Made by a program: the position numbers and the translations under genes. A stretch of 64,000 nucleotides of DNA, from assembly GCA_019694755.1 (NCBI GenBank), contig JAIBBI010000002.1:1-64000 (forward strand). The letters are read 5' to 3'. Source of the DNA: Gemmataceae bacterium (GTDB taxonomy: Bacteria > Planctomycetota > Planctomycetia > Gemmatales > Gemmataceae). The stretch's first letter is position 1; every line of letters begins with the position of its first letter. The notes beneath the pieces are model-generated. The model worked only from the letters and a program-made list of their open reading frames with translations, had not been told where the DNA came from and searched no databases. Below are positions 1 through 64,000 of this stretch, one piece after another.

Positions 1-1074
1 GAAGCTCACGTCGCGGGTCAGCGTTTCCTTGCGCCCGTTGCTATCCCGTTCCAGTTTCAGGGTGTACACATAAGTCTCGCCGCGCTTCAGGTCGGGGGTG
101 ACGATCGACCGCTGACCGGTCGGCCACGTCTTGCCCTCGACAGTGAGCAGTGAGTTGCTCGGAACATTCACGTCGATGCGGGCGGTGCCGCCGCCGCCGG
201 CCGGCTCCGCAAAGTGGACGCGGGCGGTCTTGCCCGGCTCCAGCTCGACATCCTTGACGTCTTCGAGCACCTTGCCACCGCGCTCCACTTCCATGCGGAT
301 TTTGTACTGAGCCTTTTTACCCGTGAGCGGCGGCGAGCGGAACACGCGGACCGCGCCGGTGAGCGCGGAAAACTGATTCTGCACATACATCCGAGCGTCG
401 GCCGGGAGCGTGACCACGACAGTGGCCTGGTCCGGCGGCGTCATCGCGTCACTGGTCGTCGGCGGGGGGCCGACCGGGAGTTGATTCGGCACGGTGCCCG
501 GCATCGGAGCCGAGACTGTGCCGGGAGTCGCGCCGAACGGCTGGGGGGTGAACGGCTGCATGCCGTAAGGTTGGGTCGCATACGGCTGCATGCCGTACTG
601 CTGCCCGGCCATTCCGTCGACCATCGGCATCGAGCCCATCATGGGCGAGCCCATGCCGTAGCCCGGCATCGCGCTCAGGTTCACGTCGTAGCTCGAGACC
701 AGCGTGCCGCCGTAACAGCCGCCCATGCAGCCCATACAGCTCATCGGCATCCCGCCCATGCACCCCATGCAGCCCATGCAACTCGAGCCGTAGCAGCCCA
801 TGCATCCCATGCAACCGCCGTTACAACCTCCGTTGCATCCCTGGCATCCGCCGAAGCTGAACAAGTTGCCAAAGAAGCTCCGGATTCCGAGGAACCCGCT
901 TCCCGAGCAGCCGTTGCAGCCCATGCAGGAATTGCCCATGCATGAGTAGCCGGCACAGCCGCCCATGCAGCCGGCGCAACCCTGATTTCGTGATTCCCCG
1001 CGATGGAACAGGCCGCCGAACGCCGGGGCGGGGGTCCCGGTCGACAAGACGGCAGCAACGACAACACTGTACAT
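1..1074 (-). CDS. Cys-rich secreted protein with two TIGR03000-like domains (C-terminus off window)
   Basis: The frame is open from the ATG at 1074 (AGGAGA upstream) to the left edge: 358 residues with no stop. Residues about 1-20 look like a weak signal peptide. Residues about 33-125 hold 19 cysteines, many in overlapping Cys-Met-Gly-Cys units, followed by a Gly/Met/Gln/Pro-rich linker. Two domains follow, at about 215-285 and 298-358, with the pattern of the planctomycete TIGR03000 family: a 'VVVTLPADA' or 'IDVNVPSNS' strand, then 'R.I.TPDLKRGETYVYTL'. The function of TIGR03000 is unknown; I infer a surface or cell-envelope role. No partner gene is visible. Domain assignment is by eye. Confidence 0.8.
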   Translation of the reverse strand, partial: MYSVVVAAVLSTGTPAPAFGGLFHRGESRNQGCAGCMGGCAGYSCMGNSCMGCNGCSGSGFLGIRSFFGNLFSFGGCQGCNGGCNGGCMGCMGCYGSSCMGCMGCMGGMPMSCMGCMGGCYGGTLVSSYDVNLSAMPGYGMGSPMMGSMPMVDGMAGQQYGMQPYATQPYGMQPFTPQPFGATPGTVSAPMPGTVPNQLPVGPPPTTSDAMTPPDQATVVVTLPADARMYVQNQFSALTGAVRVFRSPPLTGKKAQYKIRMEVERGGKVLEDVKDVELEPGKTARVHFAEPAGGGGTARIDVNVPSNSLLTVEGKTWPTGQRSIVTPDLKRGETYVYTLKLERDSNGRKETLTRDVSF

Positions 1075-1383
1075 GACTTCTCCTTCGCGGGAGCCGATTG
1101 TGGGCGTGACGCTATCCAGTTAAGCCGGGAAAGAGATCCGGTTGAAGGTGACCTTGCGGGTCGGGCAAGAGTTTTCTGCGCGGGCCGAAGAGAGAATCGC
1201 CAGGGTTTACCACACCCGCAGGGTTTACCTGCCAGGCGTTCCAGGAACGCCCGTCGCAACCCCACCGGCAGGCCGGCCGGTCGTGCGGCGCGTGCGGGCT
1301 GTTCGGCGGACTCCGGAGGCCGGGTGCCGTCGCATCCCGCCTCCCGCACGCGGTATAATGCCCGGGCACCCGGAGTCGACCCG
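1075..1383. other. Divergent intergenic region with palindrome and direct repeats
   Basis: This 309-bp stretch separates two divergent genes and has no convincing ORF of its own. It holds an 11-bp direct repeat, cagggtttacc, at 1201-1211 and 1219-1229, and a near-perfect palindrome, GGCGTTCC-A-GGAACGCC, at 1235-1251. Both could be regulator sites; this is inference. Confidence 0.5.
1354..1359 (+). promoter_or_regulatory. -10 box (TATAAT) of the S41 peptidase gene
   Basis: A perfect TATAAT lies 24 bp before the start codon and is followed by a GGAG at 1372-1375, eight bases before the ATG. No good -35 is seen at the expected spacing, so the promoter may need an activator or be an extended -10 type. 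Confidence 0.4.
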
Positions 1384-2739
1384 ATGAATCGCTGGAACCT
1401 CGCCTGGCTGATCGGAATTCCCGCAGCCGTCATATTCGGCCTGACGGTGTCATTCTCCGCGCCCGTCAGCCGGGAGCACGAGCAGGACTACGAGTTGATC
1501 CGCCTCATCGCCGAGGTCCTCAACGAAGTCGACCATACCTATGTCCGCGAGCTGAACCCCGACCAGCGGCGTCAACTCGTCGAGAACATGGTCACGGCGG
1601 GGCTGGAGCAACTCGATCCCCACAGCACCTACTTCAACGAGCGCGAATACAAGTCGTTCGGCCGGAAAAGCAAAGGCAAGTTCGGCGGCGTCGGCGTGCA
1701 GGTGACCATGGACCGCCGAGCCGGCGCGCTGCTCGTCAGCAGCCCCATGGTCGGAACTCCCGCGTACGAGGCCGGTATCCAGCCCGGCGATATGATCGTG
1801 AAGGTGAACGGTGTCCCGCTCGATCACAAGCGATCGACCGAAGCCGTCGAGCTGATCCTGGGCGAACCCGGCACACCGGTGACTCTCAGCGTCGTCCACG
1901 AAGGCGAGTCGGTCCCTGTCGACATTACCATGAACCGCGCGGTGATCGAGGTGCCGACGATCCTGGGCGACCTGCGCCGGCCCGAAGACCCGAAGCAATG
2001 GGATCTGATGTACGACAAGGAAAAGAAGATCGGGTACATCCGCATCGTCGAGTTCGATGAGCCTACCGCGGCCGAGTTCCGCAAGGCCGTGGCCGACCTG
2101 GAAGCCGAGGGGGCTCGCGGCCTGGTGATCGACGTCCGCGGCAACCCCGGCGGGCTGCTCACGGCCGCCGTCGAAGTCGTCGACACGTTCGTGTCCGAAG
2201 GGACCATTGTCAGCACGAAGAACCGCCGGCCCTCGCAGAACCGGAACTTCTCCGCCGTCGCCGACAACGACTTGATGGTCGGCAAGCCAATCGCCATCCT
2301 CGTCGACCGCTACAGCGCGAGTGCGTCGGAAATTGTGTCGTCTGCGTTGCAGGATCATGGCCGGGCAGTGGTGGTCGGTGAGCGGAGCTATGGCAAAGGC
2401 ACGGTGCAGAACGTCCACCCGATCGAAGACGGCAAGTCGGCCCTGAAGCTCACTATCGCCAGCTACTGGCGACCGAGCAATAAGAACATCCATCGCTTCC
2501 CCGAGGCGCAGGAAAGCGACGATTGGGGCGTCCGCCCGACCAAGGGCTATGAAGTGACACTGAACGACGACGAGCGCAAGGCCTGGCTCGAGGGCCGGCG
2601 GGCCCGCGACATCGTGCCGGGTAAGAGCGGCGCGATGCCGGACAAACTCCGCGCCCGAGTCGAAGGCCCGTTTATCGACAAGGCGCTGGACGTAGCCCTG
2701 AAGTACGTCCGCGAGGCCGCCGAAGGCAAAGCGAAGTAG
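1384..2739 (+). CDS. S41 family C-terminal processing peptidase
   Basis: A 451-residue Ctp/Prc-type serine protease with a Ser-Lys dyad, likely anchored or secreted. Residues about 8-26 form a hydrophobic signal or anchor segment. A PDZ domain spans roughly 100-185 ('FGGVGVQVT', 'AGIQPGDMIVKVNG'). The peptidase core follows, with 'GLVIDVRGNPGG', nucleophile Ser313 in 'YSASASEI' and Lys338 in 'SYGKGTVQ'; the 25-residue spacing matches Escherichia coli Prc (S430/K455). The ATG at 1384 is preferred over longer upstream starts because it follows a TATAAT and GGAG and gives the signal segment. Such proteases trim C-termini of envelope proteins; the substrate here is unknown. Confidence 0.93.
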   Translation: MNRWNLAWLIGIPAAVIFGLTVSFSAPVSREHEQDYELIRLIAEVLNEVDHTYVRELNPDQRRQLVENMVTAGLEQLDPHSTYFNEREYKSFGRKSKGKFGGVGVQVTMDRRAGALLVSSPMVGTPAYEAGIQPGDMIVKVNGVPLDHKRSTEAVELILGEPGTPVTLSVVHEGESVPVDITMNRAVIEVPTILGDLRRPEDPKQWDLMYDKEKKIGYIRIVEFDEPTAAEFRKAVADLEAEGARGLVIDVRGNPGGLLTAAVEVVDTFVSEGTIVSTKNRRPSQNRNFSAVADNDLMVGKPIAILVDRYSASASEIVSSALQDHGRAVVVGERSYGKGTVQNVHPIEDGKSALKLTIASYWRPSNKNIHRFPEAQESDDWGVRPTKGYEVTLNDDERKAWLEGRRARDIVPGKSGAMPDKLRARVEGPFIDKALDVALKYVREAAEGKAK

Positions 2740-2908
2740 CCGCAACTTCTAATTCCAACAACACTTTACGGCCGCTCGTGCTGGCTGGTCGCCGACGGGA
2801 TTCGTGCCCGGCGATCCGGCTTGTCACGTCAGGAAGGCTCGGGTATTGCCCCGTTTGCGGTGCCGCCTGCGATCGGCACATCGGAGATGCGAACGAGGAA
2901 CCCCCGCC

Positions 2909-3646
2909 ATGTCGAAATTCAGAATGCGTGCGTGTGCCCTGGTGCTGGCCCTGACACTCGGCGGCATCGTCGTGTGTGCCCACGATCAGCCGCGCGAGCA
3001 GGGGGCCGCGGCCAAGCGCGACTGCCCGGTCGGCACCGCCGAGCGCGTCCAGTGCCCGGGCCAGATGGAAGAGCCGGCCCCGTGCCCGTTCGACCAACCG
3101 ACCCGCTGCCCACTGGCCGACGTCACGCCCTGCCCCGAAGAGCCGAACGTCATCGTGCCGATTGTCCTGATCGAGGAGCCGAAGGTCGTTCCGGTGCCGC
3201 CCTCGCCGGTCGTCCCCGTACCCGTGACTCCAATTGTGCCGATCAACAAGCCGGCCGTCGCGCCGACGCCAGCGACCCCGTCGGTGATGCCGTACCGGGT
3301 GCGCATGGAGATGGTGGGCGGCGTCACGCAGATCGAACTCGTCCGCGGCGACGAACTCGCGCTGCGAGTGCAGTGCGACCGGGCCGACGTGCAAATGCCC
3401 TCGGGCGGCGTGCAGGCCATCGGCAAAGTGTGCGTGAGTGCGCCGGGCATCGACGTGCGGTGCAACCGTTTGTGGATCAGCTGGCAGACCGGCGAGATCG
3501 CGATGGAGGGCCAGGTCCGCATCATGTGCCAGACCGGCCAGCAGCGGACGGAAATGTCGGCCGAGTCGGTCCAGTGCCGGCTGAGCGCGGTCGGCGCGGG
3601 CCTCGACTTCTCGCAGCGGGCGGCCGGCAAGCCGGTCAACGAGTAA
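2909..3646 (+). CDS. Secreted Cys/Pro-rich protein with LptA/OstA-like C-terminal half
   Basis: 245 residues, ATG at 2909 with GAGGAA upstream. Residues 1-24 are a clear signal peptide ending near 'VCAHD'. Residues about 35-90 hold spaced cysteines ('DCPVG', 'QCPG', 'PCPFD', 'RCPLAD', 'PCPEE'), followed by a Val/Pro-rich linker to about 130. The C-terminal part alternates short strands ('LALRVQCDRADVQMPSGG', 'QAIGKVCVSAPGIDVRCN', 'GEIAMEGQVRIMCQ') in a way that recalls the OstA/LptA beta-jellyroll. That fold is inference from pattern only. It lies downstream of the S41 protease on the same strand, 169 bp away. Confidence 0.8.
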   Translation: MSKFRMRACALVLALTLGGIVVCAHDQPREQGAAAKRDCPVGTAERVQCPGQMEEPAPCPFDQPTRCPLADVTPCPEEPNVIVPIVLIEEPKVVPVPPSPVVPVPVTPIVPINKPAVAPTPATPSVMPYRVRMEMVGGVTQIELVRGDELALRVQCDRADVQMPSGGVQAIGKVCVSAPGIDVRCNRLWISWQTGEIAMEGQVRIMCQTGQQRTEMSAESVQCRLSAVGAGLDFSQRAAGKPVNE

Positions 3647-3668
3647 GCGGCCGAACCTGATTCAACCG

Positions 3669-3718
3669 ACGCGGCGCGGCGCTCGTCTCAGCCCGAGACG
3701 AGGACCGCGCCGCGTTTT
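3669..3718. terminator. Bidirectional hairpin terminator between convergent genes
   Basis: Two stacked stems, ACGCGGCGCGG/CCGCGCCGCGT and CTCGTCTC/GAGACGAG, separated by a 2x2 internal loop and followed by TTTT on the plus strand. The stop codon of the minus-strand phosphatase gene (3690-3688) lies inside the hairpin. Confidence 0.75.
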
Positions 3719-4956
3719 CGCTGCGCGGTGTGGCACGCGTCCATGATCCGGCCATTCTCATCGAGCGCGAGATGGAACCGGTCGTCGCCTTGAAGGCGAT
3801 GGATCGAGACTTGATAATCCCGGCCCACGACGGCCATGTGCGGCATCTTTTCCGGCTTGCCTGGCGTCCTCAGCCGGCCCCACGATCCGTCGCCCAGATA
3901 CACCACGCCGTTGTCGTGGGCGTGGCCGCCGAGCAGCGCCTTGGTCCGCTTGAACGTATGGTCATGGTGTTCCAGCACGACCGGCACGCGGTACTTCTCG
4001 TAGAGCGGCACCCAGTGTTTCCGCTGCTCCTCACCCGTACCGGTCTTGTTAATCACGGTCGGGTCCATCTTGCGAAACGACGGATAGGCCGGGACGTGGC
4101 CGGCGACGATGACGTGCGGCCGCTCGACGCGGGCCCGCAGCGTCTGCTCCAGCCAGTCGGTCTGCTCGCCCGCGATCTTGCTCGTGTGTCCGGTGTCGAG
4201 CATCACCAGGCTGAGGTAATCGCCGAAGTCGAGGCAGTTGTAGCCAACCTCGGGGAACAGCCCGTCGAAGAGTGCATAGAAGAACGGGGCCTTGGAGCGC
4301 GGCTTGCCGTAGCCGCCGTCCACCTCGTGATTGCCAAGACAGGCGATGAGCGGGATCAGCCGGCCGTCGCGGGTGATCATGTGCCGGGAGTATTGGCGGA
4401 GAAACGCCAGGCTGACCTCGACCGACCGGCCGTTGTCGTACCCGAGGTCGCCGCCGATGAAGCAGAACGCGGGGTCCTGCTTCGCCGCGGAGATGTTGTT
4501 GGCGACGGCATGGGCGTTGATGCCGACATCGCCGCCGGTGACGAACTGGATCGCGTTCGTCGCCTTCGCCGGCATGGTCTTGAACTTCCAGGTCGGCGAC
4601 GACTTGCCGATCTTGAACCGGTACTCGGACCCCGGCGTGAGATCGGTCAGCTCGCAGCGGAAAATCTGGAGGTCGGTAAGCGGGTACGGCCGGGTTGAGG
4701 TCAGGGCCCCGTCGAATTCCTCGTCTCCGGCCTCGGCATAGTAGACGTTGGTGTCGGCCGTCTCGCCCTTGGCGCCGACCCACTGGATCACCATTGTCGT
4801 GGTCGGATCGCGGTGCCAGGTGAGGAAGAGCGTCGCCGGCTGGAAGGCGGCATCCTCGACGTGCTTGGCGGGCTCGGGACCCTTGTCCTGCCCGAGAACA
4901 TGGGCCGCCGAAAGGCCGAGCATCGATGTGCCGAGAAACGCGCGGCGCGAGAACAT
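3688..4956 (-). CDS. Tat-exported purple-acid-phosphatase-like metallophosphoesterase
   Basis: 422 residues. The ATG at 4956 has GGAG eight bases upstream and starts a twin-arginine signal ('SRRAFLGTSMLGLSAA'). An N-terminal fibronectin-like domain ('TTTMVIQWVG', 'LTDLTPGSEYRFKIG') precedes the calcineurin-like core with 'GGDVG', 'FIGGDLGYDNG', 'CLGNHEVDGG', 'VAGHVPAY' and 'LEHHDHTFKR', which supply the usual dinuclear-metal ligands. The domain order matches purple acid phosphatase-like enzymes. The substrate is unknown; a phosphate-ester hydrolase outside the cytoplasm is the best reading. It is convergent with the preceding secreted protein gene. Confidence 0.88.
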   Translation of the reverse strand: MFSRRAFLGTSMLGLSAAHVLGQDKGPEPAKHVEDAAFQPATLFLTWHRDPTTTMVIQWVGAKGETADTNVYYAEAGDEEFDGALTSTRPYPLTDLQIFRCELTDLTPGSEYRFKIGKSSPTWKFKTMPAKATNAIQFVTGGDVGINAHAVANNISAAKQDPAFCFIGGDLGYDNGRSVEVSLAFLRQYSRHMITRDGRLIPLIACLGNHEVDGGYGKPRSKAPFFYALFDGLFPEVGYNCLDFGDYLSLVMLDTGHTSKIAGEQTDWLEQTLRARVERPHVIVAGHVPAYPSFRKMDPTVINKTGTGEEQRKHWVPLYEKYRVPVVLEHHDHTFKRTKALLGGHAHDNGVVYLGDGSWGRLRTPGKPEKMPHMAVVGRDYQVSIHRLQGDDRFHLALDENGRIMDACHTAQRKRGAVLVSG

Positions 4957-5109
4957 GAGACGTGCTCCGGACACGGTGGGATAACCGTATTGTCCGGCAT
5001 CGACGGCCGCAGGTCGAATGAAAGCAGCATGAAATTCCGACGCCCGGGGCCACGCCGGTCCGGTCGTGCGGGGTATCATGCCGGCCGGGGGCGTGATATC
5101 ATTTCATCA

Positions 5110-5433
5110 ATGAGTGTCTCGATTCCCGTGAATACGACTATGCAGCCGAACAGCCCGTTTGATCCGATGAAGCCCGCCTACGATCGCCTTCGGGCGCTGG
5201 GCGTACTTCGACTCGCGCTGTTCGGGTCGGCCGTCCGCGGCGAACTGACACCTGCCAGTGATATCGATGTTCTGATTCGACTCGGCAACGTGACCTTCGA
5301 CCGGTACTTCGGGGTCAAAGAATCACTCGAGGGCGCGTTTGGCCGGAGAGTCGACCTCGTAATGGAAAACACAATCAAGCCGCAACTGCGTGACCGAATC
5401 CTGGCGGAGGCCATCGATGCCCCGGGATTCTGA
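5110..5433 (+). CDS. MNT-type nucleotidyltransferase domain protein
   Basis: 107 residues with the minimal nucleotidyltransferase signature: 'LALFGSAVRGE' (GSxxR) followed by 'SDIDVLI' (DxD) and a later 'RVDLVME' third acidic position. Such proteins usually pair with a HEPN protein as a toxin-antitoxin module in which the MNT protein AMPylates HEPN. No HEPN-like ORF follows within 500 bp, so this looks like an orphan. The ATG at 5110 is the longest; a start at 'MQPNSP' or 'MKPAYD' would also keep the whole domain. Confidence 0.8.
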   Translation: MSVSIPVNTTMQPNSPFDPMKPAYDRLRALGVLRLALFGSAVRGELTPASDIDVLIRLGNVTFDRYFGVKESLEGAFGRRVDLVMENTIKPQLRDRILAEAIDAPGF

Positions 5434-5511
5434 CCCAGTTTAGTAAGTCACAATTCCACATTGTCCGATTCGAAGTCCTGTCGCCGCGCAACGCGAACGT
5501 TGCGAGTAAAT

Positions 5512-5934
5512 TCACCTTTTGCGAAAGCTTCGGCGTGCTTCCTGATGCAATGGTTGGCGGCAATCGGCGATGAGGCGCCGAAGTTCAGACAAATCCAGTT
5601 CCGAAAGCCGACACTCCCAAAGACCCATGCACCCATCAACCACTCGGGGTGACAACCACCGGACGATTTCAGGCCACATCGAGCGGGGACCGTCGAACAG
5701 ATGCTCGTAGAATGCTACCCCGGCAGCATTCCACATCTGTTTGGCTTTTTGTTCGAAGCACCACTCGGCAAAGCCATAGATCATCCGCAAGGATTCCGTG
5801 TCACATGAGTGATGAGCCTCGCGGACACGAGGAAGTAGTTCAAAGAAGGCCATGTAAATGGTGAAGTCGTCCCGCTGCGCGTCATCACGCAGTTCCGGGA
5901 AGAAGTTCAACACCTTTCGCCGCCAGCTCGCCAA
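5512..5934 (-). CDS. DUF7674-like hypothetical protein
   Basis: About 140 residues. I recognise the pattern of the DUF7674 family: 'FFPELRDD', 'REAHHSCDTESLRMIYGFAEWC', 'NAAGVAFYEHLFD' and 'LSPRVVDGCMGLWECRL'. Function unknown; similar proteins are often encoded near polymorphic-toxin or accessory genes. The start is uncertain. An in-frame TGA lies two codons before the TTG at 5934, so translation must begin at this TTG or at a GTG seven codons downstream. The absence of an ATG may mean a slightly truncated 5' end. Confidence 0.65.
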   Translation of the reverse strand: MASWRRKVLNFFPELRDDAQRDDFTIYMAFFELLPRVREAHHSCDTESLRMIYGFAEWCFEQKAKQMWNAAGVAFYEHLFDGPRSMWPEIVRWLSPRVVDGCMGLWECRLSELDLSELRRLIADCRQPLHQEARRSFRKR

Positions 5935-5978
5935 ACCTCAGTCACCTGTCGACGCCGTCCTCTATTGTGCGGCCCCGA

Positions 5979-7244
5979 CTACCCGATCCGTTCCGGCAGC
6001 AGCAGCCTTGCCGGGTTCTGGATGTGGCGGATCAAGGCGTTGCCGAAGACCGCGCCGACCGCCCCGTCGACGACCCGGTGGTCGAACGACAGCGAGATGT
6101 AAATCATGTCAGCGGCCTTGATCTGACCGGCGGCGTCGAAGACGGGCCGCTTGACCGCCTTGCCGATGCCGAGGATGCCGACTTCGGGGTGGTTGATGAT
6201 CGGCGTGGCGATCAGGCCGCCGATCCCGCCGATACTCGTAATAGTGAACGTCCCGCCGCGGAGGTCGGAGAGGCGTGACCGGCCCGCGCGGGCGTCGGCA
6301 CTCACGCGGTCGATCTCGCGGGCGATCGTGGCGATGTCCTTGCGGTCGGCCTCGTGGATGACCGGCACGATCAGGCCAGACGGCGTCGCGGTCGCGATGC
6401 CGATGTTGTATTCGTTGTGCATGACGATCTCGCCGGCCGCCTCGTCGAGCGTGGCATTGGCGATCGGCACTTCCTTCAGCGCGAGCACGACGGCCTTCAC
6501 GAAGAACGGCAGGTACGTGAGCTTCACCCCGGCCGCCTCGAACGGCTCGCGGAGCGACGCCCGCAGCTTGACCAGCTCGCTGATGTCGCACTCGTCCACA
6601 TAAGTGAAGTGGGGGATGGCGTTCTTCGACTTCACCATCTGCTCGGCGATCTTGCGGCGCAGGCCGGCGAGCTTGAACTTCGTGCCCGCGACGCCAGTGT
6701 GAAGGGCCGACGCGGCGGCCGCGGCCGGCTTCTCTTTGATCCGGTTCGTGGCGGGCGCGGCAACGTGCAGATCTTCGAGAAGAACCCGGCCGCTCGGCCC
6801 GGAACCGCGGACCCCGGCCAGATCGATACCCAGCTTGCGGGCCAGGTGCCGGACCGAGGGCGACGCTTTCACCGGCTCGACACGCATGGAGCCGTTGGTC
6901 GCCTTGGCGGGCGCGCCGGCCGCCGCAGCGACAGGTGACTTGATCGGCAGCGTCTCCTCGGCCGCGACCTTCACCGGCGGCGGCGGAGCGGGAATCTCCT
7001 CGGCGACCGCGCCCGAGGGGTTGTAGCTGAGCACATGATCGCCGACCTTGACCGTGTCGCCGACCTGAGCCTGCAGACTGACGACGGAGCCGGCGAATGC
7101 CGCCGGCACCTCCATAGTCGCCTTGTCGGTCAGCACTTCCATGAGCCCCTGGCCCGGCCGGACGGAGTCGCCCGCCGCGACCAGCCATTTCACAAGCTCG
7201 GCTTCGTAAACCCCTTCGCCGAGCTGGGGAAGCTTAAATTCCAC
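5979..7244 (-). CDS. 2-oxoacid dehydrogenase E2 (dihydrolipoamide acyltransferase)
   Basis: 421 residues from a GTG at 7244 with GGAG seven bases upstream; this start gives the canonical 'EFKLPQLGEGVYEAEL'. The lipoyl domain (1-80) carries the lipoylated Lys in 'TDKATMEVPA'. After an Ala/Pro linker comes a peripheral-subunit-binding domain ('PSVRHLARKLGIDL', 'GPSGRVLLEDL'), then the catalytic acyltransferase domain ending with 'DHRVVDGA'. It acts in the cytoplasmic pyruvate or branched-chain 2-oxoacid dehydrogenase complex with the E1 genes at 7489-10146; no E3 gene is present here. The substrate class cannot be fixed from sequence by eye. Confidence 0.93.
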   Translation of the reverse strand: MEFKLPQLGEGVYEAELVKWLVAAGDSVRPGQGLMEVLTDKATMEVPAAFAGSVVSLQAQVGDTVKVGDHVLSYNPSGAVAEEIPAPPPPVKVAAEETLPIKSPVAAAAGAPAKATNGSMRVEPVKASPSVRHLARKLGIDLAGVRGSGPSGRVLLEDLHVAAPATNRIKEKPAAAAASALHTGVAGTKFKLAGLRRKIAEQMVKSKNAIPHFTYVDECDISELVKLRASLREPFEAAGVKLTYLPFFVKAVVLALKEVPIANATLDEAAGEIVMHNEYNIGIATATPSGLIVPVIHEADRKDIATIAREIDRVSADARAGRSRLSDLRGGTFTITSIGGIGGLIATPIINHPEVGILGIGKAVKRPVFDAAGQIKAADMIYISLSFDHRVVDGAVGAVFGNALIRHIQNPARLLLPERIG

Positions 7245-7488
7245 TTCGCGTCTCCGGAATGGCCCACAGGGCAGCGCCCCACAGACTGCGTAACACGGCC
7301 AAGCCACGGTCAGGCGGGAACGGGTCGAGTCATCAGAAGCGCATTGTTAATCCGACTTTTCGCGGCTACCGCTTGCTGTTAGTTTATGACCTGAAAGCAC
7401 CGAAATGCCGACAGATCTGGTGCCGGGCCCGGAATGAAGCGGCTTAGGTTTGGGGGTGAATACTCGGGGCATTGATGGGCCATTCTCC

Positions 7489-8550
7489 TCATGCCGCCTC
7501 GGTGGCCGCGTCGCGCATCGCCACCAGTACGTCGGCGAGTTGGGGCACCTCGTTGGTCTCGTACGCCTGATTCAGTCCGATCCCGGGCACGTGCTTGCCG
7601 AACAGCACCCGCGGCTTGGCGATCAGGTCGTAGAAGAGTTCTTCGATCACCCTGCGCAGCAGGTGCTCGCCGAAATTGGTCACCTCGGTGTCCTCATTCA
7701 CGACGAGGAACCGGCCCGTCTTCAAGATGCTGTCGCGGATCAGCGGCCAGTCGTACGGGAACAGGCTGCGCAGGTCGATCACGTCGAACGTCAGCCCCTG
7801 CTCGGCGGCCAGTTGGTCGGCCGCCTGCGTACAGAGCGGCAACATCCGGCCGTAGCTGACCACCGTGGCGTGCGTGCCCTCGCGGACGCGGTTGCCCTGA
7901 CCCAGCGGTACGAAGTACGGCTTCACGTCGGGCCATTTCGGGGTCCAGGCCGCGCGGGCCGCACCGACCGGTGCGTCGATCATCTCCTTCAACTCGTCTT
8001 CGTTCTCGGGCTCCCCGGGGATCTGCTGCTCGCCGCGGACGCGGAGCAGCGCCTTGGGCAGCAGTACCATGACCGGGTTCGGGTCGAGAATGGCCGAGAG
8101 CATCAGGCCGTAGGCGTCGAGCGCTGTCGACGGCATGACGATCTTCCAGCCGGCCAGGCGCGTCGCCCAACCTTCGAAAGAGTGCGAGTGATACAGACTG
8201 CCGCGGATGCCGCTGCCCGAAGGGGTCATCAGCACGATGGGCATGGGGAACTGGCCCGCACCGCTCCAGCGCTGGTTGCCGGCGACCTTCATCAGGTCGA
8301 TGATGTTGAACCCGTAGTCGCAGAACTGGATCTCGCAGACCGGCCGGCCCCCGGCGTAAGCGATGCCCATGGCCGTGCCGATGATTCCGCGCTCATCGAG
8401 CGGCGAGTTCCACGCCGTCTTGAGCCCCTGCGTGGCGGTAAACACCCCACCCAGCGGCGGCCCGACATCTTCGCCGAACACATCGGTCACGCCCAGATGC
8501 TCCTCCCCGTAGTGGAGAGCGAGGCGGACAGCCTGAACGAGAGTAGCCAT
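7489..8550 (-). CDS. 2-oxoacid dehydrogenase E1 component, beta subunit
   Basis: 353 residues. Transketolase-like pyrimidine-binding domain ('DVFGEDVGPPLGGVFTAT', 'GTAMGIAYAGGRPVCEIQF') and C-terminal transketolase domain ('VVSYGRMLPLC', 'DVIDLRSLFPYDW'). With the alpha subunit it forms the thiamine-diphosphate E1 that decarboxylates a 2-oxoacid and acylates the lipoyl group of E2. The start ATG at 8550 has no Shine-Dalgarno: directly upstream is the AT-rich repeat bordering the four-helix-bundle gene. A 244-bp gap separates it from E2, with nothing recognisable in it. Confidence 0.93.
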   Translation of the reverse strand: MATLVQAVRLALHYGEEHLGVTDVFGEDVGPPLGGVFTATQGLKTAWNSPLDERGIIGTAMGIAYAGGRPVCEIQFCDYGFNIIDLMKVAGNQRWSGAGQFPMPIVLMTPSGSGIRGSLYHSHSFEGWATRLAGWKIVMPSTALDAYGLMLSAILDPNPVMVLLPKALLRVRGEQQIPGEPENEDELKEMIDAPVGAARAAWTPKWPDVKPYFVPLGQGNRVREGTHATVVSYGRMLPLCTQAADQLAAEQGLTFDVIDLRSLFPYDWPLIRDSILKTGRFLVVNEDTEVTNFGEHLLRRVIEELFYDLIAKPRVLFGKHVPGIGLNQAYETNEVPQLADVLVAMRDAATEAA

Positions 8551-8552
8551 AG

Positions 8553-8586
8553 AGTTAAAAGTTCAAAGTGAAAAGTTCAAAGTTAA
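8553..8586. repeat. Left repeat of the four-helix-bundle cassette
   Basis: An AT-rich stretch unlike the surroundings, built of a 14-mer (aaaagttcaaagtg) repeated in tandem with one change. It is an imperfect inverted copy of 9033-9066. The stop codon of the four-helix-bundle gene (8585-8583) lies inside it and the E1-beta start is 3 bp beyond it. Confidence 0.75.
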
Positions 8587-8993
8587 GAATCGCTCGGTTG
8601 AACCACCGCGGGCGGGGGTTGAGGTCGCCGACAGGTTCGGACGATCGCGCCGAGGATGTTGGTGACGGATTGCGCTTCCGTGAGCAAGTCACTCACCGCA
8701 CTCGACTCGACGAGTCCCGAGTCCCCGAGCAGTCGCAACCAGTAAACCGTCTCGCGAGCCTCTTTGAGCGCGATCGTCATCTTGCTGGCGAAGTCTTTAC
8801 GGCTCTGCCCGGCCTGCGCTTCCTGGACGTTCGCCCCGACGGACGTTCCTGATCGCAGCAGTTGGCGAATGATGGGACCGCGAGTCTGGTTTCCCGCTTC
8901 GAGCCGGCTGCAGAAGCGGACGATCGCCACCGCGAAGGCGTATGATCGGGCCGAAATGTCCGGCTTGGTCGGGCGCGGGCCGTCACTCTGCAT
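8583..8993 (-). CDS. Four-helix-bundle protein (S23/IVS-protein family)
   Basis: 136 residues from the ATG at 8993, preceded by GTGAGG; a TTG at 9038 would add 15 residues. The pattern 'ARSYAFAVAIVRFC', 'RQLLRSGTSVGANVQEAQAG', 'DFASKMTIALKEARETVYWLRLL' is that of the four-helix-bundle family first seen in intervening sequences of 23S rRNA genes and related to Avd accessory proteins of diversity-generating retroelements. The family is thought to bind nucleic acid. The gene lies between the two E1 subunit genes and is bracketed by inverted AT-rich repeats, so I read it as an insertion. Confidence 0.88.
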   Translation of the reverse strand: MQSDGPRPTKPDISARSYAFAVAIVRFCSRLEAGNQTRGPIIRQLLRSGTSVGANVQEAQAGQSRKDFASKMTIALKEARETVYWLRLLGDSGLVESSAVSDLLTEAQSVTNILGAIVRTCRRPQPPPAVVQPSDS

Positions 8994-9032
8994 TCGCCTC
9001 ACGCCCCTGAGCCAGACTCCGAACCTCGCACT

Positions 9033-9066
9033 CTTCAACTTTTAACTTTGCACTTTTAACTGTCAA
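9033..9066. repeat. Right repeat of the four-helix-bundle cassette
   Basis: An imperfect inverted partner of 8553-8586: read on the minus strand it gives agttaaaagtgcaaagttaa against agttaaaagttcaaagtgaa on the plus strand at the left end. It abuts the stop codon of E1-alpha at 9067. Confidence 0.75.
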
Positions 9067-10146
9067 CTACGCCGGTAATCCCGTGTAGTCTTCCGGGTAC
9101 ACGCTATCGACCGGACTTGGTGCGTAGGTGTGGGTGTAGACGTCGGCGGCTGTCGGCCGGGGTTCGGTGTGCACTTGGCGGACGGCTTCTTCGATCTCGT
9201 TGATCGCCTCGGTGTGCACGCGCTCGATCTCTTCCTTCGTCATCAGCTCGCGGTCGAGGAGTTTCTTCTCGAACATCGCGACGCAGTCGTCCTCGTCCGG
9301 CACGCGAGCCGCACCGGAGGACGACGAGTGCCCGTGCAACCGGCTGACGCGGGCCTCGATCATGTACGGCTTGCGGCGCGTCCGGCAGTGGCGGAAGCCC
9401 CGGCTCAGCGCGTGCCAACTTGCGATCGGGTCATTCCCGTCGACGACTTCGCCCGGGATGCCGAACGCCTTACCGCGGTCGACGATGCTCTTTTCCGCGT
9501 GCTGCGTTTCCGAGGCGGTGCTGATGCCCCAGCCGTTGTTGGTGACGAGGATGAGCACGGGCAGCTCAAAGCCGGGCCGGCTCGACCAGATCATGCAGCT
9601 TGCGAAATCGCCTTCGTGCGTGCCGGCATCGCCGCCGATCACGGCCGTCACGCCGTCGCCGCCCGAGCGCTTCTGCATGAGCGCGGTGCCGGGAGCCATG
9701 ACGTATTGCACCTCGATCACGGAGGTGACCGGAATGACGTTCCAGTCTCGCTTGGAGTAATGGCAGACGAAGTTGCGACCCATCGAGTGCGGGTCGGTGA
9801 GTGTCATGGCCATCTGGCGGACGTGGTCGAGTACGGGCATGCCCATTCCGAGCAGCACGCCGGGGTTGCGGTAGTGGAGGTGGACGTAGTCGTAGGCAGG
9901 GCCTTCGCCCCTGCGGAGCTGCATCCCGAGGCAGGTGTTAAACGCTTCTTCGCCGGGGCCGCCCACCCAGAAGTAGGCCTCGCCGGACTTCGACATCTTG
10001 ATGCACCGCTCTTCCAGCCGACGGCAACGGACCATCAGACGGTGTAACTCCCGGCAGCGGGCGGCGGGGAGCATTTCGTCGCGGCTCCAAAGTTCCGCCG
10101 GGGGCGCGAGCGTGGCCGCCGTCGGACCGCGGAACGCGGTTGGCAT
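9067..10146 (-). CDS. 2-oxoacid dehydrogenase E1 component, alpha subunit
   Basis: 359 residues from the ATG at 10146, which has GGAGG seven bases upstream and is preferred over a TTG six bases earlier. The thiamine-diphosphate motif is clear ('GGDAGTHEGDFASC' to 'VTNNGWGIST'), as are the family elements 'RCRRLEERCIKMSKSGE' and 'RVSRLHGHSSSSGA'. It pairs with E1-beta to decarboxylate a 2-oxoacid. As first gene of the E1-alpha, E1-beta, E2 set it probably carries the operon promoter, but the operon is now interrupted by the four-helix-bundle cassette. Confidence 0.93.
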   Translation of the reverse strand: MPTAFRGPTAATLAPPAELWSRDEMLPAARCRELHRLMVRCRRLEERCIKMSKSGEAYFWVGGPGEEAFNTCLGMQLRRGEGPAYDYVHLHYRNPGVLLGMGMPVLDHVRQMAMTLTDPHSMGRNFVCHYSKRDWNVIPVTSVIEVQYVMAPGTALMQKRSGGDGVTAVIGGDAGTHEGDFASCMIWSSRPGFELPVLILVTNNGWGISTASETQHAEKSIVDRGKAFGIPGEVVDGNDPIASWHALSRGFRHCRTRRKPYMIEARVSRLHGHSSSSGAARVPDEDDCVAMFEKKLLDRELMTKEEIERVHTEAINEIEEAVRQVHTEPRPTAADVYTHTYAPSPVDSVYPEDYTGLPA

Positions 10147-10251
10147 CGACAATCCTCCACGGGGCGAACGGCGGTCGAGGGGCGACCGCCACAGTCGGGG
10201 CGGGATGCGGGCGTCTGGAAGATTGTACGCCGGGAATCGCCCGGCGGGAGG

Positions 10252-10821
10252 TCAATTCCCGGCCAATCGAGCCCGCCCGAGAACCGCATATTCTGGTCCA
10301 TCGGGCCGCAACTCGCTCGACATCACTCGAATTTCCCGGACTTTCGTTTCGCCGCCCTCCCATGCCGCGAATTTCACGAGCGCGGGGATCAATTCCGGGT
10401 CCGGTTCGCCCTGCACCCGGCCCAAAGTGACGTGAGGAGTGAACGCACGTTCCTCCCTTTGATAAAGGCCCAGGTCCTCCAATGCGGTTTCGAGTTGTCC
10501 GTGGAGCGCCGTCAACTCCTCGGCCCCCTCGCCGACCCGGGCGATGAGCGTCCGCGGGCGGCGCGGCGTCGGAAACGCCCCGACCCCTGTCAAAGTGAAG
10601 GAAAACGGTGGACGGGCACGGGCCACCTGCTCCACCGCCCGGCAGACCTTTACCACGTCGCGGTCCACCGTCTCGCCCAGGAAGACCAGCGTGCAATGGA
10701 AATTGGCCGGATCGACCCAGCGCACGCCCTGCGTTCGCGGCCCAAACTGATCCTGGAGGCCACGCAGACGATCCCGGGTGAAAGGAGCGACATCGATCGC
10801 GACAAACATGCGGTATCTCAT
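10252..10821 (-). CDS. thpR: RNA 2',3'-cyclic phosphodiesterase
   Basis: 189 residues, a normal length for the LigT/ThpR branch of the 2H phosphoesterase superfamily. Both catalytic His motifs are present: 'HCTLVFLG' near residue 42 and 'HVTLGRV' near residue 132. The enzyme hydrolyses RNA 2',3'-cyclic phosphates to 2'-phosphates in the cytoplasm. It reads toward the dehydrogenase genes, with 105 bp before E1-alpha, so co-transcription is possible but not required. Confidence 0.92.
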   Translation of the reverse strand: MRYRMFVAIDVAPFTRDRLRGLQDQFGPRTQGVRWVDPANFHCTLVFLGETVDRDVVKVCRAVEQVARARPPFSFTLTGVGAFPTPRRPRTLIARVGEGAEELTALHGQLETALEDLGLYQREERAFTPHVTLGRVQGEPDPELIPALVKFAAWEGGETKVREIRVMSSELRPDGPEYAVLGRARLAGN

Positions 10822-10925
10822 GGCAACAGTTTACGCATCGGCGGTAGTACGTCGCCGGGGAATCTGACGGCAGAATCCGCCGCAAGTCGTTGCTCACAAT
10901 AGCGTTGTCGCCATCCGGCCGGAAA

Positions 10926-11014
10926 AACACACTGCGGGGTTACCGCAGTCAGGGCAGGAAGATTCGCTAATCCCCCTCAAGCCGGCCTATTCCGCAGTCC
11001 GATAACACACTGCG
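10926..11014. promoter_or_regulatory. Repeated aacacactgcg sites and hairpin in a divergent region
   Basis: The 11-mer aacacactgcg occurs at 10926-10936 and 11004-11014. The first copy enters a perfect hairpin, actgcgg-ggtta-ccgcagt (10931-10949). The position between thpR and the following lipoprotein gene suggests regulator sites; this is inference. Confidence 0.3.
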
Positions 11015-11074
11015 AAACCTGCATATTCGGCTGTCCCGACGGGACGGTCTGTGTTCGATTAGGGGGAATCGGGA

Positions 11075-11641
11075 ATGGCGATCTGGCGTCAATGGCTTCG
11101 GCCGGCGGTGATCGCGGCGATGCTCGGATGCACCGGGCTGGGCTGCATGACCAACCCGCCGTTCCCGCTCGTTGTGCCCATCCAGCCTTGGGTGGCAGAA
11201 CGGATGGAAGACAAATATCAGCATCCGAACGACAGTCGGACGCCGATCATGCCGCCGCTCCGCGACGGCTTCCCGGCCCCGATCTGCGAAGACCCGCCGA
11301 CGGAGTTGGAAGTCATCCGGGCGATGCCCCGAATGACGCGTGGCGTACCGTACGTCTACGAAGAACACCGCGACGACATTGAAATCGTCCCGGAGAAGCT
11401 GGTCGACAAGATCGACCCGCCGCGGTTCTTCCCGCTGGTCGGGCCGGCCCAGCTCCACCACTGCCACTGGAAGTGCACGATTTATTACAAGGAAACGGTG
11501 ATCAGCAGCTATCCGTTCCCCTGCAAGATCGTGAAGGACCGCGTGCAAGTGGTGTACATCGATAAGGATCACCTCCACCTGTGGGTCGGCAACAAGCCCG
11601 AATCCCAGGCGGCCGTCGCCCGCGACCTCGGCGGGTACTAA
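11075..11641 (+). CDS. Predicted lipoprotein of unknown function
   Basis: 188 residues. The N-terminus is a hydrophobic signal with a lipobox-like ending ('MLGCTGLGC', Cys24), so the product is probably a lipoprotein. The middle is Pro-rich with acidic stretches. The C-terminal part has a distinctive 'LHHCHWKCTIYYKE' segment and 'RVQVVYIDKDHLHLW', whose His/Cys content could bind metal. I do not recognise the family. The gene stands alone, with a strong hairpin terminator 16 bp after the stop. Confidence 0.8.
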   Translation: MAIWRQWLRPAVIAAMLGCTGLGCMTNPPFPLVVPIQPWVAERMEDKYQHPNDSRTPIMPPLRDGFPAPICEDPPTELEVIRAMPRMTRGVPYVYEEHRDDIEIVPEKLVDKIDPPRFFPLVGPAQLHHCHWKCTIYYKETVISSYPFPCKIVKDRVQVVYIDKDHLHLWVGNKPESQAAVARDLGGY

Positions 11642-11656
11642 TCGCACGAACTTCTC

Positions 11657-11688
11657 GAAAGCCCACCGGTTTCAACCGGTGGGCTTTC
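11657..11688 (+). terminator. Palindromic terminator, repeat family copy 1
   Basis: A perfect 15-bp stem, GAAAGCCCACCGGTT/AACCGGTGGGCTTTC, around a 2-nt centre, followed by a T-rich tail. The same arms recur at 52842-52873 and 54523-54554, and a variant at 38010-38039. Confidence 0.8.
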
Positions 11689-11761
11689 TTCGTTTGTATT
11701 GACACTTCTTCCGCATCTTCGCTACCTTATCGGCTCTCTTGCATCGGCACGGAGGCCGGCC

Positions 11762-14700
11762 ATGTCGCACGCGCTGCGTACCGTATCATCACGTCCTCCG
11801 ACGCCGCACGCGCCGCTGCTCACCGAAGCCGCGGCCGGGCCGGGCCCCGTGCCGTTCGAACTCTGGGACCGCTACGTCCGCGCGGCCGGGTTCATCGACG
11901 AGTTGTGCTGCGATGCCGACGGCCCCGTGCGAGTCCTCGATGTCGGCTGCAACGTGGTGAAGATCCTCAGCGACCTGCTCGACCCCGCGCGGGTGCAGGT
12001 CGTCCGCTGCGACGTGATCGAAGCTCCCGACGGCGACCCCGATTACGTTCAGGTCGTTGCCGGTCGACCCCTGCCCTTCGACGACGGTTCATTCGATGCC
12101 GTCGTCGCGCTCGAAGTATTGGAACACGTTCCCGCGGCAGGCCGGTCCGAGTTCCTGCGCGAGTTGTCCCGGGTGGCGGACCGGGGAGTCGTCGTCAGTT
12201 GTCCACACGGCGCGCCGGCCGTTCACGAAGCCGAGCGACTGGTGTCCGACGCGTACCTGCGCCGCCACGGCGAGCCGCACCCGTTCCTGCGCGAGCACAG
12301 TGATTTCGGCCTGCCGACGGTCGACGACGTGCGCACGGTCATCGACAATCTCGGGGCGAATTGCGAAGTCCACCCCGGCATCGGCATCGACCGCTGGGTG
12401 GCCGCGACGCTGCTGGCCGAGGGCGTCCTCGAGCGATCAGGCTCCAGCCGATTGCAGGAGGAACTGACCCGGGTGCTCATGGAAAGCCCGACGGGCCCGG
12501 CCCGCGTGCCTTATCGCCATTACTTCGTCATCGACAAGCGCGCGGAAGGCGGGCGTATCCGCAATGGTGGCGCGGGTGAATGCCCCGTAACACTCGGACC
12601 TGCCGACGATACCGTCGCGATGCTGCACCATTTGGCGTCGACCGCGGCCGAGTTGTTGACCCGACTTGAGCCGCAGCACGGCCACGTACCGGCATCGCTC
12701 CGCGAAGTGCTCAAGAGCCAGCAGGACTGCATCGACCGGCAGGAACTTCGCTTCCAGATCACCAACTCGTTTGCCGACGCGCTCACGCAAAGCGCAAGCT
12801 GGCGGCTGCTCGCACCGCTCCGCGCCGCGAAAAACCTCGTGCGCCCGGCCCGATTGAACCGCGACCACCTGATCCCCTGGCGGCAACTCGTCCCGTCCGG
12901 CGAGCCCGGCGGATGGACCGCTCTCGGCGACGATCCGCAGTTCATCGTGTCGTGCTACCTGCCCCGCGGCTGGGTCCGCATCCGCATCCGGGCCACCTCC
13001 ACCGTGGTGTCGCGGCTCGAAGTGTACGCCGAGGATCACGGCAGCTTTGTCGACACGGCCCCCCTGTGCGAGATCGGCATTGCCGCGGGCAGGACCGACG
13101 AGGAGTTCTTCGTCCGCCTCGACAAGCCGACGCGAGCCTTGCGAATCGACCCGCTGAACTGCAAGGGCACGATCAAGTTCGACCGCTTCGACGTTAGCCA
13201 TCGCCCGGGCTACCTCACGGCCGGTGACGCGCTACGCCGCAAGCTCCGCCTGCTCCGCGCGTATCGAAACACCGGGCCGGTGCTGCGTCGCGGCCTGAAG
13301 CTGCTGTTCACCGGCCAATGGCGCGAAGTCGCAAAGAAGTGGTCGCTCGGTCTCGACGACCCACGCTGCACCCGGCACGGCTTCTACGAACCCGAGAAGG
13401 CGTACGAGCGGTGGATCGAAAAGCACCGCCTCACCGACGACGACCGGGCGAAGCAGCGGCAATGGGCCGTCGACGCCGCCGAGGTGCCGCTCATCTCGGT
13501 CGTGCTACCGACTTACAACACGCCGGAGCGATACCTGCGACTGGCGATCGACTCGGTCATCCGGCAGACGTACCCGCGCTGGGAACTTTGCATCGCCGAC
13601 GACGGCTCGACCGAGCAGCACGTCAGGCCGATCCTCGAGGAGTATGCCGCCCGGGATCACCGGATCAAGCTCGCGCCGCCAGGCCGGCACGGCGGCATAA
13701 GCCGGGCGACCAATGCCGCGCTGGCGATGGCCCAGGGCGACTTCGTCGCACTGTTCGACCATGACGACGAATTGGCCGAGCACGCGCTGTACCGCATGGC
13801 CCGCGCCGCGGTCGAGTCGCCGGACGCCGACGTGCTGTACTCCGACGAGGACAAGATCCAACCCGACGGCAAGCGGGTCGCACCGTTCTTCAAGCCGGCC
13901 TGGTCGCCCGAGTTCTTCCTCGGCTGCATGTACACCTGCCACCTCAGCATGTACCGGACCGACATCGTCCGGCAGGTGGGCGGCTTCGACGAGCAATACG
14001 ACGGTGCGCAGGACTACGACCTCGCATTCCGGGTGATCGAGAAGGCCCGCCGGGTGGTTCATGTGCCCGACGTGCTCTACCACTGGCGACTGCTGCCCAA
14101 CTCGACGGCGAGCGGCGTCGCGGCCAAGCCCCACGCGCACGCGGCGGCGATGCGGGCCATCGAATCGCACCTGGCGCGGACCGGGCAGGAAGCGCGGGCG
14201 GAGGTCGGGCCCTCGGCCGGGCTCACGCATGTCCGCTTCGCACTCCGCGGCACACCGACGGTCAGCATCATCATCCCGTCGCTGGGCCGGCCCGAGCCCG
14301 CGCCGGGTCGCTCGGCCGGGTTCCTCGAAAACTGCGTCCAGTCGATCCGCAGGCTGTCGACGTATCGGAACTTCGAAGTCCTGGTCCTCGACCGCAACAC
14401 GCTCGACGCCGGCGTGGCCGGGCGCATCCTCACCGACAACGTCCGCCGGCTCACCTACGACGCGCCGTTCAATTGGTCGGCCGTGAACAACCTCGGGGCC
14501 CGTGCGGCCCGCGGCGAGTTCCTGTTGTTCCTCAACGACGATACCGAAGTCACTGCCCCGGGCTGGATCGAGGCGATGATCGAATTCGCCCAGCAGCGCG
14601 AAGTCGGCGCCGTCGGCGCGAAGCTGCACTTCCCCGACGGCGGCATCCAGCACGTCGGCGTGTCGGTGCTCGACGGCAACCCGGGCCATCCGTTTTACGG

Positions 14701-15052
14701 CTACCCGAAGCAGCACTCGGGCTACTACTTCCGCAACTTCCTGCCTCACAACTGTGCGGCCGTGACGGGCGCGTGCCTGATGAGCCGGGCCGAGGTGTTC
14801 CGCGAGGTGGGCGGCTTCGACGAGGGGCTGCCGCTGAATTACAACGACGTGGATTATTGCTACCGCGTCCGCAAGGCCGGCTACCGGGTGGTGTTCACGC
14901 CGCACGCCGTGCTGACGCACTTCGAGAGCGTCACGAAGCCCGGCGTCTTCCGCGAAGAACTGCACGCCTTCCAAAGCCGCTGGGGCCGGGCCACCGACCC
15001 CTACTACAACCCCCACCTCAACGAAGAAACCTACGACTACCGGCTGGGATAG
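11762..15052 (+). CDS. Methyltransferase / tandem GT2 glycosyltransferase fusion protein
   Basis: 1096 residues; ATG at 11762 has GGAGG six bases upstream. Residues about 45-180 form a SAM methyltransferase domain ('VRVLDVGCNV', 'LPFDDGSFDAVVALEVLEHV'). A beta-rich linker (about 380-480) follows. The first GT2 domain starts near 576 ('ISVVLPTYNTPERYL', 'DDGSTE', 'ALFDHDDELAEHALYRM', 'YSDEDKI', 'QDYDLAFRV'); the second starts near 833 ('VSIIIPSLGR', 'FLLFLNDDTEV', 'GGIQHVG', 'NYNDVDYCYRV'). The two GT2 domains resemble those of rhamnan or O-antigen polymerising enzymes. Probable cytoplasmic assembly of a methylated surface glycan. Confidence 0.9.
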   Translation: MSHALRTVSSRPPTPHAPLLTEAAAGPGPVPFELWDRYVRAAGFIDELCCDADGPVRVLDVGCNVVKILSDLLDPARVQVVRCDVIEAPDGDPDYVQVVAGRPLPFDDGSFDAVVALEVLEHVPAAGRSEFLRELSRVADRGVVVSCPHGAPAVHEAERLVSDAYLRRHGEPHPFLREHSDFGLPTVDDVRTVIDNLGANCEVHPGIGIDRWVAATLLAEGVLERSGSSRLQEELTRVLMESPTGPARVPYRHYFVIDKRAEGGRIRNGGAGECPVTLGPADDTVAMLHHLASTAAELLTRLEPQHGHVPASLREVLKSQQDCIDRQELRFQITNSFADALTQSASWRLLAPLRAAKNLVRPARLNRDHLIPWRQLVPSGEPGGWTALGDDPQFIVSCYLPRGWVRIRIRATSTVVSRLEVYAEDHGSFVDTAPLCEIGIAAGRTDEEFFVRLDKPTRALRIDPLNCKGTIKFDRFDVSHRPGYLTAGDALRRKLRLLRAYRNTGPVLRRGLKLLFTGQWREVAKKWSLGLDDPRCTRHGFYEPEKAYERWIEKHRLTDDDRAKQRQWAVDAAEVPLISVVLPTYNTPERYLRLAIDSVIRQTYPRWELCIADDGSTEQHVRPILEEYAARDHRIKLAPPGRHGGISRATNAALAMAQGDFVALFDHDDELAEHALYRMARAAVESPDADVLYSDEDKIQPDGKRVAPFFKPAWSPEFFLGCMYTCHLSMYRTDIVRQVGGFDEQYDGAQDYDLAFRVIEKARRVVHVPDVLYHWRLLPNSTASGVAAKPHAHAAAMRAIESHLARTGQEARAEVGPSAGLTHVRFALRGTPTVSIIIPSLGRPEPAPGRSAGFLENCVQSIRRLSTYRNFEVLVLDRNTLDAGVAGRILTDNVRRLTYDAPFNWSAVNNLGARAARGEFLLFLNDDTEVTAPGWIEAMIEFAQQREVGAVGAKLHFPDGGIQHVGVSVLDGNPGHPFYGYPKQHSGYYFRNFLPHNCAAVTGACLMSRAEVFREVGGFDEGLPLNYNDVDYCYRVRKAGYRVVFTPHAVLTHFESVTKPGVFREELHAFQSRWGRATDPYYNPHLNEETYDYRLG

Positions 15053-15061
15053 CACAAGCAA

Positions 15062-15128
15062 CCACAGAGATCACAGAGCACGAAGAGAAAAAGGCAAGTT
15101 GATGCCTCTTCCTTTGCGCTCTCTGTGG
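15062..15128. terminator. Imperfect long hairpin between convergent genes
   Basis: The outer arms ccacagag and ctctgtgg are perfect; the inside continues with partial pairing and a small inner hairpin (aggca/tgcct). It sits between the convergent glycosyltransferase and patatin genes and may terminate both. Confidence 0.45.
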
Positions 15129-15178
15129 CTTGATTCTCCTCATCCTTCTCTGCGGACTCGGCGGCTACTTCTTTACCG

Positions 15179-17785
15179 CTATTCCGTCACCGCCCCGTCC
15201 TGCGCCGCCGGGGCCTGCCACCAGTCGGTGAGCAGCTTGATCCGCGGGCCGAACTTGCCGGCGGCGTTGCGGATACGGGCCTTTTCTTCCGTCGTGAGAT
15301 ACCAGCTCAGCGACGCCTCTTCGTTGAACTCGAAGTCGATCGTCGCGAAATACGGCTCGCCGGCATCCCGATCGAACGTCAGCCGGACACGGTCGAGCAG
15401 TCGCCGGGCCTCGTCCGGTCGGAGTCGCTCGGCAAACATCCTTTGCAGTTCGTCAAGGTCGTGCGGTTGCAGGCCGAGGCTGGCCGCCTGGAGGTCCGCG
15501 CCGCGGAGCATGCGGTCGGCCCACTGATTCGGATTGTTGTCCAGCTTCATGCCGCGCATCGCGCGGCTGAGCTTCGCGTCCACGGTTGCGCCGGTCGGCA
15601 TCGCGTCGATCAGCCAGAGCGTGTCGTCGATCCTGGGGCTCTTGTCATCGTGGTTGGCACGCCGATCACGCAAGGCCTGGGTCAGGCGAGCCCGCTGGTC
15701 GTCGTCGAGGCCCGCCAGCATGGCCATCGCCGTTTCCCGTTCCTTGGCCTTGAGCAGGTATTGGATTTCGTTCTCGCGCAGGTCCGCGAGCAGCGGCTTC
15801 ACCTGCATTTCGGAAACAAGCTGCTGCGAGAGAATCTCAAGCAGCCCGTCGTTGCGGAACGAGGAACTGCCCACCCGCGCGCTGAACAGGGCCGAGGGCG
15901 GCGTGGAAAGGAACTCGAACCCTCGCGACAGGGCCGACGACGGCTCGGGCATCACCTTCTGGTTCAGCCGACGCTGGTCCGCGCTCGCGCCGTCGCGGAT
16001 CTGCACGAGCACGATCTTGCTGGCGTTCCGGCGGAGCCAGTCGCGGTTGGCCCCGCTGAACACCCATGCGGCCGCCAGGCTCACGCCGTCGTTGTCGTAA
16101 TAGCCCGCGTCGACCACTCGGCGGCGCGGCGTCGTCGGCAGGGTCGGCGAGGGGCTGACGTACGGGAAGCTCGCGCTCATCCGGGCTGCGGTGGCGACCG
16201 TGAATCGCCGGCGGACCTCGGCCGACGTAAACAGCCGGAAGAACTCGTAACTCTCGTACGAGAACCGGTTGAGCCGCTTCCGGAGCGGCAGAGAGGGGTC
16301 GGTTTGCGGGTCGCGGTCGGATTGCAGGATCGCCCCGTCGTTGGAGGCGACGCCGCGGAGGTCGAGGTTGCTGATGAGCAATCGTCGGCCGTCTTCGACC
16401 AGCATTGGCGAGTAGATCAGCGACGGCCGCCAGCCGGCCATTTCGCCTTCGCGGAGTTGCTCGAAGCTCAGGTCCATTGCGCCGCCGAGGTGGCGCGTCC
16501 ACGCGTCCTCGAGCGCCTGACCGCGATCGTACGGATGGCCGAACGGCGAAAACACGCCGCGGAGGTCGTGGTACGTCAGGGCGTGGATCAGCGGCGACAG
16601 GCAGTCTTCGGTGATGTTCTTGTACTGGGTTTCGAGGTAGTCCGGCGACCGGCGGAACGGGCTCGGCGGCGGGTCGGTGAGATTCGCGACGTAGTAGCCC
16701 GCTCCCACCATGCCGCCCGACGCGCCGGTGATGATGCGGATGTGGCAGGGGAAATCGATCGGTGTCGGCAGCGCGGCAAACGACCGCTCCAGCTCATGCA
16801 GCACGGCCGTGGTCCAGGCGGCCGCGCGGAGTCCGCCGCCCGAGACGCACACGAGCACCAGCGGTCGCTTCTGCCCGGCGGAGTACGGACCCCGGGCCTC
16901 AGAGCAGAAGCGAATCTGCTCGGGCGGGACAAGTTCCACCGGGCGGACGGGGTCGTAGTCGCGCAGCTCCACCGGCTCGGCATAGTGCGGCTCGAGCCGC
17001 GGAAACCGCTGGCTGTGCTTGCCGAGACCGCCCATGAAGATCAGCCCGAACAGGACGAGCGCGAGCGCGGGCTGGACAAAGTCGAGGAAGTATTCGAAGA
17101 ATCCGTACGCCGCCGTGAGGATGCCCGCCAGCGCGAACACGCCGACCAGCGGCGAGAACACGCGGAACGGCCCGAACCCGACGGCCGCGTACACAAGTAC
17201 GGACGCGACCATCGCCAGGACCGCGACACCGTGAATCGGGTAATCGCGCTCCTCAGCCCGCGGCACGTGCAGGAGTTTGATCTCCGCCATTCCGCGGAAG
17301 ACGGTCTGTCCCAGCCTGCCGACCCAAGAGTCGAGCCCCTCGGCCGGGAGAAAGTACAGGCCCACGAGGAACATGCCGAACGCGGGGAGGCAGCCGAGCA
17401 CCAGAGGCCAACTCTGGCCGGGCGCGTCCCACGTCGCGATCACGGTGACGATGACCGGAAGCAGCGTGATGCCGGTGCACGCAAGGATACCGAGGGCGTA
17501 CGTGAGTGCGGCATTCAGGCCGTGCCAGCGCGGGCGTTCGTCGCCCGGGGTTCGCTGCGTCTCCAACAAGTATCCGGCAAGGATGACCTGCACGACGAGT
17601 ACGCCCAGCGCGAATCCGACGGCACACTGTTTTGGCCAGTCTTCGTGCCAGAGCAGGTTCCGCAGGCCGAAGGCCTTGTTGACATCGGGAATGAACACGA
17701 GCGCGGCGACGAGCGCGAGCATCGCCACGAGGGGGACGTGGCGACCGAAACCGCACAGAAACTGGTAGAAGTAGAACCGGACCAT
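15179..17785 (-). CDS. Polytopic membrane protein with patatin-like phospholipase domain
   Basis: 868 residues. The first ~270 residues contain about six hydrophobic segments ('LVAMLALVAALVFI', 'FALGVLVVQVILAGYL', 'GITLLPVIVTVIA', 'LVLFGLIFMGG'). The patatin domain begins near residue 305: glycine-rich oxyanion loop 'VSGGGLRAAAW', nucleophile elbow 'TGASGGMVGAG' near 353, and 'VVDAGYYDNDGVS' near 558 as the Asp motif. Patatins cleave acyl esters of phospholipids with a Ser-Asp dyad. The membrane half suggests action at the inner membrane. The C-terminal 200 residues are helical and charged. The gene is monocistronic and convergent with the glycosyltransferase. Confidence 0.88.
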   Translation of the reverse strand: MVRFYFYQFLCGFGRHVPLVAMLALVAALVFIPDVNKAFGLRNLLWHEDWPKQCAVGFALGVLVVQVILAGYLLETQRTPGDERPRWHGLNAALTYALGILACTGITLLPVIVTVIATWDAPGQSWPLVLGCLPAFGMFLVGLYFLPAEGLDSWVGRLGQTVFRGMAEIKLLHVPRAEERDYPIHGVAVLAMVASVLVYAAVGFGPFRVFSPLVGVFALAGILTAAYGFFEYFLDFVQPALALVLFGLIFMGGLGKHSQRFPRLEPHYAEPVELRDYDPVRPVELVPPEQIRFCSEARGPYSAGQKRPLVLVCVSGGGLRAAAWTTAVLHELERSFAALPTPIDFPCHIRIITGASGGMVGAGYYVANLTDPPPSPFRRSPDYLETQYKNITEDCLSPLIHALTYHDLRGVFSPFGHPYDRGQALEDAWTRHLGGAMDLSFEQLREGEMAGWRPSLIYSPMLVEDGRRLLISNLDLRGVASNDGAILQSDRDPQTDPSLPLRKRLNRFSYESYEFFRLFTSAEVRRRFTVATAARMSASFPYVSPSPTLPTTPRRRVVDAGYYDNDGVSLAAAWVFSGANRDWLRRNASKIVLVQIRDGASADQRRLNQKVMPEPSSALSRGFEFLSTPPSALFSARVGSSSFRNDGLLEILSQQLVSEMQVKPLLADLRENEIQYLLKAKERETAMAMLAGLDDDQRARLTQALRDRRANHDDKSPRIDDTLWLIDAMPTGATVDAKLSRAMRGMKLDNNPNQWADRMLRGADLQAASLGLQPHDLDELQRMFAERLRPDEARRLLDRVRLTFDRDAGEPYFATIDFEFNEEASLSWYLTTEEKARIRNAAGKFGPRIKLLTDWWQAPAAQDGAVTE

Positions 17786-17846
17786 CGCCCGAGAGTGTCG
17801 CCGGGCGGGCCGACACGGTCAAGGGAGGAATGGCCCCCGGAGCCGG

Positions 17847-20800
17847 TCAGACGCTTTGGAGAAACCGCAGCCGGAACGCGAGGAAGTCACTCGAATCCAC
17901 GCTGCCTGAGTTGTTGAAGTCGAAGGTCGGCACTGTCCCCAAAAATGCCAGTCGGAAAGCGAGAAAGTCGGTCGACGTGACCTGGCCGGACCCGTCGCCG
18001 TCACCGAACAGGCGGAACAGGCCGTTGGCGGGCGTGCCGACCAGCGTGTAGTTGTCGCCGAAGGTCCCGTCGCCGTTGCCGTCGAGCGGTTGACCGGCCG
18101 AGTCGGTGACGGAGGCCGCATTGATCGTGAGCGTGTACCGCCCGTCGGCCAGCGAGCCGAACTCGATCGGGCCGCCGGTGAACGTCAGCGTCACGGTGTT
18201 GCCCGAGGTCGCGGCCGCGAGCGCGACGGCTGCCGAGTCGGATTGCCGGGACAGGCCGAACGCACCGGCCGGGGCGGTGACCGGCTCATTGAAAACGACA
18301 TCGATCTTCGTGACTCGCGACCGCTGGGTCGTACCGTCGCCGACGATCAGGCTCGACACCTTGGCCGGGGCGTCGACCACGGCCGATTGCGCGAGGACGT
18401 ACTCACCCGTGCTGCCGCCCGACCCGCGGACGCGGACTCGGTAGGTACCCGTGGAAGTCGCCTGCGCCAGTGCCGTCGCACCGCCCGAACCGATCAGTGT
18501 GTTCGCCGGGGAGTAGATTTCGACGAGTGGGGCGAGCGCGTTGACGAACTCGCCCGCGCCTCCGGCCGGCGTCGCCGTGGCTAGCGTGATCAACTGCCCG
18601 GCCGTCGCCGCGAACGAGTACCAGTCTTCGTCGCCCGCCGTGATGCCGCCGGCGGCGCGGGATGACACCAGCGCCTGAGCCGTGCCCGTCGCATCATTCT
18701 GCTCGGCATCCACGGTCGCGCCGCTCGTGATTGTCACGACGTAATCCAGCCCGGCCGTCCCCTGCACACGAACGGCGTAAGTACCCGCACCCGCCGCGGT
18801 GAAGGTCGCCGACTTGTCGTAGTTGGTGGGGCCGGCGGTGCCGCTGGCGACGACGCTGCCGCCCGGGTTCAGCACGTCGAAGTTGATGGTGCCTGCCGCG
18901 AGGCCCTTGAGCGCGACCGTCGCCGACTGACCGGCCGCGAGTGTGAACGATGCGCAGTCGGCCGGCGCGGGCGGGGCCGCGCTGGCCGAGAGCAGGCTGG
19001 TCAGCGTGTACGATCCGCCCGTGCCCGTCGCCGCCTTCACCTCGACGGTGTACGTCCCCGTCGTCGGGATCACATAGGCATAAATGAACGCGTCTTCCTC
19101 GGGTACGAGGCCGCCGCCGTCGCCGGGGTCCGACGCGATCACGGTGCCGGCCGGGTTCCGCAACACCACGGCGGCATCGAGGTCGCTCGTGCTGTGAACC
19201 TGAAACGTCACCAGGTCGCCGGCATTGAACTGGTACTTCACGAAGTCGCTGTCGCTGCCCGAGGACACCGTGCCTGCGACGACGGAGCGGTAGTTCACCG
19301 CCCGCCAGGCGTTCGACACATCCGTCGCGGTGGCAGCGGTCTGGTTCGGCTCCGTGTCGACGAAGCTGCCACCCGTCAGCGGCGGGGTGCCCGCATTCTC
19401 CAGAAGGTAGCCCATCTGGATCGTGTCGCCGAAGAAGTAGAAGCCCGAGGCGTTGCCGAAGTACACGTCGTCAACGTCGACATTGTAACGGTAGAAGAGC
19501 GAGTCGTTTCCGGGGCCGGAGTTGTCGTCGTAGCCGAGATAGTAGCCGCCCGTGTTGTAGTAAAAGTAGACGACCGGCTCCGCCTGCGTGCCCCGGCCAC
19601 TGCCCGCGCCATACTGCGCCTGCGTGATCAGGTCGCCGGGCTGGAAGTTGCCGAGCTTGAAGAAGTCGTAGTCGATCGTGGTGCCGAACCCGAGCTGATA
19701 CAGGTTGCCCGTGTACGGCGTGAACGACTGCGTCGCATCGTTGGCCGTCGCCACACTGTTGTTCGCTTCGATCTCGTTCGGCAGCGACTCTGCGGGCGAT
19801 TCGAGTCGGCCGCGCAGCGCGAGCCGGGTGGCGGTGCCGCCCAGGGCAAAGCTGCTGCCGCCGATCGGCGTCGCGGTCGCCTGGCTGTTGTTCGGCTCGG
19901 CTTCGATTGCGCTGTTCAGATCGAGCCGGAGGGCGTAGCTGCCGACGGTCGAGCCCGCGCCGCCGACGGTGATCGTGTATGTGCCCGCGGAGGTCGTGGC
20001 GACGGCCGAGAGCGTTGCCGACTGTCCTGCCGTCGCGGCTGTGTTGCTTACATTTACGCCGCCCGGCCCTGTGATCTGCACCGTGGGCCGGAGCGTCGCG
20101 CCGGGCGTCGCGGTCAGTGACAGGGTCTGGCCCGCGTCGAGCGTGATGGTGTAGCTGTCGGTGTCCGGGGCGGCGACGAACAGGGAGATCGCGCCGGCCG
20201 CGGTGCCACAGTAAGTCATCGAACCGAGCGGGCCGGACGCGACGAGTGGCGTCGGGAATGCCGAAGTGGTCACGTCGAGGACGTAGTTGCCGATGAACTG
20301 TGCCGTGCCGTTGCCGGTCGTGCTGGCGACCGCGCCGGCGGGCATCGTGACAGTAACCGCGCCCTCGCCCGAGAGTCCCGCGAGCGTATACCGGGCGACG
20401 CTGGCCGACTGGAGCGTGACCGCCGTGACGCTTCCCTGGCTCAGCGTGATGTCCGAGGTGCTCAAGGTCGCGGCATTGATCGGTTGCGAGAACGTGACAT
20501 CGAGCGTGGTGCCGAGCACGCCTCCGGTGACGGGGTTCGTGGCGGTCACGCGCATCGCCGGGCTGGCGGTGATCGCGAAGTTCACGTCCGAGATGTCGAA
20601 GAAGTAGTTGCCGACGGGCTCGACCTTGATCCGGCACTGGGTGCTGGGCGCGCCCACCGGCACGACGACCGGTTCGCTGCCGTCGTTGGGTGTGTTCGAG
20701 GCAAGAAGGGCGGAGTAGGTGAGCCCGCCGTCGATGCTCAGGCGGATGTTGACGAGCGGGGCGTTGATCGCGCCGCCGTCGGTGCCGGCCACGTTCCAGG

Positions 20801-22550
20801 TGACGAGTTGGGTGCTGGAGGCGGGCCAACTCGTCGCCGTGTTGGGGCTGGTCACCGCGAAGGCCGAGCCGGTGTTGACGACGCGCAGGCTCAGGTCGTC
20901 GAGCGTGACGCCGCCGCCGCCCGTGCGGTTGTCGCGGACCATCACGCGGAAGGTCAGGTTGCGGTCGGTGGTCGGCAGTGTCTCGCCTTTGCTCGCCGTC
21001 CCTGCCACGAGGTTTGTCAGGTTCGGAAACGTCCGTGTCGGGCTACTCACGGGGGCGAACGCGCGGAAGAGCGGCGACGTGCCGTTGTCGCCCGCGCCGA
21101 GCGCCTGGGCGGCCCCGAGGTCGCGCTCCTCCCAACTGTAAGTGAGTGTGTCGCCGTTGATGTCGCTGGCCGTCGCGGTCAGGGCGAACGGCGTATTGGC
21201 CGGGATGACCGCGTCGTTGCCCGCGAAGACGACGGGGGGCGTGTTGCCCGTCGGTGTCGTAGTGCCGACGCCCGTCAGCGTGCTGAGGAAGTCCTGCGTG
21301 TCGTCGTACGTGAGCGAGTGGAAGTACAGGTCCGGGGCGGCTTGCAGGTCGTCGGTGTCGCAGATGCCGGGGTAGGCCATGATGCTGGAGCCGGACCCGA
21401 CCTCGACGGCCGTGGGCCCGTTGCGGTTGAACGCGGCCGCCCCTGCCACGCCGTTGAACGTATGCAGCCCGCCGAACTGATGGCCCACCTCGTGGATGAA
21501 GTTCGACTCGAACGGCAGGCCCGTCGGCGTGGTGAAGGTGCCGCAGATGGTCGCACCGCCGGCCCGCCAGTTCTGACCGATACCTTTGTAATAGCCGACG
21601 CCCCCGCCGAACGACTGCGAGCTGAACACATGGCCGATGTCGTAGTTGGCGTTACCAACGACGTTGGTCAGATTGGTGATGTTCTCCTCGACCATAGAAA
21701 ACGCGTTGTCGCCGGTGTATGGATCGGTCGCGGAATTGGTGTAAACGATACTCGCATTGGGGATGAGCGTGAGCCGGGCGGAGTAGTCGCGCTCGAGGAC
21801 GAGGTTGAGGCGGTTGGTGAGCGTGACGATGTTGGCCTGCGTATTGGCGACGCCGCCGGAGTAGGCCGTGTACTCGCCGGTGGAGGCGACGACGAAACGG
21901 TAGGAACGGAGTTGCGTGCCGGTCGATTCCTGCGGCGAGCCGCCGGTGATGATGCCGCCGCCCGACGTGCCGCCTTCGCCGCCCGCACTGACGATGGTCT
22001 CGGCGTTGATCAGCCGGCTCAGAACCGCGGAACAGTCGGCACAGCCGCACCCGGTCGCGTGGCCCGGCGTCAGTTCGGGCAGCGACGACGTGTAGTTGGC
22101 CTGTTCGGGGTCGATCGACCAGAGCGTGCCCGGCCCGAGCACGCGGGCATGGAATCCGGTGGTGGTGATGTCGGCCGCGAGCAGGTCGGCCGGGCGGTCG
22201 ATCCCCTGGCCGCGGTACATGTGAGTCGTGGGCATCGCGGCCGCCAGTTCAGGCGAGCGCTCGATCTCCCACACGCGGAACCGCGCGAACGAACCGTCGG
22301 GTCGGGGCAGGGCGATCTCGACCGGCGCGGGGTCGTATTCCCGCGGCGCGGTTGCGAGCCGTTCGACAAGCGCGGGCAGATCGAGCCGGGTAACAGCCGA
22401 GCGTGACGTGAGGCCCAGCCCGGCCCACAAGTCCGCCCCGGTGTCTCGGGCGGCGACCTGATCGAGATGGGAAAGCGGCCCCATCAGCGAGGCGGCCGGC
22501 GCAAGCCGGGATTCGAGCCGCTCCACCTGAAACGTCCGACGACGACGCAT
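17847..22550 (-). CDS. Secreted reprolysin-like metallopeptidase with PPC domains and dockerin
   Basis: 1567 residues. The N-terminus carries the planctomycete export motif 'FQVERLESRLAPAA'. The metzincin catalytic domain spans about 210-440 with zinc motif 'HEVGHQFGGLH' near 351 and Met-turn 'SIMAYPG' near 393. Next come Ig/PKD-like domains ('PPVVFAGNDAVIPANTPF'), a Big_5-like domain near 660-760 and several PPC-type beta domains (for example 'DTDSYTITLDAGQTL', 'SDSDFVKYQFNAGDLVTF'). The last ~60 residues are a type I dockerin with two Ca-binding repeats ('DGDGSGQVTSTDFLAF', 'DFNNSGSVDSSDFLAF'). Extracellular protease, perhaps docked to a surface cohesin; no cohesin is seen in the window. 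Confidence 0.92.
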   Translation of the reverse strand: MRRRRTFQVERLESRLAPAASLMGPLSHLDQVAARDTGADLWAGLGLTSRSAVTRLDLPALVERLATAPREYDPAPVEIALPRPDGSFARFRVWEIERSPELAAAMPTTHMYRGQGIDRPADLLAADITTTGFHARVLGPGTLWSIDPEQANYTSSLPELTPGHATGCGCADCSAVLSRLINAETIVSAGGEGGTSGGGIITGGSPQESTGTQLRSYRFVVASTGEYTAYSGGVANTQANIVTLTNRLNLVLERDYSARLTLIPNASIVYTNSATDPYTGDNAFSMVEENITNLTNVVGNANYDIGHVFSSQSFGGGVGYYKGIGQNWRAGGATICGTFTTPTGLPFESNFIHEVGHQFGGLHTFNGVAGAAAFNRNGPTAVEVGSGSSIMAYPGICDTDDLQAAPDLYFHSLTYDDTQDFLSTLTGVGTTTPTGNTPPVVFAGNDAVIPANTPFALTATASDINGDTLTYSWEERDLGAAQALGAGDNGTSPLFRAFAPVSSPTRTFPNLTNLVAGTASKGETLPTTDRNLTFRVMVRDNRTGGGGVTLDDLSLRVVNTGSAFAVTSPNTATSWPASSTQLVTWNVAGTDGGAINAPLVNIRLSIDGGLTYSALLASNTPNDGSEPVVVPVGAPSTQCRIKVEPVGNYFFDISDVNFAITASPAMRVTATNPVTGGVLGTTLDVTFSQPINAATLSTSDITLSQGSVTAVTLQSASVARYTLAGLSGEGAVTVTMPAGAVASTTGNGTAQFIGNYVLDVTTSAFPTPLVASGPLGSMTYCGTAAGAISLFVAAPDTDSYTITLDAGQTLSLTATPGATLRPTVQITGPGGVNVSNTAATAGQSATLSAVATTSAGTYTITVGGAGSTVGSYALRLDLNSAIEAEPNNSQATATPIGGSSFALGGTATRLALRGRLESPAESLPNEIEANNSVATANDATQSFTPYTGNLYQLGFGTTIDYDFFKLGNFQPGDLITQAQYGAGSGRGTQAEPVVYFYYNTGGYYLGYDDNSGPGNDSLFYRYNVDVDDVYFGNASGFYFFGDTIQMGYLLENAGTPPLTGGSFVDTEPNQTAATATDVSNAWRAVNYRSVVAGTVSSGSDSDFVKYQFNAGDLVTFQVHSTSDLDAAVVLRNPAGTVIASDPGDGGGLVPEEDAFIYAYVIPTTGTYTVEVKAATGTGGSYTLTSLLSASAAPPAPADCASFTLAAGQSATVALKGLAAGTINFDVLNPGGSVVASGTAGPTNYDKSATFTAAGAGTYAVRVQGTAGLDYVVTITSGATVDAEQNDATGTAQALVSSRAAGGITAGDEDWYSFAATAGQLITLATATPAGGAGEFVNALAPLVEIYSPANTLIGSGGATALAQATSTGTYRVRVRGSGGSTGEYVLAQSAVVDAPAKVSSLIVGDGTTQRSRVTKIDVVFNEPVTAPAGAFGLSRQSDSAAVALAAATSGNTVTLTFTGGPIEFGSLADGRYTLTINAASVTDSAGQPLDGNGDGTFGDNYTLVGTPANGLFRLFGDGDGSGQVTSTDFLAFRLAFLGTVPTFDFNNSGSVDSSDFLAFRLRFLQSV

Positions 22551-22973
22551 GGCGATGCCTCCGCGCAGTGACGTTTAGTATAAGCGAAGCGGGGATGGGG
22601 AGTGGATCCTCGGCCGTTTCGTTGCCTTGAAAATAGCTCCTCCTACTGAACCTATTTTCATCCGCGCAGGAGACGCCCGCGTCATGAGGGTTTCATTTCG
22701 TTTCACACACCCCCGTTTCGTTTCACCACCCCGTCGCGGTACGCGAACTCGACGCAATCAGAGGCGAGCGGGTGCTTTGCGCCGGTTAACTGGTCGCGGT
22801 GGGGATTTCGGATGGTACCGGGAACTGCCAGATAGGCAGGCGGCTTGTCCCAAAAGACCCTCGCTCGTGATCGGATTCGCCAGAATTCGGCGGCGGCGCA
22901 AGATGACGGCCGTTAGAATTTCGAGAAATTCGAACGGACCTTTCGTGGCGGTGCATTGGCATCGAGGCGCGTG
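22551..22973. other. Divergent intergenic region with repeats
   Basis: This 423-bp region has no convincing gene. It holds a 9-bp inverted repeat, tgaaaatag/ctattttca, at 22628-22660; the 11-mer tttcgtttcac at 22696-22706 and 22716-22726, exactly 20 bp apart; a partial REP-like element near 22865-22885 (attcgccagaattcgg); and gaatttcgagaaattc at 22916-22931, a short palindrome. Confidence 0.5.
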
Positions 22974-23606
22974 ATGCGTGATTTTTTTGGACTTGAGAGG
23001 CATGACTACGGTAACGTGTTCGCAACAGCCGTAATGCTTAGTGGCGTCGAAGTACTGTCGACTTGCGCAAGCTGCAAAACGCAGACACGGAGAAGAACGA
23101 GCCCCCTGTCTGTTGGATGGGCGAAGGGACCGAACGTGATCGGGGCCTTCTCCTGGCCCAGCGGACTTGGAGAGATTGCGGTAACGGGACGACCGAAACG
23201 ATTGTTCGAGTTGAACAATGTTTCAGGCGTACATTTTGAGACCATCACATTGGTCGAAAAACCCCATCGTCACATGACGGTGCGGGAATGCGACTCTGAC
23301 GACCCTGTACCGGGCCTGCACAACGAACTCGTGCTCTGGCGACTTCTGGCCGACCACACAGCGTCGCTCAATCTGACAAAGTCGCGTCGAGAGTCTGTCG
23401 TTGATTGCTTTGAATGCGGGGATTTTCACATCAACGTGCTCTCGGCCGACGCTCCTTTGGAGCTCGCGACCGAATTGCCGGAAGGGTGCAACGTGTTCCG
23501 GATCAGGGAAATGGGAAACCTGTTCTTTGTCTCGAGCGATGTCAAGAGGATCATAGAAGACGCAGGACTAACAAATGTCGTCTGCCGTTGGCGGGGAAGA
23601 TACTGA
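22974..23606 (+). CDS. Double-CXXC motif protein, SitI6-like immunity family
   Basis: 210 residues, ATG at 22974 with GAGG six bases upstream. Two CXXC pairs are visible, 'CASC' near residue 31 and 'CFECG' near residue 145, in a context ('GWAKGPNVIGAFSWPS', 'RLFELNNVSGVHFETI') like the double-CXXCG paralogous family of Myxococcus (TIGR02264), whose members include SitI6 immunity proteins. The first pair lacks the following Gly. If this is right, it would neutralise a delivered toxin; no toxin gene is adjacent. The codon usage is less GC-biased than in its neighbours, which fits acquisition. Confidence 0.65.
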   Translation: MRDFFGLERHDYGNVFATAVMLSGVEVLSTCASCKTQTRRRTSPLSVGWAKGPNVIGAFSWPSGLGEIAVTGRPKRLFELNNVSGVHFETITLVEKPHRHMTVRECDSDDPVPGLHNELVLWRLLADHTASLNLTKSRRESVVDCFECGDFHINVLSADAPLELATELPEGCNVFRIREMGNLFFVSSDVKRIIEDAGLTNVVCRWRGRY

Positions 23607-23696
23607 CAACCGCCAAGTAACGACTCAGTGAACAGGAGGCTGTGGCCTCCCGCTGGGCGTCAATTTTCCGCCGGTAAAAGGCCCGCGGTTCTTCAG

Positions 23697-23766
23697 CGTA
23701 ATCGCTTCCCGAACTGCAATTCCTCAGAATGCCGATATGCTCGCGTTCGCTGGCACCCACTCGCTA
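23697..23766. repeat. Degenerate REP-like element
   Basis: Part of this stretch (cagaatgccgat, ctcgctggcacc-like segments) matches the tandem REP-like units at 26155-26266 with several changes. It lies in the 271-bp gap before the next gene, which otherwise shows only a short hairpin, GGAGGC-tgtg-GCCTCC, at 23635-23650. Confidence 0.45.
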
Positions 23767-23877
23767 CGTCGTTGTCGGAAATTCTCAGGACGAATCGGCC
23801 GGTTCCCATTGAATTGACACTGCGACCTCGAGAGCGAATCTCGGGGCTTAACCTTCGGCTTTGTGGGGGTGCCGGGA

Positions 23878-24456
23878 ATGGGACAGAGATTGGTGATGGC
23901 ACTGGGGATGCTCCTGGTGGGCGCGGTGGCCGGGTGGTCACTCGCGCGGACTCAGAATCCGGCAACGCCGGCCGAACCCGCCCCGCCAGCCGTGGTGACG
24001 GAGGGGCCGCTCGAGACTCTCGATTGGCTTGTGGGCGACTGGGTGGACGACCATGAAGAAGTGTCGATCGAATTCTCCTGTCACTTCACCAAGAACGGGG
24101 CATTTCTGCTGCGTTCCTTCGGCCTCCACAATCCGAAGCACGCCGGGCTGTCCGGCATGCAGTTGATGGCGTGGGACGGGGCCCGCAAGACCATCCGGTC
24201 GTGGACCTTCGATTCCAAAGGCGGATTCGGCGAAGAGTTCTGGTCGCAGGCCGGCAACCGCTACACGATCCGCTGCACCTACACGTTGCCCGACGGCGGC
24301 ACCGGCTCGAACATCCAGATCATCAACTTCATCGACGCCAACAAGTTCACTTGGAAGTCCGTCGATCGTGTGATCGACGGTGAAATGATGCCGGACACGG
24401 ACGAGATCACACTCGTTCGCAAGCCCACGACCGACGACGCCAAGGGAGGAAAGTAA
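23878..24456 (+). CDS. Exported DUF1579/SgcJ-associated-like protein of unknown function
   Basis: 192 residues. The N-terminal 25 residues form a signal or anchor segment ('LGMLLVGAVAGWSLA'). The rest is one beta-rich domain: 'LDWLVGDWVDD', 'FTKNGAFLLRSFG', 'MAWDGARKTIRSWTFDSKGGFGEEFW', 'TDEITLVRK'. I know this pattern as the C-terminal half of planctomycete SgcJ/EcaC-type proteins, here standing alone. The last bases hold GGAGGA that serves the next gene, whose ATG is 2 bp after this stop, so the two are one operon. Confidence 0.8.
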   Translation: MGQRLVMALGMLLVGAVAGWSLARTQNPATPAEPAPPAVVTEGPLETLDWLVGDWVDDHEEVSIEFSCHFTKNGAFLLRSFGLHNPKHAGLSGMQLMAWDGARKTIRSWTFDSKGGFGEEFWSQAGNRYTIRCTYTLPDGGTGSNIQIINFIDANKFTWKSVDRVIDGEMMPDTDEITLVRKPTTDDAKGGK

Positions 24457-24458
24457 CA

Positions 24459-26075
24459 ATGCGAAATCACAAGTACCTCCTCTGTGCGGTGGCGGCTGCG
24501 CTCGGGCTTTGCCTGGCAGTCACCGGTGACTCCTTCTCGCAGGGACGCGGCCGCGCAGGCGGCGGTGGCGGCGGCCGTGCGGCGGGTAATCGTGGTGGAG
24601 CCGGTATGGGCGGTCAACATTCCGGCCCTGCCATGTCACGGCCGAACCCGTCACCAGGCGGCGGCGGAGCGTCCCGGCCGGGCGGTGGGCCGGGCGTCAG
24701 CCGGCCCAATCCTAGTGGTGGCAATCGCCCCGAATTTGGCGAGAACAATCGTCCCGGCGGTGGTGCCGGCAAAGCCTCCAATTTTCAACGACCTACCGGT
24801 GCCCCGAGCGGTGCTGGTCGACCGAATATGGGACCAGGCGCCGGCGGTGAAAACCGACCGGGCAATCTCCAGCGACCCGGTGGCGAACCGGGCGGCGCGG
24901 GCCGACCCAACTTCGGACCCGGGGCTGTTGGCGAGAACCGGCCGGGCAATCTCCAACGGCCCGGCGGAGGTGCGTCGTCATCGCAAGTGAATGACTTCCT
25001 CGGTCTGGGCGGCGGTGGCCGGCCGGCAGTCGGCAATCGACCGGAGCCTGGCAACCGACCCAGTATCGGCGAACGGCCCAATATCGGCGACAGACCCAAT
25101 ATCAACGATCGACCGAACGTCGGTGATCGACCGAATGTCAATGATCGACCTAACATCGGCGACAGACCCAACATCAATGATCTGCCCAACATCAACGACC
25201 GGCCAAACATCGGTGACAGACCAAAAATCAACGACCGACCCAATATCAATGATCGGCCAAACATCAATGACCGCCCCAACATCAACGACCGGCCGAACGT
25301 CGGTGATCGACGCGACATCAACGTGGGAAATGTCAACGTCGGCAACTCGGTCAACTACAGCAACGATCAAAACGCGTGGATCAACAACCGCCATGTGACG
25401 GGCAACCAGGTCCGCGTCAACGCGGGCAATCGGTATGTGGGCGCGTACAACACAGGGGCATATCGCCGCGGTGCCGTCGGCGGTTATCCCTACTACGGTG
25501 GCTGGGCCAACCGTGGTCCGTACTACGGCTGGTCCCCTGCCAGTTACGCGTCGTTCGGTGCGTTCATGGGTGCGGCGTGGGTGCGACCTCAGCCGGTTTA
25601 CTTCGCCTACGGTGCCGGCGGCAATGTCTACTACGAGAACAACAACGTTTACGTGAACGGCACTGCAGCCGGCACGGCCGAGCAGTACTCACAACAGTTG
25701 CAGACCGCCATGGCCGCGGCCCCGGCTACCGCGCCCGAAGGTGATTGGATGCCCCTCGGAGCGTTCGCCTTCACGCGCGAGGGCGTGGACGATTCGCAGT
25801 CGATGGTCGAACTGGCCGTCAACAAGGATGGCGTGATTGCCGGCACTTACTACAACGAGGCGTCGGGTGTATCGCGATCCCTGAAGGGGACGGTCGACAA
25901 GGAGTCGCAGCGGGTCGTCATCGGCTTTGCCGACGGAAAGAACTCTGACGTGGTCATGGAGACCGGTATCTACAACCTCACACAGGATGAGGCACCCGGC
26001 CTCCTGCACTTCGGAACGTCCGATTCGCAGCCGGTCCTGCTCGTCCGCCTGCAACCACCGGCCGACGGAAAGTGA
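24459..26075 (+). CDS. Secreted low-complexity protein with RPN hexapeptide repeats
   Basis: 538 residues; ATG at 24459 follows GGAGGA and lies 2 bp after the upstream stop. A signal peptide (1-28) is followed by a Gly/Arg/Pro-rich region to about 180, then about 18 hexapeptides of the form D-R-P-N-I-[GN] (residues about 190-290), then an Asn/Tyr/Gly region. The last ~110 residues form a compact domain ('GDWMPLGAFAFTRE', 'NKDGVIAGTYYN', 'RSLKGTVDKESQRVVIGFAD') that looks independently folded. Function unknown; probably a cell-surface or matrix protein working with the preceding gene product. Confidence 0.85.
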   Translation: MRNHKYLLCAVAAALGLCLAVTGDSFSQGRGRAGGGGGGRAAGNRGGAGMGGQHSGPAMSRPNPSPGGGGASRPGGGPGVSRPNPSGGNRPEFGENNRPGGGAGKASNFQRPTGAPSGAGRPNMGPGAGGENRPGNLQRPGGEPGGAGRPNFGPGAVGENRPGNLQRPGGGASSSQVNDFLGLGGGGRPAVGNRPEPGNRPSIGERPNIGDRPNINDRPNVGDRPNVNDRPNIGDRPNINDLPNINDRPNIGDRPKINDRPNINDRPNINDRPNINDRPNVGDRRDINVGNVNVGNSVNYSNDQNAWINNRHVTGNQVRVNAGNRYVGAYNTGAYRRGAVGGYPYYGGWANRGPYYGWSPASYASFGAFMGAAWVRPQPVYFAYGAGGNVYYENNNVYVNGTAAGTAEQYSQQLQTAMAAAPATAPEGDWMPLGAFAFTREGVDDSQSMVELAVNKDGVIAGTYYNEASGVSRSLKGTVDKESQRVVIGFADGKNSDVVMETGIYNLTQDEAPGLLHFGTSDSQPVLLVRLQPPADGK

Positions 26076-26098
26076 CCGATTGAACGCAACGTAACCCG

Positions 26099-26130
26099 AC
26101 CGCCGCGGCCCCAAAAGCCGCGGCGGTTTG
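26099..26130 (+). terminator. Rho-independent terminator of the secreted-protein operon
   Basis: A perfect 11-bp GC stem, ACCGCCGCGGC/GCCGCGGCGGT, around a 7-nt loop, followed by ttgcattt. Confidence 0.75.
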
Positions 26131-26154
26131 CATTTGGGGGGGTGGCATATCGCC

Positions 26155-26286
26155 CGTAGCGGCATTCGCCAGAATGCCGATGAGCCCGCGCTCGCTGGCA
26201 CCCGCACACCCTCTTCGTAGCGGCATTCGCCAGAATGCCGATGAGCCCGCGCTCGCTGGCACCCGCTCGCCGTATTCTGGCGAATA
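26155..26286. repeat. Tandem REP-like elements
   Basis: Two identical 51-nt units (26155-26205 and 26216-26266), each starting cgtagcggcattcgcc and holding the palindromic core GGCATTCGCCAGAATGCC, are followed by an inverted partial unit (gtattctggcgaatac, 26271-26286). The same core recurs at 60703-60902 and, degenerate, near 23700. Confidence 0.85.
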
Positions 26287-26306
26287 CTGCTACCCGCGGT
26301 GCACTC

Positions 26307-26334
26307 ATCGCTCCGCTGCGCGTCGCGGCTAACG
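26307..26334. repeat. 28-nt interspersed element, copy 1
   Basis: The exact reverse complement of 48841-48868. It begins atcgctccgctgcgcg and lies 32 bp before fmt. Confidence 0.8.
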
Positions 26335-26365
26335 GTTCCTTCGTGGTTCCGCTAACCTAACCTTC

Positions 26366-27340
26366 ATGACCTCTTCGCTTCGTGTTGTCATGCTGGGGAC
26401 CGGGACGTTTGCCGAGCCGACGTTTCGTGCGTTGCTCGGGCAGTCCCGGCATACTGTCGTCGGACTTGTCACGCAGCCGGACCGGGAGGCCGGCCGGAAG
26501 GCTGCTTCTACCCGGCAGGTGGGCGAGGGCATGACCACGCTGGCCCGCGCGGCCGGGGTGCCGGTGTATCAGCCTGAGAGCATCAACACACCCGAGGGCG
26601 TCGATCAACTCCGCGCCTGGCGTGCCGACCTGCTCGTCACGGCTGCTTACGGGCAGATTCTGAAGGCGGACGTTCTCGAGTCCGCCCGGCTCGGCGGCAT
26701 CAACGTCCACGGCTCGCTCTTGCCGCGGTATCGCGGGGCGGCCCCGGTGGCATGGGCGATCTGGCGCGGCGAGCGTGAGACGGGCGTGACCATCATTCGC
26801 ATGACCGCCGGACTCGATGCCGGGGCGATGCTTGCCCGGGCCGCCGTTGAGATCGGCGCGCAGGAGACGGCCGGGGAACTCGAGGCCCGGCTCGCACCGC
26901 TCGGCGCGGGCCTCGCGCTCGACATCATCGATCGCCTGGCCTCGGGGCCAGTCACGGGCGAGCAGCAGGACCCCGCGCTCGTGACCAAAGCACCCAAGCT
27001 GAAGAAGGAACACGGCGCAATCGACTGGACCCAGCCGGCGGAGGTTGTCGATCGGCAGATCCGGGCCGTGCAGCCTTGGCCGACACCGTACACCTTCCTT
27101 CACCGGCCCGACACGCCGGGCTTGCGATTGCTCGTGCTGGCCGGCACGCCTACCGCGGACGATGTCGGCCCGCCCGGTACGTTGCGGTTCGATGCGAAGA
27201 CGCTCACGGTCGGCACCGGGACAGGTTCCCTCCTGATTCACGAAGTGCAGCCCGCGGGGAAGAAGCGGATGCCGGTGGCCGCGTGGCTCAACGGACGGCC
27301 GCTACGCCCGGGCGACCGGTTCGGCCCCGAGCAGATCTGA
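26366..27340 (+). CDS. fmt: Methionyl-tRNA formyltransferase
   Basis: 324 residues, full length. N-terminal formyltransferase domain with 'LRVVMLGTGTFAEP', 'LVTAAYGQIL' and the signature 'GSLLPRYRGAAP' near residue 117; 'GVTIIRMTAGLDAGAML' follows. The C-terminal tRNA-recognition domain includes 'IDWTQPAEVVDRQIRAVQPWP'. It transfers a formyl group from 10-formyl-tetrahydrofolate to initiator Met-tRNA. In many bacteria def precedes fmt; here it does not, and repeats sit directly upstream instead. No strong Shine-Dalgarno is visible. Confidence 0.95.
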   Translation: MTSSLRVVMLGTGTFAEPTFRALLGQSRHTVVGLVTQPDREAGRKAASTRQVGEGMTTLARAAGVPVYQPESINTPEGVDQLRAWRADLLVTAAYGQILKADVLESARLGGINVHGSLLPRYRGAAPVAWAIWRGERETGVTIIRMTAGLDAGAMLARAAVEIGAQETAGELEARLAPLGAGLALDIIDRLASGPVTGEQQDPALVTKAPKLKKEHGAIDWTQPAEVVDRQIRAVQPWPTPYTFLHRPDTPGLRLLVLAGTPTADDVGPPGTLRFDAKTLTVGTGTGSLLIHEVQPAGKKRMPVAAWLNGRPLRPGDRFGPEQI

Positions 27341-27357
27341 TCGACGAGGGAAATTAC

Positions 27358-28347
27358 ATGCGTTTCCTGACCGGGCTTGTGCTGATGATGATGGCTGGCG
27401 TCGCGACCGCGGCAGACCCGTGGGTCACGTACCCGGGGCCGGGCAAAAAAGTCGTGTTGATCTCCGGCGACGAAGAGTACCGCTCGGAAGAGACGCTGAC
27501 GCAGCTCGGCCGAATCCTCTCTCGCAGGCACGGGTATCACTGCACCGTCCATTTCGCGATCGATCCGAAGACCGGCACGATCGACCCGAACGTCCGCACC
27601 AACATCCCGGGCCTCGAAGCGCTGGAGTCGGCCGACCTGATGGTGATCTTCACGCGGTTCCGCAATTTGTCCGACGACCAGATGCAGCACATCGTCGCCT
27701 ACGTCGACTCGGGCCGGCCGATCATCGGAATGCGGACGGCGACGCACGGCTTCGCCATCAAACCCGGCCGGATCTACTCGCGGTTCGGCGACGGGAGCCG
27801 GGAGTGGCCCGGCGGGTTCGGCAAACAGGTGCTCGGCGAGAAATGGGTGAGCCATCACGGGGACCACGGCAAAGAAGGCACCCGCGGCCGACTGGCGCCC
27901 GGCGCAGCCGGCCATCCGATTCTCCGCGGCATTGCCGACGGCGCGATCTTCGGCACCAGCGACGTGTATACCGTGAACCTACCGTTGGCCGGTGACGCAC
28001 TCGTGCTCGGCGAAGTGACCGAGACGCTCGACCCCGCAAGCAAGGCGGTGGCAGGGAAGAAGAACGACCCGATGATGCCGATCGCCTGGACGCGGACGTA
28101 CACGCCCCCAGGGAAGTCGCCGGCCCGGGTGTTCGCGACGACGCTGGGCGCGTCGCAGGATTTCGCGAGCGCGGGCACCCGGCGGTTGCTGGTGAATGCG
28201 GTGTACTGGGCCGTGGGCGACGAGGCGAAGATCCCGGCCGAGTCGGACGTGGAACTGGTCGGCGAGTTTACGCCGAGCCCGTTCCGCACCGACGGCTTCA
28301 AGAAGGGCGTGACGCCCGAAAGCCTGAAACTACCGGACGACCGTTGA
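27358..28347 (+). CDS. ThuA-like domain protein, secreted
   Basis: 329 residues. A signal peptide (1-19) is followed by a ThuA/glutamine-amidotransferase-like fold: 'KKVVLISGDEEYRSEETL', 'ESADLMVIFTRFRNLSDDQ', 'GRPIIGMRTATHGF', 'GHPILRGI' and 'RVFATTLGASQDFASAGTRRLLVNAVYWA'. ThuA proteins are linked to sugar (trehalose) metabolism in rhizobia; planctomycetes carry many secreted paralogs near sulfatases or sugar dehydrogenases, with function unproven. It starts 17 bp after fmt with GAGGG upstream, so may be co-transcribed. Its 3' end overlaps the convergent DUF6580 gene by 18 bp. Confidence 0.87.
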   Translation: MRFLTGLVLMMMAGVATAADPWVTYPGPGKKVVLISGDEEYRSEETLTQLGRILSRRHGYHCTVHFAIDPKTGTIDPNVRTNIPGLEALESADLMVIFTRFRNLSDDQMQHIVAYVDSGRPIIGMRTATHGFAIKPGRIYSRFGDGSREWPGGFGKQVLGEKWVSHHGDHGKEGTRGRLAPGAAGHPILRGIADGAIFGTSDVYTVNLPLAGDALVLGEVTETLDPASKAVAGKKNDPMMPIAWTRTYTPPGKSPARVFATTLGASQDFASAGTRRLLVNAVYWAVGDEAKIPAESDVELVGEFTPSPFRTDGFKKGVTPESLKLPDDR

Positions 28348-28875
28348 TGCCGCAGGCTCTAGTTCGGCAGCCCGGCGCTCGAGCAGCGCGTGGGCCCCGA
28401 AAAAGAGCGGCGTAAAGAGCAAGTCGCCGAGGATGGTGCCGCGGGCAAACGGCCAGGCGGCGATGTAGCAACTCGTGAGACCTTCCCACGTCTGCGGGTA
28501 CAGGTCGCGCCAAGAGCCGAAGTTGGTGATCGCGAAGAACAGAACGCTGCTGAGCACCGCACCCGCACCGATCTTCCACGGCGAGCGCGTGTGCCGCAGT
28601 GCGACGCCGACCAGCGCGATCAGGGCGTAGGTGCCGTAGACGTACGGGTCGAGCGGTTTCGAGCCGGCGACGCGCCAGAGGACGGAGTCGGTCGCGTACA
28701 TGACGCCGAGCGGCAGGGTCAGGGCGGCCCACCACGGCAGTCGGGCCCCGGAATATAGGGCCAGCGCGCCCACCGGCGCGACGTTCCACCCGGCAAACGG
28801 GAACAGGCGGAGCAGGCCGGCAGTGAGGGCGGCCAGCGGCGCGACGACGCGCGCGGGTTGAAGCGGTTCTTTCAT
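28330..28875 (-). CDS. DUF6580 family membrane protein
   Basis: 181 residues with about five hydrophobic segments. The family signature is clear: 'ITNFGSWRDLYPQTWEGLTSCYIAAWPFARGT' region (residues about 117-150), then 'LGDLLFTPLFFGAH'. Function is unknown; the fold resembles small ECF-type substrate-binding membrane proteins, but I would not assign a substrate. It is convergent with and overlaps the ThuA gene. Confidence 0.85.
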   Translation of the reverse strand: MKEPLQPARVVAPLAALTAGLLRLFPFAGWNVAPVGALALYSGARLPWWAALTLPLGVMYATDSVLWRVAGSKPLDPYVYGTYALIALVGVALRHTRSPWKIGAGAVLSSVLFFAITNFGSWRDLYPQTWEGLTSCYIAAWPFARGTILGDLLFTPLFFGAHALLERRAAELEPAASTVVR

Positions 28876-28906
28876 ATCCGTGATTATAGCGATGCCCGGG
28901 CGATGA

Positions 28907-30298
28907 CTACTTGAAGAAGCGGAGGTACACGGCGACGCCGATCACGCCGGCCAGCGCGCTGATCAGGCCCCAGATCAGAAACTCGTACGGATTCGAGTCG
29001 CGGGTCTGGATCTGGATGTGCGGCAGGTCGGGCCCGGTGTACTCGGCCGGCGCTTCGTGGGTGGGGTACGAGGTCATAGCCGGGGCGGCGTAGGGCCGGG
29101 AGGTCTCGCCCGTCCGCTGCGGTTGCACGCCGGACGCCTGGGCCGACACCCGGGCCGAGACCGGCGTCTTGCCGTCGCCCGGCTTGCCGGACCGCGCCGA
29201 GGTCTGGCCAGTGCGCGAGGGCAGCGGTGCGGCGGCGATGAGCAGGTCGCGGAATTCCGGGTAGGTGTTCAGCGGCGTGAACGGCCCGCCCTTGGTCTTC
29301 GAGCCCTGGATGTTCTCGGCGTCGCCCAGCAGGTTGTCCTTGATCGCCCGGCGGATGCCGTCGGTCGTGCCCTTCACCGTGTGCGGCTGGCCTTCCTCGT
29401 CCTTGTAAACGAGGTACCAGATATCGCCGTCCGCATTCGACCCGTTCGTCGAAGTAGTCGGACGGGTGCTGTGGCCGAGCAGGTCTTCCACGAACTCCCG
29501 GCAATTGGCCGGCCGCTTGTCCGGGTCCGCGCTCATCGCCCGCAGGATCGCCCAGTTCATGCGGTCCGACAACTCCGGGCTGATCTCTTTCGGCGGCTTG
29601 AACTCGTTGCGGATCTTCTTCATCCAGCAATCGAGCGGGCCCGACCCGTCGAACGGCATCTCGCCGGTCACCATCATGTACAGGGTCGCGCCGACGGAAT
29701 ACACGTCGCAGCGGATGTCGGCGTTCTTCGCGTCGCGGAACTGCTCGGGGGCCATGAAGTGCGGCGTGCCCAGCCCGCGGCCCGTGCGGGTGAGGTTCAT
29801 CTCTTCTTCGCCCAGACCCTTCACCAGACCCAGGTCGGTGATCTTCGCGACGCCCTCCTGCGTGAGCAGGATGTTGTCCGGCTTGATGTCGCGGTGGATC
29901 AGGTTGTGCTTGTGGGCCCGGTGCAGGCCCTGGCAGACTTGGACAATGATCCGCTTGGCTTCTTCCTCGGTCATCTTGCCGTCGCGGTCGATCCGCTGGC
30001 CGATGGAGTCGCCGTCGACGAGCTCCATGACGAGGAAGGGCATTTCGCCGCCGCCGCAGAATTCGATGGCTTTGACGACGTTCGGGTGGTCGATGCCGTT
30101 GGCCGCGCTGAACTCGCGCTCGAACCGCTTCATCAGGGTCTGATTCTTGGCGGTCTGGCCGGGGACGATCTTGATGGCGACGAGGTCGCCGGTGAGGCGG
30201 GACTTGGCCTTGTAGACCGCGCCCATCCCCCCCTCGGCGATTTTGTCGATGAGGTCGTAATTGCCGATACTATCGATCGCCGGCATCTCTTCGGCCAT
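28907..30298 (-). CDS. Membrane-anchored Ser/Thr protein kinase
   Basis: 463 residues from the ATG at 30298. The Hanks-type kinase domain is complete: glycine loop 'IAEGGMGAVYKA', 'VAIKIV' Lys, 'HRDIKPDNILL' near 134, 'DLGLVKG' (DLG rather than DFG, common in bacteria), 'GTPHFMAPEQF' and 'DVYSVGATLYMM'. A small domain follows at about 318-390 ('DIWYLVYKDEEGQPHTVKGTT'), then a Ser/Thr/Pro linker and one C-terminal transmembrane helix ('FLIWGLISALAGVIGVAVYL'). The kinase therefore faces the cytoplasm and is tail-anchored. It is divergent from the coiled-coil pair beginning at 30528. Confidence 0.93.
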   Translation of the reverse strand: MAEEMPAIDSIGNYDLIDKIAEGGMGAVYKAKSRLTGDLVAIKIVPGQTAKNQTLMKRFEREFSAANGIDHPNVVKAIEFCGGGEMPFLVMELVDGDSIGQRIDRDGKMTEEEAKRIIVQVCQGLHRAHKHNLIHRDIKPDNILLTQEGVAKITDLGLVKGLGEEEMNLTRTGRGLGTPHFMAPEQFRDAKNADIRCDVYSVGATLYMMVTGEMPFDGSGPLDCWMKKIRNEFKPPKEISPELSDRMNWAILRAMSADPDKRPANCREFVEDLLGHSTRPTTSTNGSNADGDIWYLVYKDEEGQPHTVKGTTDGIRRAIKDNLLGDAENIQGSKTKGGPFTPLNTYPEFRDLLIAAAPLPSRTGQTSARSGKPGDGKTPVSARVSAQASGVQPQRTGETSRPYAAPAMTSYPTHEAPAEYTGPDLPHIQIQTRDSNPYEFLIWGLISALAGVIGVAVYLRFFK

Positions 30299-30527
30299 CG
30301 AGGGGGTGCCTCCGGGAAGACCGGGGTGGAACGGGTCGCACCGGCCGGTTTCGCCATTGTAGTTTGCCGCGGGCCGGTTTGCCCTCCGAAAATTGCGGCC
30401 GACCCGCATGCGCGGCAAGGTCCCGCCCGTACGAACCGGCCGATCCGCTTGTCAAGCCTCTCCGGATCGGTCAGAATCCCTTAGATACCCCGTCTTGCGG
30501 TCCGGTACGGACATTTGAGGGAACCAG

Positions 30528-31520
30528 ATGTCACTCTTCGGCAAGGTACTGACCATCCTGAACGCCCTGGCAGCGGTGGCGTTCCTGGTCATCGCCGGGA
30601 TGGACTACAGCGCCCGCAACCAGTGGTCGTATTCGGTCTTCCGGCACGATCTGGCCATGCGCGGCCTGCCGCTGGACAACAAGGACGACTCCTGGCGGCC
30701 GGGCCGGGCCATCGTCAAGGACGTGAATGCCAAGACGATGGACGACCTGTTTCGCAACGCGGGCGGGGCTCCAGTCAAGACGCAACTTGAAGCGGTGCAA
30801 CAGGCCAAGGCGACGGCGACGCAGTTCGTCGAGGGCGCGGGCGACGACGCGAAGAAGCGGGCCGCCGCCGCCGCCGTCTGGCTGCCCCTGATCCCTCACA
30901 GCCACCAGCGCGACAACGCTCGCAAGCTGATCGCCGAGAAGCCGGCCGGGGAACTGGCGGGCATCGTCGGCAGCCTGTTCGACGCCGTGGCCGCGGAGAT
31001 CGAGAGCGACAAGTCGGTCGAGTTCAAGCGGATGAAAGTCGCCGACCTGCTGTACAACTTCAACCCGGGCCTTGACCCGGCCTTCCGCGAGCGGGCCCAG
31101 GCCGTGCTCGGGCTCGACGAATACTCGAAGGCGGCCGACCGCCAGGCGAGCAACCTGTACGGCCAGATCGGCCTGCTCGAACTGCGGATGAAGGAAGAAA
31201 GCGCGATCTTCGCCCGCCAGATGCAGGACCTGCAGCCGAAGCTCGTCCTGCTCAACGATCAGCTCAAAGCTGACAAGCTCCGGCTCGACCAGCAGAAGAA
31301 GCTGCTCGAGAAGCACACGCTGCTCTTCACGGCCCGCAAGGCCGAGCGCGATGAGCTGGCCGAGTCGCTCCGCAAGGCCGGCGCGACGGCGGACGCCGAG
31401 ACGGCCCAGCTCGCCGCGGTGCAGCAGCAGCTCTTCGCGATCCAGCGCGAGATCGCGGCCGCCCGCGAGCAGAACTCGAAACTCGAAAGCCAGATTCGGA
31501 CCAAGGAACTCGGGAAGTAA
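30528..31520 (+). CDS. Membrane-anchored coiled-coil protein, unknown function (first of pair)
   Basis: 330 residues; GAGGG precedes the ATG. One N-terminal transmembrane helix ('VLTILNALAAVAFLVIAG') is followed by an Ala/Lys-rich helical body. Residues about 225-325 form a long coiled coil ('MQDLQPKLVLLNDQLKADKL', 'RKAERDELAESLRKAG', 'QQQLFAIQREIAAAREQNSK'). No known domain recognised. The next gene starts 3 bp after the stop and has the same architecture, so the two products probably form a complex. Confidence 0.85.
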   Translation: MSLFGKVLTILNALAAVAFLVIAGMDYSARNQWSYSVFRHDLAMRGLPLDNKDDSWRPGRAIVKDVNAKTMDDLFRNAGGAPVKTQLEAVQQAKATATQFVEGAGDDAKKRAAAAAVWLPLIPHSHQRDNARKLIAEKPAGELAGIVGSLFDAVAAEIESDKSVEFKRMKVADLLYNFNPGLDPAFRERAQAVLGLDEYSKAADRQASNLYGQIGLLELRMKEESAIFARQMQDLQPKLVLLNDQLKADKLRLDQQKKLLEKHTLLFTARKAERDELAESLRKAGATADAETAQLAAVQQQLFAIQREIAAAREQNSKLESQIRTKELGK

Positions 31521-31523
31521 CCC

Positions 31524-32237
31524 ATGACGAACCTGGCGAAATACCTGATCTTCGGCGTCACGGTCCTGAGCTTCATGTTCCTGGCGTGGTCGATGGGTCT
31601 GTACGTCGAGCAGATGCCCTGGCAACTGCGGACGAAGGAACAGGCCGAGGAGATCAAGGGGCTGGTCGAAGCCCGCGACCGCGCCGACACGCGCTGGTAC
31701 GACGCGAACGGCAAGGTCACGAAGCTGGAAGCGGAAATCCCCCAGCGACGGGCGTGGTATGCCGAGCAGACGCTGATCGCGACCACCGGCAAGAACAATG
31801 CCGGCAAAGCGGTGACGCCGGCCGTCGGCCTCGTCGACGTGCAGAACGGGCTCGTGCAGTTGAAGTCGGCCGGGCCGTTCCAGATCGACGGGGCGGCCGC
31901 CCTGTCCTTCGACGGCTACAAGGAAGCGATCGAGAAGCAGCTCAACGAAATCCGCGAGACGAAGGTGAAGACCAACAAGGTCGTCACCGACACGACCGCA
32001 CTGACGACCGAAATCAACGGCAACAAGCCGGCCGCCGAAGCGATCACGGCCGTGGAGAAGGGCCTCCGCGGGCAACTCTCCGACGCCCAGCAACTGGGCC
32101 GGAATGCCCAACTCGAACAGCAGTTCCTGCAGTCGCCGCTGACTAACGACACGGTCGAACTGGAGCTTCTGAAGCGGCGCCAACTCGCCCTCGAAGCCCG
32201 CCTGAAAGAGCTGGCCCAATCCGTCCGCGGGGAGTGA
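31524..32237 (+). CDS. Membrane-anchored coiled-coil protein, unknown function (second of pair)
   Basis: 237 residues. An N-terminal helix ('LIFGVTVLSFMFLAWSMGLYV') anchors a mostly helical, charged body with coiled-coil segments at about 38-75 and 150-235. A short beta-like stretch lies between them ('GLVDVQNGLVQLKSAGPFQI'). It is translated right after the upstream gene and probably partners it. No enzyme motif is visible; a structural or scaffolding role is inference. Confidence 0.83.
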   Translation: MTNLAKYLIFGVTVLSFMFLAWSMGLYVEQMPWQLRTKEQAEEIKGLVEARDRADTRWYDANGKVTKLEAEIPQRRAWYAEQTLIATTGKNNAGKAVTPAVGLVDVQNGLVQLKSAGPFQIDGAAALSFDGYKEAIEKQLNEIRETKVKTNKVVTDTTALTTEINGNKPAAEAITAVEKGLRGQLSDAQQLGRNAQLEQQFLQSPLTNDTVELELLKRRQLALEARLKELAQSVRGE

Positions 32238-32279
32238 GCCGCGGGCCGCACTCCCCTACTTCCCGACTCCCTGACGCCC

Positions 32280-32879
32280 CTACTTCCCCTTGATCTCGTG
32301 GATCACGACGTTCCGAAACTCCGCCGACATCTTCTTGCCGGCGTGGATTTGGAGGGCGATGATTCCTTCTTCGGGTAGCTTCTCGAACTCGCCGTCCACG
32401 GTTGTGATGCCGTTGACCTTGATCGTCACCTTCTTGCCCGCGACGCGGATGCTGTAGTCGTTGAAGTCGTCGGTCTTGAGCGTGGGCTTCACTTTCGCAA
32501 AGTCGCACTGCTTCATCATGCCGCCGAACTGCTCGCCGTACAGGCTGCCCCAGTACACCGCGCCCATGTCGCACTGCGGGCCGGCCACGCTCCACTTCGA
32601 CTTGTCGAGTACCTTGCTGCGGATCTGCACGCCCGAGTTCGCATTCGTGCCGGTGAGCTTCACCTGACACACCATCTCGAAGTCCTTGTAGGTGCGCTTC
32701 GAGCAGAGGAAGGTGTTGGACTTCAGCGACCCGTCGTGGGAACCGGTGATGACGCCGTTCTCGGCCTTCCAGTATTCGCTGAGGTAGTCCCAGCCGTCGA
32801 GCGACTTGCCGTCGACGGCGGGGTTTGGGGCGTCGGCGGCAACGAGGCAGAGGGCCAACAGAGGCAAAATGCGGCGCAT
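32280..32879 (-). CDS. DUF1080 (3-keto-disaccharide hydrolase-like) secreted protein
   Basis: 199 residues, one domain. Short signal peptide (1-15), then the DUF1080 concanavalin-like pattern: 'DGKSLDGWDYLSEYWKAENG', 'FLCSKRTYKDFEMVCQVKL', 'NSGVQIRSKV', 'YSIRVAGKKVTIKVNGITT', 'EEGIIALQIHAG'. Members hydrolyse 3-keto-glycosides in some species; most planctomycete paralogs are untested. It is convergent with the coiled-coil pair and 131 bp from the divergent DUF1571 gene. Confidence 0.9.
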   Translation of the reverse strand: MRRILPLLALCLVAADAPNPAVDGKSLDGWDYLSEYWKAENGVITGSHDGSLKSNTFLCSKRTYKDFEMVCQVKLTGTNANSGVQIRSKVLDKSKWSVAGPQCDMGAVYWGSLYGEQFGGMMKQCDFAKVKPTLKTDDFNDYSIRVAGKKVTIKVNGITTVDGEFEKLPEEGIIALQIHAGKKMSAEFRNVVIHEIKGK

Positions 32880-33010
32880 GGACCGACTCCGGGTGTTGGG
32901 AGGGCGGAGGTCATCGTAGGCGGTTCGGCTGGGCAGGACACCGGCCGGTCTGGTACAACACCCGGCCGGCTCACGCCGGGGACCGAGTATCGGGCACAGG
33001 GAGGTGCCAC

Positions 33011-33871
33011 GTGACGGGACGGATTCTGTGCGTCTGTGCGCTGTCTTGCGCGGGTTGTTTCTCGGTGCGCCCCGATACTCCGACGGCAGGAATCGCCCCG
33101 GTGCCGCGCCGCCCGCAGATCGAAGCGCCCGAGGTGACGCAAGTCGCCGTCCAGTCCACGACCACCGTCGATGACTTGCACCGCACTTCGCTCGAAAGCT
33201 ACGCGGGTGTCAGCTCTTATTGCGCCCGGCTTCGTCGCCGGGAGTCGCCCAACGGTCAGCCGAAGCCCGAAGAACTGGTCCTCTTCAAAGAGCGCAAGAG
33301 TCCGTTCAGCATTCATTTCAAGTGGATCGGTACTGTCGGCGCGGGCCGGGAAGTGCTGTATGTGAAGGGTCAGCACGGCGACAAGCTGCACGTGCTGACG
33401 GCCTCGGGCGATGTGCCGTTCATTCCCGCGGGGCGGCGCATGGCCCTGGCCCGCGACTCGATGCTCGTCAAAGCCGCCAACCCGAATCACGACATCGCCG
33501 ATGCCGGGCTGACCTACAACCTGCGCGACCTCGGCCAACTCTATGCCGCGGCGAAGAACCCCTCGACCGGCGTGCAGGCCAAGATGACGGGGCCGGTCAC
33601 GCGCCCCGAAAGCCCCAAGCCGATGCAGTGCGTCGAGATCACCGTCCCGGCCGGGCTCGACCCGGACCTGCCCCGTGGCGGCCGGCGTTCGATCTTCTAC
33701 TGCCCCGACACGAAGCTCCCCGTCGTCTACCTCTGCTACGACGAACTCAACCGCGAGCAGAACTACAACTCGTACGACCGCCTGCAGCTCAATCTCCGCC
33801 TCGACGACGACGACTTCAACCCGGAAAAACTCTGGGGCAAAGTCGGCGAACCCGCAGCGAACAGCAAGTAG
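33011..33871 (+). CDS. DUF1571 family lipoprotein
   Basis: 286 residues from a GTG at 33011 with GGGAGG just upstream. The N-terminus ends in a lipobox ('LSCAGC', Cys17). The DUF1571 pattern follows: 'LHRTSLESYAGVSSYCARLRRRE', 'PFSIHFKWIGTVGAGREVLYVKG', 'PVVYLCYDELNREQNYNSYDRLQLN', 'DFNPEKLWG'. The fold may be lipoprotein-carrier-like (LolA/LolB-type half-barrel), which is inference. Function unknown. Confidence 0.87.
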   Translation: MTGRILCVCALSCAGCFSVRPDTPTAGIAPVPRRPQIEAPEVTQVAVQSTTTVDDLHRTSLESYAGVSSYCARLRRRESPNGQPKPEELVLFKERKSPFSIHFKWIGTVGAGREVLYVKGQHGDKLHVLTASGDVPFIPAGRRMALARDSMLVKAANPNHDIADAGLTYNLRDLGQLYAAAKNPSTGVQAKMTGPVTRPESPKPMQCVEITVPAGLDPDLPRGGRRSIFYCPDTKLPVVYLCYDELNREQNYNSYDRLQLNLRLDDDDFNPEKLWGKVGEPAANSK

Positions 33872-33996
33872 CGGGCGGCTCACACAGTCGCTGTTGACTC
33901 ACTTCATAACCGCGGTTATTGCACCCCCTCCTCGCCGGGCACAAGGATGTGCCTGCACCGCCCTCCCGTCTTATCTCTTGCGGAGCTCTCCGCTCT

Positions 33997-34368
33997 ATGC
34001 GCACGGACGCGCGACGATCGGGTGCGATCGTCCTTTCACTTACATTACTGACACTCTCCATCGTTCCGGGCCGCAGCGGCGCGGGGTGAGGCCCGACGGG
34101 GTGCCCCCCGATGCCTGGCGGTCTGCCGGGCTATGCCGTCCCATATGCTCCGCCCGCTCCGATGTTCCGCCCGCCGGTGCAGCAACCGCCCCGGCCCGCC
34201 GCTCCACCGGCCCGCCAGGCCGTGCAGCAGCCGCGACCGGCGGTAGTCCGCGGTCAGATGGCCGAGGAACGCAAGCCGCTGGTGATGCCGACGCCGGAAC
34301 AGCTCGGCGTGCCGACGGTGCGCCTGTCGATGCCGACGCCGGAAGAGCTTGGCGTGCCGGCGCGGTAA
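33997..34368 (+). pseudogene. Small secreted Pro-rich gene interrupted by in-frame TGA
   Basis: From the ATG at 33997 the frame encodes 30 residues that look like a signal peptide ('GAIVLSLTLLTLSIVPG'), then hits TGA at 34087-34089. The same frame then continues open to the TAA at 34366-34368, encoding a Pro/Ala-rich tail with the repeated motif 'MPTPEQLGVP' and 'MPTPEELGVP'. A downstream ATG at 34111 could express the tail alone, but without its export signal. A single CGA-to-TGA change would explain the interruption; readthrough or sequencing error are alternatives. A strong terminator follows at 34397. Confidence 0.6.
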
Positions 34369-34396
34369 TCAAGAAGTCAACCTGATGGGGACAGGG

Positions 34397-34447
34397 GCGC
34401 AGGCCCGGGCGAGGGGGATTTCGCCCGGAAGCCTGCGCTGTTTTTTT
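34397..34447 (+). terminator. Rho-independent terminator
   Basis: Stems GCGCAGGC/GCCTGCGC and CCGGGCGA/TCGCCCGG with a 2-nt bulge and 8-nt loop, followed by seven Ts at 34441-34447. Confidence 0.88.
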
Positions 34448-34538
34448 GGTACGACTCGAAACGACTGCCGATGGGCAGGTGCGTGCTTTTCGCCTGGAAA
34501 TCGCGACTCACCTGACCGAGAGTGACCGTTTCCCCGGT

Positions 34539-35522
34539 TCAATTCGAGTTGAGCGTCGTGACCATGTAGCTCACGTAGATGATCAGCAGAAGTATGCCCT
34601 CCCACCGGCCCACCTTGTGCCGGGTTACCATCAGCGGGAAGATGATGACCGTGGTGCCAAGCATCCACCACAGATCCGAGGCGGCCGTCTCCGGGGCGAC
34701 GGGCACCGGTGTAAACAGCGACGTACCTCCCAGCACGACAAGCAGATTGAACATGTTCGAGCCGATGGCATTTCCGACGGCCACGTCGCCGCGTCCCCGG
34801 GCGGCCGAGATAACGGAGGCCACCACTTCAGGTAGGCCGGTCCCGATGGCGACGATGGTCAGGCCCACGACGCGTTCGCTCATACCCAGTTGCAGCGCCA
34901 GCACGGTCGCGCCGTAGACCGTGGATTGCGCCCCACCGGACAGCAGCAGGAAGCCGGCCGCCAGGAGCAGAACGTTGAATATCACGCGGGGCTGATCGCC
35001 CGGGAGCGACATCGCTTCAACCTCGTCCTGAAATTCCGCGGCCACGGCCGGGTTCAACCGCCTCGCCAGGACGACCGAGACACCCATGAACACCCCGTAG
35101 ACCGCCAGGAACACGACTCCCTCGACGGCATCAACGCGCCCGTCGCGGCATGCCAGTATGGCTAAACCGGTGACGATGATGAGGACCGGGTATTCCAACT
35201 TCAGGGTCACTCCCGAAATCGGGAGTGTCCGTATCAGTGCGGCAAGCCCGAGGATCACCGTGATATTGAAGATGTTCGATCCGACGACATTTCCCACGGC
35301 CAGGTCGGGGCTTCCCCGGTAAGCCGCCGTCGCGCTGACCGCCAACTCGGGGAACGATGTCCCGGCGGCCACAACGGTCATACCAATTACCGCGGGCGTC
35401 AACCGAAGGGCCGTCGCCAGACCGACCGCTCCGCGCAACAGGACCTCTCCTCCTGCCACGAGGAGAACGACTCCCAGAATCATGCAGACAATCGCAATTA
35501 GCACATCATGCCCCCGCACCAT
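34539..35522 (-). CDS. Calcium/sodium antiporter (CaCA family, YrbG-like)
   Basis: 327 residues with about ten transmembrane helices. Two homologous halves each carry the family alpha-repeat: 'AAGTSFPELAVSATAA' with 'AVGNVVGSNIFNI', and 'AIGTGLPEVVASVISA' with 'AVGNAIGSNMFNLLV'. The acidic residues in these repeats bind the exchanged cations. Inner-membrane exchange of Ca2+ for Na+ or H+ is expected. The ATG at 35522 is chosen because the longer form adds a charged, unlikely N-terminus. Confidence 0.92.
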   Translation of the reverse strand: MVRGHDVLIAIVCMILGVVLLVAGGEVLLRGAVGLATALRLTPAVIGMTVVAAGTSFPELAVSATAAYRGSPDLAVGNVVGSNIFNITVILGLAALIRTLPISGVTLKLEYPVLIIVTGLAILACRDGRVDAVEGVVFLAVYGVFMGVSVVLARRLNPAVAAEFQDEVEAMSLPGDQPRVIFNVLLLAAGFLLLSGGAQSTVYGATVLALQLGMSERVVGLTIVAIGTGLPEVVASVISAARGRGDVAVGNAIGSNMFNLLVVLGGTSLFTPVPVAPETAASDLWWMLGTTVIIFPLMVTRHKVGRWEGILLLIIYVSYMVTTLNSN

Positions 35523-35736
35523 AATACCGTTCGGGCGGCCGCACGGAACTGATTCTGCATGTGCGAGGCCACGAAAATTGCACCTGGACATCCGCGAACC
35601 TGCCCACTGAGCGGCTGTCGATAGACTATCTGCGTTCGCTCCCCGGCCGTGGTGTTGCCGGGGGCGCTTCCCCGTTGCGCGGGGCCGACCCGTTGTCGGG
35701 GCCGGTCGCCGGCGTGACCTACCGGAGGTCTCTCTG

Positions 35737-38001
35737 ATGTTGCAGCTTCAACTCCCCGACGGCTCCATTCGCGAAGTCGCACCCGGCACCCGAGGCCGGG
35801 ATGTCGCCGAGGCCATCGGCAAACGGCTCGCCCAGGCCGCCATCGCCGTCACTGCCGACGGCGCGGTCCTCGACCTCGATCGGCCACTGCCGACCGACAA
35901 GCCCACCCTCGCCTTCCGCGTCCTCACCGAAAAGGATGCCGAGGCCCTCGACGTGCTCCGGCACAGTTGTGCCCACGTGATGGCCCGGGCCGTCGTCCGC
36001 CTGTTCCCCGGCACCCAACTCGCGTTCGGCCCCGCCACCGCGACCGGCTTCTATTACGACATCGATTCGCCGACCCCCCTCCGCGAAGAGGACTTCCCGA
36101 AGATCGAAGCGGAGATGAAGAAGATCGTCGAGAAGGCCGAGCCGTTCGAGCGGTTCGAGCGGAGCGTGCCCGAGGGCCGGGCCCTGTGTGCCGACATGGC
36201 CCAGGCGTACAAGGTCGAGCACATCGACGACGAACTGCACAAGTTCGGCGGCCTCAGCTTCTACCGCCAGGGCGAGTTCGTCGACCTGTGCCGGGGCCCA
36301 CACCTGCCGCACGCGGGCCGGGTCGGCGCGTTCAAGCTCCTCAGCATTGCCGGGGCATACTGGAAGAACGATTCGTCGCGCAAACAGCTTCAACGGCTCT
36401 ACGCCACCGCGTTCTTCTCGCAGAAAGACCTCGACGCCTACCTCGCCCTCGTTGAGGAGGCGAAGAAACGCGATCACCGCGCGCTGGGCAAGCAGCTCAA
36501 GCTCTTCACCATCAGCCCGCTCGTCGGCAGCGGCCTGATCCTGTGGATGCCGAAAGGCGCTCTCGTCCGCGGCATCCTCGAGTCGTTCATCAAGGACGAG
36601 CTGGTGAAGCGCGGCTATCAGCCGGTCTACACCCCGCACATCGGCCGGCTCGAGTTGTACCGCACCTCGGGCCACTTCCCCTATTACCGCGACGCGCAGT
36701 TCCCGCCGATGTACAGCCGGCCCGCGGCCGGCGCGCTCGACTTGTGCCAGTACCGGCTCGCGCTGGGCGAGGTCGACGAGAAGAAGGAGCAGGCCGTCCT
36801 CGACTACATGAAGCAGGCGCACTTCCTGCCGCCGGCCTACGTCGACGCCCCGACCCAGGCGGCCAAGCTCGAAGCCGTCCATCAATATGCCGTTGCGCTG
36901 ATGAAGGTGTTGCAGGTCGACCTGCCCGACTACCACAAGGCGACCGACGCGGCCGGGCGGTCGGACGCGCTGCTCAAGTGGTTGATGGATCAGGAGGGCT
37001 TCCTGCTCAAGCCCATGAACTGCCCGCACCATATCCACATCTACAAGGCCGAGCCACGGAGCTACCGCGACCTGCCGGTGCGACTGGCCGAGTTCGGCAC
37101 CGTGTACCGCTACGAGCAGACCGGCGAGCTGAACGGCATGACCCGCGTCCGCGGCTTCACCCAGGACGACGCCCACCTGTTCGTGACACCCGAACAGGTC
37201 GAGCACGAGATGATCGCGAACATGGAGCTGGTCCTGTTCGTGCTGAAGTCACTGGGCCTGAACGACTACCGCGTCCGCGTGAGTCTGCGCGACCCGGCCA
37301 GCGACAAGTACGTCGGCGACCCGAAGAACTGGGACATCGCCGAGGCGACCTTGAAGAAGTTGGTGCAGGACGCGGGGATGAACTACACCCTCGAGCCGGG
37401 CGAGGCCGCGTTCTACGGGCCGAAGATCGATTTCGTCGTCCGCGACTGCATCGGTCGGGAGTGGCAGCTTGGCACCGTCCAGCTCGACTACAACCTGCCC
37501 GAGCGGTTCCAACTCGAATACGTCGGGGCCGACAACAAGACCCACCGGCCGGTGATGATCCACCGCGCCCCGTTCGGCAGCATGGAGCGGTTCATGGGCA
37601 TCCTGATCGAGCACTTTGCCGGGGCGTTTCCGCTTTGGCTCGCGCCCGAGCAGGCCCGCGTGCTGCCGATCAGCGAGAAGTTTACCGACTACGGCCGGGA
37701 GATCGAGGCGAAGCTGCGCTCGGCCGGGTTCCGCGTCGAGGGCGACTGGCGGCCAGAAAAGATCGGCGCGAAGATCCGCGGGGCGCAACTCGACAAGGTG
37801 CCGTACATGCTCGTGGTCGGCGAGAAGGAGGCGACCGCCGGCACCGTCGCCGTGCGCGACCGCGTCGACGGCGACATCGGCAGCCTGACCGTCGATGAGC
37901 TGATCAATCGGCTCACGCAGGAAGTGAACGACCGCACCATCCGTCAGGTCGCGACCGCCACCGCCGACATCGGCGACGCCGGCGCGAAGTTCGCGGGATA
38001 A
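35737..38001 (+). CDS. thrS: Threonyl-tRNA synthetase with insertion in catalytic core
   Basis: 754 residues; GGAGG eight bases before the ATG. Domains in order: TGS (1-62), editing domain ('LRHSCAHVMARAV', 'CRGPHLPHAG'), class II catalytic core and anticodon-binding domain ('ARVLPISEKFTDYGREI', 'PYMLVVGEKEA'). Zinc-site residues are visible in 'KPMNCPHH', 'DDAHLF' and 'IHRAPFGSMERF'. Compared with Escherichia coli ThrRS, about 90 extra residues (about 328-418, helical) lie between motif 1 and 'MNCPHH', which also reads HH where GH is usual. Cytoplasmic Thr-tRNA charging. Confidence 0.95.
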   Translation: MLQLQLPDGSIREVAPGTRGRDVAEAIGKRLAQAAIAVTADGAVLDLDRPLPTDKPTLAFRVLTEKDAEALDVLRHSCAHVMARAVVRLFPGTQLAFGPATATGFYYDIDSPTPLREEDFPKIEAEMKKIVEKAEPFERFERSVPEGRALCADMAQAYKVEHIDDELHKFGGLSFYRQGEFVDLCRGPHLPHAGRVGAFKLLSIAGAYWKNDSSRKQLQRLYATAFFSQKDLDAYLALVEEAKKRDHRALGKQLKLFTISPLVGSGLILWMPKGALVRGILESFIKDELVKRGYQPVYTPHIGRLELYRTSGHFPYYRDAQFPPMYSRPAAGALDLCQYRLALGEVDEKKEQAVLDYMKQAHFLPPAYVDAPTQAAKLEAVHQYAVALMKVLQVDLPDYHKATDAAGRSDALLKWLMDQEGFLLKPMNCPHHIHIYKAEPRSYRDLPVRLAEFGTVYRYEQTGELNGMTRVRGFTQDDAHLFVTPEQVEHEMIANMELVLFVLKSLGLNDYRVRVSLRDPASDKYVGDPKNWDIAEATLKKLVQDAGMNYTLEPGEAAFYGPKIDFVVRDCIGREWQLGTVQLDYNLPERFQLEYVGADNKTHRPVMIHRAPFGSMERFMGILIEHFAGAFPLWLAPEQARVLPISEKFTDYGREIEAKLRSAGFRVEGDWRPEKIGAKIRGAQLDKVPYMLVVGEKEATAGTVAVRDRVDGDIGSLTVDELINRLTQEVNDRTIRQVATATADIGDAGAKFAG

Positions 38002-38009
38002 CTTGTGGC

Positions 38010-38039
38010 AAAGCCCGCCGGTTGCGACCGGCGGGCTTT
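38010..38039 (+). terminator. Palindromic terminator, repeat family copy 2 (variant)
   Basis: Stem AAAGCCCGCCGGT/ACCGGCGGGCTTT with a TGCG loop, 8 bp after thrS and followed by ttcgttcatt. The arms differ from copies 1, 3 and 4 by compensating changes (ACC/GGT to GCC/GGC), so the pairing is conserved. Confidence 0.8.
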
Positions 38040-38059
38040 CGTTCATTCGGGACACACTT

Positions 38060-38548
38060 ATGCTCGCACTCGTGCTTCTCTGCATCGGCGCCGATCCCGT
38101 CCTCCCGGCCGAGTGGCACGGGGCTTGGAAGGGTGAGTGTCAGATCGTCGGCGGCTCCCACGAGGGCAAGTTCCCCATGGAGCTGCACTTCGCGCCGAAG
38201 GACGACGGCAAGTTTGTCTTCAAGATCGTCTACGGCGAGGGCGAGAAGAAGCAGACCCGCAACTACGAACTCGTTCCCGTCAAGGACAAGCCCGGCGAGT
38301 TCGTCAACGACGAGAAGAACGGCATCGAGACCGACGTCCGCGTCGTCGGGCCGGTCATGCACTCGGCTTTCGATGTCACCGGCGTACTGATCCACTCGCG
38401 CTTCGAGTTACGCGACAAGAAGATCCTGGTCGAGATGACCAGCTTCGACACGAAGAAGCCGCGCGAGACAAAGCTGACCGGCGCGGACATGAAGGTCAAC
38501 TCGTACCGTCTGCTCTCCGTCCAGCGCGGCGAACTGAAGCGCGATTGA
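38060..38548 (+). CDS. Small secreted protein of unknown function
   Basis: 162 residues. A short signal peptide ('MLALVLLCIGADPVLPA') is followed by a lipocalin-like run of strands: 'WHGAWKGECQIVGG', 'FPMELHFAPKDDGKFVFKIV', 'TRNYELVPVKDKPGEFVNDE', 'FELRDKKILVEMTS', 'SYRLLSVQRGELKR'. I infer a single beta-barrel domain like other planctomycete secreted proteins of this size; no family recognised. It follows thrS after a terminator, so is probably transcribed separately. Confidence 0.8.
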   Translation: MLALVLLCIGADPVLPAEWHGAWKGECQIVGGSHEGKFPMELHFAPKDDGKFVFKIVYGEGEKKQTRNYELVPVKDKPGEFVNDEKNGIETDVRVVGPVMHSAFDVTGVLIHSRFELRDKKILVEMTSFDTKKPRETKLTGADMKVNSYRLLSVQRGELKRD

Positions 38549-38573
38549 TCGCGACCCGCCCCGCGAACCAGTT

Positions 38574-39680
38574 TCAGAATGCAGCTTCGTAGAGACCGAG
38601 CAGGTCGGCCGATGTGACCGGGCGCGGGTTGAATTGGGCCGTCCATTGCTGGGCGGCTTCCTCGGCGAGTGTCGGAAGTTGGTTGCGGTCGACGCACAGT
38701 TTGCTGAGGCTTGTTGCCAAACCCGCGGCCGACAGAAAGCCCGTCAGTCGCTCAGGCAGATCGCCATCCAGCCTCGCATACACATCACCGCAAACCGCGC
38801 TGTTGTAGCGCACGACGTGGGGCAGCATCACACCGACGGCTAACCCGTGGGTCGTGCCGTAGTGGGCCGTCAGCGGGTTGGCGCAACTGTGGGCACAGCC
38901 GAGCATCGACGCCTCGATCGCGCTGCCCGCGAAGTACGCGCCGAGTTGCATCGCCGCGCGTGCGTTCAGATCGCCGGGTGCGTTCAGGACTTTCTCGAAG
39001 TGCGTGCTGAGCAGTCGCCAGGCCTCGGCCGAGAGCGCCTGCGAGATCGCGCTGGCCTTGGTGCAGACCATCGATTCGACCGCATGGGCGATGGAGTCGA
39101 TTCCCGTCACGGCCGTGACTTGCGCGGGCTGAGTCAGTGTCAGTTCCGGGTCGAGCAGGGCGACGCGGAACGCGGCCTTGCGGTCACCGCACGCCATCTT
39201 CTGGTGCGTGACCTCGTCGGCAATGAGGGCGTAGCTCTGACCTTCGCTGCCGGTGCCCGACGTGGTCGGCACGCCGATCGAGGGTAGCATCGGACGCGTG
39301 GCTTTGCCGTGCCCGCGGTAGTCGGCCATCCGGCCGCCGTTGGTGAAGAGGAAATTGATGCCCTTGCACACGTCCATCGCGCTGCCGCCGCCGACGGCCA
39401 CGAGGCAGTCGGCCGCGAGCGCCCGCGCCGCTTCGACGCCACGATCGACGTGCCGGGTGGTCGGATTCTCCTCGACGCCGTCGAAGATAGCGACAGTAAG
39501 CCCGGCAGCGCGGAGCGCCTCGGCCGCCCGGGCCGGGTGGCCGACCTTTTCCAGACCGGGGTCGGTGACCAGCAGCACGCGGCGGGCACCGAGTTCCGAG
39601 GCCAACTCGCCGAGTCGGCTCAGCGCGCCCGCGCCGAAGACGACCCGGTTGAGCGGGGTGAAGTCAAACGCCGCCGGCAC
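38574..39680 (-). CDS. Iron-containing alcohol dehydrogenase
   Basis: 368 residues from a GTG at 39680 that overlaps the upstream gene by 17 bp. NAD-binding half: 'RVVFGAGALSRLGEL', 'RVLLVTDPGLE', 'VGGGSAMDVCKGI', 'GVPTTSGTGSEG'. Metal-binding half: 'GIDSIAHAVESM', 'GCAHSCANPLTAHYGTTHGLAVGVMLP', giving the Asp and His ligands for Fe2+. It interconverts an alcohol and an aldehyde or ketone. Overlap with the aldehyde dehydrogenase-like gene shows they are one operon and suggests a shared intermediate. Confidence 0.92.
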   Translation of the reverse strand: MPAAFDFTPLNRVVFGAGALSRLGELASELGARRVLLVTDPGLEKVGHPARAAEALRAAGLTVAIFDGVEENPTTRHVDRGVEAARALAADCLVAVGGGSAMDVCKGINFLFTNGGRMADYRGHGKATRPMLPSIGVPTTSGTGSEGQSYALIADEVTHQKMACGDRKAAFRVALLDPELTLTQPAQVTAVTGIDSIAHAVESMVCTKASAISQALSAEAWRLLSTHFEKVLNAPGDLNARAAMQLGAYFAGSAIEASMLGCAHSCANPLTAHYGTTHGLAVGVMLPHVVRYNSAVCGDVYARLDGDLPERLTGFLSAAGLATSLSKLCVDRNQLPTLAEEAAQQWTAQFNPRPVTSADLLGLYEAAF

Positions 39681-41091
39681 GCTGGAAGGCCCTCTGACGC
39701 CAAAGGAGGTTGAAGAGGTTGCCTTCATGCGGCTGGTCCCAGGTGAGGCGGTTGGTGGGAATCGGGCCGAGATTGAGCCGCTCGATGTGGTGACATTCCA
39801 GAAGTTCGCGGGTGAACGCGGCATCCTCGGTGAGCGCCATCACCGCCAGTGACGGGCCGATGGCCGCGAGCGTCGCATCCTGCGGGCACTCGATCACGCT
39901 GGCGAATGGGAACAGGAACTCCTTGTTCGCGAGCGGGTGATCGTACGACGCACAGCGGACGATGGTGGGCAGCAGCCAGGCCAGCCGGCCGTCCTTCACC
40001 AGCCGGGGCGTACCACGCTTTGCCAGGCTGACGTCGGTCGCCCCGGGCGTCTGTAGAAGGTTGTCGACGAGTCCGTTGATCGCGTCGGCCACCTGCGTGT
40101 TGGCGAATGCCGCGATGGCCGCTTCGGGGTCGTCCCATTTCCGCGCGGTGATCGGCAGCATCTTTTCGGCCAGCGCGGCCGCGATGGCGTCGCCGTGCCG
40201 GGGCGTCCACACGGCCGAAACGTTGATGCAACTCCGCCCGCCATTCGCCGCGATCGACTCGACCATGGCGTCGAGGTGCTGTTCCCAGCGGTCGGCTTGA
40301 TCGTCGCCGAGGATGATCTTGCTGAAGCCGGGCCCGTGCCGCTCGACGCGGAGGTCGTTCTTGTACGGGTCGGTGGTGGTGCTGTCGCCGAACAGCATGC
40401 TTCGACCGCACAGGCGAAGGATGTCGGCCGCTCCGGCATGGTCGGTGGGGTAGAACCCGAGCGCGTCGGCCGGGATGCCGGCTTTGAGGAACGCCTGCAG
40501 CACGCGGAACGGCGTCCACGGCTCTTCCCGGCCGGGCTTGAGCACGATCGGCGACTTCAGCGCGACGGCCGGCACCCAGAGCGAATGCACGCCCGGCGAG
40601 TTCGACGGCAGGATCGCGCCGAAGAAGTCGGCCGCGGGGTAAAAGCTGACCGTCCGCCCCTCCTGCTTCGTGTACCCCTTGTCGAGCACGCGCAGGTCCA
40701 GCCCGCGGGTCAGCCCGGCCAGCACTTCGTCGACATTCTTGAGGACGTAAGCGACTTTTTCCGCGTTGCGCCGGCAGAAGACCAGCGGCGAGCCCGTCGT
40801 GCCCGAGAGGCAGCGAAGATATTCGTCGAACGAAAGCTCGGCGTCGCCGCAGGGTAGCTTCGCTTCGAGGAAATACTCGCCGGCCTTGCGGTACATGGCG
40901 ATCAGGTCAGCCACGGGCACGTCGGCGAGTGCACGCCGGGCGGCGGGACCGCGCGACAGATCGCGGGCGATCATGCTGCCCGACACCTGGCTGACACTGG
41001 CGATCGGGTCGCCGGTGGCATGGTGGACAAGCTCAGTCTTCTGCAGGCTCGTGTACGGTTTCCCGAGCCGCAGTGCAGGAATGTGAATCAT
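39664..41091 (-). CDS. Aldehyde dehydrogenase superfamily protein (acyl-reductase-like)
   Basis: 475 residues. The fold is recognisable from 'FFGAILPSNSPGVHSLWVPAVALKSPIVLKPGREEPWTP', split here as the Asn-containing cofactor region, and from 'GGRSCINVSAVWTPRHGDAIA' with the catalytic Cys near residue 288. The N-terminal ~150 residues differ from ordinary ALDHs, and the family may instead act like LuxC-type acyl reductases, which use the same Cys to reduce an activated acyl group to an aldehyde. It overlaps the iron ADH gene downstream. Direction of reaction is inference. Confidence 0.8.
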   Translation of the reverse strand: MIHIPALRLGKPYTSLQKTELVHHATGDPIASVSQVSGSMIARDLSRGPAARRALADVPVADLIAMYRKAGEYFLEAKLPCGDAELSFDEYLRCLSGTTGSPLVFCRRNAEKVAYVLKNVDEVLAGLTRGLDLRVLDKGYTKQEGRTVSFYPAADFFGAILPSNSPGVHSLWVPAVALKSPIVLKPGREEPWTPFRVLQAFLKAGIPADALGFYPTDHAGAADILRLCGRSMLFGDSTTTDPYKNDLRVERHGPGFSKIILGDDQADRWEQHLDAMVESIAANGGRSCINVSAVWTPRHGDAIAAALAEKMLPITARKWDDPEAAIAAFANTQVADAINGLVDNLLQTPGATDVSLAKRGTPRLVKDGRLAWLLPTIVRCASYDHPLANKEFLFPFASVIECPQDATLAAIGPSLAVMALTEDAAFTRELLECHHIERLNLGPIPTNRLTWDQPHEGNLFNLLWRQRAFQRAGGV

Positions 41092-41128
41092 GGAGTGTTA
41101 GCCGGTAGTGATGGGCCGTGGGCCGATG

Positions 41129-41479
41129 TTATTTCAGCCCCTTTTCCTTCTTGAAGTCGGTGGCGTGGACTCGATCGGACCGGTTGAAGCAGACCATGAT
41201 GTGGACTGCGTCGGTGCCGTAGCGGACCCAGCGGAGCGCGGGCGTGCCGCTGCTGGCCTGATCGAGGCCGCCGACGACGCCGACGGCCGCGGCCGAACTG
41301 CCGAGCCCCTCGGCCCCGACGTTCTCTTCACCCGGCCCGAGCAGCGAGGAGACTTCGTCCCACGTCATGCCGGGTTTGATCTTCTCGTAGTTCGCCTTGG
41401 TGACGCGCTTGTCGGCCTTGCCGCAGGCGGAGAGCGCGAAGCAGCACAGAAGGCCCAGGAGCACTCGGCGGGTCATCAT
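41129..41479 (-). CDS. SmpA/BamE-like small lipoprotein
   Basis: 116 residues, ATG at 41479 with GAGGAG seven bases upstream. Signal peptide with lipobox 'FALSAC' (Cys19). The motif 'NYEKIKPGMTWDEVSSLLGPGEE' is typical of small BamE/SmpA and DUF3862 domains. The C-terminal strands ('LRWVRYGTDAVHIMVCFN') complete the fold. A role in outer-membrane assembly is known for BamE, but most such domains in other proteins are untested. It sits between the ligase-like gene and the ALDH gene, all on the minus strand. Confidence 0.8.
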   Translation of the reverse strand: MMTRRVLLGLLCCFALSACGKADKRVTKANYEKIKPGMTWDEVSSLLGPGEENVGAEGLGSSAAAVGVVGGLDQASSGTPALRWVRYGTDAVHIMVCFNRSDRVHATDFKKEKGLK

Positions 41480-41490
41480 CGGCAGACTCC

Positions 41491-42021
41491 TCACTTGAAC
41501 GGCGGGATATCAGCCGGCAGGCCGACCCGCATGAAGTACCGGGCAAACGATTGAGCGAGATGTTCACGGTAGGGCGGCAGGAGTCGCAGACGTGGGCCCA
41601 TTCCTGCTGCCTGCTTCCGCAACAAGGCGATCGGCAGCGAGAAGAGTCGACGGAAACTCACGACTCGAAGCTCTCGCTCCAGACCGGGCAACTCACTCTT
41701 CGCCAGCAGGTGAATGCCCGGTAGATTTCCCCGTCGCGCCTCTTCCATACCTCGTGAGGTCTTCAGAAACTGATCTTCGATTTCACTCCGTTTGTATGTC
41801 GCACAGAGCAATACTTCGACCACCTTCTCCCGACCTGCGACCATGTCGCAGCTTTGCGACAGCACAACAACATCGCGCTGGACCCACTCGACGCCGGGCG
41901 AACCGGCAGTATCCGCCGGCAATACGGGAAGGAGGACCGGGCAGTCTTCGAGAATATCACCCTGAAGCAACTCGTCTCCCCGGACGGCGGCGTACCACGG
42001 ATAGCCCGCCGCTTCATTCAT
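41491..42021 (-). CDS. Hypothetical protein, translationally coupled
   Basis: 176 residues, start ATG overlapping the upstream stop in an ATGA. The sequence looks globular: 'GDELLQGDILEDCPVLLP', 'DVVVLSQSCDMVAGREK', 'EVLLCATYKRSEIE', 'RVVSFRRLFSLPIALLRK'. The 'QGDI' and 'LSQSCDM' elements recall proteins that begin a contract-like beta fold seen beside restriction or toxin genes, but I cannot name a family. Function unknown. Confidence 0.75.
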   Translation of the reverse strand: MNEAAGYPWYAAVRGDELLQGDILEDCPVLLPVLPADTAGSPGVEWVQRDVVVLSQSCDMVAGREKVVEVLLCATYKRSEIEDQFLKTSRGMEEARRGNLPGIHLLAKSELPGLERELRVVSFRRLFSLPIALLRKQAAGMGPRLRLLPPYREHLAQSFARYFMRVGLPADIPPFK

Positions 42022-42278
42022 TTCGCGATTTCATCGAGACACACCTCGTCGGGGAAAACCATCTGGCCGGGCCGCTCCCTTCCGAGGCAAACAAACGTCA
42101 CTTCCTGCGTCCAGCGAGAACCGGGCGCGGGCTCGTCGAGCACAAAGTCCCAATTCTCGCGATCGCTGGGCCAGTCCAACGGCGCAGTCTCGGCCGGCAG
42201 CACGGGCGACGCCAGAGATTCAGCGTGTGCGGCAACATTGTTACCGGCTTCGGCATCATCGAGTGCGTTGGCATTCAT
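42018..42278 (-). CDS. Small hypothetical protein, first of coupled pair
   Basis: 86 residues with AAGGAGAG upstream. Acidic, Ala/Glu-rich N-terminus; the C-terminal half ('WTQEVTFVCLGRERPGQMVFPDEVCLDEIAK') looks like a small beta unit. The stop overlaps the next start (ATGA), so both products are likely made in equal amounts and may interact. No family recognised. Confidence 0.7.
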   Translation of the reverse strand: MNANALDDAEAGNNVAAHAESLASPVLPAETAPLDWPSDRENWDFVLDEPAPGSRWTQEVTFVCLGRERPGQMVFPDEVCLDEIAK

Positions 42279-42297
42279 AGTCCCACTCTCCTTCCGC

Positions 42298-43461
42298 TTA
42301 GTATACCCCGACCGTCGTGGTGGCCGCCAGTTCGCTGAAGGGGCGGACGCCGCTCACGCCGTCCCACGGATACTTGCTGTACGGCAGTTCTCGCTCGCCC
42401 TCGTCCCGCTCCGGGAACCGCGGCACGAAGAACTCCTTCGTCAGTGTCGTCAGCATCACCCGCCCGGTCTGCCCGTACTCGACCAGTTCGCCGTAGTTCT
42501 TCGGGTTCACGACCTCGATCGCGGCCCGCGGTTGCGGCGCGTAGTACGTGATCTTGTAGCCGTCGTCCGGGCCCACCGGCTTCGAGCAGGCCAGGCCCAT
42601 CAGCGTGTTGCCGTAGGTCGGCGTCATGTACACGCGGTTCTCCAGCATCTCCTCCATCGCCTCGCGGGTGAACTCCGGCGTGAACTCCGTGCCGCCCGAG
42701 AAGATGCCCGTGATGCCGGTATCCGGGATGCTCCGCAGGCTGCCGGCCGGGACCGGGTACCCGATCTTCCGGCGGATCTCCTCAAGCTTGCCCGCGCGGA
42801 TCGCCTCGTCGAGGGCCGCGAGCAGCTTCGGCGTCGTGAACATGCACTTGATGTTGTGCCCGGCCGCGAGCACCGTCAGGGCCTGGTCAATGCAATGCTC
42901 CTTGTACCGGTTGGCCTCGTCGATCTTGCGCTCCTTGATGAGCTTGACCACCCAGCGCGGGTCGAGGTCGACACAGAAGCAGATGCCGCCGCGGTGCTGG
43001 GCGAGGTGCTCGATGGCGAGCCGGAGCCGGCGCGGGCCCGACGGCCCCAGCATGAGCCAGTGGCTGCCGCGGGGGAAATGCTCGTCGGGCAGTGTCTCCG
43101 ACATCAGCTCGTAATCGATCCAGTGGTCCTCGATCACGACCCGCGACTTCGGGATGCCGGTGGTGCCGCCGGTCTCGAAGACGTACACGGGCTTCTTCCC
43201 CTGATACGCCCGCGGCACCCACCGCGAAATGTCGGTGCCCGGGGCAGCCCGCAGCCAATCGTCTTCGAACTCGCCGAACAGCTTCAGGTCGGCAAAGCCC
43301 TGCACGTCTTTCATCGGGTTGAAGTTGAACGACTTGGCCCGGTCGAGCCAGAACGGCGTGCCGGTCTCGGGGTCGAAGTGCCAGCGGACGATCTCGCGCA
43401 CTTGGGCGTCGAGCTTTTCGGCGGCGTCGTGGATCTGATCGCGGGTCGCTGTGTCGGCCAT
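42298..43461 (-). CDS. LuxE/phenylacetate-CoA-ligase-like acyl-activating enzyme
   Basis: 387 residues. The adenylate-forming P-loop is clear: 'VFETGGTTGIPKSRVVIEDH' near residues 91-110. Later elements 'GIFSGGTEFTPEFTREAMEE', 'YMTPTYGNTLMG' and 'GQTGRVMLTTLT' match the LuxE/PaaK branch. Such enzymes activate a carboxylic acid as acyl-AMP and pass it to CoA or a protein Cys. With the ALDH-type protein (39664) and iron ADH (38574) it could complete acid to aldehyde to alcohol. It lacks the C-terminal domain of full PaaK ligases, favouring the LuxE type. Confidence 0.8.
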   Translation of the reverse strand: MADTATRDQIHDAAEKLDAQVREIVRWHFDPETGTPFWLDRAKSFNFNPMKDVQGFADLKLFGEFEDDWLRAAPGTDISRWVPRAYQGKKPVYVFETGGTTGIPKSRVVIEDHWIDYELMSETLPDEHFPRGSHWLMLGPSGPRRLRLAIEHLAQHRGGICFCVDLDPRWVVKLIKERKIDEANRYKEHCIDQALTVLAAGHNIKCMFTTPKLLAALDEAIRAGKLEEIRRKIGYPVPAGSLRSIPDTGITGIFSGGTEFTPEFTREAMEEMLENRVYMTPTYGNTLMGLACSKPVGPDDGYKITYYAPQPRAAIEVVNPKNYGELVEYGQTGRVMLTTLTKEFFVPRFPERDEGERELPYSKYPWDGVSGVRPFSELAATTTVGVY

Positions 43462-43618
43462 GGTGTGCCATCTCGCGGAGGCGGGCGGTGCCCTCTATTT
43501 CTAGGTGCCGGCTCTGCGGCATTCAAATCCGCCCGGCCCGCGACTTCCCGCCCGGCCCGATTGCAGCCGGCCGGTTCGGGCGGTACGCTAATTTCACCTC
43601 CTTGATGGACTCCTGCTG

Positions 43619-45007
43619 ATGGTCGAACCGCGCATTTCGTTTGTCGTCCCGTGTCACAACGGCTCGCAGTACCTCGACGACTGCGTCCGCAGCCTGCAGG
43701 CCCAGGAAGTGCCGTGCGAGATGATCCTGGTCGACGACCAGTCGACCGACGACTCGTACGAGCGGGCCCGGAAGCGGGCGGTCGAGTCGGCCATGCCGAT
43801 CCTCGTCGTCTCGCAGAAGAATGCCGGGCCGGCCGCCGCCCGCAACGTCGGCCTGCGGACGGCCAGCGCACCTTACGTGTGCTTCCTCGACGTCGACGAC
43901 CGGCCCCTGCCGAACTTCGCGTCCGCCATCCTCGGCCACCTCGACGCCAACCCCGGTCTCGTCGCCATCTACTCGCACATCGAACTTGTTAACTCGCATC
44001 GGCCCGTCGCCGACTGGCAGAAGGACGCGATCGAAAACAGTATCCCGAGCAATCTCGTCGTCCGCACGGATATTGCCCGGCGCATCGGCGGCTTCCCCGT
44101 TCACCCCGCGTTTCGCGGCCGGGCGGCCGGCGAGGACATCCTCTTCCGCGAGCAACTTGAGATCTGGGGCAAGGTCGCCCGAGTCAACCTCGTGCTACTT
44201 CAGCACACGATCCGCCCGGGCAGCCACTTCGACTACTTCATGGACCGCGCGACGTTTCAGGACGGGAAGATCATTATCAACGAGAGCTCGAAAGAGGAAC
44301 TCGACGGCAGCCTCGAACGGGCCCGCGCGGAGTACAAGCAACTCGTCGGTCGGCGTACGGTGGATCACGTCCTCGACCAGCTCCGCGCCGAACTGCCCGC
44401 CAGCGCGAAGTTCCTCGAAATGGCCCAGCGCTTCGAGAGTGTGCAGGGGTTCCTCAATCCTCTCGAAGGGTTCGCGCTATACTGGCTCGCGTCCCGCTGG
44501 CCCATCGACGGCGCGACCGTCGAGATCGGCAGTTTCAAGGGCCGGTCGACCTGCTGGATCGCCACCGGCTGCAAGGAGCAGGGCAAGTCGAAGCTGACCG
44601 CGGTCGATCCGTTCACCGGATCACCGGAGCACCAGGCGGGCGGCTCGCACCCGGACCCGGACATCATCCGCACCGGCTCGACGCTGCAAGTGTTTCAGCA
44701 CAACATCCAGCGGCATCAGCTCAACGACTGGGTGATCCCGCGGGTGGGCCGCTCGGCCGACGCCGTGCTCGGCTGGAATGAACGGATCCGCATGCTCTTC
44801 ATCGACGGCGATCACTCTTACGAAGAGACCGCCCGCGACTTCCATACCTGGACGCCGTTCGTCGGCAACTACGGCATCGTCGCATTTCACGACGTCAACA
44901 CCTGGCCGGGCGTGACCCAGTTCTTCAACGAACTCGGCCGATATCCCGGGCAGTGGAAGCCACTCGGTGTGTTTCAGACGGTGGGGCTGATCGTCAAACT
45001 GCCCTGA
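43619..45007 (+). CDS. GT2 glycosyltransferase / methyltransferase fusion
   Basis: 462 residues. Residues 1-235 are a GT2 domain ('ISFVVPCHNGSQYLDDCV', 'ILVDDQSTDDSYE', 'NAGPAAARNVGLR', 'VCFLDVDDRPLP', 'AGEDILFREQ'). Residues about 285-462 are a class I methyltransferase of the cephalosporin-hydroxylase/type 24 kind ('VEIGSFKGRSTCWIATG', 'TAVDPFTGS', 'LFIDGDHSYEETARDFHTW', 'GIVAFHDVNTWPGV'). The product probably adds and methylates a sugar on a surface glycan or protein. It is divergent from the ligase-like gene. Confidence 0.9.
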   Translation: MVEPRISFVVPCHNGSQYLDDCVRSLQAQEVPCEMILVDDQSTDDSYERARKRAVESAMPILVVSQKNAGPAAARNVGLRTASAPYVCFLDVDDRPLPNFASAILGHLDANPGLVAIYSHIELVNSHRPVADWQKDAIENSIPSNLVVRTDIARRIGGFPVHPAFRGRAAGEDILFREQLEIWGKVARVNLVLLQHTIRPGSHFDYFMDRATFQDGKIIINESSKEELDGSLERARAEYKQLVGRRTVDHVLDQLRAELPASAKFLEMAQRFESVQGFLNPLEGFALYWLASRWPIDGATVEIGSFKGRSTCWIATGCKEQGKSKLTAVDPFTGSPEHQAGGSHPDPDIIRTGSTLQVFQHNIQRHQLNDWVIPRVGRSADAVLGWNERIRMLFIDGDHSYEETARDFHTWTPFVGNYGIVAFHDVNTWPGVTQFFNELGRYPGQWKPLGVFQTVGLIVKLP

Positions 45008-45014
45008 GCCGGGA

Positions 45015-45512
45015 TTACTCTTCGACCGGCATGGTCCAGGTGGGCGTGAGCAGCCAGGCGAGCATGCCGCGATCCTTGTCGGGCACGCCTTCGCACTCGA
45101 CCTTGGCGAGGCCGCCCTTCGCCAGCAGAATCTGCGCGTCGCGGCTGCCGATCAGCCGGCCGATGAACGTGCTCAGGTCGGGCTCATGGCCGATCACTGC
45201 CACCGACTCGCCGCCGGTGCCGAGCAGGAACCGTGTGAGCTTGCGCGGCTTGCCGCCGGGCGACAGGTGATGGCAGAACTCCAGTTCGCCGAGCGGACCG
45301 GGCATGTTTTGCAGCAACTCCTCGGCTGTTTGCCGGGCGCGCACCAGCGGGCTGGAGATCACCGCATCGAAATGAACCTTCCGTGCGACCAGCGACCGCG
45401 CGAGGGCTCGGGCCTGCTCCCGGCCCTTCTCGGTCAGCGGGCGTTCTTCGTCCTTGTATTGGGCATCGTCGCGCGACACGGCCTCGGCATGACGAATCAG
45501 GTAGAGGTCCAT
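45015..45512 (-). CDS. sixA: Phosphohistidine phosphatase SixA-like
   Basis: 165 residues of the histidine phosphatase superfamily. The catalytic 'LIRHAEAV' (His8 in the RHxE form used by SixA), 'ISSPLVRARQTAE' and the second His in 'AVIGHEPDLSTFIGRLIG' are present. SixA removes phosphate from phosphohistidine in phosphorelay proteins. A target could be a phosphotransfer system in the cell, but none is adjacent. It is convergent with the glycosyltransferase fusion, 7 bp apart. Confidence 0.88.
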   Translation of the reverse strand: MDLYLIRHAEAVSRDDAQYKDEERPLTEKGREQARALARSLVARKVHFDAVISSPLVRARQTAEELLQNMPGPLGELEFCHHLSPGGKPRKLTRFLLGTGGESVAVIGHEPDLSTFIGRLIGSRDAQILLAKGGLAKVECEGVPDKDRGMLAWLLTPTWTMPVEE

Positions 45513-45647
45513 GAAGTGGCTCCGAAGACAATCGCAGGGTGGAACTGTGATGTTACCACGGGGGCCTGTTGATTAGACCCGCCACGCCGGGATTTCACAA
45601 TCGGTCAGCCCGGCACAATCGATAAAACTCGCACTCTCTTGCCGACC

Positions 45648-46760
45648 TCAGGACCGGGTGAATGCGAAGATGTACATGACAACGATGTCGTAAAGCCCGT
45701 GCACCAAAATAGATGCGGTCGTGTTGTACCGCCGGCGAACGAGGGCACAGACGTACCCGATTGCGAACACACCGACGACGCCGTCCCAGTGGTACTGGAA
45801 CGCGTGCAGGGCGGCGAAGAGCAGGTTCGGCAACAGGATGCCGAGCCGCGGCTGGAGCAACCCGCGGACGAACAACTCTTCGGCGAGTCCCGCCGACGCG
45901 CCCATGACCAGCGGTGCGTACCAGGTCCGCGCGAAGTCGAGCATACGGGCAAACGCGTCTTCATCGGTGGTGGGCCAATTAAGCTTGGTCCACAGCCATC
46001 GCTGGGCGAACAAGAAGACCGGCACGCCAACGACGAGGCCCGCCGTCACCGCCAGCGAAACGAGGATCGCCCTACCGGACAGTGGGCCGACGCCGAGCCG
46101 ATCCAACACGGCACCCGCCGAGCGGTGCATCGGCCAACCGGCCGCCACGACGACGATGGCGATGAGCCAGGCAAACTGGACGACCAATGCCACCACGAGC
46201 GTACTGCCCGAGAGGTCGTCCATCTTCGCGGCATCGCCGACGTCTAACATGGGCGGCCGACCGAGCACAATCAGCGGCGCGAGGCACACGCCGCACCCGG
46301 CCACCGCCGTCGCCAGTGCAAATGTCTGCGGGAACGACTGCGGGTCGAACGGCAGCCGGGCCGCCGCCCATGACCGCCCGCCGAGGGTGAAACACCAGAG
46401 GCCCGCGAGTGTCGCCAAACCCGCGAGCAGAAGCCCGACGATCATCGGCTGATAGAAGCCGGGCTGGATCTTCTCGCCGTCGGAATGCGCTTTGAGAACG
46501 AGCAGGACAACCAAAGTGCAGGCACAGCCAAAGAACGCCAGCCAACCGAAGAGCACTATCAGCCGCGCCGGTGCGGACGTGCGCGTAAACTGCAGCACGG
46601 CTGCGTTGAGGATTGGTGCGCTCAGAACAAGTCCGGCGAGGCCAACAATGCGGCCCGCGGGCCACAGCGCGAGCCCGGCCGACGCGAGACTCACAAAAGC
46701 CAAGGCCGCAAAGAACCCGTAGACGGACCAGCGGGACGGTGAAGGAACGCTATCGATCAT
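45648..46760 (-). CDS. CPBP family intramembrane glutamic protease
   Basis: 370 residues, about eight hydrophobic segments. The C-terminal part has the family motifs in order: 'GLAEELFVRGLLQPR' (EExxxR), 'NLLFAALHAFQYHW' (FxxxH) and 'ASILVHGLYDIVVMY' (HxxxD/N). The N-terminal ~200 residues are extra membrane helices. CPBP proteases cleave CAAX-type or bacteriocin-linked substrates in the membrane, and many bacterial members are uncharacterised. The gene is followed downstream by an empty 135-bp region. Confidence 0.88.
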   Translation of the reverse strand: MIDSVPSPSRWSVYGFFAALAFVSLASAGLALWPAGRIVGLAGLVLSAPILNAAVLQFTRTSAPARLIVLFGWLAFFGCACTLVVLLVLKAHSDGEKIQPGFYQPMIVGLLLAGLATLAGLWCFTLGGRSWAAARLPFDPQSFPQTFALATAVAGCGVCLAPLIVLGRPPMLDVGDAAKMDDLSGSTLVVALVVQFAWLIAIVVVAAGWPMHRSAGAVLDRLGVGPLSGRAILVSLAVTAGLVVGVPVFLFAQRWLWTKLNWPTTDEDAFARMLDFARTWYAPLVMGASAGLAEELFVRGLLQPRLGILLPNLLFAALHAFQYHWDGVVGVFAIGYVCALVRRRYNTTASILVHGLYDIVVMYIFAFTRS

Positions 46761-46786
46761 GGGGAAAGGCTACTGCCCGGCCGCGG

Positions 46787-48004
46787 TCATGGCCCGAGGC
46801 GCTTGCGGATGACCGCCTCGGCTTCGCCGATCGCGTTGCCGCCGACGCCGCGCCAGAGAATCGTGCCATCGCCATCGACGAGCACGAGGCACGGATAGCC
46901 GGCCGGGCGGAACTGCGCACGCACGGGGTCGGTCTCGGGTTCACCCGCAAGGAGAATACGGTAGTTGATCGACGGGATTGTCCGGCGAGCCTTCTGCACA
47001 CGGGCGAGGTTCTGCCCGGCATTGCCGTTCTCACAGGCGATGCCGATCACTTCGAGACCCTGGAGGCGATAGACCTGCTGCAGGCGGACGAGGTCCGGGA
47101 TCGCCCGCATGCACGGCCCGCACCACGTGCCCCAAAGATCGAACAGGACGACTTTGCCTTGATGCTGCGAGAAGTCCCAGGTCCGATCTTCGGTGTCCTT
47201 CAGCCGGAGCGTGAGCAGTTTGCCGCCGTTGATGAGGCAGTCGGGCACCGGGCCGATCGACGGTCCGCCCTGGAACGCCGGGGCGGGCGTGGTGCCGGGC
47301 AGACTGCCGAACCCGGGAATGTTCGCCTTGGGCATCCCGCTCGGTTCGTTGCCGGCAATGACCTCGGGCGCGGGCGGCGGGTAGAAGTCGCTCTTGGCCT
47401 GCGGTGCGCCCAACTCCGCGGCCGGGGGCGCGGGCCGTTCCGACGCCTGCGTCGCCACGAACTCCGCACTCACCGGGATCAGGACTCGCGCATCGGGCGC
47501 GCGACAGACGACTTCGCCACCCACCGCTTTGCCGTCCTGCTTCAACTTCGCCTGCACGCGGTACGATCGGCCGGGCGTCAGGCCACGGATGTAGAAGTGA
47601 CCCTGCGCCGACGATTCCACGTCGCGGGCCGCTTCGCCGCTGCCGTCGGCCGGTTGGATCTGCACCGTCGCTGCGCCGACCGGTCGGCTGTACGGATCGA
47701 CAACCCGCCCGGCGATCACGCCGGTGGGCTCGTCACTCGAGGTCGGGCTGGCTGGCTGAACCGGTGTCCGATCCGCGGGCACATTGACGGTCGGCTGGTT
47801 CTTGGACTTCGGGTTCTTGTCGCCCTGGGCCCAGAACGGGTCGTTGTTGTTGCGACTGGCGGGCGGCGGCTGGCGGTTGTCGGCCACGCCCGACGACTTG
47901 CCCGCGCTCTGACAGCCGATGACGGTCGCGCAAGCGAGCACGGCCGCGTGAATCACACGGAGTACTCGGCCGATTGTCGCCCGGTTTGACATCACCAATA
48001 TCAT
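46787..48004 (-). CDS. Thioredoxin-like lipoprotein with carboxypeptidase-regulatory-like domain
   Basis: 405 residues from ATG 48004; ATG 47992 is equally possible. The signal ends in a lipobox ('ACATVIGC'). A Pro/Asn-rich linker leads to a carboxypeptidase-regulatory-like domain near 95-185 ('GVIAGRVVDPYSRPVGAATV', 'GHFYIRGLTPGRSYRV'). After a Pro-rich spacer the TlpA/ResA-type thioredoxin domain carries 'LFDLWGTWCGPCMRAIPDL' with the WCGPC active site and 'AGYPCLVLVDGDG'. Expected role: thiol-disulfide exchange outside the cytoplasm. Confidence 0.9.
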   Translation of the reverse strand: MILVMSNRATIGRVLRVIHAAVLACATVIGCQSAGKSSGVADNRQPPPASRNNNDPFWAQGDKNPKSKNQPTVNVPADRTPVQPASPTSSDEPTGVIAGRVVDPYSRPVGAATVQIQPADGSGEAARDVESSAQGHFYIRGLTPGRSYRVQAKLKQDGKAVGGEVVCRAPDARVLIPVSAEFVATQASERPAPPAAELGAPQAKSDFYPPPAPEVIAGNEPSGMPKANIPGFGSLPGTTPAPAFQGGPSIGPVPDCLINGGKLLTLRLKDTEDRTWDFSQHQGKVVLFDLWGTWCGPCMRAIPDLVRLQQVYRLQGLEVIGIACENGNAGQNLARVQKARRTIPSINYRILLAGEPETDPVRAQFRPAGYPCLVLVDGDGTILWRGVGGNAIGEAEAVIRKRLGP

Positions 48005-48180
48005 CGTTTCCGTTCCCGCTGCCGGCCGCAATAGCGTGTTGAGGGGGCCGGGGCAATCCGAACCCGGCACCCGTAGCGGGACTGGCGCGGCGGGAGGAGT
48101 TTACCCAGAGCGTACACTTTGCCAGGGCGCGGCGGCCGTTCCTCTTGTCCGGCCCCGCGGGGCACGCTATAGCGACGGTG

Positions 48181-48197
48181 GCCCGGGAAACCCGGGC
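48181..48197. other. Hairpin upstream of lspA
   Basis: A perfect 7-bp stem, GCCCGGG-aaa-CCCGGGC, located 24 bp before the lspA start. It could hide or expose the ribosome site; no T-run follows. Confidence 0.4.
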
Positions 48198-48221
48198 GTA
48201 TTTCGACTTCGGGTGCGACGC

Positions 48222-48827
48222 ATGGCAGATCGATCCTTCCGCCGCTGGCTCTACATGCTGGCCATCATCGGGCTGACCCTGGATCTGGGCAGCAAATATG
48301 CGGCGTTCCGATTACTCGGTAACGCCGGGCAAGGCGGTGACTTCGACGTCATACCCGGTGCGTTCAAGTTCATTGCCCAGTTCACCGCGACCCCGCTCGA
48401 AACCGGCACCTGGCGTGAGTCGCTGCAGGCCGCCAACGGCGCGTCGATGCCCCGGGTCAACCACGGCGCGCTGTTCGGCATCGGCGGGGGAATGCAGTTC
48501 ACGGCCAACGGCATGTTCGCGGCCATCAGTTTGTTCGCCGCCTGTGCGATTCTGATCTGGAGCCGGAAGTCGGCCACCTCGCACGACCCGCTGCTGTGTG
48601 CCGCGCTGGGTCTGATCCTCGGCGGCACGCTCGGCAACCTGTTCGACCGCGTGGTGTTTCACGGGGTCCGCGACTTCCTCTACTTCTACTGGATCGAATG
48701 GCCGGTCTTCAACGTGGCCGACTGCTGCCTCGTCACCGGCGCGGGCCTGCTCATGCTCCAAGCCGTCTGGCCCGCCCGGGCAGTCAAGGACGACGCGCCG
48801 AAGCCGGAGTTGGCCGCGGCGCGGTAG
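48222..48827 (+). CDS. lspA: Lipoprotein signal peptidase II
   Basis: 201 residues with four hydrophobic segments. Motifs: 'GLTLDLGSKYAAF' (DxxSK), 'RVNHGALFGIGGG' (NxGxxFG), 'GGTLGNLFDRVVFHGVRDFL' and 'PVFNVADCCLVTG' with the catalytic Asp pair. It cleaves lipoprotein signal peptides before the lipidated Cys in the inner membrane. Between helix 1 and the NHGA motif lie about 25 residues more than in Escherichia coli LspA. The last seven codons and stop are duplicated exactly at 49454-49477. Confidence 0.93.
   Translation: MADRSFRRWLYMLAIIGLTLDLGSKYAAFRLLGNAGQGGDFDVIPGAFKFIAQFTATPLETGTWRESLQAANGASMPRVNHGALFGIGGGMQFTANGMFAAISLFAACAILIWSRKSATSHDPLLCAALGLILGGTLGNLFDRVVFHGVRDFLYFYWIEWPVFNVADCCLVTGAGLLMLQAVWPARAVKDDAPKPELAAAR
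48804..48827 (+). repeat. 24-nt direct repeat, copy at lspA 3' end
   Basis: The last 24 nt of lspA including its TAG. Identical to 49454-49477 in the same orientation, 650 bp away; the flanks differ on both sides. Confidence 0.9.
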
Positions 48828-48840
48828 GCAAAACTATCCG

Positions 48841-48868
48841 CGTTAGCCGCGACGCGCAGCGGAGCGAT
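48841..48868. repeat. 28-nt interspersed element, copy 2
   Basis: The exact reverse complement of 26307-26334. It lies just inside the 24-nt direct repeat that borders the ankyrin gene. Confidence 0.8.
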
Positions 48869-48902
48869 TGAGGCCAATGAGCCCCGCACGTCATGGTCGC
48901 GC

Positions 48903-49415
48903 TCAGCCCGGGTTGATACCCTTCAGGAATTCGACTGACTTCATTCGTCCGAGATTCTCTGCTTCTTCGAGTGGCGTTGCGTAGTCGTCGATGGTTGTTC
49001 GTTCGGTCAGTTCTGCTCCATGCCTGATCAGGATCTTCAACGCCTCGATGTCCTCCAGGTTTGCCGCCAGATGGGCAGGAGTATAGTCGTTGATTCCGTG
49101 TGCATTGACTGGAGCCCCGGCAACGAGCAGTGCCTCCAATACTTCGAGCCGATCGTCGCGATCTCGTTCAATGGCGCAGTGCAGCACGGTATATCCGGTG
49201 TCACGAATTGCCAGATCGACCTGTTTGTCCAGCATCCAAAGGATCGACTCCTTCGAGCCGCTGCCAATAGCGTTGGTGATCCAATGGTCGCCGATGAAAT
49301 CGGCGACGCCGTGTGGAAACGAGGCAATCTCCCGAGACAAGGCCTCGAGGTCTTCACGTGAGCCGTTGGCGAGGATCCGCATGATACGATCGTATTCGGC
49401 GTAGATCGCGTCCAT
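48903..49415 (-). CDS. Ankyrin-repeat protein
   Basis: 170 residues from ATG 49415. About three ankyrin repeats are seen: 'DTGYTVLHCAIERDRDDRLEVLEALLVAGAPVN' region, 'GINDYTPAHLAANLEDIEALKILIRHGAELT' region and 'DDYATPLEEAENLGRMKSVEFL'. No enzyme domain or signal is present, so it is likely a cytoplasmic protein-binding module. Small standalone ankyrin proteins often belong to accessory or immunity loci. The gene lies between two 24-nt direct repeats derived from the lspA 3' end. Confidence 0.88.
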   Translation of the reverse strand: MDAIYAEYDRIMRILANGSREDLEALSREIASFPHGVADFIGDHWITNAIGSGSKESILWMLDKQVDLAIRDTGYTVLHCAIERDRDDRLEVLEALLVAGAPVNAHGINDYTPAHLAANLEDIEALKILIRHGAELTERTTIDDYATPLEEAENLGRMKSVEFLKGINPG

Positions 49416-49453
49416 GTGAGTGGTGGCTCCGTTCAGAAGCGCAGGGGGCACGA

Positions 49454-49477
49454 CCGGAGTTGGCCGCGGCGCGGTAG
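49454..49477 (+). repeat. 24-nt direct repeat, second copy
   Basis: Identical to the lspA 3' end (48804-48827), but here it lies between the ankyrin and PhyH-like genes and encodes nothing in that frame. Confidence 0.9.
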
Positions 49478-49486
49478 TCCGTTGAA

Positions 49487-50218
49487 TCAGCCATTGCCGG
49501 GATAGAACTGCCACCACTCGAACCCGTCGCCCGGCGACGCGTCGGCCACAAACTCCAGGTGCAGGATGCGGCGGTGGAGTGTCGTCCCTTCGTTCGAACT
49601 CCTGCTACAGTGGGAAACGAGGGGCCGAATCGCCAGCACGTCTCCGGGTTCGGCAAGAACCGGCAACGCGCCGGCATCGCTCGACTCCATGGACTTCCCG
49701 TTGCGATGTGACCCCGGCAGCACGAACAGCGCACCGTTGTCGAGCGTTGCAGGGTCGAGGTGTATCCGAAGTGTCAGCATCCGTTCGAGAACATCGACGG
49801 GGGCCTCGACGTGCGGCACTCCCACCTTTGTTGTCGGCTTGCTGAATCGGTCGCTCGCGATCGCATTGTCGCGCACGGCAATGGTGAGATCCTTGTGCCA
49901 CGGCAGCGACCATGTCTGATCCGGCGGTTTGTCGAAGTACAATCCGCGGACCAGCCCAAACCGCGCACCGAGCCGTTCACGAAGCAGGTCAACCAGCACG
50001 GTCTTTCGCCATACGTTGACGGCGGGCGGCCAAAGCGTCAGTACGTTGCGGGCCGCAAACACGTCCCCGGCCGCACTCCGGCGTACCGCTTCGGAGTCAC
50101 TCCGGGAAAGCGCCCGGCTCAGGTCGATACGAATATCATTCACTTCCGACGGCGAGAAGATGGACCTCGCTAAGGTAAGGCCATCCACGTCCAGATCGAA
50201 TGCAAGCGTTGCCGTCAT
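49487..50218 (-). CDS. Phytanoyl-CoA dioxygenase (PhyH) family protein
   Basis: 243 residues. The Fe(II)/2-oxoglutarate oxygenase fold is suggested by 'LPWHKDLTIAV' (HxD), 'ALFVLPGSHRNGKS', 'PGDVLAIRPLVSHCS' (distal His) and 'HRRILHLEFV' (Arg binding 2-oxoglutarate). It probably hydroxylates a small molecule; the substrate is unknown. The ATG at 50218 overlaps the stop of a 45-codon open frame (ATGA), so its translation may be coupled to an upstream small ORF. Confidence 0.87.
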   Translation of the reverse strand: MTATLAFDLDVDGLTLARSIFSPSEVNDIRIDLSRALSRSDSEAVRRSAAGDVFAARNVLTLWPPAVNVWRKTVLVDLLRERLGARFGLVRGLYFDKPPDQTWSLPWHKDLTIAVRDNAIASDRFSKPTTKVGVPHVEAPVDVLERMLTLRIHLDPATLDNGALFVLPGSHRNGKSMESSDAGALPVLAEPGDVLAIRPLVSHCSRSSNEGTTLHRRILHLEFVADASPGDGFEWWQFYPGNG

Positions 50219-50352
50219 GTCAGCTCGAGCCAATCACGCGGATAATCGATAGCCGCATTGGGGCAAACAAACTCCCATGGATCACCCGCAGGTAGTGTGT
50301 CTGCAAGTCGTCGCTCGGACAACTCCGTGACTGGCTTGGCATTCAGCCATTC
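50215..50352 (-). CDS. Candidate small ORF or gene fragment coupled to PhyH
   Basis: The frame is open for 45 codons (reading 'EWLNAKPVTELSERR', 'LPAGDPWEFVCPNAAIDYP', 'RDWLEL') and stops in an ATGA overlap with the PhyH start. Its amino-acid composition looks like protein and it fills the otherwise empty 124-bp gap. There is no ATG: a TTG at 50322 would give 35 residues, and upstream the frame overlaps the DUF2695 gene in another phase. It may be a small coupled peptide, a frameshifted tail or a remnant. Coordinates mark the open frame, not a proven start. Confidence 0.35.
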   Translation of the reverse strand, partial: EWLNAKPVTELSERRLADTLPAGDPWEFVCPNAAIDYPRDWLELT

Positions 50353-50660
50353 GGCTCTTTGCAGGCCTCCTGGAATGCCTGCTCTGCGTTGGCCAGCGCT
50401 TCACAGTCGCAGTACCCGCCGTTGTCGTTGAGCCACAGTTCGATTGGCCTCGCTTCGACTCCGGCGTTGCTACACCAATCACGAACCAATCGCAGCGTGT
50501 GGCTGCATTCATTACGGGAGAGTTCAGCGTCGAGCCAATCGAACATCGCAGACAACTGCTCCCGCGGTAACGGGAACTTGGCTCTGGCCGCGGCACTCTT
50601 CTGAGCTTTCCAAGCCGTCAGCGCGGCTTTCCGGTTCTGTTTGTCAGGGCGAGCCGCCAT
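50343..50660 (-). CDS. DUF2695 family protein
   Basis: 105 residues. The DUF2695 pattern is clear: 'FPLPREQLSAMFDWLDAELSR', 'CSHTLRLVRDWC' and 'WLNDNGGYCDCEALANAEQ', with conserved Cys/His that may bind metal. Function unknown. It begins 21 bp after sucD on the same strand and is followed by the candidate small ORF and PhyH, so these accessory genes may be read from the sucCD promoter. Confidence 0.85.
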   Translation of the reverse strand: MAARPDKQNRKAALTAWKAQKSAAARAKFPLPREQLSAMFDWLDAELSRNECSHTLRLVRDWCSNAGVEARPIELWLNDNGGYCDCEALANAEQAFQEACKEPNG

Positions 50661-50681
50661 CGTACGCCCTCCGCCACCCGT

Positions 50682-51560
50682 TTACTTCTTCCGCGCGATC
50701 GCCCGTTGCACCGCGGCGGCCAGTTCGGCGGGGGTGGCGGCGACTTCGATGTTTGCGGCTTTCAGCGCGGCGATCTTGTCCGCGGCCGAGCCGCTGCCGC
50801 CGCTGATGATCGCGCCGGCGTGACCCATGCGTTTGCCCGGCGGGGCGGTCTGCCCGGCGATGAACGCCGCCACCGGCTTGGTGACGTGCTGCTTCACGAA
50901 CGCCGCGGCTTCTTCCTCGGCCGTGCCGCCGATCTCGCCGATCATCAGGATCGCGTCGGTGCCGGGGTCGGCCTGGAACAGCTTCAGGCAGTCGATCTGG
51001 TTGGTGCCCGGGATCGGGTCGCCGCCGATGCCGACGCAGGTGCTCTGACCCATGCCGAGGCTGGTGAGCTGCCAGACGGCTTCGTAGGTGAGCGTGCCCG
51101 ACCGGCTGATGACGCCGACGTTGCCGGGCTTGTGGATGTAGCCGGGCATGATGCCGATCTTGCACTGGCCGGGGGTGATGATGCCCGGGCAGTTGGGCCC
51201 GATGAGCCGACAGTTCGGCTTCGTCGCGAGGAACCGCTTCACCTTGGCCATGTCGAGGACGGGCACGCCCTCGGTGATGGCGACGATGAGGCGGATGCCG
51301 GCGTCGGCCGCCTCCATGATGGCGTCGGCCGCACCCGCGGGCGGCACGAACACCATGCTCGTGTCCGCGCCAGCCTTCTGCACGGCTTCATGCACGGTGT
51401 TGAACAGCGGGAAGCCTTCCTTGACGGTGCCGCCCTTGCCCGGCGAAATACCGCCGACCATCTGCGTACCGTACTCCCGGCAATGGATCGAGTGAAACGT
51501 CCCCACCTTGCCCATGCCCTGGCAGATCACGCGCGTATTCTTGTCGACCAGAATGCTCAT
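50682..51560 (-). CDS. sucD: Succinyl-CoA ligase, alpha subunit
   Basis: 292 residues from ATG 51560. CoA-binding Rossmann domain ('[24 protein letters not shown]', '[10 protein letters not shown]') and ligase domain with '[11 protein letters not shown]', '[14 protein letters not shown]', '[11 protein letters not shown]' and the phosphorylated His in '[13 protein letters not shown]' near residue 246. With SucC it interconverts succinyl-CoA and succinate with substrate-level phosphorylation in the TCA cycle. It starts 37 bp after sucC. Confidence 0.96.
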
Positions 51561-51597
51561 AAGAAGTCGCCCTGCTTCGGTGTTTCGTGGTGTGTCG

Positions 51598-52788
<1,191 letters not shown>

Positions 52789-52841
52789 GCTCGATGTCCG
52801 CTCTGATTTTGCTTGAAGGTGTTATAGAGAAGTGCAATGAT

Positions 52842-52873
52842 GAAAGCCCACCGGTTGTAACCGGTGGGCTTTC
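52842..52873. repeat. Palindromic repeat family copy 3, in a divergent region
   Basis: A perfect 15-bp stem, GAAAGCCCACCGGTT/AACCGGTGGGCTTTC, around GT. Unlike the other copies it lies between two divergent start codons (sucC and the AAA ATPase), where no terminator is expected. Confidence 0.85.
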
Positions 52874-53009
52874 GTAATTTCGAGCGCAAGAATCGTTGAC
52901 CGCCGACGTATAACTTCTGTAGTCCGGGCGGGCTCCCGCCAGACCCCACCAGTTTTATCCGAACCTTCCACCGGACCGTGCGGTCTTACCCCGCATGAAG
53001 GAGCCTGCG

Positions 53010-54518
53010 ATGGATTACTCAAACGTTCTGGCCGGCGGTGCCCTGATCGGGCTCCTCGCCGGGTTCTGGGACAAGATCAAGGCGCTCGCCTGGCGGATCG
53101 TCAACCTCGTCATTCAACAGGTTGAGATTCCCAGCGAGGCCGCACACACGGCCGTGGTCGCGTACCTCGTCGAGAGGTTCCCGCGCTCGCGGTTCTACGA
53201 CCGCATGTACGGCGCGATCTACGAACACCACCGCGACGGCCGACTCGGGCTCGTGCCGTTCGAGCAGTTCGGCAACCGCTCCGTCGTGTTCTGGAACGGC
53301 TGGATGCCGTTCGTGTTCTCCAACGCGCAGGAAGCCAAGGCCAAGTCGCGGCGTGGCAACGCCAACTCTTCCTCCGACGAGAACACCGCCAAGGTCCACT
53401 GCACGATCACCTTCCTCCGCGGCACGGTCGACATCGAGTCGATCATGCGTGACGCCTGCGCCCGGCAGAATCAGCTCGCCTGGAGCACCGCCGACGAGGA
53501 AGAGACCGGCCGGAACCGGTTCGTGATCCACCACGTCCCGCCGCGCGGAGACGACGACGACAGCAGTTCGTCCGACAGCTCGGGCCTGCCGTGGTACCGC
53601 CAGGCGTCGTACCGGTTGCTCGCGCACCAGGCCGATCAACTCGGCAAAGCGCCGATCTGCACCGGCTCGGCCCTCGACAACCTCATCTTCCCGCAGAAGG
53701 TGAAAGACCTGATCCGCGAGATCGAGCTCTGGCGCGCGAGCCGCGACTGGTACCGGGGACGGGCGATCCCGTGGAAGCGCGGCTGGCTGCTCTACGGCCC
53801 GCCCGGCACGGGCAAGACCGCGCTCGCCCGCGCGTTCGCCGAAGACATGAACATGCCGATCTACTGCTACAACCTGGCGGAGATGAGCAACCACGAGCTG
53901 ATCAAGGCGTGGGCCGAGATGCAGCGCAACGTCCCGTGCATCGCGCTGATCGAAGACATCGACAACGTCTTCCACGGCCGGGAAAACGTGGCCCGGAAGA
54001 ACCAGCCGATGCCGATGATCTTCCAGATGCCGCAACAGCAGAACAACGACGGCGACCGCAACCGCGGGCAGGGTCCGCCGCTGACGTTCGACTGCCTGCT
54101 CAACTGCCTCGACGGTGTCGAACGGGCCGACGGGATCTTCACGATCATCACGACGAACGACATCGGGAAGGTGGACCCCGCGCTCGGTCAGCCGCGTACG
54201 CTGCCGGACGGCAGCGTGGAGTTCATCAGCACCCGACCTGGGCGGGTGGATAAGGCAGTCGAGCTGACCTACATGGAGGCGGACGACAAGAAGCGGCTCG
54301 CCGGCCGGATCCTGGCCGACGCCCCGGCCGAGCACCGGAAGATGCTCGAGTTCATCGACAAATTCCCGGACTTGAAGGAGACGCCTGCCCAATTCCAGGA
54401 GCGGTGTGCCCAGGTGGCCCTCGCCGGCTTCTGGCGTGAGAAGGCGAAGCACCAGCCGAGCCCGCGACGCGAAGCGAATGCCGAGCGGCCCGAGGCGGCG
54501 ATGACGAAGAGTGTGTAA
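53010..54518 (+). CDS. BCS1-like AAA ATPase, membrane-anchored
   Basis: 502 residues; AAGGAG six bases before the ATG at 53010. A hydrophobic N-terminal segment ('VLAGGALIGLLAGFW') precedes a BCS1-N-like region. AAA motifs: 'GWLLYGPPGTGKTALARAF' (Walker A near 263), 'VPCIALIEDIDNVF' (Walker B), 'FTIITTNDIGKVDPAL' (sensor 1) and 'STRPGRVDKAVELTYME' (arginine region). Bcs1 in mitochondria moves folded Rieske protein across the membrane; bacterial members are uncharacterised. The gene is flanked on both sides by copies of the same palindrome. Confidence 0.9.
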   Translation: MDYSNVLAGGALIGLLAGFWDKIKALAWRIVNLVIQQVEIPSEAAHTAVVAYLVERFPRSRFYDRMYGAIYEHHRDGRLGLVPFEQFGNRSVVFWNGWMPFVFSNAQEAKAKSRRGNANSSSDENTAKVHCTITFLRGTVDIESIMRDACARQNQLAWSTADEEETGRNRFVIHHVPPRGDDDDSSSSDSSGLPWYRQASYRLLAHQADQLGKAPICTGSALDNLIFPQKVKDLIREIELWRASRDWYRGRAIPWKRGWLLYGPPGTGKTALARAFAEDMNMPIYCYNLAEMSNHELIKAWAEMQRNVPCIALIEDIDNVFHGRENVARKNQPMPMIFQMPQQQNNDGDRNRGQGPPLTFDCLLNCLDGVERADGIFTIITTNDIGKVDPALGQPRTLPDGSVEFISTRPGRVDKAVELTYMEADDKKRLAGRILADAPAEHRKMLEFIDKFPDLKETPAQFQERCAQVALAGFWREKAKHQPSPRREANAERPEAAMTKSV

Positions 54519-54522
54519 ACTC

Positions 54523-54554
54523 GAAAGCCCACCGGTTGCAACCGGTGGGCTTTC
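54523..54554 (+). terminator. Palindromic terminator, repeat family copy 4
   Basis: The same 15-bp arms as copies 1 and 3 around GC, 4 bp after the AAA ATPase stop and followed by TCTTTT. It can also serve the convergent gene ending at 54562. Confidence 0.82.
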
Positions 54555-54561
54555 TCTTTTG

Positions 54562-55647
54562 CTACTTCTGGAAGCCGACGGGTGAGGGGCCGCCGGGCTT
54601 CAGGGGTGTGGATTGCGAGTTCGGGGCGAACTCGGGCAGGCCCAACGTCACGGGTGGCGGCGGGGACGGCCGGCCGGCCGGCGGCGCGGGTGGCGTCGGC
54701 CGGGGGTTCGTCCCCAGCGGGATCACGCCCGGCGCCCGTCGCTCGTCCGGCGCAGCACCGCGGGCGATCGGCCCGGCCGGATCAAGCTGCGGCTGGGCCG
54801 GCGGCACCGTCAGCCGGACCACTTCCCGTCCGGTCGGCGTGGCCGGCGCCCGGCCCACGTTGTTCGACGCCACCGTCGTCGGGTTCGATCCACGGCGGGC
54901 GATATCGCGGGTGTCGCGCAGGTGTTGCAGCCACGATTCCTCAAGCTGCTCGACCGACTGGAATCCGTAATACGTCTGGCAGGCGCGGTCCCAACTGCCC
55001 CGCATACCCATGCTCACGAAGTCGAGGAACGTCTTCCGGTCGGACTTGTTCACGAGATACTCCGACACCGAGAATCCCTCGGCATAGATGATCAGGACGT
55101 CGGAGACTTCGTGGTACTCCTTCAGGTTGAACAACCGGCGCAGCGGCAGTTTGCCGCCCGGCCGGTTGAGGTAGTTGCGACAAAGCTGATCGTGCCGGGC
55201 CCGCTCCTGATCGTCTTCACTGAGCACCGATCCGCCCTCGTCCGCCCAGCGGGGCACGGGAAACCGGAAGTGGTGCGCGAAGACCGTGTGAGTGATCTCG
55301 TGTGGCAGAACGCTATTGAGCATGCGCTCAATCTGCCCTTCGATGTTCATGGATAGCACGACGTAGCCGCCGTTGCGGTAGTCGAAGCTCGTCGCGCCGC
55401 CGCCGTTGGACATCGTCGGCTTCACGTACAGGGGGCAGGGCTGGTTCCAGGGTGGCATTTCCTGGCCGAGCCACTCGATGGCCTTCTGTCGGCGGAAGAA
55501 CTCCGCCTGCCGGCCGAACTGCTCGGCGATCTGCGCGTTGGGGGCGTGGACGAGGAAGTTCTGGGTCCGGAGTTGCGACTCGGCCGCGGCGGGGGCGGCA
55601 GCCAGCACCAGCGCGATCAAGCTGAAGAAATGCCGTCGTCGATCCAT
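54562..55647 (-). CDS. Secreted gluzincin-like metallopeptidase with Pro-rich tail
   Basis: 361 residues, ATG 55647 with GGAGG eight bases upstream. A signal peptide (1-22) leads to a peptidase-like domain: 'SVLPHEITHTVFAHHF' (HExxH near residue 116), 'PRWADEGGSVLSED' (downstream Glu ligand), 'LIIYAEGFSVSEYLV' and 'FLDFVSMGMRG'. This fits the peptidase MA-like family found in many bacteria. The last ~100 residues are Pro/Ala-rich and low complexity, probably a wall- or surface-spanning linker. The substrate is unknown. Confidence 0.87.
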   Translation of the reverse strand: MDRRRHFFSLIALVLAAAPAAAESQLRTQNFLVHAPNAQIAEQFGRQAEFFRRQKAIEWLGQEMPPWNQPCPLYVKPTMSNGGGATSFDYRNGGYVVLSMNIEGQIERMLNSVLPHEITHTVFAHHFRFPVPRWADEGGSVLSEDDQERARHDQLCRNYLNRPGGKLPLRRLFNLKEYHEVSDVLIIYAEGFSVSEYLVNKSDRKTFLDFVSMGMRGSWDRACQTYYGFQSVEQLEESWLQHLRDTRDIARRGSNPTTVASNNVGRAPATPTGREVVRLTVPPAQPQLDPAGPIARGAAPDERRAPGVIPLGTNPRPTPPAPPAGRPSPPPPVTLGLPEFAPNSQSTPLKPGGPSPVGFQK

Positions 55648-55864
55648 GCGCCGGGCCTCCGGTCCGAGGTTCAAGTTGAAGCGTAACCGCAAAACTTGAG
55701 CCGGAGTTGGAGCCGCGCGCGTTTTTCACCCGCCGGAGCGTGCGAACTTGCGGGCCAATCAGGACTTGGGAGTTGGTGGCAGAACAGCGGTCGTATCGAG
55801 GGGGCCTTTTCTCGATGTAAAGGTTACAAATCCACGCACCCTGTGTGAAACTCTTACACCTCTG

Positions 55865-56551
55865 CTAACTGCGTAAACTGTGCTGCTTAAGGAGGTCGCG
55901 CAGCCACTCGCGGTCACTGTCCGTGAGTGGAACCGCCGGGTCGACTTTGTAGTCAACGCGCGATTCGAACCCGCCGGCCTCGTACGCCTTCGTGAACGCG
56001 GCCTGCAGATCGACGAGCACGTCGCGGTGGTCGGCGAGCAAGGGCAGGCGGAACTTGGGCAGCGGCCGGTTCAGCGTCGCCGTGTAGATCTCGTGCCGGT
56101 CCGGCGCGCCGGCCCGCGTCACGGTGACGGCGTAGTTCCAGTCGGGCAGGCCCGAGCGGTCGTAATCCAGCGTCGGCTTGCCATCGAGTATCAGATCGAC
56201 TTCTACGAGGTTCGCGCCGCCGCGCAATCCCGCAAGGCGCGTCGCGAGGTAAGCGGCCCGCCCCTCGGCGGAGGTTTTATTCCCGGGGCTGACGATGTCG
56301 ATGATCGTGACCGTCCGCGGATCGGTACGGGTGTGAATCTCGATGACCGGTTCGGTCCGCGTTTCGTGCGTCACGGAGGTGAACAACACGACCCTGGTTC
56401 CGTACTGTCGGGTGTTTGTCCGCGTCCGGTAGCGATCGGCGAGCGCGGCCGAGAGCGATTCCTGCAGCGCGGCCATCAGCAGCCGGTGCAGTTCGCCCCA
56501 GAACGGCGCAGTCTCGAGATACGGGTCCATCCCCGGAAACGGGCTCACCAT
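55865..56551 (-). CDS. DUF4058 family protein
   Basis: 228 residues, ATG 56551 after GGAGGAGG. It starts with the family hallmark 'SPFPGMDPYLE' and continues 'FWGELHRLLMAALQESLSAAL', 'IEIHTRTDPRTVTIIDIVSPGNKT', 'NLVEVDLILDGKPTLDY' and 'FRLPLLADHRDVLVDLQAAF'. The fold is thought to be nuclease-like (PD-(D/E)XK-type positions in 'EIH...TIIDIVSP'), which is inference. Function unknown; common in cyanobacteria and planctomycetes. The 217 bp beyond its 3' end hold nothing recognised. Confidence 0.9.
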   Translation of the reverse strand: MVSPFPGMDPYLETAPFWGELHRLLMAALQESLSAALADRYRTRTNTRQYGTRVVLFTSVTHETRTEPVIEIHTRTDPRTVTIIDIVSPGNKTSAEGRAAYLATRLAGLRGGANLVEVDLILDGKPTLDYDRSGLPDWNYAVTVTRAGAPDRHEIYTATLNRPLPKFRLPLLADHRDVLVDLQAAFTKAYEAGGFESRVDYKVDPAVPLTDSDREWLRDLLKQHSLRS

Positions 56552-56724
56552 GGCCTGTCGCCTCCTCCTGAAGTTTGGACCGTCATTGTACCCCTTGGGC
56601 AGAATGTCCAAAAGATCGCGCCGGCGGATGTCCGCTTTCGCCAGGGCCGACCGCTCTGTGGTGGTAGAGGGCCGGCAACGACAACCCGACCGGCCCGCGA
56701 AACACCGAACTGGAGGATCGAGTC

Positions 56725-57096
56725 ATGCGACGGCACACCACCTTCACCCGCCTGACCCTGAACCGGCTCGACGGCCGGAACCTGCCCTCGGCCGTGATCA
56801 GCCATGAAGTCGCAACTCCGCTCTACGACACACCGGAGCCGGCCGCCTACGAGATGCGGATCATCGACAGGAACGAGACCAAGCTCGAAAGCAAGCCGGT
56901 GATCGCCGTCGCCGAGTTCACGCGGCCCGAGGGTCCCGTGGGGCCGATCTCGACGAAGACCGTGCGGCTGACCAAGCAGACGATCCGCGAAGAGTCTCAG
57001 GCAGCCCGCGCGGGTGGCGACAACCGGATCGAAATGCCGGCCGCTGCGGCGGTGCAGGTCCGTGAACAGAAGTTGGTGCAGCTCGCCCTGACGTGA
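56725..57096 (+). CDS. Small exported protein with planctomycete N-terminal motif
   Basis: 123 residues, GGAGG eight bases before the ATG. It begins 'RRHTTFTRLTLNRLDGRNLP', the same type of N-terminal Arg-rich plus 'L..L..R..PS' motif as the large metallopeptidase ('RRRRTFQVERLESRLAPA'). The rest is short strands and helix without a known domain ('YEMRIIDRNETKLESKPV', 'STKTVRLTKQTIREES'). Function unknown. It is convergent with the histidine kinase gene. Confidence 0.72.
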   Translation: MRRHTTFTRLTLNRLDGRNLPSAVISHEVATPLYDTPEPAAYEMRIIDRNETKLESKPVIAVAEFTRPEGPVGPISTKTVRLTKQTIREESQAARAGGDNRIEMPAAAAVQVREQKLVQLALT

Positions 57097-57122
57097 CAGG
57101 TAAAAACGACCGCAAGGTGGTG

Positions 57123-57159
57123 TCAGCCGTCCGGGGCGCGCGTGGTCCCGGACGGCTGA
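57123..57159. terminator. Hairpin at convergent gene ends
   Basis: A perfect 13-bp stem, TCAGCCGTCCGGG/CCCGGACGGCTGA, that begins at the kinase stop codon and includes its last codons. A T5 run lies 14-19 nt beyond on the minus strand. Confidence 0.5.
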
Positions 57160-59369
57160 ATTGCTTTGCGGACGGCGTCGAGGAGATCGGCGAGCCGGTA
57201 CGGCTTGGACAGGACGCCGACCTCGCCGGGTTCCGCGACGTGACCAGTAAGGTCGGAATCTGCGACGCCGGTCGCGAAAAGGCACTTCAAATCAGGCCGA
57301 CGCTGGCGGAGCACTCGCAGCGTCTCCCGGCCGCCCTGCCGCGGCATCGACTGGTCGAGGATCGCCAGGGCGATGTCACCGGCGAACACTTCGGCCTTCT
57401 CGATCGCATCGATGCCGTCGACCGCCTCGACAACGGTGTAGCCGGATTCTTCAAGCGCCTGCGTCACGAACGAACGGATCAACGGCTCGTCGTCGGCCAC
57501 CAGAATCGCGCCACCGCCGACGGGTGCTGGGCTTGCAGCCGTCTCGGGCCGCAGCGACGGCGCGGGCAGCAACGGCAACCGGACAACGAACCGCGTACCC
57601 TGCCCGGGCACGGTGTCGCACTCGATCGTCCCGCCGAGGTTGTGCACGATGGCAAGCACGGAGGGCATGCCGAGGCCGGTCCCCCGGCCGGGCTCCTTCG
57701 TCGTGAACAGCGGCTCGAAGATCCGGGCCTGGACTTCGGGCGTCATGCCGATGCCGGTATCGGCCACGTTCAGGCAGACCCGGCTCCCGTCGCGACACAA
57801 CTCCGTGGACACCGTGAGCCGGCCGCCCGCGGGCATGGCATCGCGGGCATTGACGCAGAGGTTGATGAGGATCTGGTGGATGTCGCCGGGATCGCCGCCG
57901 ACGATGAGTGGCCCGGCCGCCAGCGTGGCGACTACCTGAATGTCCGAGCCGAAGGCCGGCGCAAGCAGAGCCAACACCTCGCGGGTGACGGCATTCATAT
58001 CGCACGCGCCCCCCGGGATCGCCGCCCGGCGGGCTACGCCGAGAAGCTTGTACGAGATCTCCGCCGCCCGCTCCGCGGCCTGGGCAGCGACGGCCAGCGG
58101 CGCGCGTACGGCAGGGTCGTCGGTGCAGGCCACCGCCCGGCCGATGTGCCCCATCAGGGCGGTGAGAAGGTTATTGATGTCGTGGGCCGCCCCGCCCGCC
58201 AACTGGCCCAGAGCTTCGAGTCGACCGGCCAACCTGAGCCGTGTCTCCAGTTCTCGGACCTGTGTCACGTCAATGGAAACGGCTACGGCACCGGTGATCA
58301 GATCGTGCGCGTCCCGCAGCGGGTCCAAGTGTGTCGAATAGACCCGGCCGTGGTGATTAACCTCGAAGTGCACGGAGTGCCCTTCGAGCGCCTGGCGTGC
58401 GGCCACCAACACAGGATCCTGCGGGTCATTCGTGCGAAGGTATTGAAATAGTGACAGGCCGACCACTTCGTCCGGCAGCAGGCCGAGGTCGCGCAGGCCG
58501 CGCCCCTGCGATGAGGTAAAGCGCAGATCGCGGTCGATGGTCCAGATCACCGCGGGCATCTGATCGAGCAGGAGCCGCGACTGCGCGTTGCTGCGCGACA
58601 GCTCTTCGGTCGCCGCGGAGAGCGCGGTCACGTCGTCGAACACGGCCACGAACCCCGCGAACTCCGACCCCACGCCTTTCAGCGTGGCCATCGTCAGCAG
58701 GGCCCGGGCCCGCGTGCCGTCCGGGCGGATGATCGTGTAACGCTGGCCACGGAGTACGGAGCTGTCCGGATCGATCAGCTCCTGTTCGACGCCGAGTTGC
58801 TCCCAGAGCAGGCCGACGAGTTCGCGGCGCGGTTTATCAAACAGCTTCGCCGCGGCCGGGTTCGCCAGGGTGATCCGCTTGTCCGCGCCGACCAGCAGGA
58901 TCGCGTCGGGGTTGGTATCGATGATGCGCCGCAGACGGTCTTCGCTGGCCCGTAGCGCGAGCTCGGCGACGTGCTGATCGGTGATATCGGCGAGGACGCC
59001 GTCGAGCCGGATCGGCGGCCCGCTGCTGATCCGGATGATGTCGCGTACCCAACGGACGCTGCCGTCAGGCCGGACGATGCGGTAGCGGTACTCGGCATCG
59101 CGGGCGTCGCGCAGCGCGAATGGAATGGCACGATCGCTTGCGTCGACCCGCGGGCGGTCGTCGGGATGGATGGCCTCGAGCCAGCGGTCGCGGCCCGGAA
59201 GGAACCATTGGGCCGGCCGGCCGGAGATGCGCTCGATGGCGGGCGACACGTAGCGGTAGACCCACTGGCCGTCGGCCGCGATGGTCGCGCTCCAGACGCA
59301 GTCGTTGACCGCGTCGAGGATGCGCCGCCAATCCGGGTCCGGATTCGGTTGCTGGAGGGGGTCTGCCAT
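57123..59369 (-). CDS. PAS-domain hybrid histidine kinase with receiver
   Basis: 748 residues. Three PAS/PAC units (about 10-145, 150-260, 275-385; for example 'RIVRPDGSVRWVRDIIRISS', 'DTNPDAILLVGADKRITLAN', 'DQMPAVIWTIDRDLRF') precede a dimerisation region with phospho-His in 'GGAAHDINNLLTAL' near 396. The HATPase domain has 'INLCVNARDAMP', 'VADTGIGM' and 'GTGLGMPSVLAIV'. The C-terminal receiver has 'LVADDEP' and phospho-Asp in 'LAILDQSMPR' near 671, then 'SKPY'. No transmembrane segment, so a cytoplasmic sensor. No output regulator gene is adjacent. Confidence 0.93.
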   Translation of the reverse strand: MADPLQQPNPDPDWRRILDAVNDCVWSATIAADGQWVYRYVSPAIERISGRPAQWFLPGRDRWLEAIHPDDRPRVDASDRAIPFALRDARDAEYRYRIVRPDGSVRWVRDIIRISSGPPIRLDGVLADITDQHVAELALRASEDRLRRIIDTNPDAILLVGADKRITLANPAAAKLFDKPRRELVGLLWEQLGVEQELIDPDSSVLRGQRYTIIRPDGTRARALLTMATLKGVGSEFAGFVAVFDDVTALSAATEELSRSNAQSRLLLDQMPAVIWTIDRDLRFTSSQGRGLRDLGLLPDEVVGLSLFQYLRTNDPQDPVLVAARQALEGHSVHFEVNHHGRVYSTHLDPLRDAHDLITGAVAVSIDVTQVRELETRLRLAGRLEALGQLAGGAAHDINNLLTALMGHIGRAVACTDDPAVRAPLAVAAQAAERAAEISYKLLGVARRAAIPGGACDMNAVTREVLALLAPAFGSDIQVVATLAAGPLIVGGDPGDIHQILINLCVNARDAMPAGGRLTVSTELCRDGSRVCLNVADTGIGMTPEVQARIFEPLFTTKEPGRGTGLGMPSVLAIVHNLGGTIECDTVPGQGTRFVVRLPLLPAPSLRPETAASPAPVGGGAILVADDEPLIRSFVTQALEESGYTVVEAVDGIDAIEKAEVFAGDIALAILDQSMPRQGGRETLRVLRQRRPDLKCLFATGVADSDLTGHVAEPGEVGVLSKPYRLADLLDAVRKAIQPSGTTRAPDG

Positions 59370-59460
59370 GGCTTCCAAACTCTACTGTACCCGCGGACCT
59401 TTGCAAACAACGGGCGATCCGCGATAATCTTCGAATCTTCCCTCACAATCGGCACCGTCT

Positions 59461-60678
59461 GTGAAACCGGCACCGTTCTTCTTCATAATTGCTGCCGGGC
59501 TGGCACTCGCGGCCGATTGGCCCCGGTTCCGCGGCCCCGATGGCGCAGGCATCGCCGGCGACACGTTGCCGCCCCTGTCCGCTGAATCGCAACGCTGGAA
59601 GATCGACCTGCGCGGGCCCGGCAACGGCTCGCCGGTAATCGTCGCCGGCAAGATCTTCCTGCCCGTCGCGGCCGCCGACGGCAGCGACCGCTCGCTCGAC
59701 TGCTTCGACGCCGCGACCGGCAAAAAACTCTGGTCGAAGTCCGTACCGGGCAAGCGCAGCCACACGCATCGCAAGAACACGCTCGCCTCTTCGACCCCGG
59801 CCGCGGACGGCGACCGCGTCGTCGCGATCTTCTGGGACGGCGAAACCCTGCGACTCCACGCCTACTCGCACGACGGCGCCGCGCTCTGGGACCGCGACCT
59901 CGGGTCGTACAAGAGCGAGCACGGACCCGGCATGTCGCCCGTGCTGTTCGAAGGGCGGGTGTACGTGAACATCGATCAGGACGGCACGGCCCGGATCGCC
60001 GCGTTCAACGCGCGGACGGGCGAGCCGGTCTGGTCGGCCGACCGCACCGCCCACGATGCCGCGTACTCGACACCGTTCGTGCGACAGGTCGCGGGCCGGG
60101 CGGAGTTGATCGTGACCAGTTCGGCGGGCGTCACCGCCTACGAACCGGTTCGCGGCGACAAGCTCTGGGAGTATGTCTGGGATTGGGCGTACCTGAAAAA
60201 CCCCCTGCGCACGGTGGGCTCATCGATCGTCGCCGACGGGTTGATCCTCGCCTATGCGGGCAACGGCGGCGGCAACAGCGCGGTCCTCGCCCTGCGCCCG
60301 CCCGAGTCGCGGGCCGAGCTGCCGACGCTGGCCTGGGACAAGAAGAAGGGCTTCCCGTATGTGCCGTCGTACTTGTGCGTCGGCCCGCACCTGTTCACCG
60401 TGACGGATCGCGGCGTGGCCGGCTGTTACATCGCGAAAACGGGCCGGGAGGTGTGGACCGAACGCCTCGGCGGCGCATTCACCGCATCGCCGGTCATCGC
60501 CGGCGAACACATCTACGCGGTAAGCGAAGACGGAAACGTGTTCGTGTACAAAGCCGGGCCCAAATTCGAACTGCTGCAAAAGCACCCGCTCGGCGAAACA
60601 GTCTACGCCTCCCCGGCCATCGCCGACGGGAGGCTATTCATCCGCACGCAGAAGTCGCTGTGGTGCTTTGGGAAGTAG
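59461..60678 (+). CDS. Secreted PQQ-like beta-propeller protein
   Basis: 405 residues from a GTG at 59461. A signal peptide ('FFFIIAAGLALA') is followed by 'DWPRFRGPDGAGI', the standard opening of planctomycete outer-membrane-biogenesis BamB/PQQ-like proteins. Propeller blades repeat the W/L-x-x-x-T-G pattern ('CFDAATGKKLWSKSV', 'AFNARTGEPVWSAD', 'YIAKTGREVWTERL', 'LWCFG'). No cofactor residues can be assigned; many such proteins bind no PQQ. Role outside the cytoplasm unknown. Confidence 0.88.
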   Translation: MKPAPFFFIIAAGLALAADWPRFRGPDGAGIAGDTLPPLSAESQRWKIDLRGPGNGSPVIVAGKIFLPVAAADGSDRSLDCFDAATGKKLWSKSVPGKRSHTHRKNTLASSTPAADGDRVVAIFWDGETLRLHAYSHDGAALWDRDLGSYKSEHGPGMSPVLFEGRVYVNIDQDGTARIAAFNARTGEPVWSADRTAHDAAYSTPFVRQVAGRAELIVTSSAGVTAYEPVRGDKLWEYVWDWAYLKNPLRTVGSSIVADGLILAYAGNGGGNSAVLALRPPESRAELPTLAWDKKKGFPYVPSYLCVGPHLFTVTDRGVAGCYIAKTGREVWTERLGGAFTASPVIAGEHIYAVSEDGNVFVYKAGPKFELLQKHPLGETVYASPAIADGRLFIRTQKSLWCFGK

Positions 60679-60702
60679 CGGAAAGTGTAGGCGTATTCGC
60701 CT

Positions 60703-60902
60703 CCCGTAGCCGTATTCGCCAGAATACGGCGCAATCAATCGCGTTATCGCCTCTCGCGGGTCCCTCGGCATTCTGGCGAATGCCGCTACGGGACATTCAT
60801 ACCTCGCGCGTCCCAGAATTCGTAGCCTTATTCGCCAGAATACGGTGAGCGGGATCACGCGAGCGCGGCTTCCTCGGCATTCTGGCGAATGCCGCTACGG
60901 GA
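60703..60902. repeat. Two REP-like inverted units in tandem
   Basis: Each unit (about 60703-60792 and 60814-60902) begins with a cgtagcc-type arm holding attcgccagaatacgg and ends with the inverted arm cggcattctggcgaatgccg plus ctacggga. Both share the core of the elements at 26155-26286. They fill the 230-bp gap between two convergent genes. Confidence 0.82.
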
Positions 60903-60908
60903 CTTCAC

Positions 60909-63900
60909 TCACTCCGCCTTGATGCTCGCCGCCAACGGGGCGGTCCAGCACTTCGCTTCCGGGTCGTAGTACAGGTATGCCCGGCTGGCGGGGCCACGAT
61001 ATCGCCCCGGGACGCGGGCGATCACGTCGATGTTCAGGTCCACCTTCGCGTCCGGGGCGAAGTCGCGCCAGTACAGCACCAGCTCCCGGCCGCGCAGTTC
61101 CCAGAACGCGATCGGGCCAGGCTTGCCGTCCACCAACCGGCTGAGGTCGCGCAGTTGCTTGAAGTCGTCCGGCAGGCTCAGCCCGGCCGGCAGGCCGATG
61201 ATCGCCACCGTCATACCCTGGCCCTGCTTGCTCACGTTTGACACGTTGACACGCAGTTGCGTCGACTCGCCCTCCGTGAGGTCCGTCTTGGCCAGCGAGG
61301 TCGTGAGCGACACCGCACAGCCGGACGCGCTCGGCGGCTGAAGCGTGTGGTAGCTCCACGCGACCGTGTAGGGGTACAGGTTCTTGCCGCTGGTCTCGAC
61401 GGTGAGCGTGTTGTCGCCGGGCTTCATCCACTTCGCGGGGTCCGGCACCTCGAGGACGATCGCGTCCTGCCGGTCGGCCGTGAAGTCGATGCTCGCGACC
61501 ACCTGCTCGCCGAGCCGGACCGATACGGTGCCTGCTTCCGGCGGCTGCTTGTACGCCTTCGCGTATTCCACGAGCGCCTTGAGCGCGAGGATGGTCGACT
61601 GCGTCGGCCCGAAGCTGCCGGTACCGCGGCGCTGGCTGCCGATCCACTTCACGCCTTTGCGGATCGCCCCGGCATACTCGCCCTGCTGATTGCCCTTCAA
61701 CCAGCCGAGCAGACTGAGCGCGGTCGTCTCGATGGTCAGCGGGTCGCCCTGCGAACCGGTGATGCTCTTCGACGTGCCTTTCAGCGAGCCGTCATCGAGT
61801 TGCATCGTCGCCAGCCGGGCAAAGATGGCTCGGGCCGGCTCGTTGCGCTGCCGATTCCACAGCGCGTTGGCCACCAGGGCGAGGAAGTACGGATCGTTCT
61901 CGGTGCGCGATTCGGCTTCGAGACGATCGAGTTCAGCCGTCACATCGTCGTTCTTGCCCGACTCGGTGAGGGCCCAGACTATGTAAGCGTTGGTGACTTT
62001 TTCGCTGGCCCGGCCGAACGAGTCGAGCGCGGCCGGCGACCGCTGGAAGCCGCCCTTGCCGTCGCGACGCGACATCAGGTAGGTCTTCGTGCGTTCGAGC
62101 ATCGCGGGGTCGACGTCCACGACCTTGGCCATGTCGCGGAACTGCAGCAGGCCGTACGCCGTCAGCGCCTCGTGGGCCGGGGCGTGGCCGAACCACTCGT
62201 AACCCTGGCGGATCTGGTTGGCCGGCACTTCGAAGCTTGTGAGCCGGGCGTAGCCGCGGTCGAGCATGCCGCGGGCCTTCGCCACGAGTTCCGGGTTCGC
62301 CTGGTTGGTCTCGCGGAGGTAGTTCATGATCAGGGCGTTCGGGTAGTTCGTGGTCGAGGTCTGCTCGAAGCAGCCGCCCGGCTCCCGCAGCAGGCCGTCG
62401 AGGCCGCGCTGCAGGTCCGCGAGCGGCGTCGGGAACAGCGCGACTTCGCACTTCAACGAGCCGGGCACCCACGTCGCGGGCAGCGGCACCGTGTGCCGGG
62501 CCGAGCCGCGAAGCTCCTGCGATATCTGCCCCATGATCGGGAAGCCCTCGGGCACGACGGGGATCGTCCGCTCCATCGCGTCTTCGCCGGCGACCTTGAT
62601 GCGCACGCGAGCGGTCGCTTCGGTATCGAGCGGACGGAGCCCGAAGAGCCGACGGCTGCGCGACCCCGCCGGCTGACTCCATTCGACAACGGGTTGCGGG
62701 CCGACCGGCACCAGGCCCGGCGTCTCCAGCGACAGCTTCACGTCGCGTGGCCGATCGGTCTCGTTGCTGACGGTGACGGGCATGTCGATGCGGTCGCCGG
62801 CCGTGATCTCGACGGGAATCTTCGGCTCGACGGCGAGTGGCTTGCGGGCCGTGACCAGACTCTGGAACGATCCGAGCCGGCCGTCGAGCGTGTGGGCGGC
62901 GGCGATCACCTGGTACCGGGTGACTGAATCGGACAGGTCGAAACTCGCGGTCGCGCCCTCGGCCGGCACGATGATGGCCGGGTGCCAGAACACGGTCTCG
63001 GTGAAGTCGGTCCGCACGCCGTCGGCGGCTGGCTTGTGGACATGGGCATACTCCCGCACGACGAACCGCTGGATGGCCGGAAGGTCCGCGACGACCTCGT
63101 TCAGTTCCTTCGCCCGCCCGAACCCGCCGCGCCCTCCGCCTCCACCGACCAGTCCGGCGATGGGCCGACCGGCTTCGGCGCGGTCTCTTTGACGCAACTG
63201 ATCCCGTGTGACTTCCTCAATCCGTCGGGCGGCACCAACTATGGGACTCGGCGGCGGTTCCACGACAGCCGGCATCATTGCGGGTCGTTTCGTGTTTCCG
63301 CGAAAACCAGCCGGCTCGTCTTTCTTTGCTTCGGCCGGTTGACCGGCCGGCTTACGCGCGGCAGCATCAGGCTGACCGGCCGACCGCGGGTCCACTCCGC
63401 CACGAGCCACTCCGGGCGCCCGGCCACCACCGCCCGGAGGCGCCATGGGCGCGGGAGGCGGCACAACACCGCCCGGACCGCCAGTACCGCCTGCACCACC
63501 GGCCGACGGTGTGGGCAACATCCCTCGCGCCGCGACTTCACCATCGGCATCGCCGCCACCGTCACCCGGTTTGCCCGGCCGGATCGCCTTGTAATTTGCG
63601 CCGGCATAATCGTAAGCGATTCCCCGCTCGCCCTTCTTTGGTGCTGCCAACGTGAGGATGCGCTCAGCCCGATCGGCCGGGGTGGCGGCTTGAAGTTTCT
63701 GGTCAAGTCGTTCCACATCTCCCAGGAACAGCTTTTCCTGTTCGGACTTGTTCTCGATCAGCTGGATTTCGGCCGGGCTGTTCGTGTCCGTCACCGGTGT
63801 CGGAATGTGTTCCTGCCGGTGCACGTTGAGCCAGGCAACTCCGGACGCTGCCGCACACACCAGGCACGCCATCGCGCCGAGATATCGGCCGTGGTTGCGG

Positions 63901-64000
63901 AGCAGCGACCAGCCGGCCAGCACGATGCCCGCGGCGGCGGCGAGGATCGTCGCCCACGGCAGCACGCGCTGCCAGTAGACCTTGCGGTTGACAACGGCGA
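60909..64000 (-). CDS. Alpha-2-macroglobulin-like membrane protein (N-terminus off window)
   Basis: At least 1030 residues; the frame is still open at the right edge, and the GTG at 63965 is unlikely to be the true start. Two hydrophobic helices lie near the edge ('ATILAAAAGIVLAGWSLL', 'AMACLVCAAASGVAWL'), followed by a Gly/Pro/Ala-rich stretch, an A2M domain ('FTETVFWHPAIIVP', 'DSVTRYQVIAAAHTLDGRLG') and a thioester-type helical domain with 'GGCFEQTSTTNYPNALIMN' at about 62315-62375. The C-terminal beta domain ends near 60909. Bacterial A2Ms trap proteases; here 'GCFEQ' replaces the canonical GCGEQ. Confidence 0.9.
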   Translation of the reverse strand, partial: AVVNRKVYWQRVLPWATILAAAAGIVLAGWSLLRNHGRYLGAMACLVCAAASGVAWLNVHRQEHIPTPVTDTNSPAEIQLIENKSEQEKLFLGDVERLDQKLQAATPADRAERILTLAAPKKGERGIAYDYAGANYKAIRPGKPGDGGGDADGEVAARGMLPTPSAGGAGGTGGPGGVVPPPAPMAPPGGGGRAPGVARGGVDPRSAGQPDAAARKPAGQPAEAKKDEPAGFRGNTKRPAMMPAVVEPPPSPIVGAARRIEEVTRDQLRQRDRAEAGRPIAGLVGGGGGRGGFGRAKELNEVVADLPAIQRFVVREYAHVHKPAADGVRTDFTETVFWHPAIIVPAEGATASFDLSDSVTRYQVIAAAHTLDGRLGSFQSLVTARKPLAVEPKIPVEITAGDRIDMPVTVSNETDRPRDVKLSLETPGLVPVGPQPVVEWSQPAGSRSRRLFGLRPLDTEATARVRIKVAGEDAMERTIPVVPEGFPIMGQISQELRGSARHTVPLPATWVPGSLKCEVALFPTPLADLQRGLDGLLREPGGCFEQTSTTNYPNALIMNYLRETNQANPELVAKARGMLDRGYARLTSFEVPANQIRQGYEWFGHAPAHEALTAYGLLQFRDMAKVVDVDPAMLERTKTYLMSRRDGKGGFQRSPAALDSFGRASEKVTNAYIVWALTESGKNDDVTAELDRLEAESRTENDPYFLALVANALWNRQRNEPARAIFARLATMQLDDGSLKGTSKSITGSQGDPLTIETTALSLLGWLKGNQQGEYAGAIRKGVKWIGSQRRGTGSFGPTQSTILALKALVEYAKAYKQPPEAGTVSVRLGEQVVASIDFTADRQDAIVLEVPDPAKWMKPGDNTLTVETSGKNLYPYTVAWSYHTLQPPSASGCAVSLTTSLAKTDLTEGESTQLRVNVSNVSKQGQGMTVAIIGLPAGLSLPDDFKQLRDLSRLVDGKPGPIAFWELRGRELVLYWRDFAPDAKVDLNIDVIARVPGRYRGPASRAYLYYDPEAKCWTAPLAASIKAE

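Follow-up and report, generated by a model that had tools for sequence, protein, structure and literature searches.

The locus considered here raises the question of why a four-helix-bundle gene bordered by inverted repeats should lie between E1-alpha and E1-beta, the two subunit genes of one enzyme, in a Gemmataceae bacterium. An original prediction, made from the letters of the window alone (the whole stretch of 64,000 nucleotides that was analysed), held that this cassette might be a small mobile unit with no transposase. The order of Pfam domains across the junction (E1_dh, 23S_rRNA_IVP and then the transketolase domains) agrees with the gene order that had been proposed, and both inverted repeats are found where they had been placed (Table 1). 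We refer to the protein between them as the IVP.

Table 1. The split E1 operon of the window, with the IVP gene and its two flanking arms.
Feature	Position	Strand	Description
E1-beta (transketolase-type)	7489-8550	minus	Host gene, downstream side of split operon; PF02779 + PF02780
Left arm	about 8551-8590		3' of IVP gene; AGAGTTA AAAGTTC AAAGTGA AAAGTTC AAAGTTA AGAA; inverted relative to right arm
IVP gene	8583-9038	minus	Carried by element; 151-codon ORF; PF05635 (23S_rRNA_IVP / four-helix bundle, Avd-like); conserved domain 8649-8957
Right arm	9031-9066		5' of IVP gene; read inward TTGACAGTTAAAAGTGCAAAGTTAAAAGTTGAAG
E1-alpha (dehydrogenase E1 component)	9067-10152	minus	Host gene, upstream side of split operon; PF00676, 152 bits

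The repeats had been described as sequences of about 34 bp, and they are indeed inverted and imperfect. Rather than being a unique 34-bp sequence, however, each is a tandem array in which a 7-mer, AAAGTTN in the inward direction, is imperfectly repeated about five times, the two arms being mutually inverted. Four matches of the AAAGTTCAAAGT type (with at most one mismatch) are present in the window against a chance expectation of 0.06, and all four lie in the two arms. The fit to the host genes is as close as had been proposed: the right arm directly adjoins the E1-alpha stop codon, 2-3 bp separate the left arm from the E1-beta ATG, and the stop codon of the IVP gene (TAA) is inside the left arm. 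Its TTG start at 9038 is inside the right arm, with an internal ATG near 8993 as an alternative start. The unit sits in sense orientation within the operon gap, and no ORF besides that of the IVP lies between the arms. E1-beta does have no Shine-Dalgarno sequence upstream, which is weak evidence for the suggestion that its leader had been replaced. Direct target-site duplications are absent from the window and rnpB junctions. A scan for sigma-70-type sites found no promoter-like site in 7400-10300, terminator and Rfam scans returned nothing in or near the element (nor any Rfam match in the window), and a search of phage records gave no match.

To our knowledge, all that is known of the role of PF05635 (‘four helix bundle protein’ or ‘S23’), a large and widespread family, is its resemblance to Avd, a known pentamer. 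The window IVP scores 70.8 bits against this profile, where the cut-off is 33.8, and has no other Pfam match. Its AlphaFold model (pLDDT 86) is a predicted four-helix bundle that is nearest to the stand-alone IVP structures 2RLD and 2GSC, and then to Avd of a Bordetella phage DGR (4DWL; TM about 0.6 by query and 0.8 by target). No catalytic domain was found in the IVP element. Five chains are present in two solved IVP structures (Lin 2006, as cited in PMC10053308).

The window is one case of a general rule. Its genome has five PF05635 genes, every one between inverted arrays and each with its own unit: AAAGTTN in the window and, at the others, GGTCGGA, the 8-mer GGTGACAN, a TTTCCGC-like unit and GATTTGC. 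The idea that the window's repeats might flank other four-helix-bundle genes was therefore right as to inverted 7/8-mer arrays and wrong as to their sequence, which differs each time. Beyond this genome, we examined 74 planctomycete IVP loci, from the window's genome and its relatives, and 80 named loci from Bacteroidota, Acidobacteriota, Chloroflexota, Nitrospirota, Myxococcota, Verrucomicrobiota, an archaeon, CPR and others, the latter sample favouring one IVP subfamily because its members are the top matches to a single peptide pattern. The genomes are mostly drafts or MAGs. Under one scoring scheme with a fixed threshold (score 28), matching inverted arrays flank 104 of 150 IVP genes sampled from more than 10 phyla (69%) compared with 11 of 275 neighbouring genes (4%), whose flanks are likewise intergenic. 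At the same score, arrays were detected at 51/77 named loci versus 3/431 shifted windows of these loci, and at 56/73 planctomycete loci versus 5/277 shifted windows. The best period was 7 in 37 and 8 in 12 of the 51 named loci, and 7 in 46 and 8 in 5 of the 56 planctomycete loci, with a median arm length of 4.7 units (IQR 4-5.9). The true share is probably above 69%, since several sub-threshold loci show arrays by eye (L192, L231, L243 and L237, the last being a Sphaerospermopsis locus with GGGGACT arrays). Inverted arrays, with units mostly of 7 nt, also surround six of six cyanobacterial plasmid IVPs examined. The association of IVP genes with inverted arrays is thus well shown, and among open-licence PMC papers we found no published account of a general link between heptamer arrays and PF05635.

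The arrays are diverse in sequence, 77 of 91 dominant 7-mers being distinct. When units are folded on their period and read inward, a hidden motif common to them emerges, A-R-T-N-N-T-N, with an information content of 2.87 bits versus 2.22 (sd 0.05) for a null of permuted positions. Most arms are poor in C on the strand read inward, with G exceeding C in 102 of 123. We tested the relation between 7-mer and IVP by pairwise comparison of loci. For cross-phylum pairs with IVP identity of at least 50%, repeat similarity is 0.25 versus a null of 0.199 (sd 0.007) obtained by shuffling arms within phyla, and 0 of 500 shuffles reached the observed value. Pairs that are non-syntenic, having no flanking-gene similarity, give 0.258 against a background of 0.172, and 0.385 when IVP identity is at least 60%. 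Within one genome, IVPs that differ in sequence differ in repeat. As an out-of-sample check, plasmids were searched with the IVP of Flavobacterium ichthyis, which has TTAGCTG arms; the two best matches were cyanobacterial IVPs (66% and 61% identity) with TTAGCTG/TTAGCTT arms, and matches at 43-47% identity had other units. These comparisons show that the 7-mer goes with the type of protein and not with host or site, similar IVPs sharing it at unrelated sites and even in different phyla.

Inverted pairs of the same units are also found without a gene. In the window's genome, AAAGTTN pairs of this kind occupy the P12 loop of RNase P RNA, the tRNA-Ile/tRNA-Ala spacer of an rRNA operon, and a position immediately upstream of a fabD-like start codon; 23 nt of the unit order of the right arm recur at G000:C191. 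Matches to the AAAGTTN pattern number 13 in this genome; G032 has 9 to a related form, and other genomes have few. When RNase P RNAs are aligned, independent inserts are seen in the P12 loop in G000, G003, G012 and G045 (L151, L152, L155 and L158), which represent four genera. Each insert is an inverted pair of 7-mers, and the 7-mers differ; other RNase P RNAs carry no insert. The 7-mer of the insert is that of an IVP of the same genome in G000 and G003, and nearly so (6 of 7 letters) in G012.

Counts in 59 relatives extend this pattern. The two genomes that encode a GGGATGA IVP have 70 and 26 arrays of this unit, whereas each of the remaining 57 has 0-3 (hypergeometric p 0.0006), with gene-less pairs present in G009 and G031. 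In 20 gene-less GGGATGA copies, the arms are near-constant and the spacers are unrelated to each other. Arrays of AGTKTTC number 265, 42 and 25 in three genomes with the matching IVP type, and are also present in G010 (165), G056 (54) and G009 (13). No PF05635 match was found in G010 and G056, which may have lost the IVP, may be missing a contig or may harbour another driver. The original prediction had counted repeats without any such gene as evidence against itself; such repeats do exist, but they are gene-less derivatives and cluster in genomes that encode a matching IVP. Judged by comparison of the genome sequences, gene-less inverted pairs of a 7-mer abound almost only where the matching IVP is encoded. 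At one locus (L127; G000:C53, near 1400-1520), the arrays on the two sides of a gap do not match, GGTGACAG units facing AAAGTTN units, which could reflect recombination between two types of element.

Comparison of the E1 junction with that of near relatives, which had been proposed as a way to find an empty site, shows no IVP unit in most of about 28, where the two genes are separated by 6-180 bp or by other sequence. Two of these relatives do have an IVP unit, with AAAATGC arms (G033) and GGAAAAA-type arms (G019), and a tree of the E1-junction IVPs from three genera does not reject a single ancestral insertion (monophyly, AU p 0.24). At L064 and L070, long palindromes that show no heptamer periodicity fill the same gap in other relatives. 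Of 150 Flavobacterium species, about 44 carry an IVP unit in one particular gap and about 100 lack it, and both arms change together there, CAAAGGTT or CTAAGGTT, along with IVP type. We rejected this site as a clean filled/empty pair. In most of the inspected gaps with no standard IVP there is a hairpin or an array in decay, and in one (L325, G171) there is an IVP from a different subfamily, its arms being of the AAACTTTAAACAACCTT type, which argues for a hotspot. On cyanobacterial plasmids, two IVP units interrupt cas6-cas4 and one separates the genes for the two ribonucleotide reductase subunits; these units, all with heptamer arms, are those of Pseudanabaena (L348), Anabaena sp. 90 (L352, where the split CRISPR operon is type I-D by annotation) and Nostoc edaphicum (L353). 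Orientation is strongly skewed: 54 named and 35 planctomycete units are sense to both neighbours, compared with 3 and 4, respectively, that are antisense to both.

We consider it probable that an IVP and its inverted 7-mer arrays together constitute a small selfish DNA element. The proposal of a mobile unit that lacks a transposase is supported by the absence of the unit from the same junction in most relatives, the recurrence of similar units at unrelated sites and in other phyla, and the gene-less copies elsewhere in the genome, a distribution that suggests mobility. We envisage that an IVP pentamer would bind its own 7-mer arrays as DNA, in the form of a single-stranded hairpin or a duplex and perhaps with about one 7-mer unit per IVP subunit, and would bring about the copying of the DNA between two inverted arrays into new sites. 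For the chemistry of transposition we infer a borrowed source, in which host replication or repair enzymes would carry out the copying. Insertion would be favoured in RNA-gene loops and in the spacers that separate co-transcribed genes. The IVP gene would ride within the full element, and short gene-less versions would spread in trans, by analogy with REPs and RAYT or MITEs and their transposase. Expression of the IVP would be driven by the host operon, which could account for the bias towards the sense orientation, given the scan for promoter-like sites at the window locus. Some observations, among them the lack of a catalytic domain and of a target-site duplication, speak against a selfish element. 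The unrelated spacers of gene-less copies are odd for plain transposition, and G010 and G056 contain AGTKTTC arrays with no PF05635 match. We saw no recent duplicate of an IVP-bearing copy within one genome. It is quite possible, if short of probable, that these elements form a new class of mobile DNA with neither transposase nor reverse transcriptase, in which an Avd-like pentamer recognises private arrays and causes copying into RNA-gene loops and operon gaps, and that much of the bacterial heptamer load, including cyanobacterial STRRs, is its gene-less progeny.

Other explanations must be weighed against a selfish DNA element. The unit could be an intervening sequence in mRNA, with arms that pair in the transcript and a stem that RNase III cuts, as in 23S rRNA IVSs. 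In the IVS of Coxiella, a PF05635-type ORF (S23/IVP) lies in sense between complementary ends, with tandem GACAGAT heptamers, there at the 5' end (PMC4990558). Such sequences likewise insert into RNA loops, the rnpB insertions described above lengthen a loop, the bias towards sense orientation is in keeping with an RNA-level role, and RNA of the element is predicted to fold somewhat more stably than shuffled versions of it (z -2.1). However, arm mismatches have no G-U bias in sense RNA (108 versus 116, p 0.64, 123 loci), which indicates that the arms behave as DNA sites and that it is not their pairing as RNA that has been conserved. Most copies lie outside rRNA, and the window element lies in a protein operon, between E1-alpha and E1-beta, rather than in a 23S helix. 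Its arms, unlike those of 23S rRNA IVSs, are protein-specific 7-mer arrays with dispersed gene-less derivatives and no sign of selection for RNA pairing. We therefore regard an RNA-level intervening sequence as unlikely. That the IVP is a host DNA-binding regulator, with dispersed arrays that are its regulatory sites and are not mobile, would fit the covariation of protein and repeat as well as the scatter of gene-less arrays through the genome. It is quite unlikely in view of arrays in the RNase P RNA loop, the tRNA spacer of an rRNA operon and unrelated operon gaps, and of related units at non-homologous sites and in other phyla.

A retro-element, in which the IVP would be an Avd-like cofactor and a trans-acting reverse transcriptase would copy the sense RNA, is suggested by the fold, which resembles that of Avd in the DGR RNP structures 8UB7/8UBE, by the sense orientation of the units and by probable homology, Avd and PF05635 being regarded as homologous (PMC10053308). 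In contrast with a DGR, the IVP element encodes no reverse transcriptase and apparently lacks both a template repeat and a variable repeat. The window's genome, at 97% complete, has no RVT_1 match yet five IVP genes, and reverse transcriptases are as common with an IVP (20/31) as without one (18/28), which makes this account improbable. There is very little to recommend host slippage repeats of the STRR type, among which IVP genes would lie by chance or through a shared intergenic preference. Tandem 7-mers are known in many genomes with no gene association (PMC4679880), but this cannot readily explain the excess of arrays at IVP genes over neighbouring genes, the matched inverted orientation or the protein-specific 7-mers.

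With a selfish DNA element still the preferred reading, the closest known systems each share part of its organisation. REP/REPIN sequences and RAYT (TnpA-REP) resemble it in having many short palindromic gene-less copies where a matching single gene is present. RAYT is an HUH Y1 transposase and REPs are single hairpins rather than tandem 7-mer arrays, whereas the IVP is a non-enzymatic-looking four-helix bundle that itself matches PF05635 only. As in MITE-like systems, gene-less copies with the same terminal repeats share a genome with the full unit (AAAGTTN and GGGATGA), but the IVP element lacks both a transposase between its arms and a target-site duplication. Cyanobacterial STRRs are also intergenic tandem heptamers and, in cyanobacteria, are found flanking IVP genes; here, by contrast, the heptamers are the inverted ends of IVP units. 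We know of no description of STRRs that includes a partner gene. An STRR heptanucleotide insertion in a cyanobacterial RNase P RNA gene was reportedly described by Vioque in 1997.

By tying PF05635 to its own 7-mer arrays, these results give the family a testable function, namely sequence-specific repeat binding. They also offer a possible origin for the heptamer arrays known for decades from cyanobacteria and other organisms, and link these arrays to 23S rRNA IVSs. They further give a name to a putative mobile element that splits operons, among them those for PDH, type I-D cas, ribonucleotide reductase and conjugation genes, and its recurrence across many phyla points to a widespread and little-recognised kind of mobile DNA. 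Elsewhere in the window, the C-terminal part of an ORF at 4813-5433 on the plus strand reads like a minimal nucleotidyltransferase (MNT) domain.
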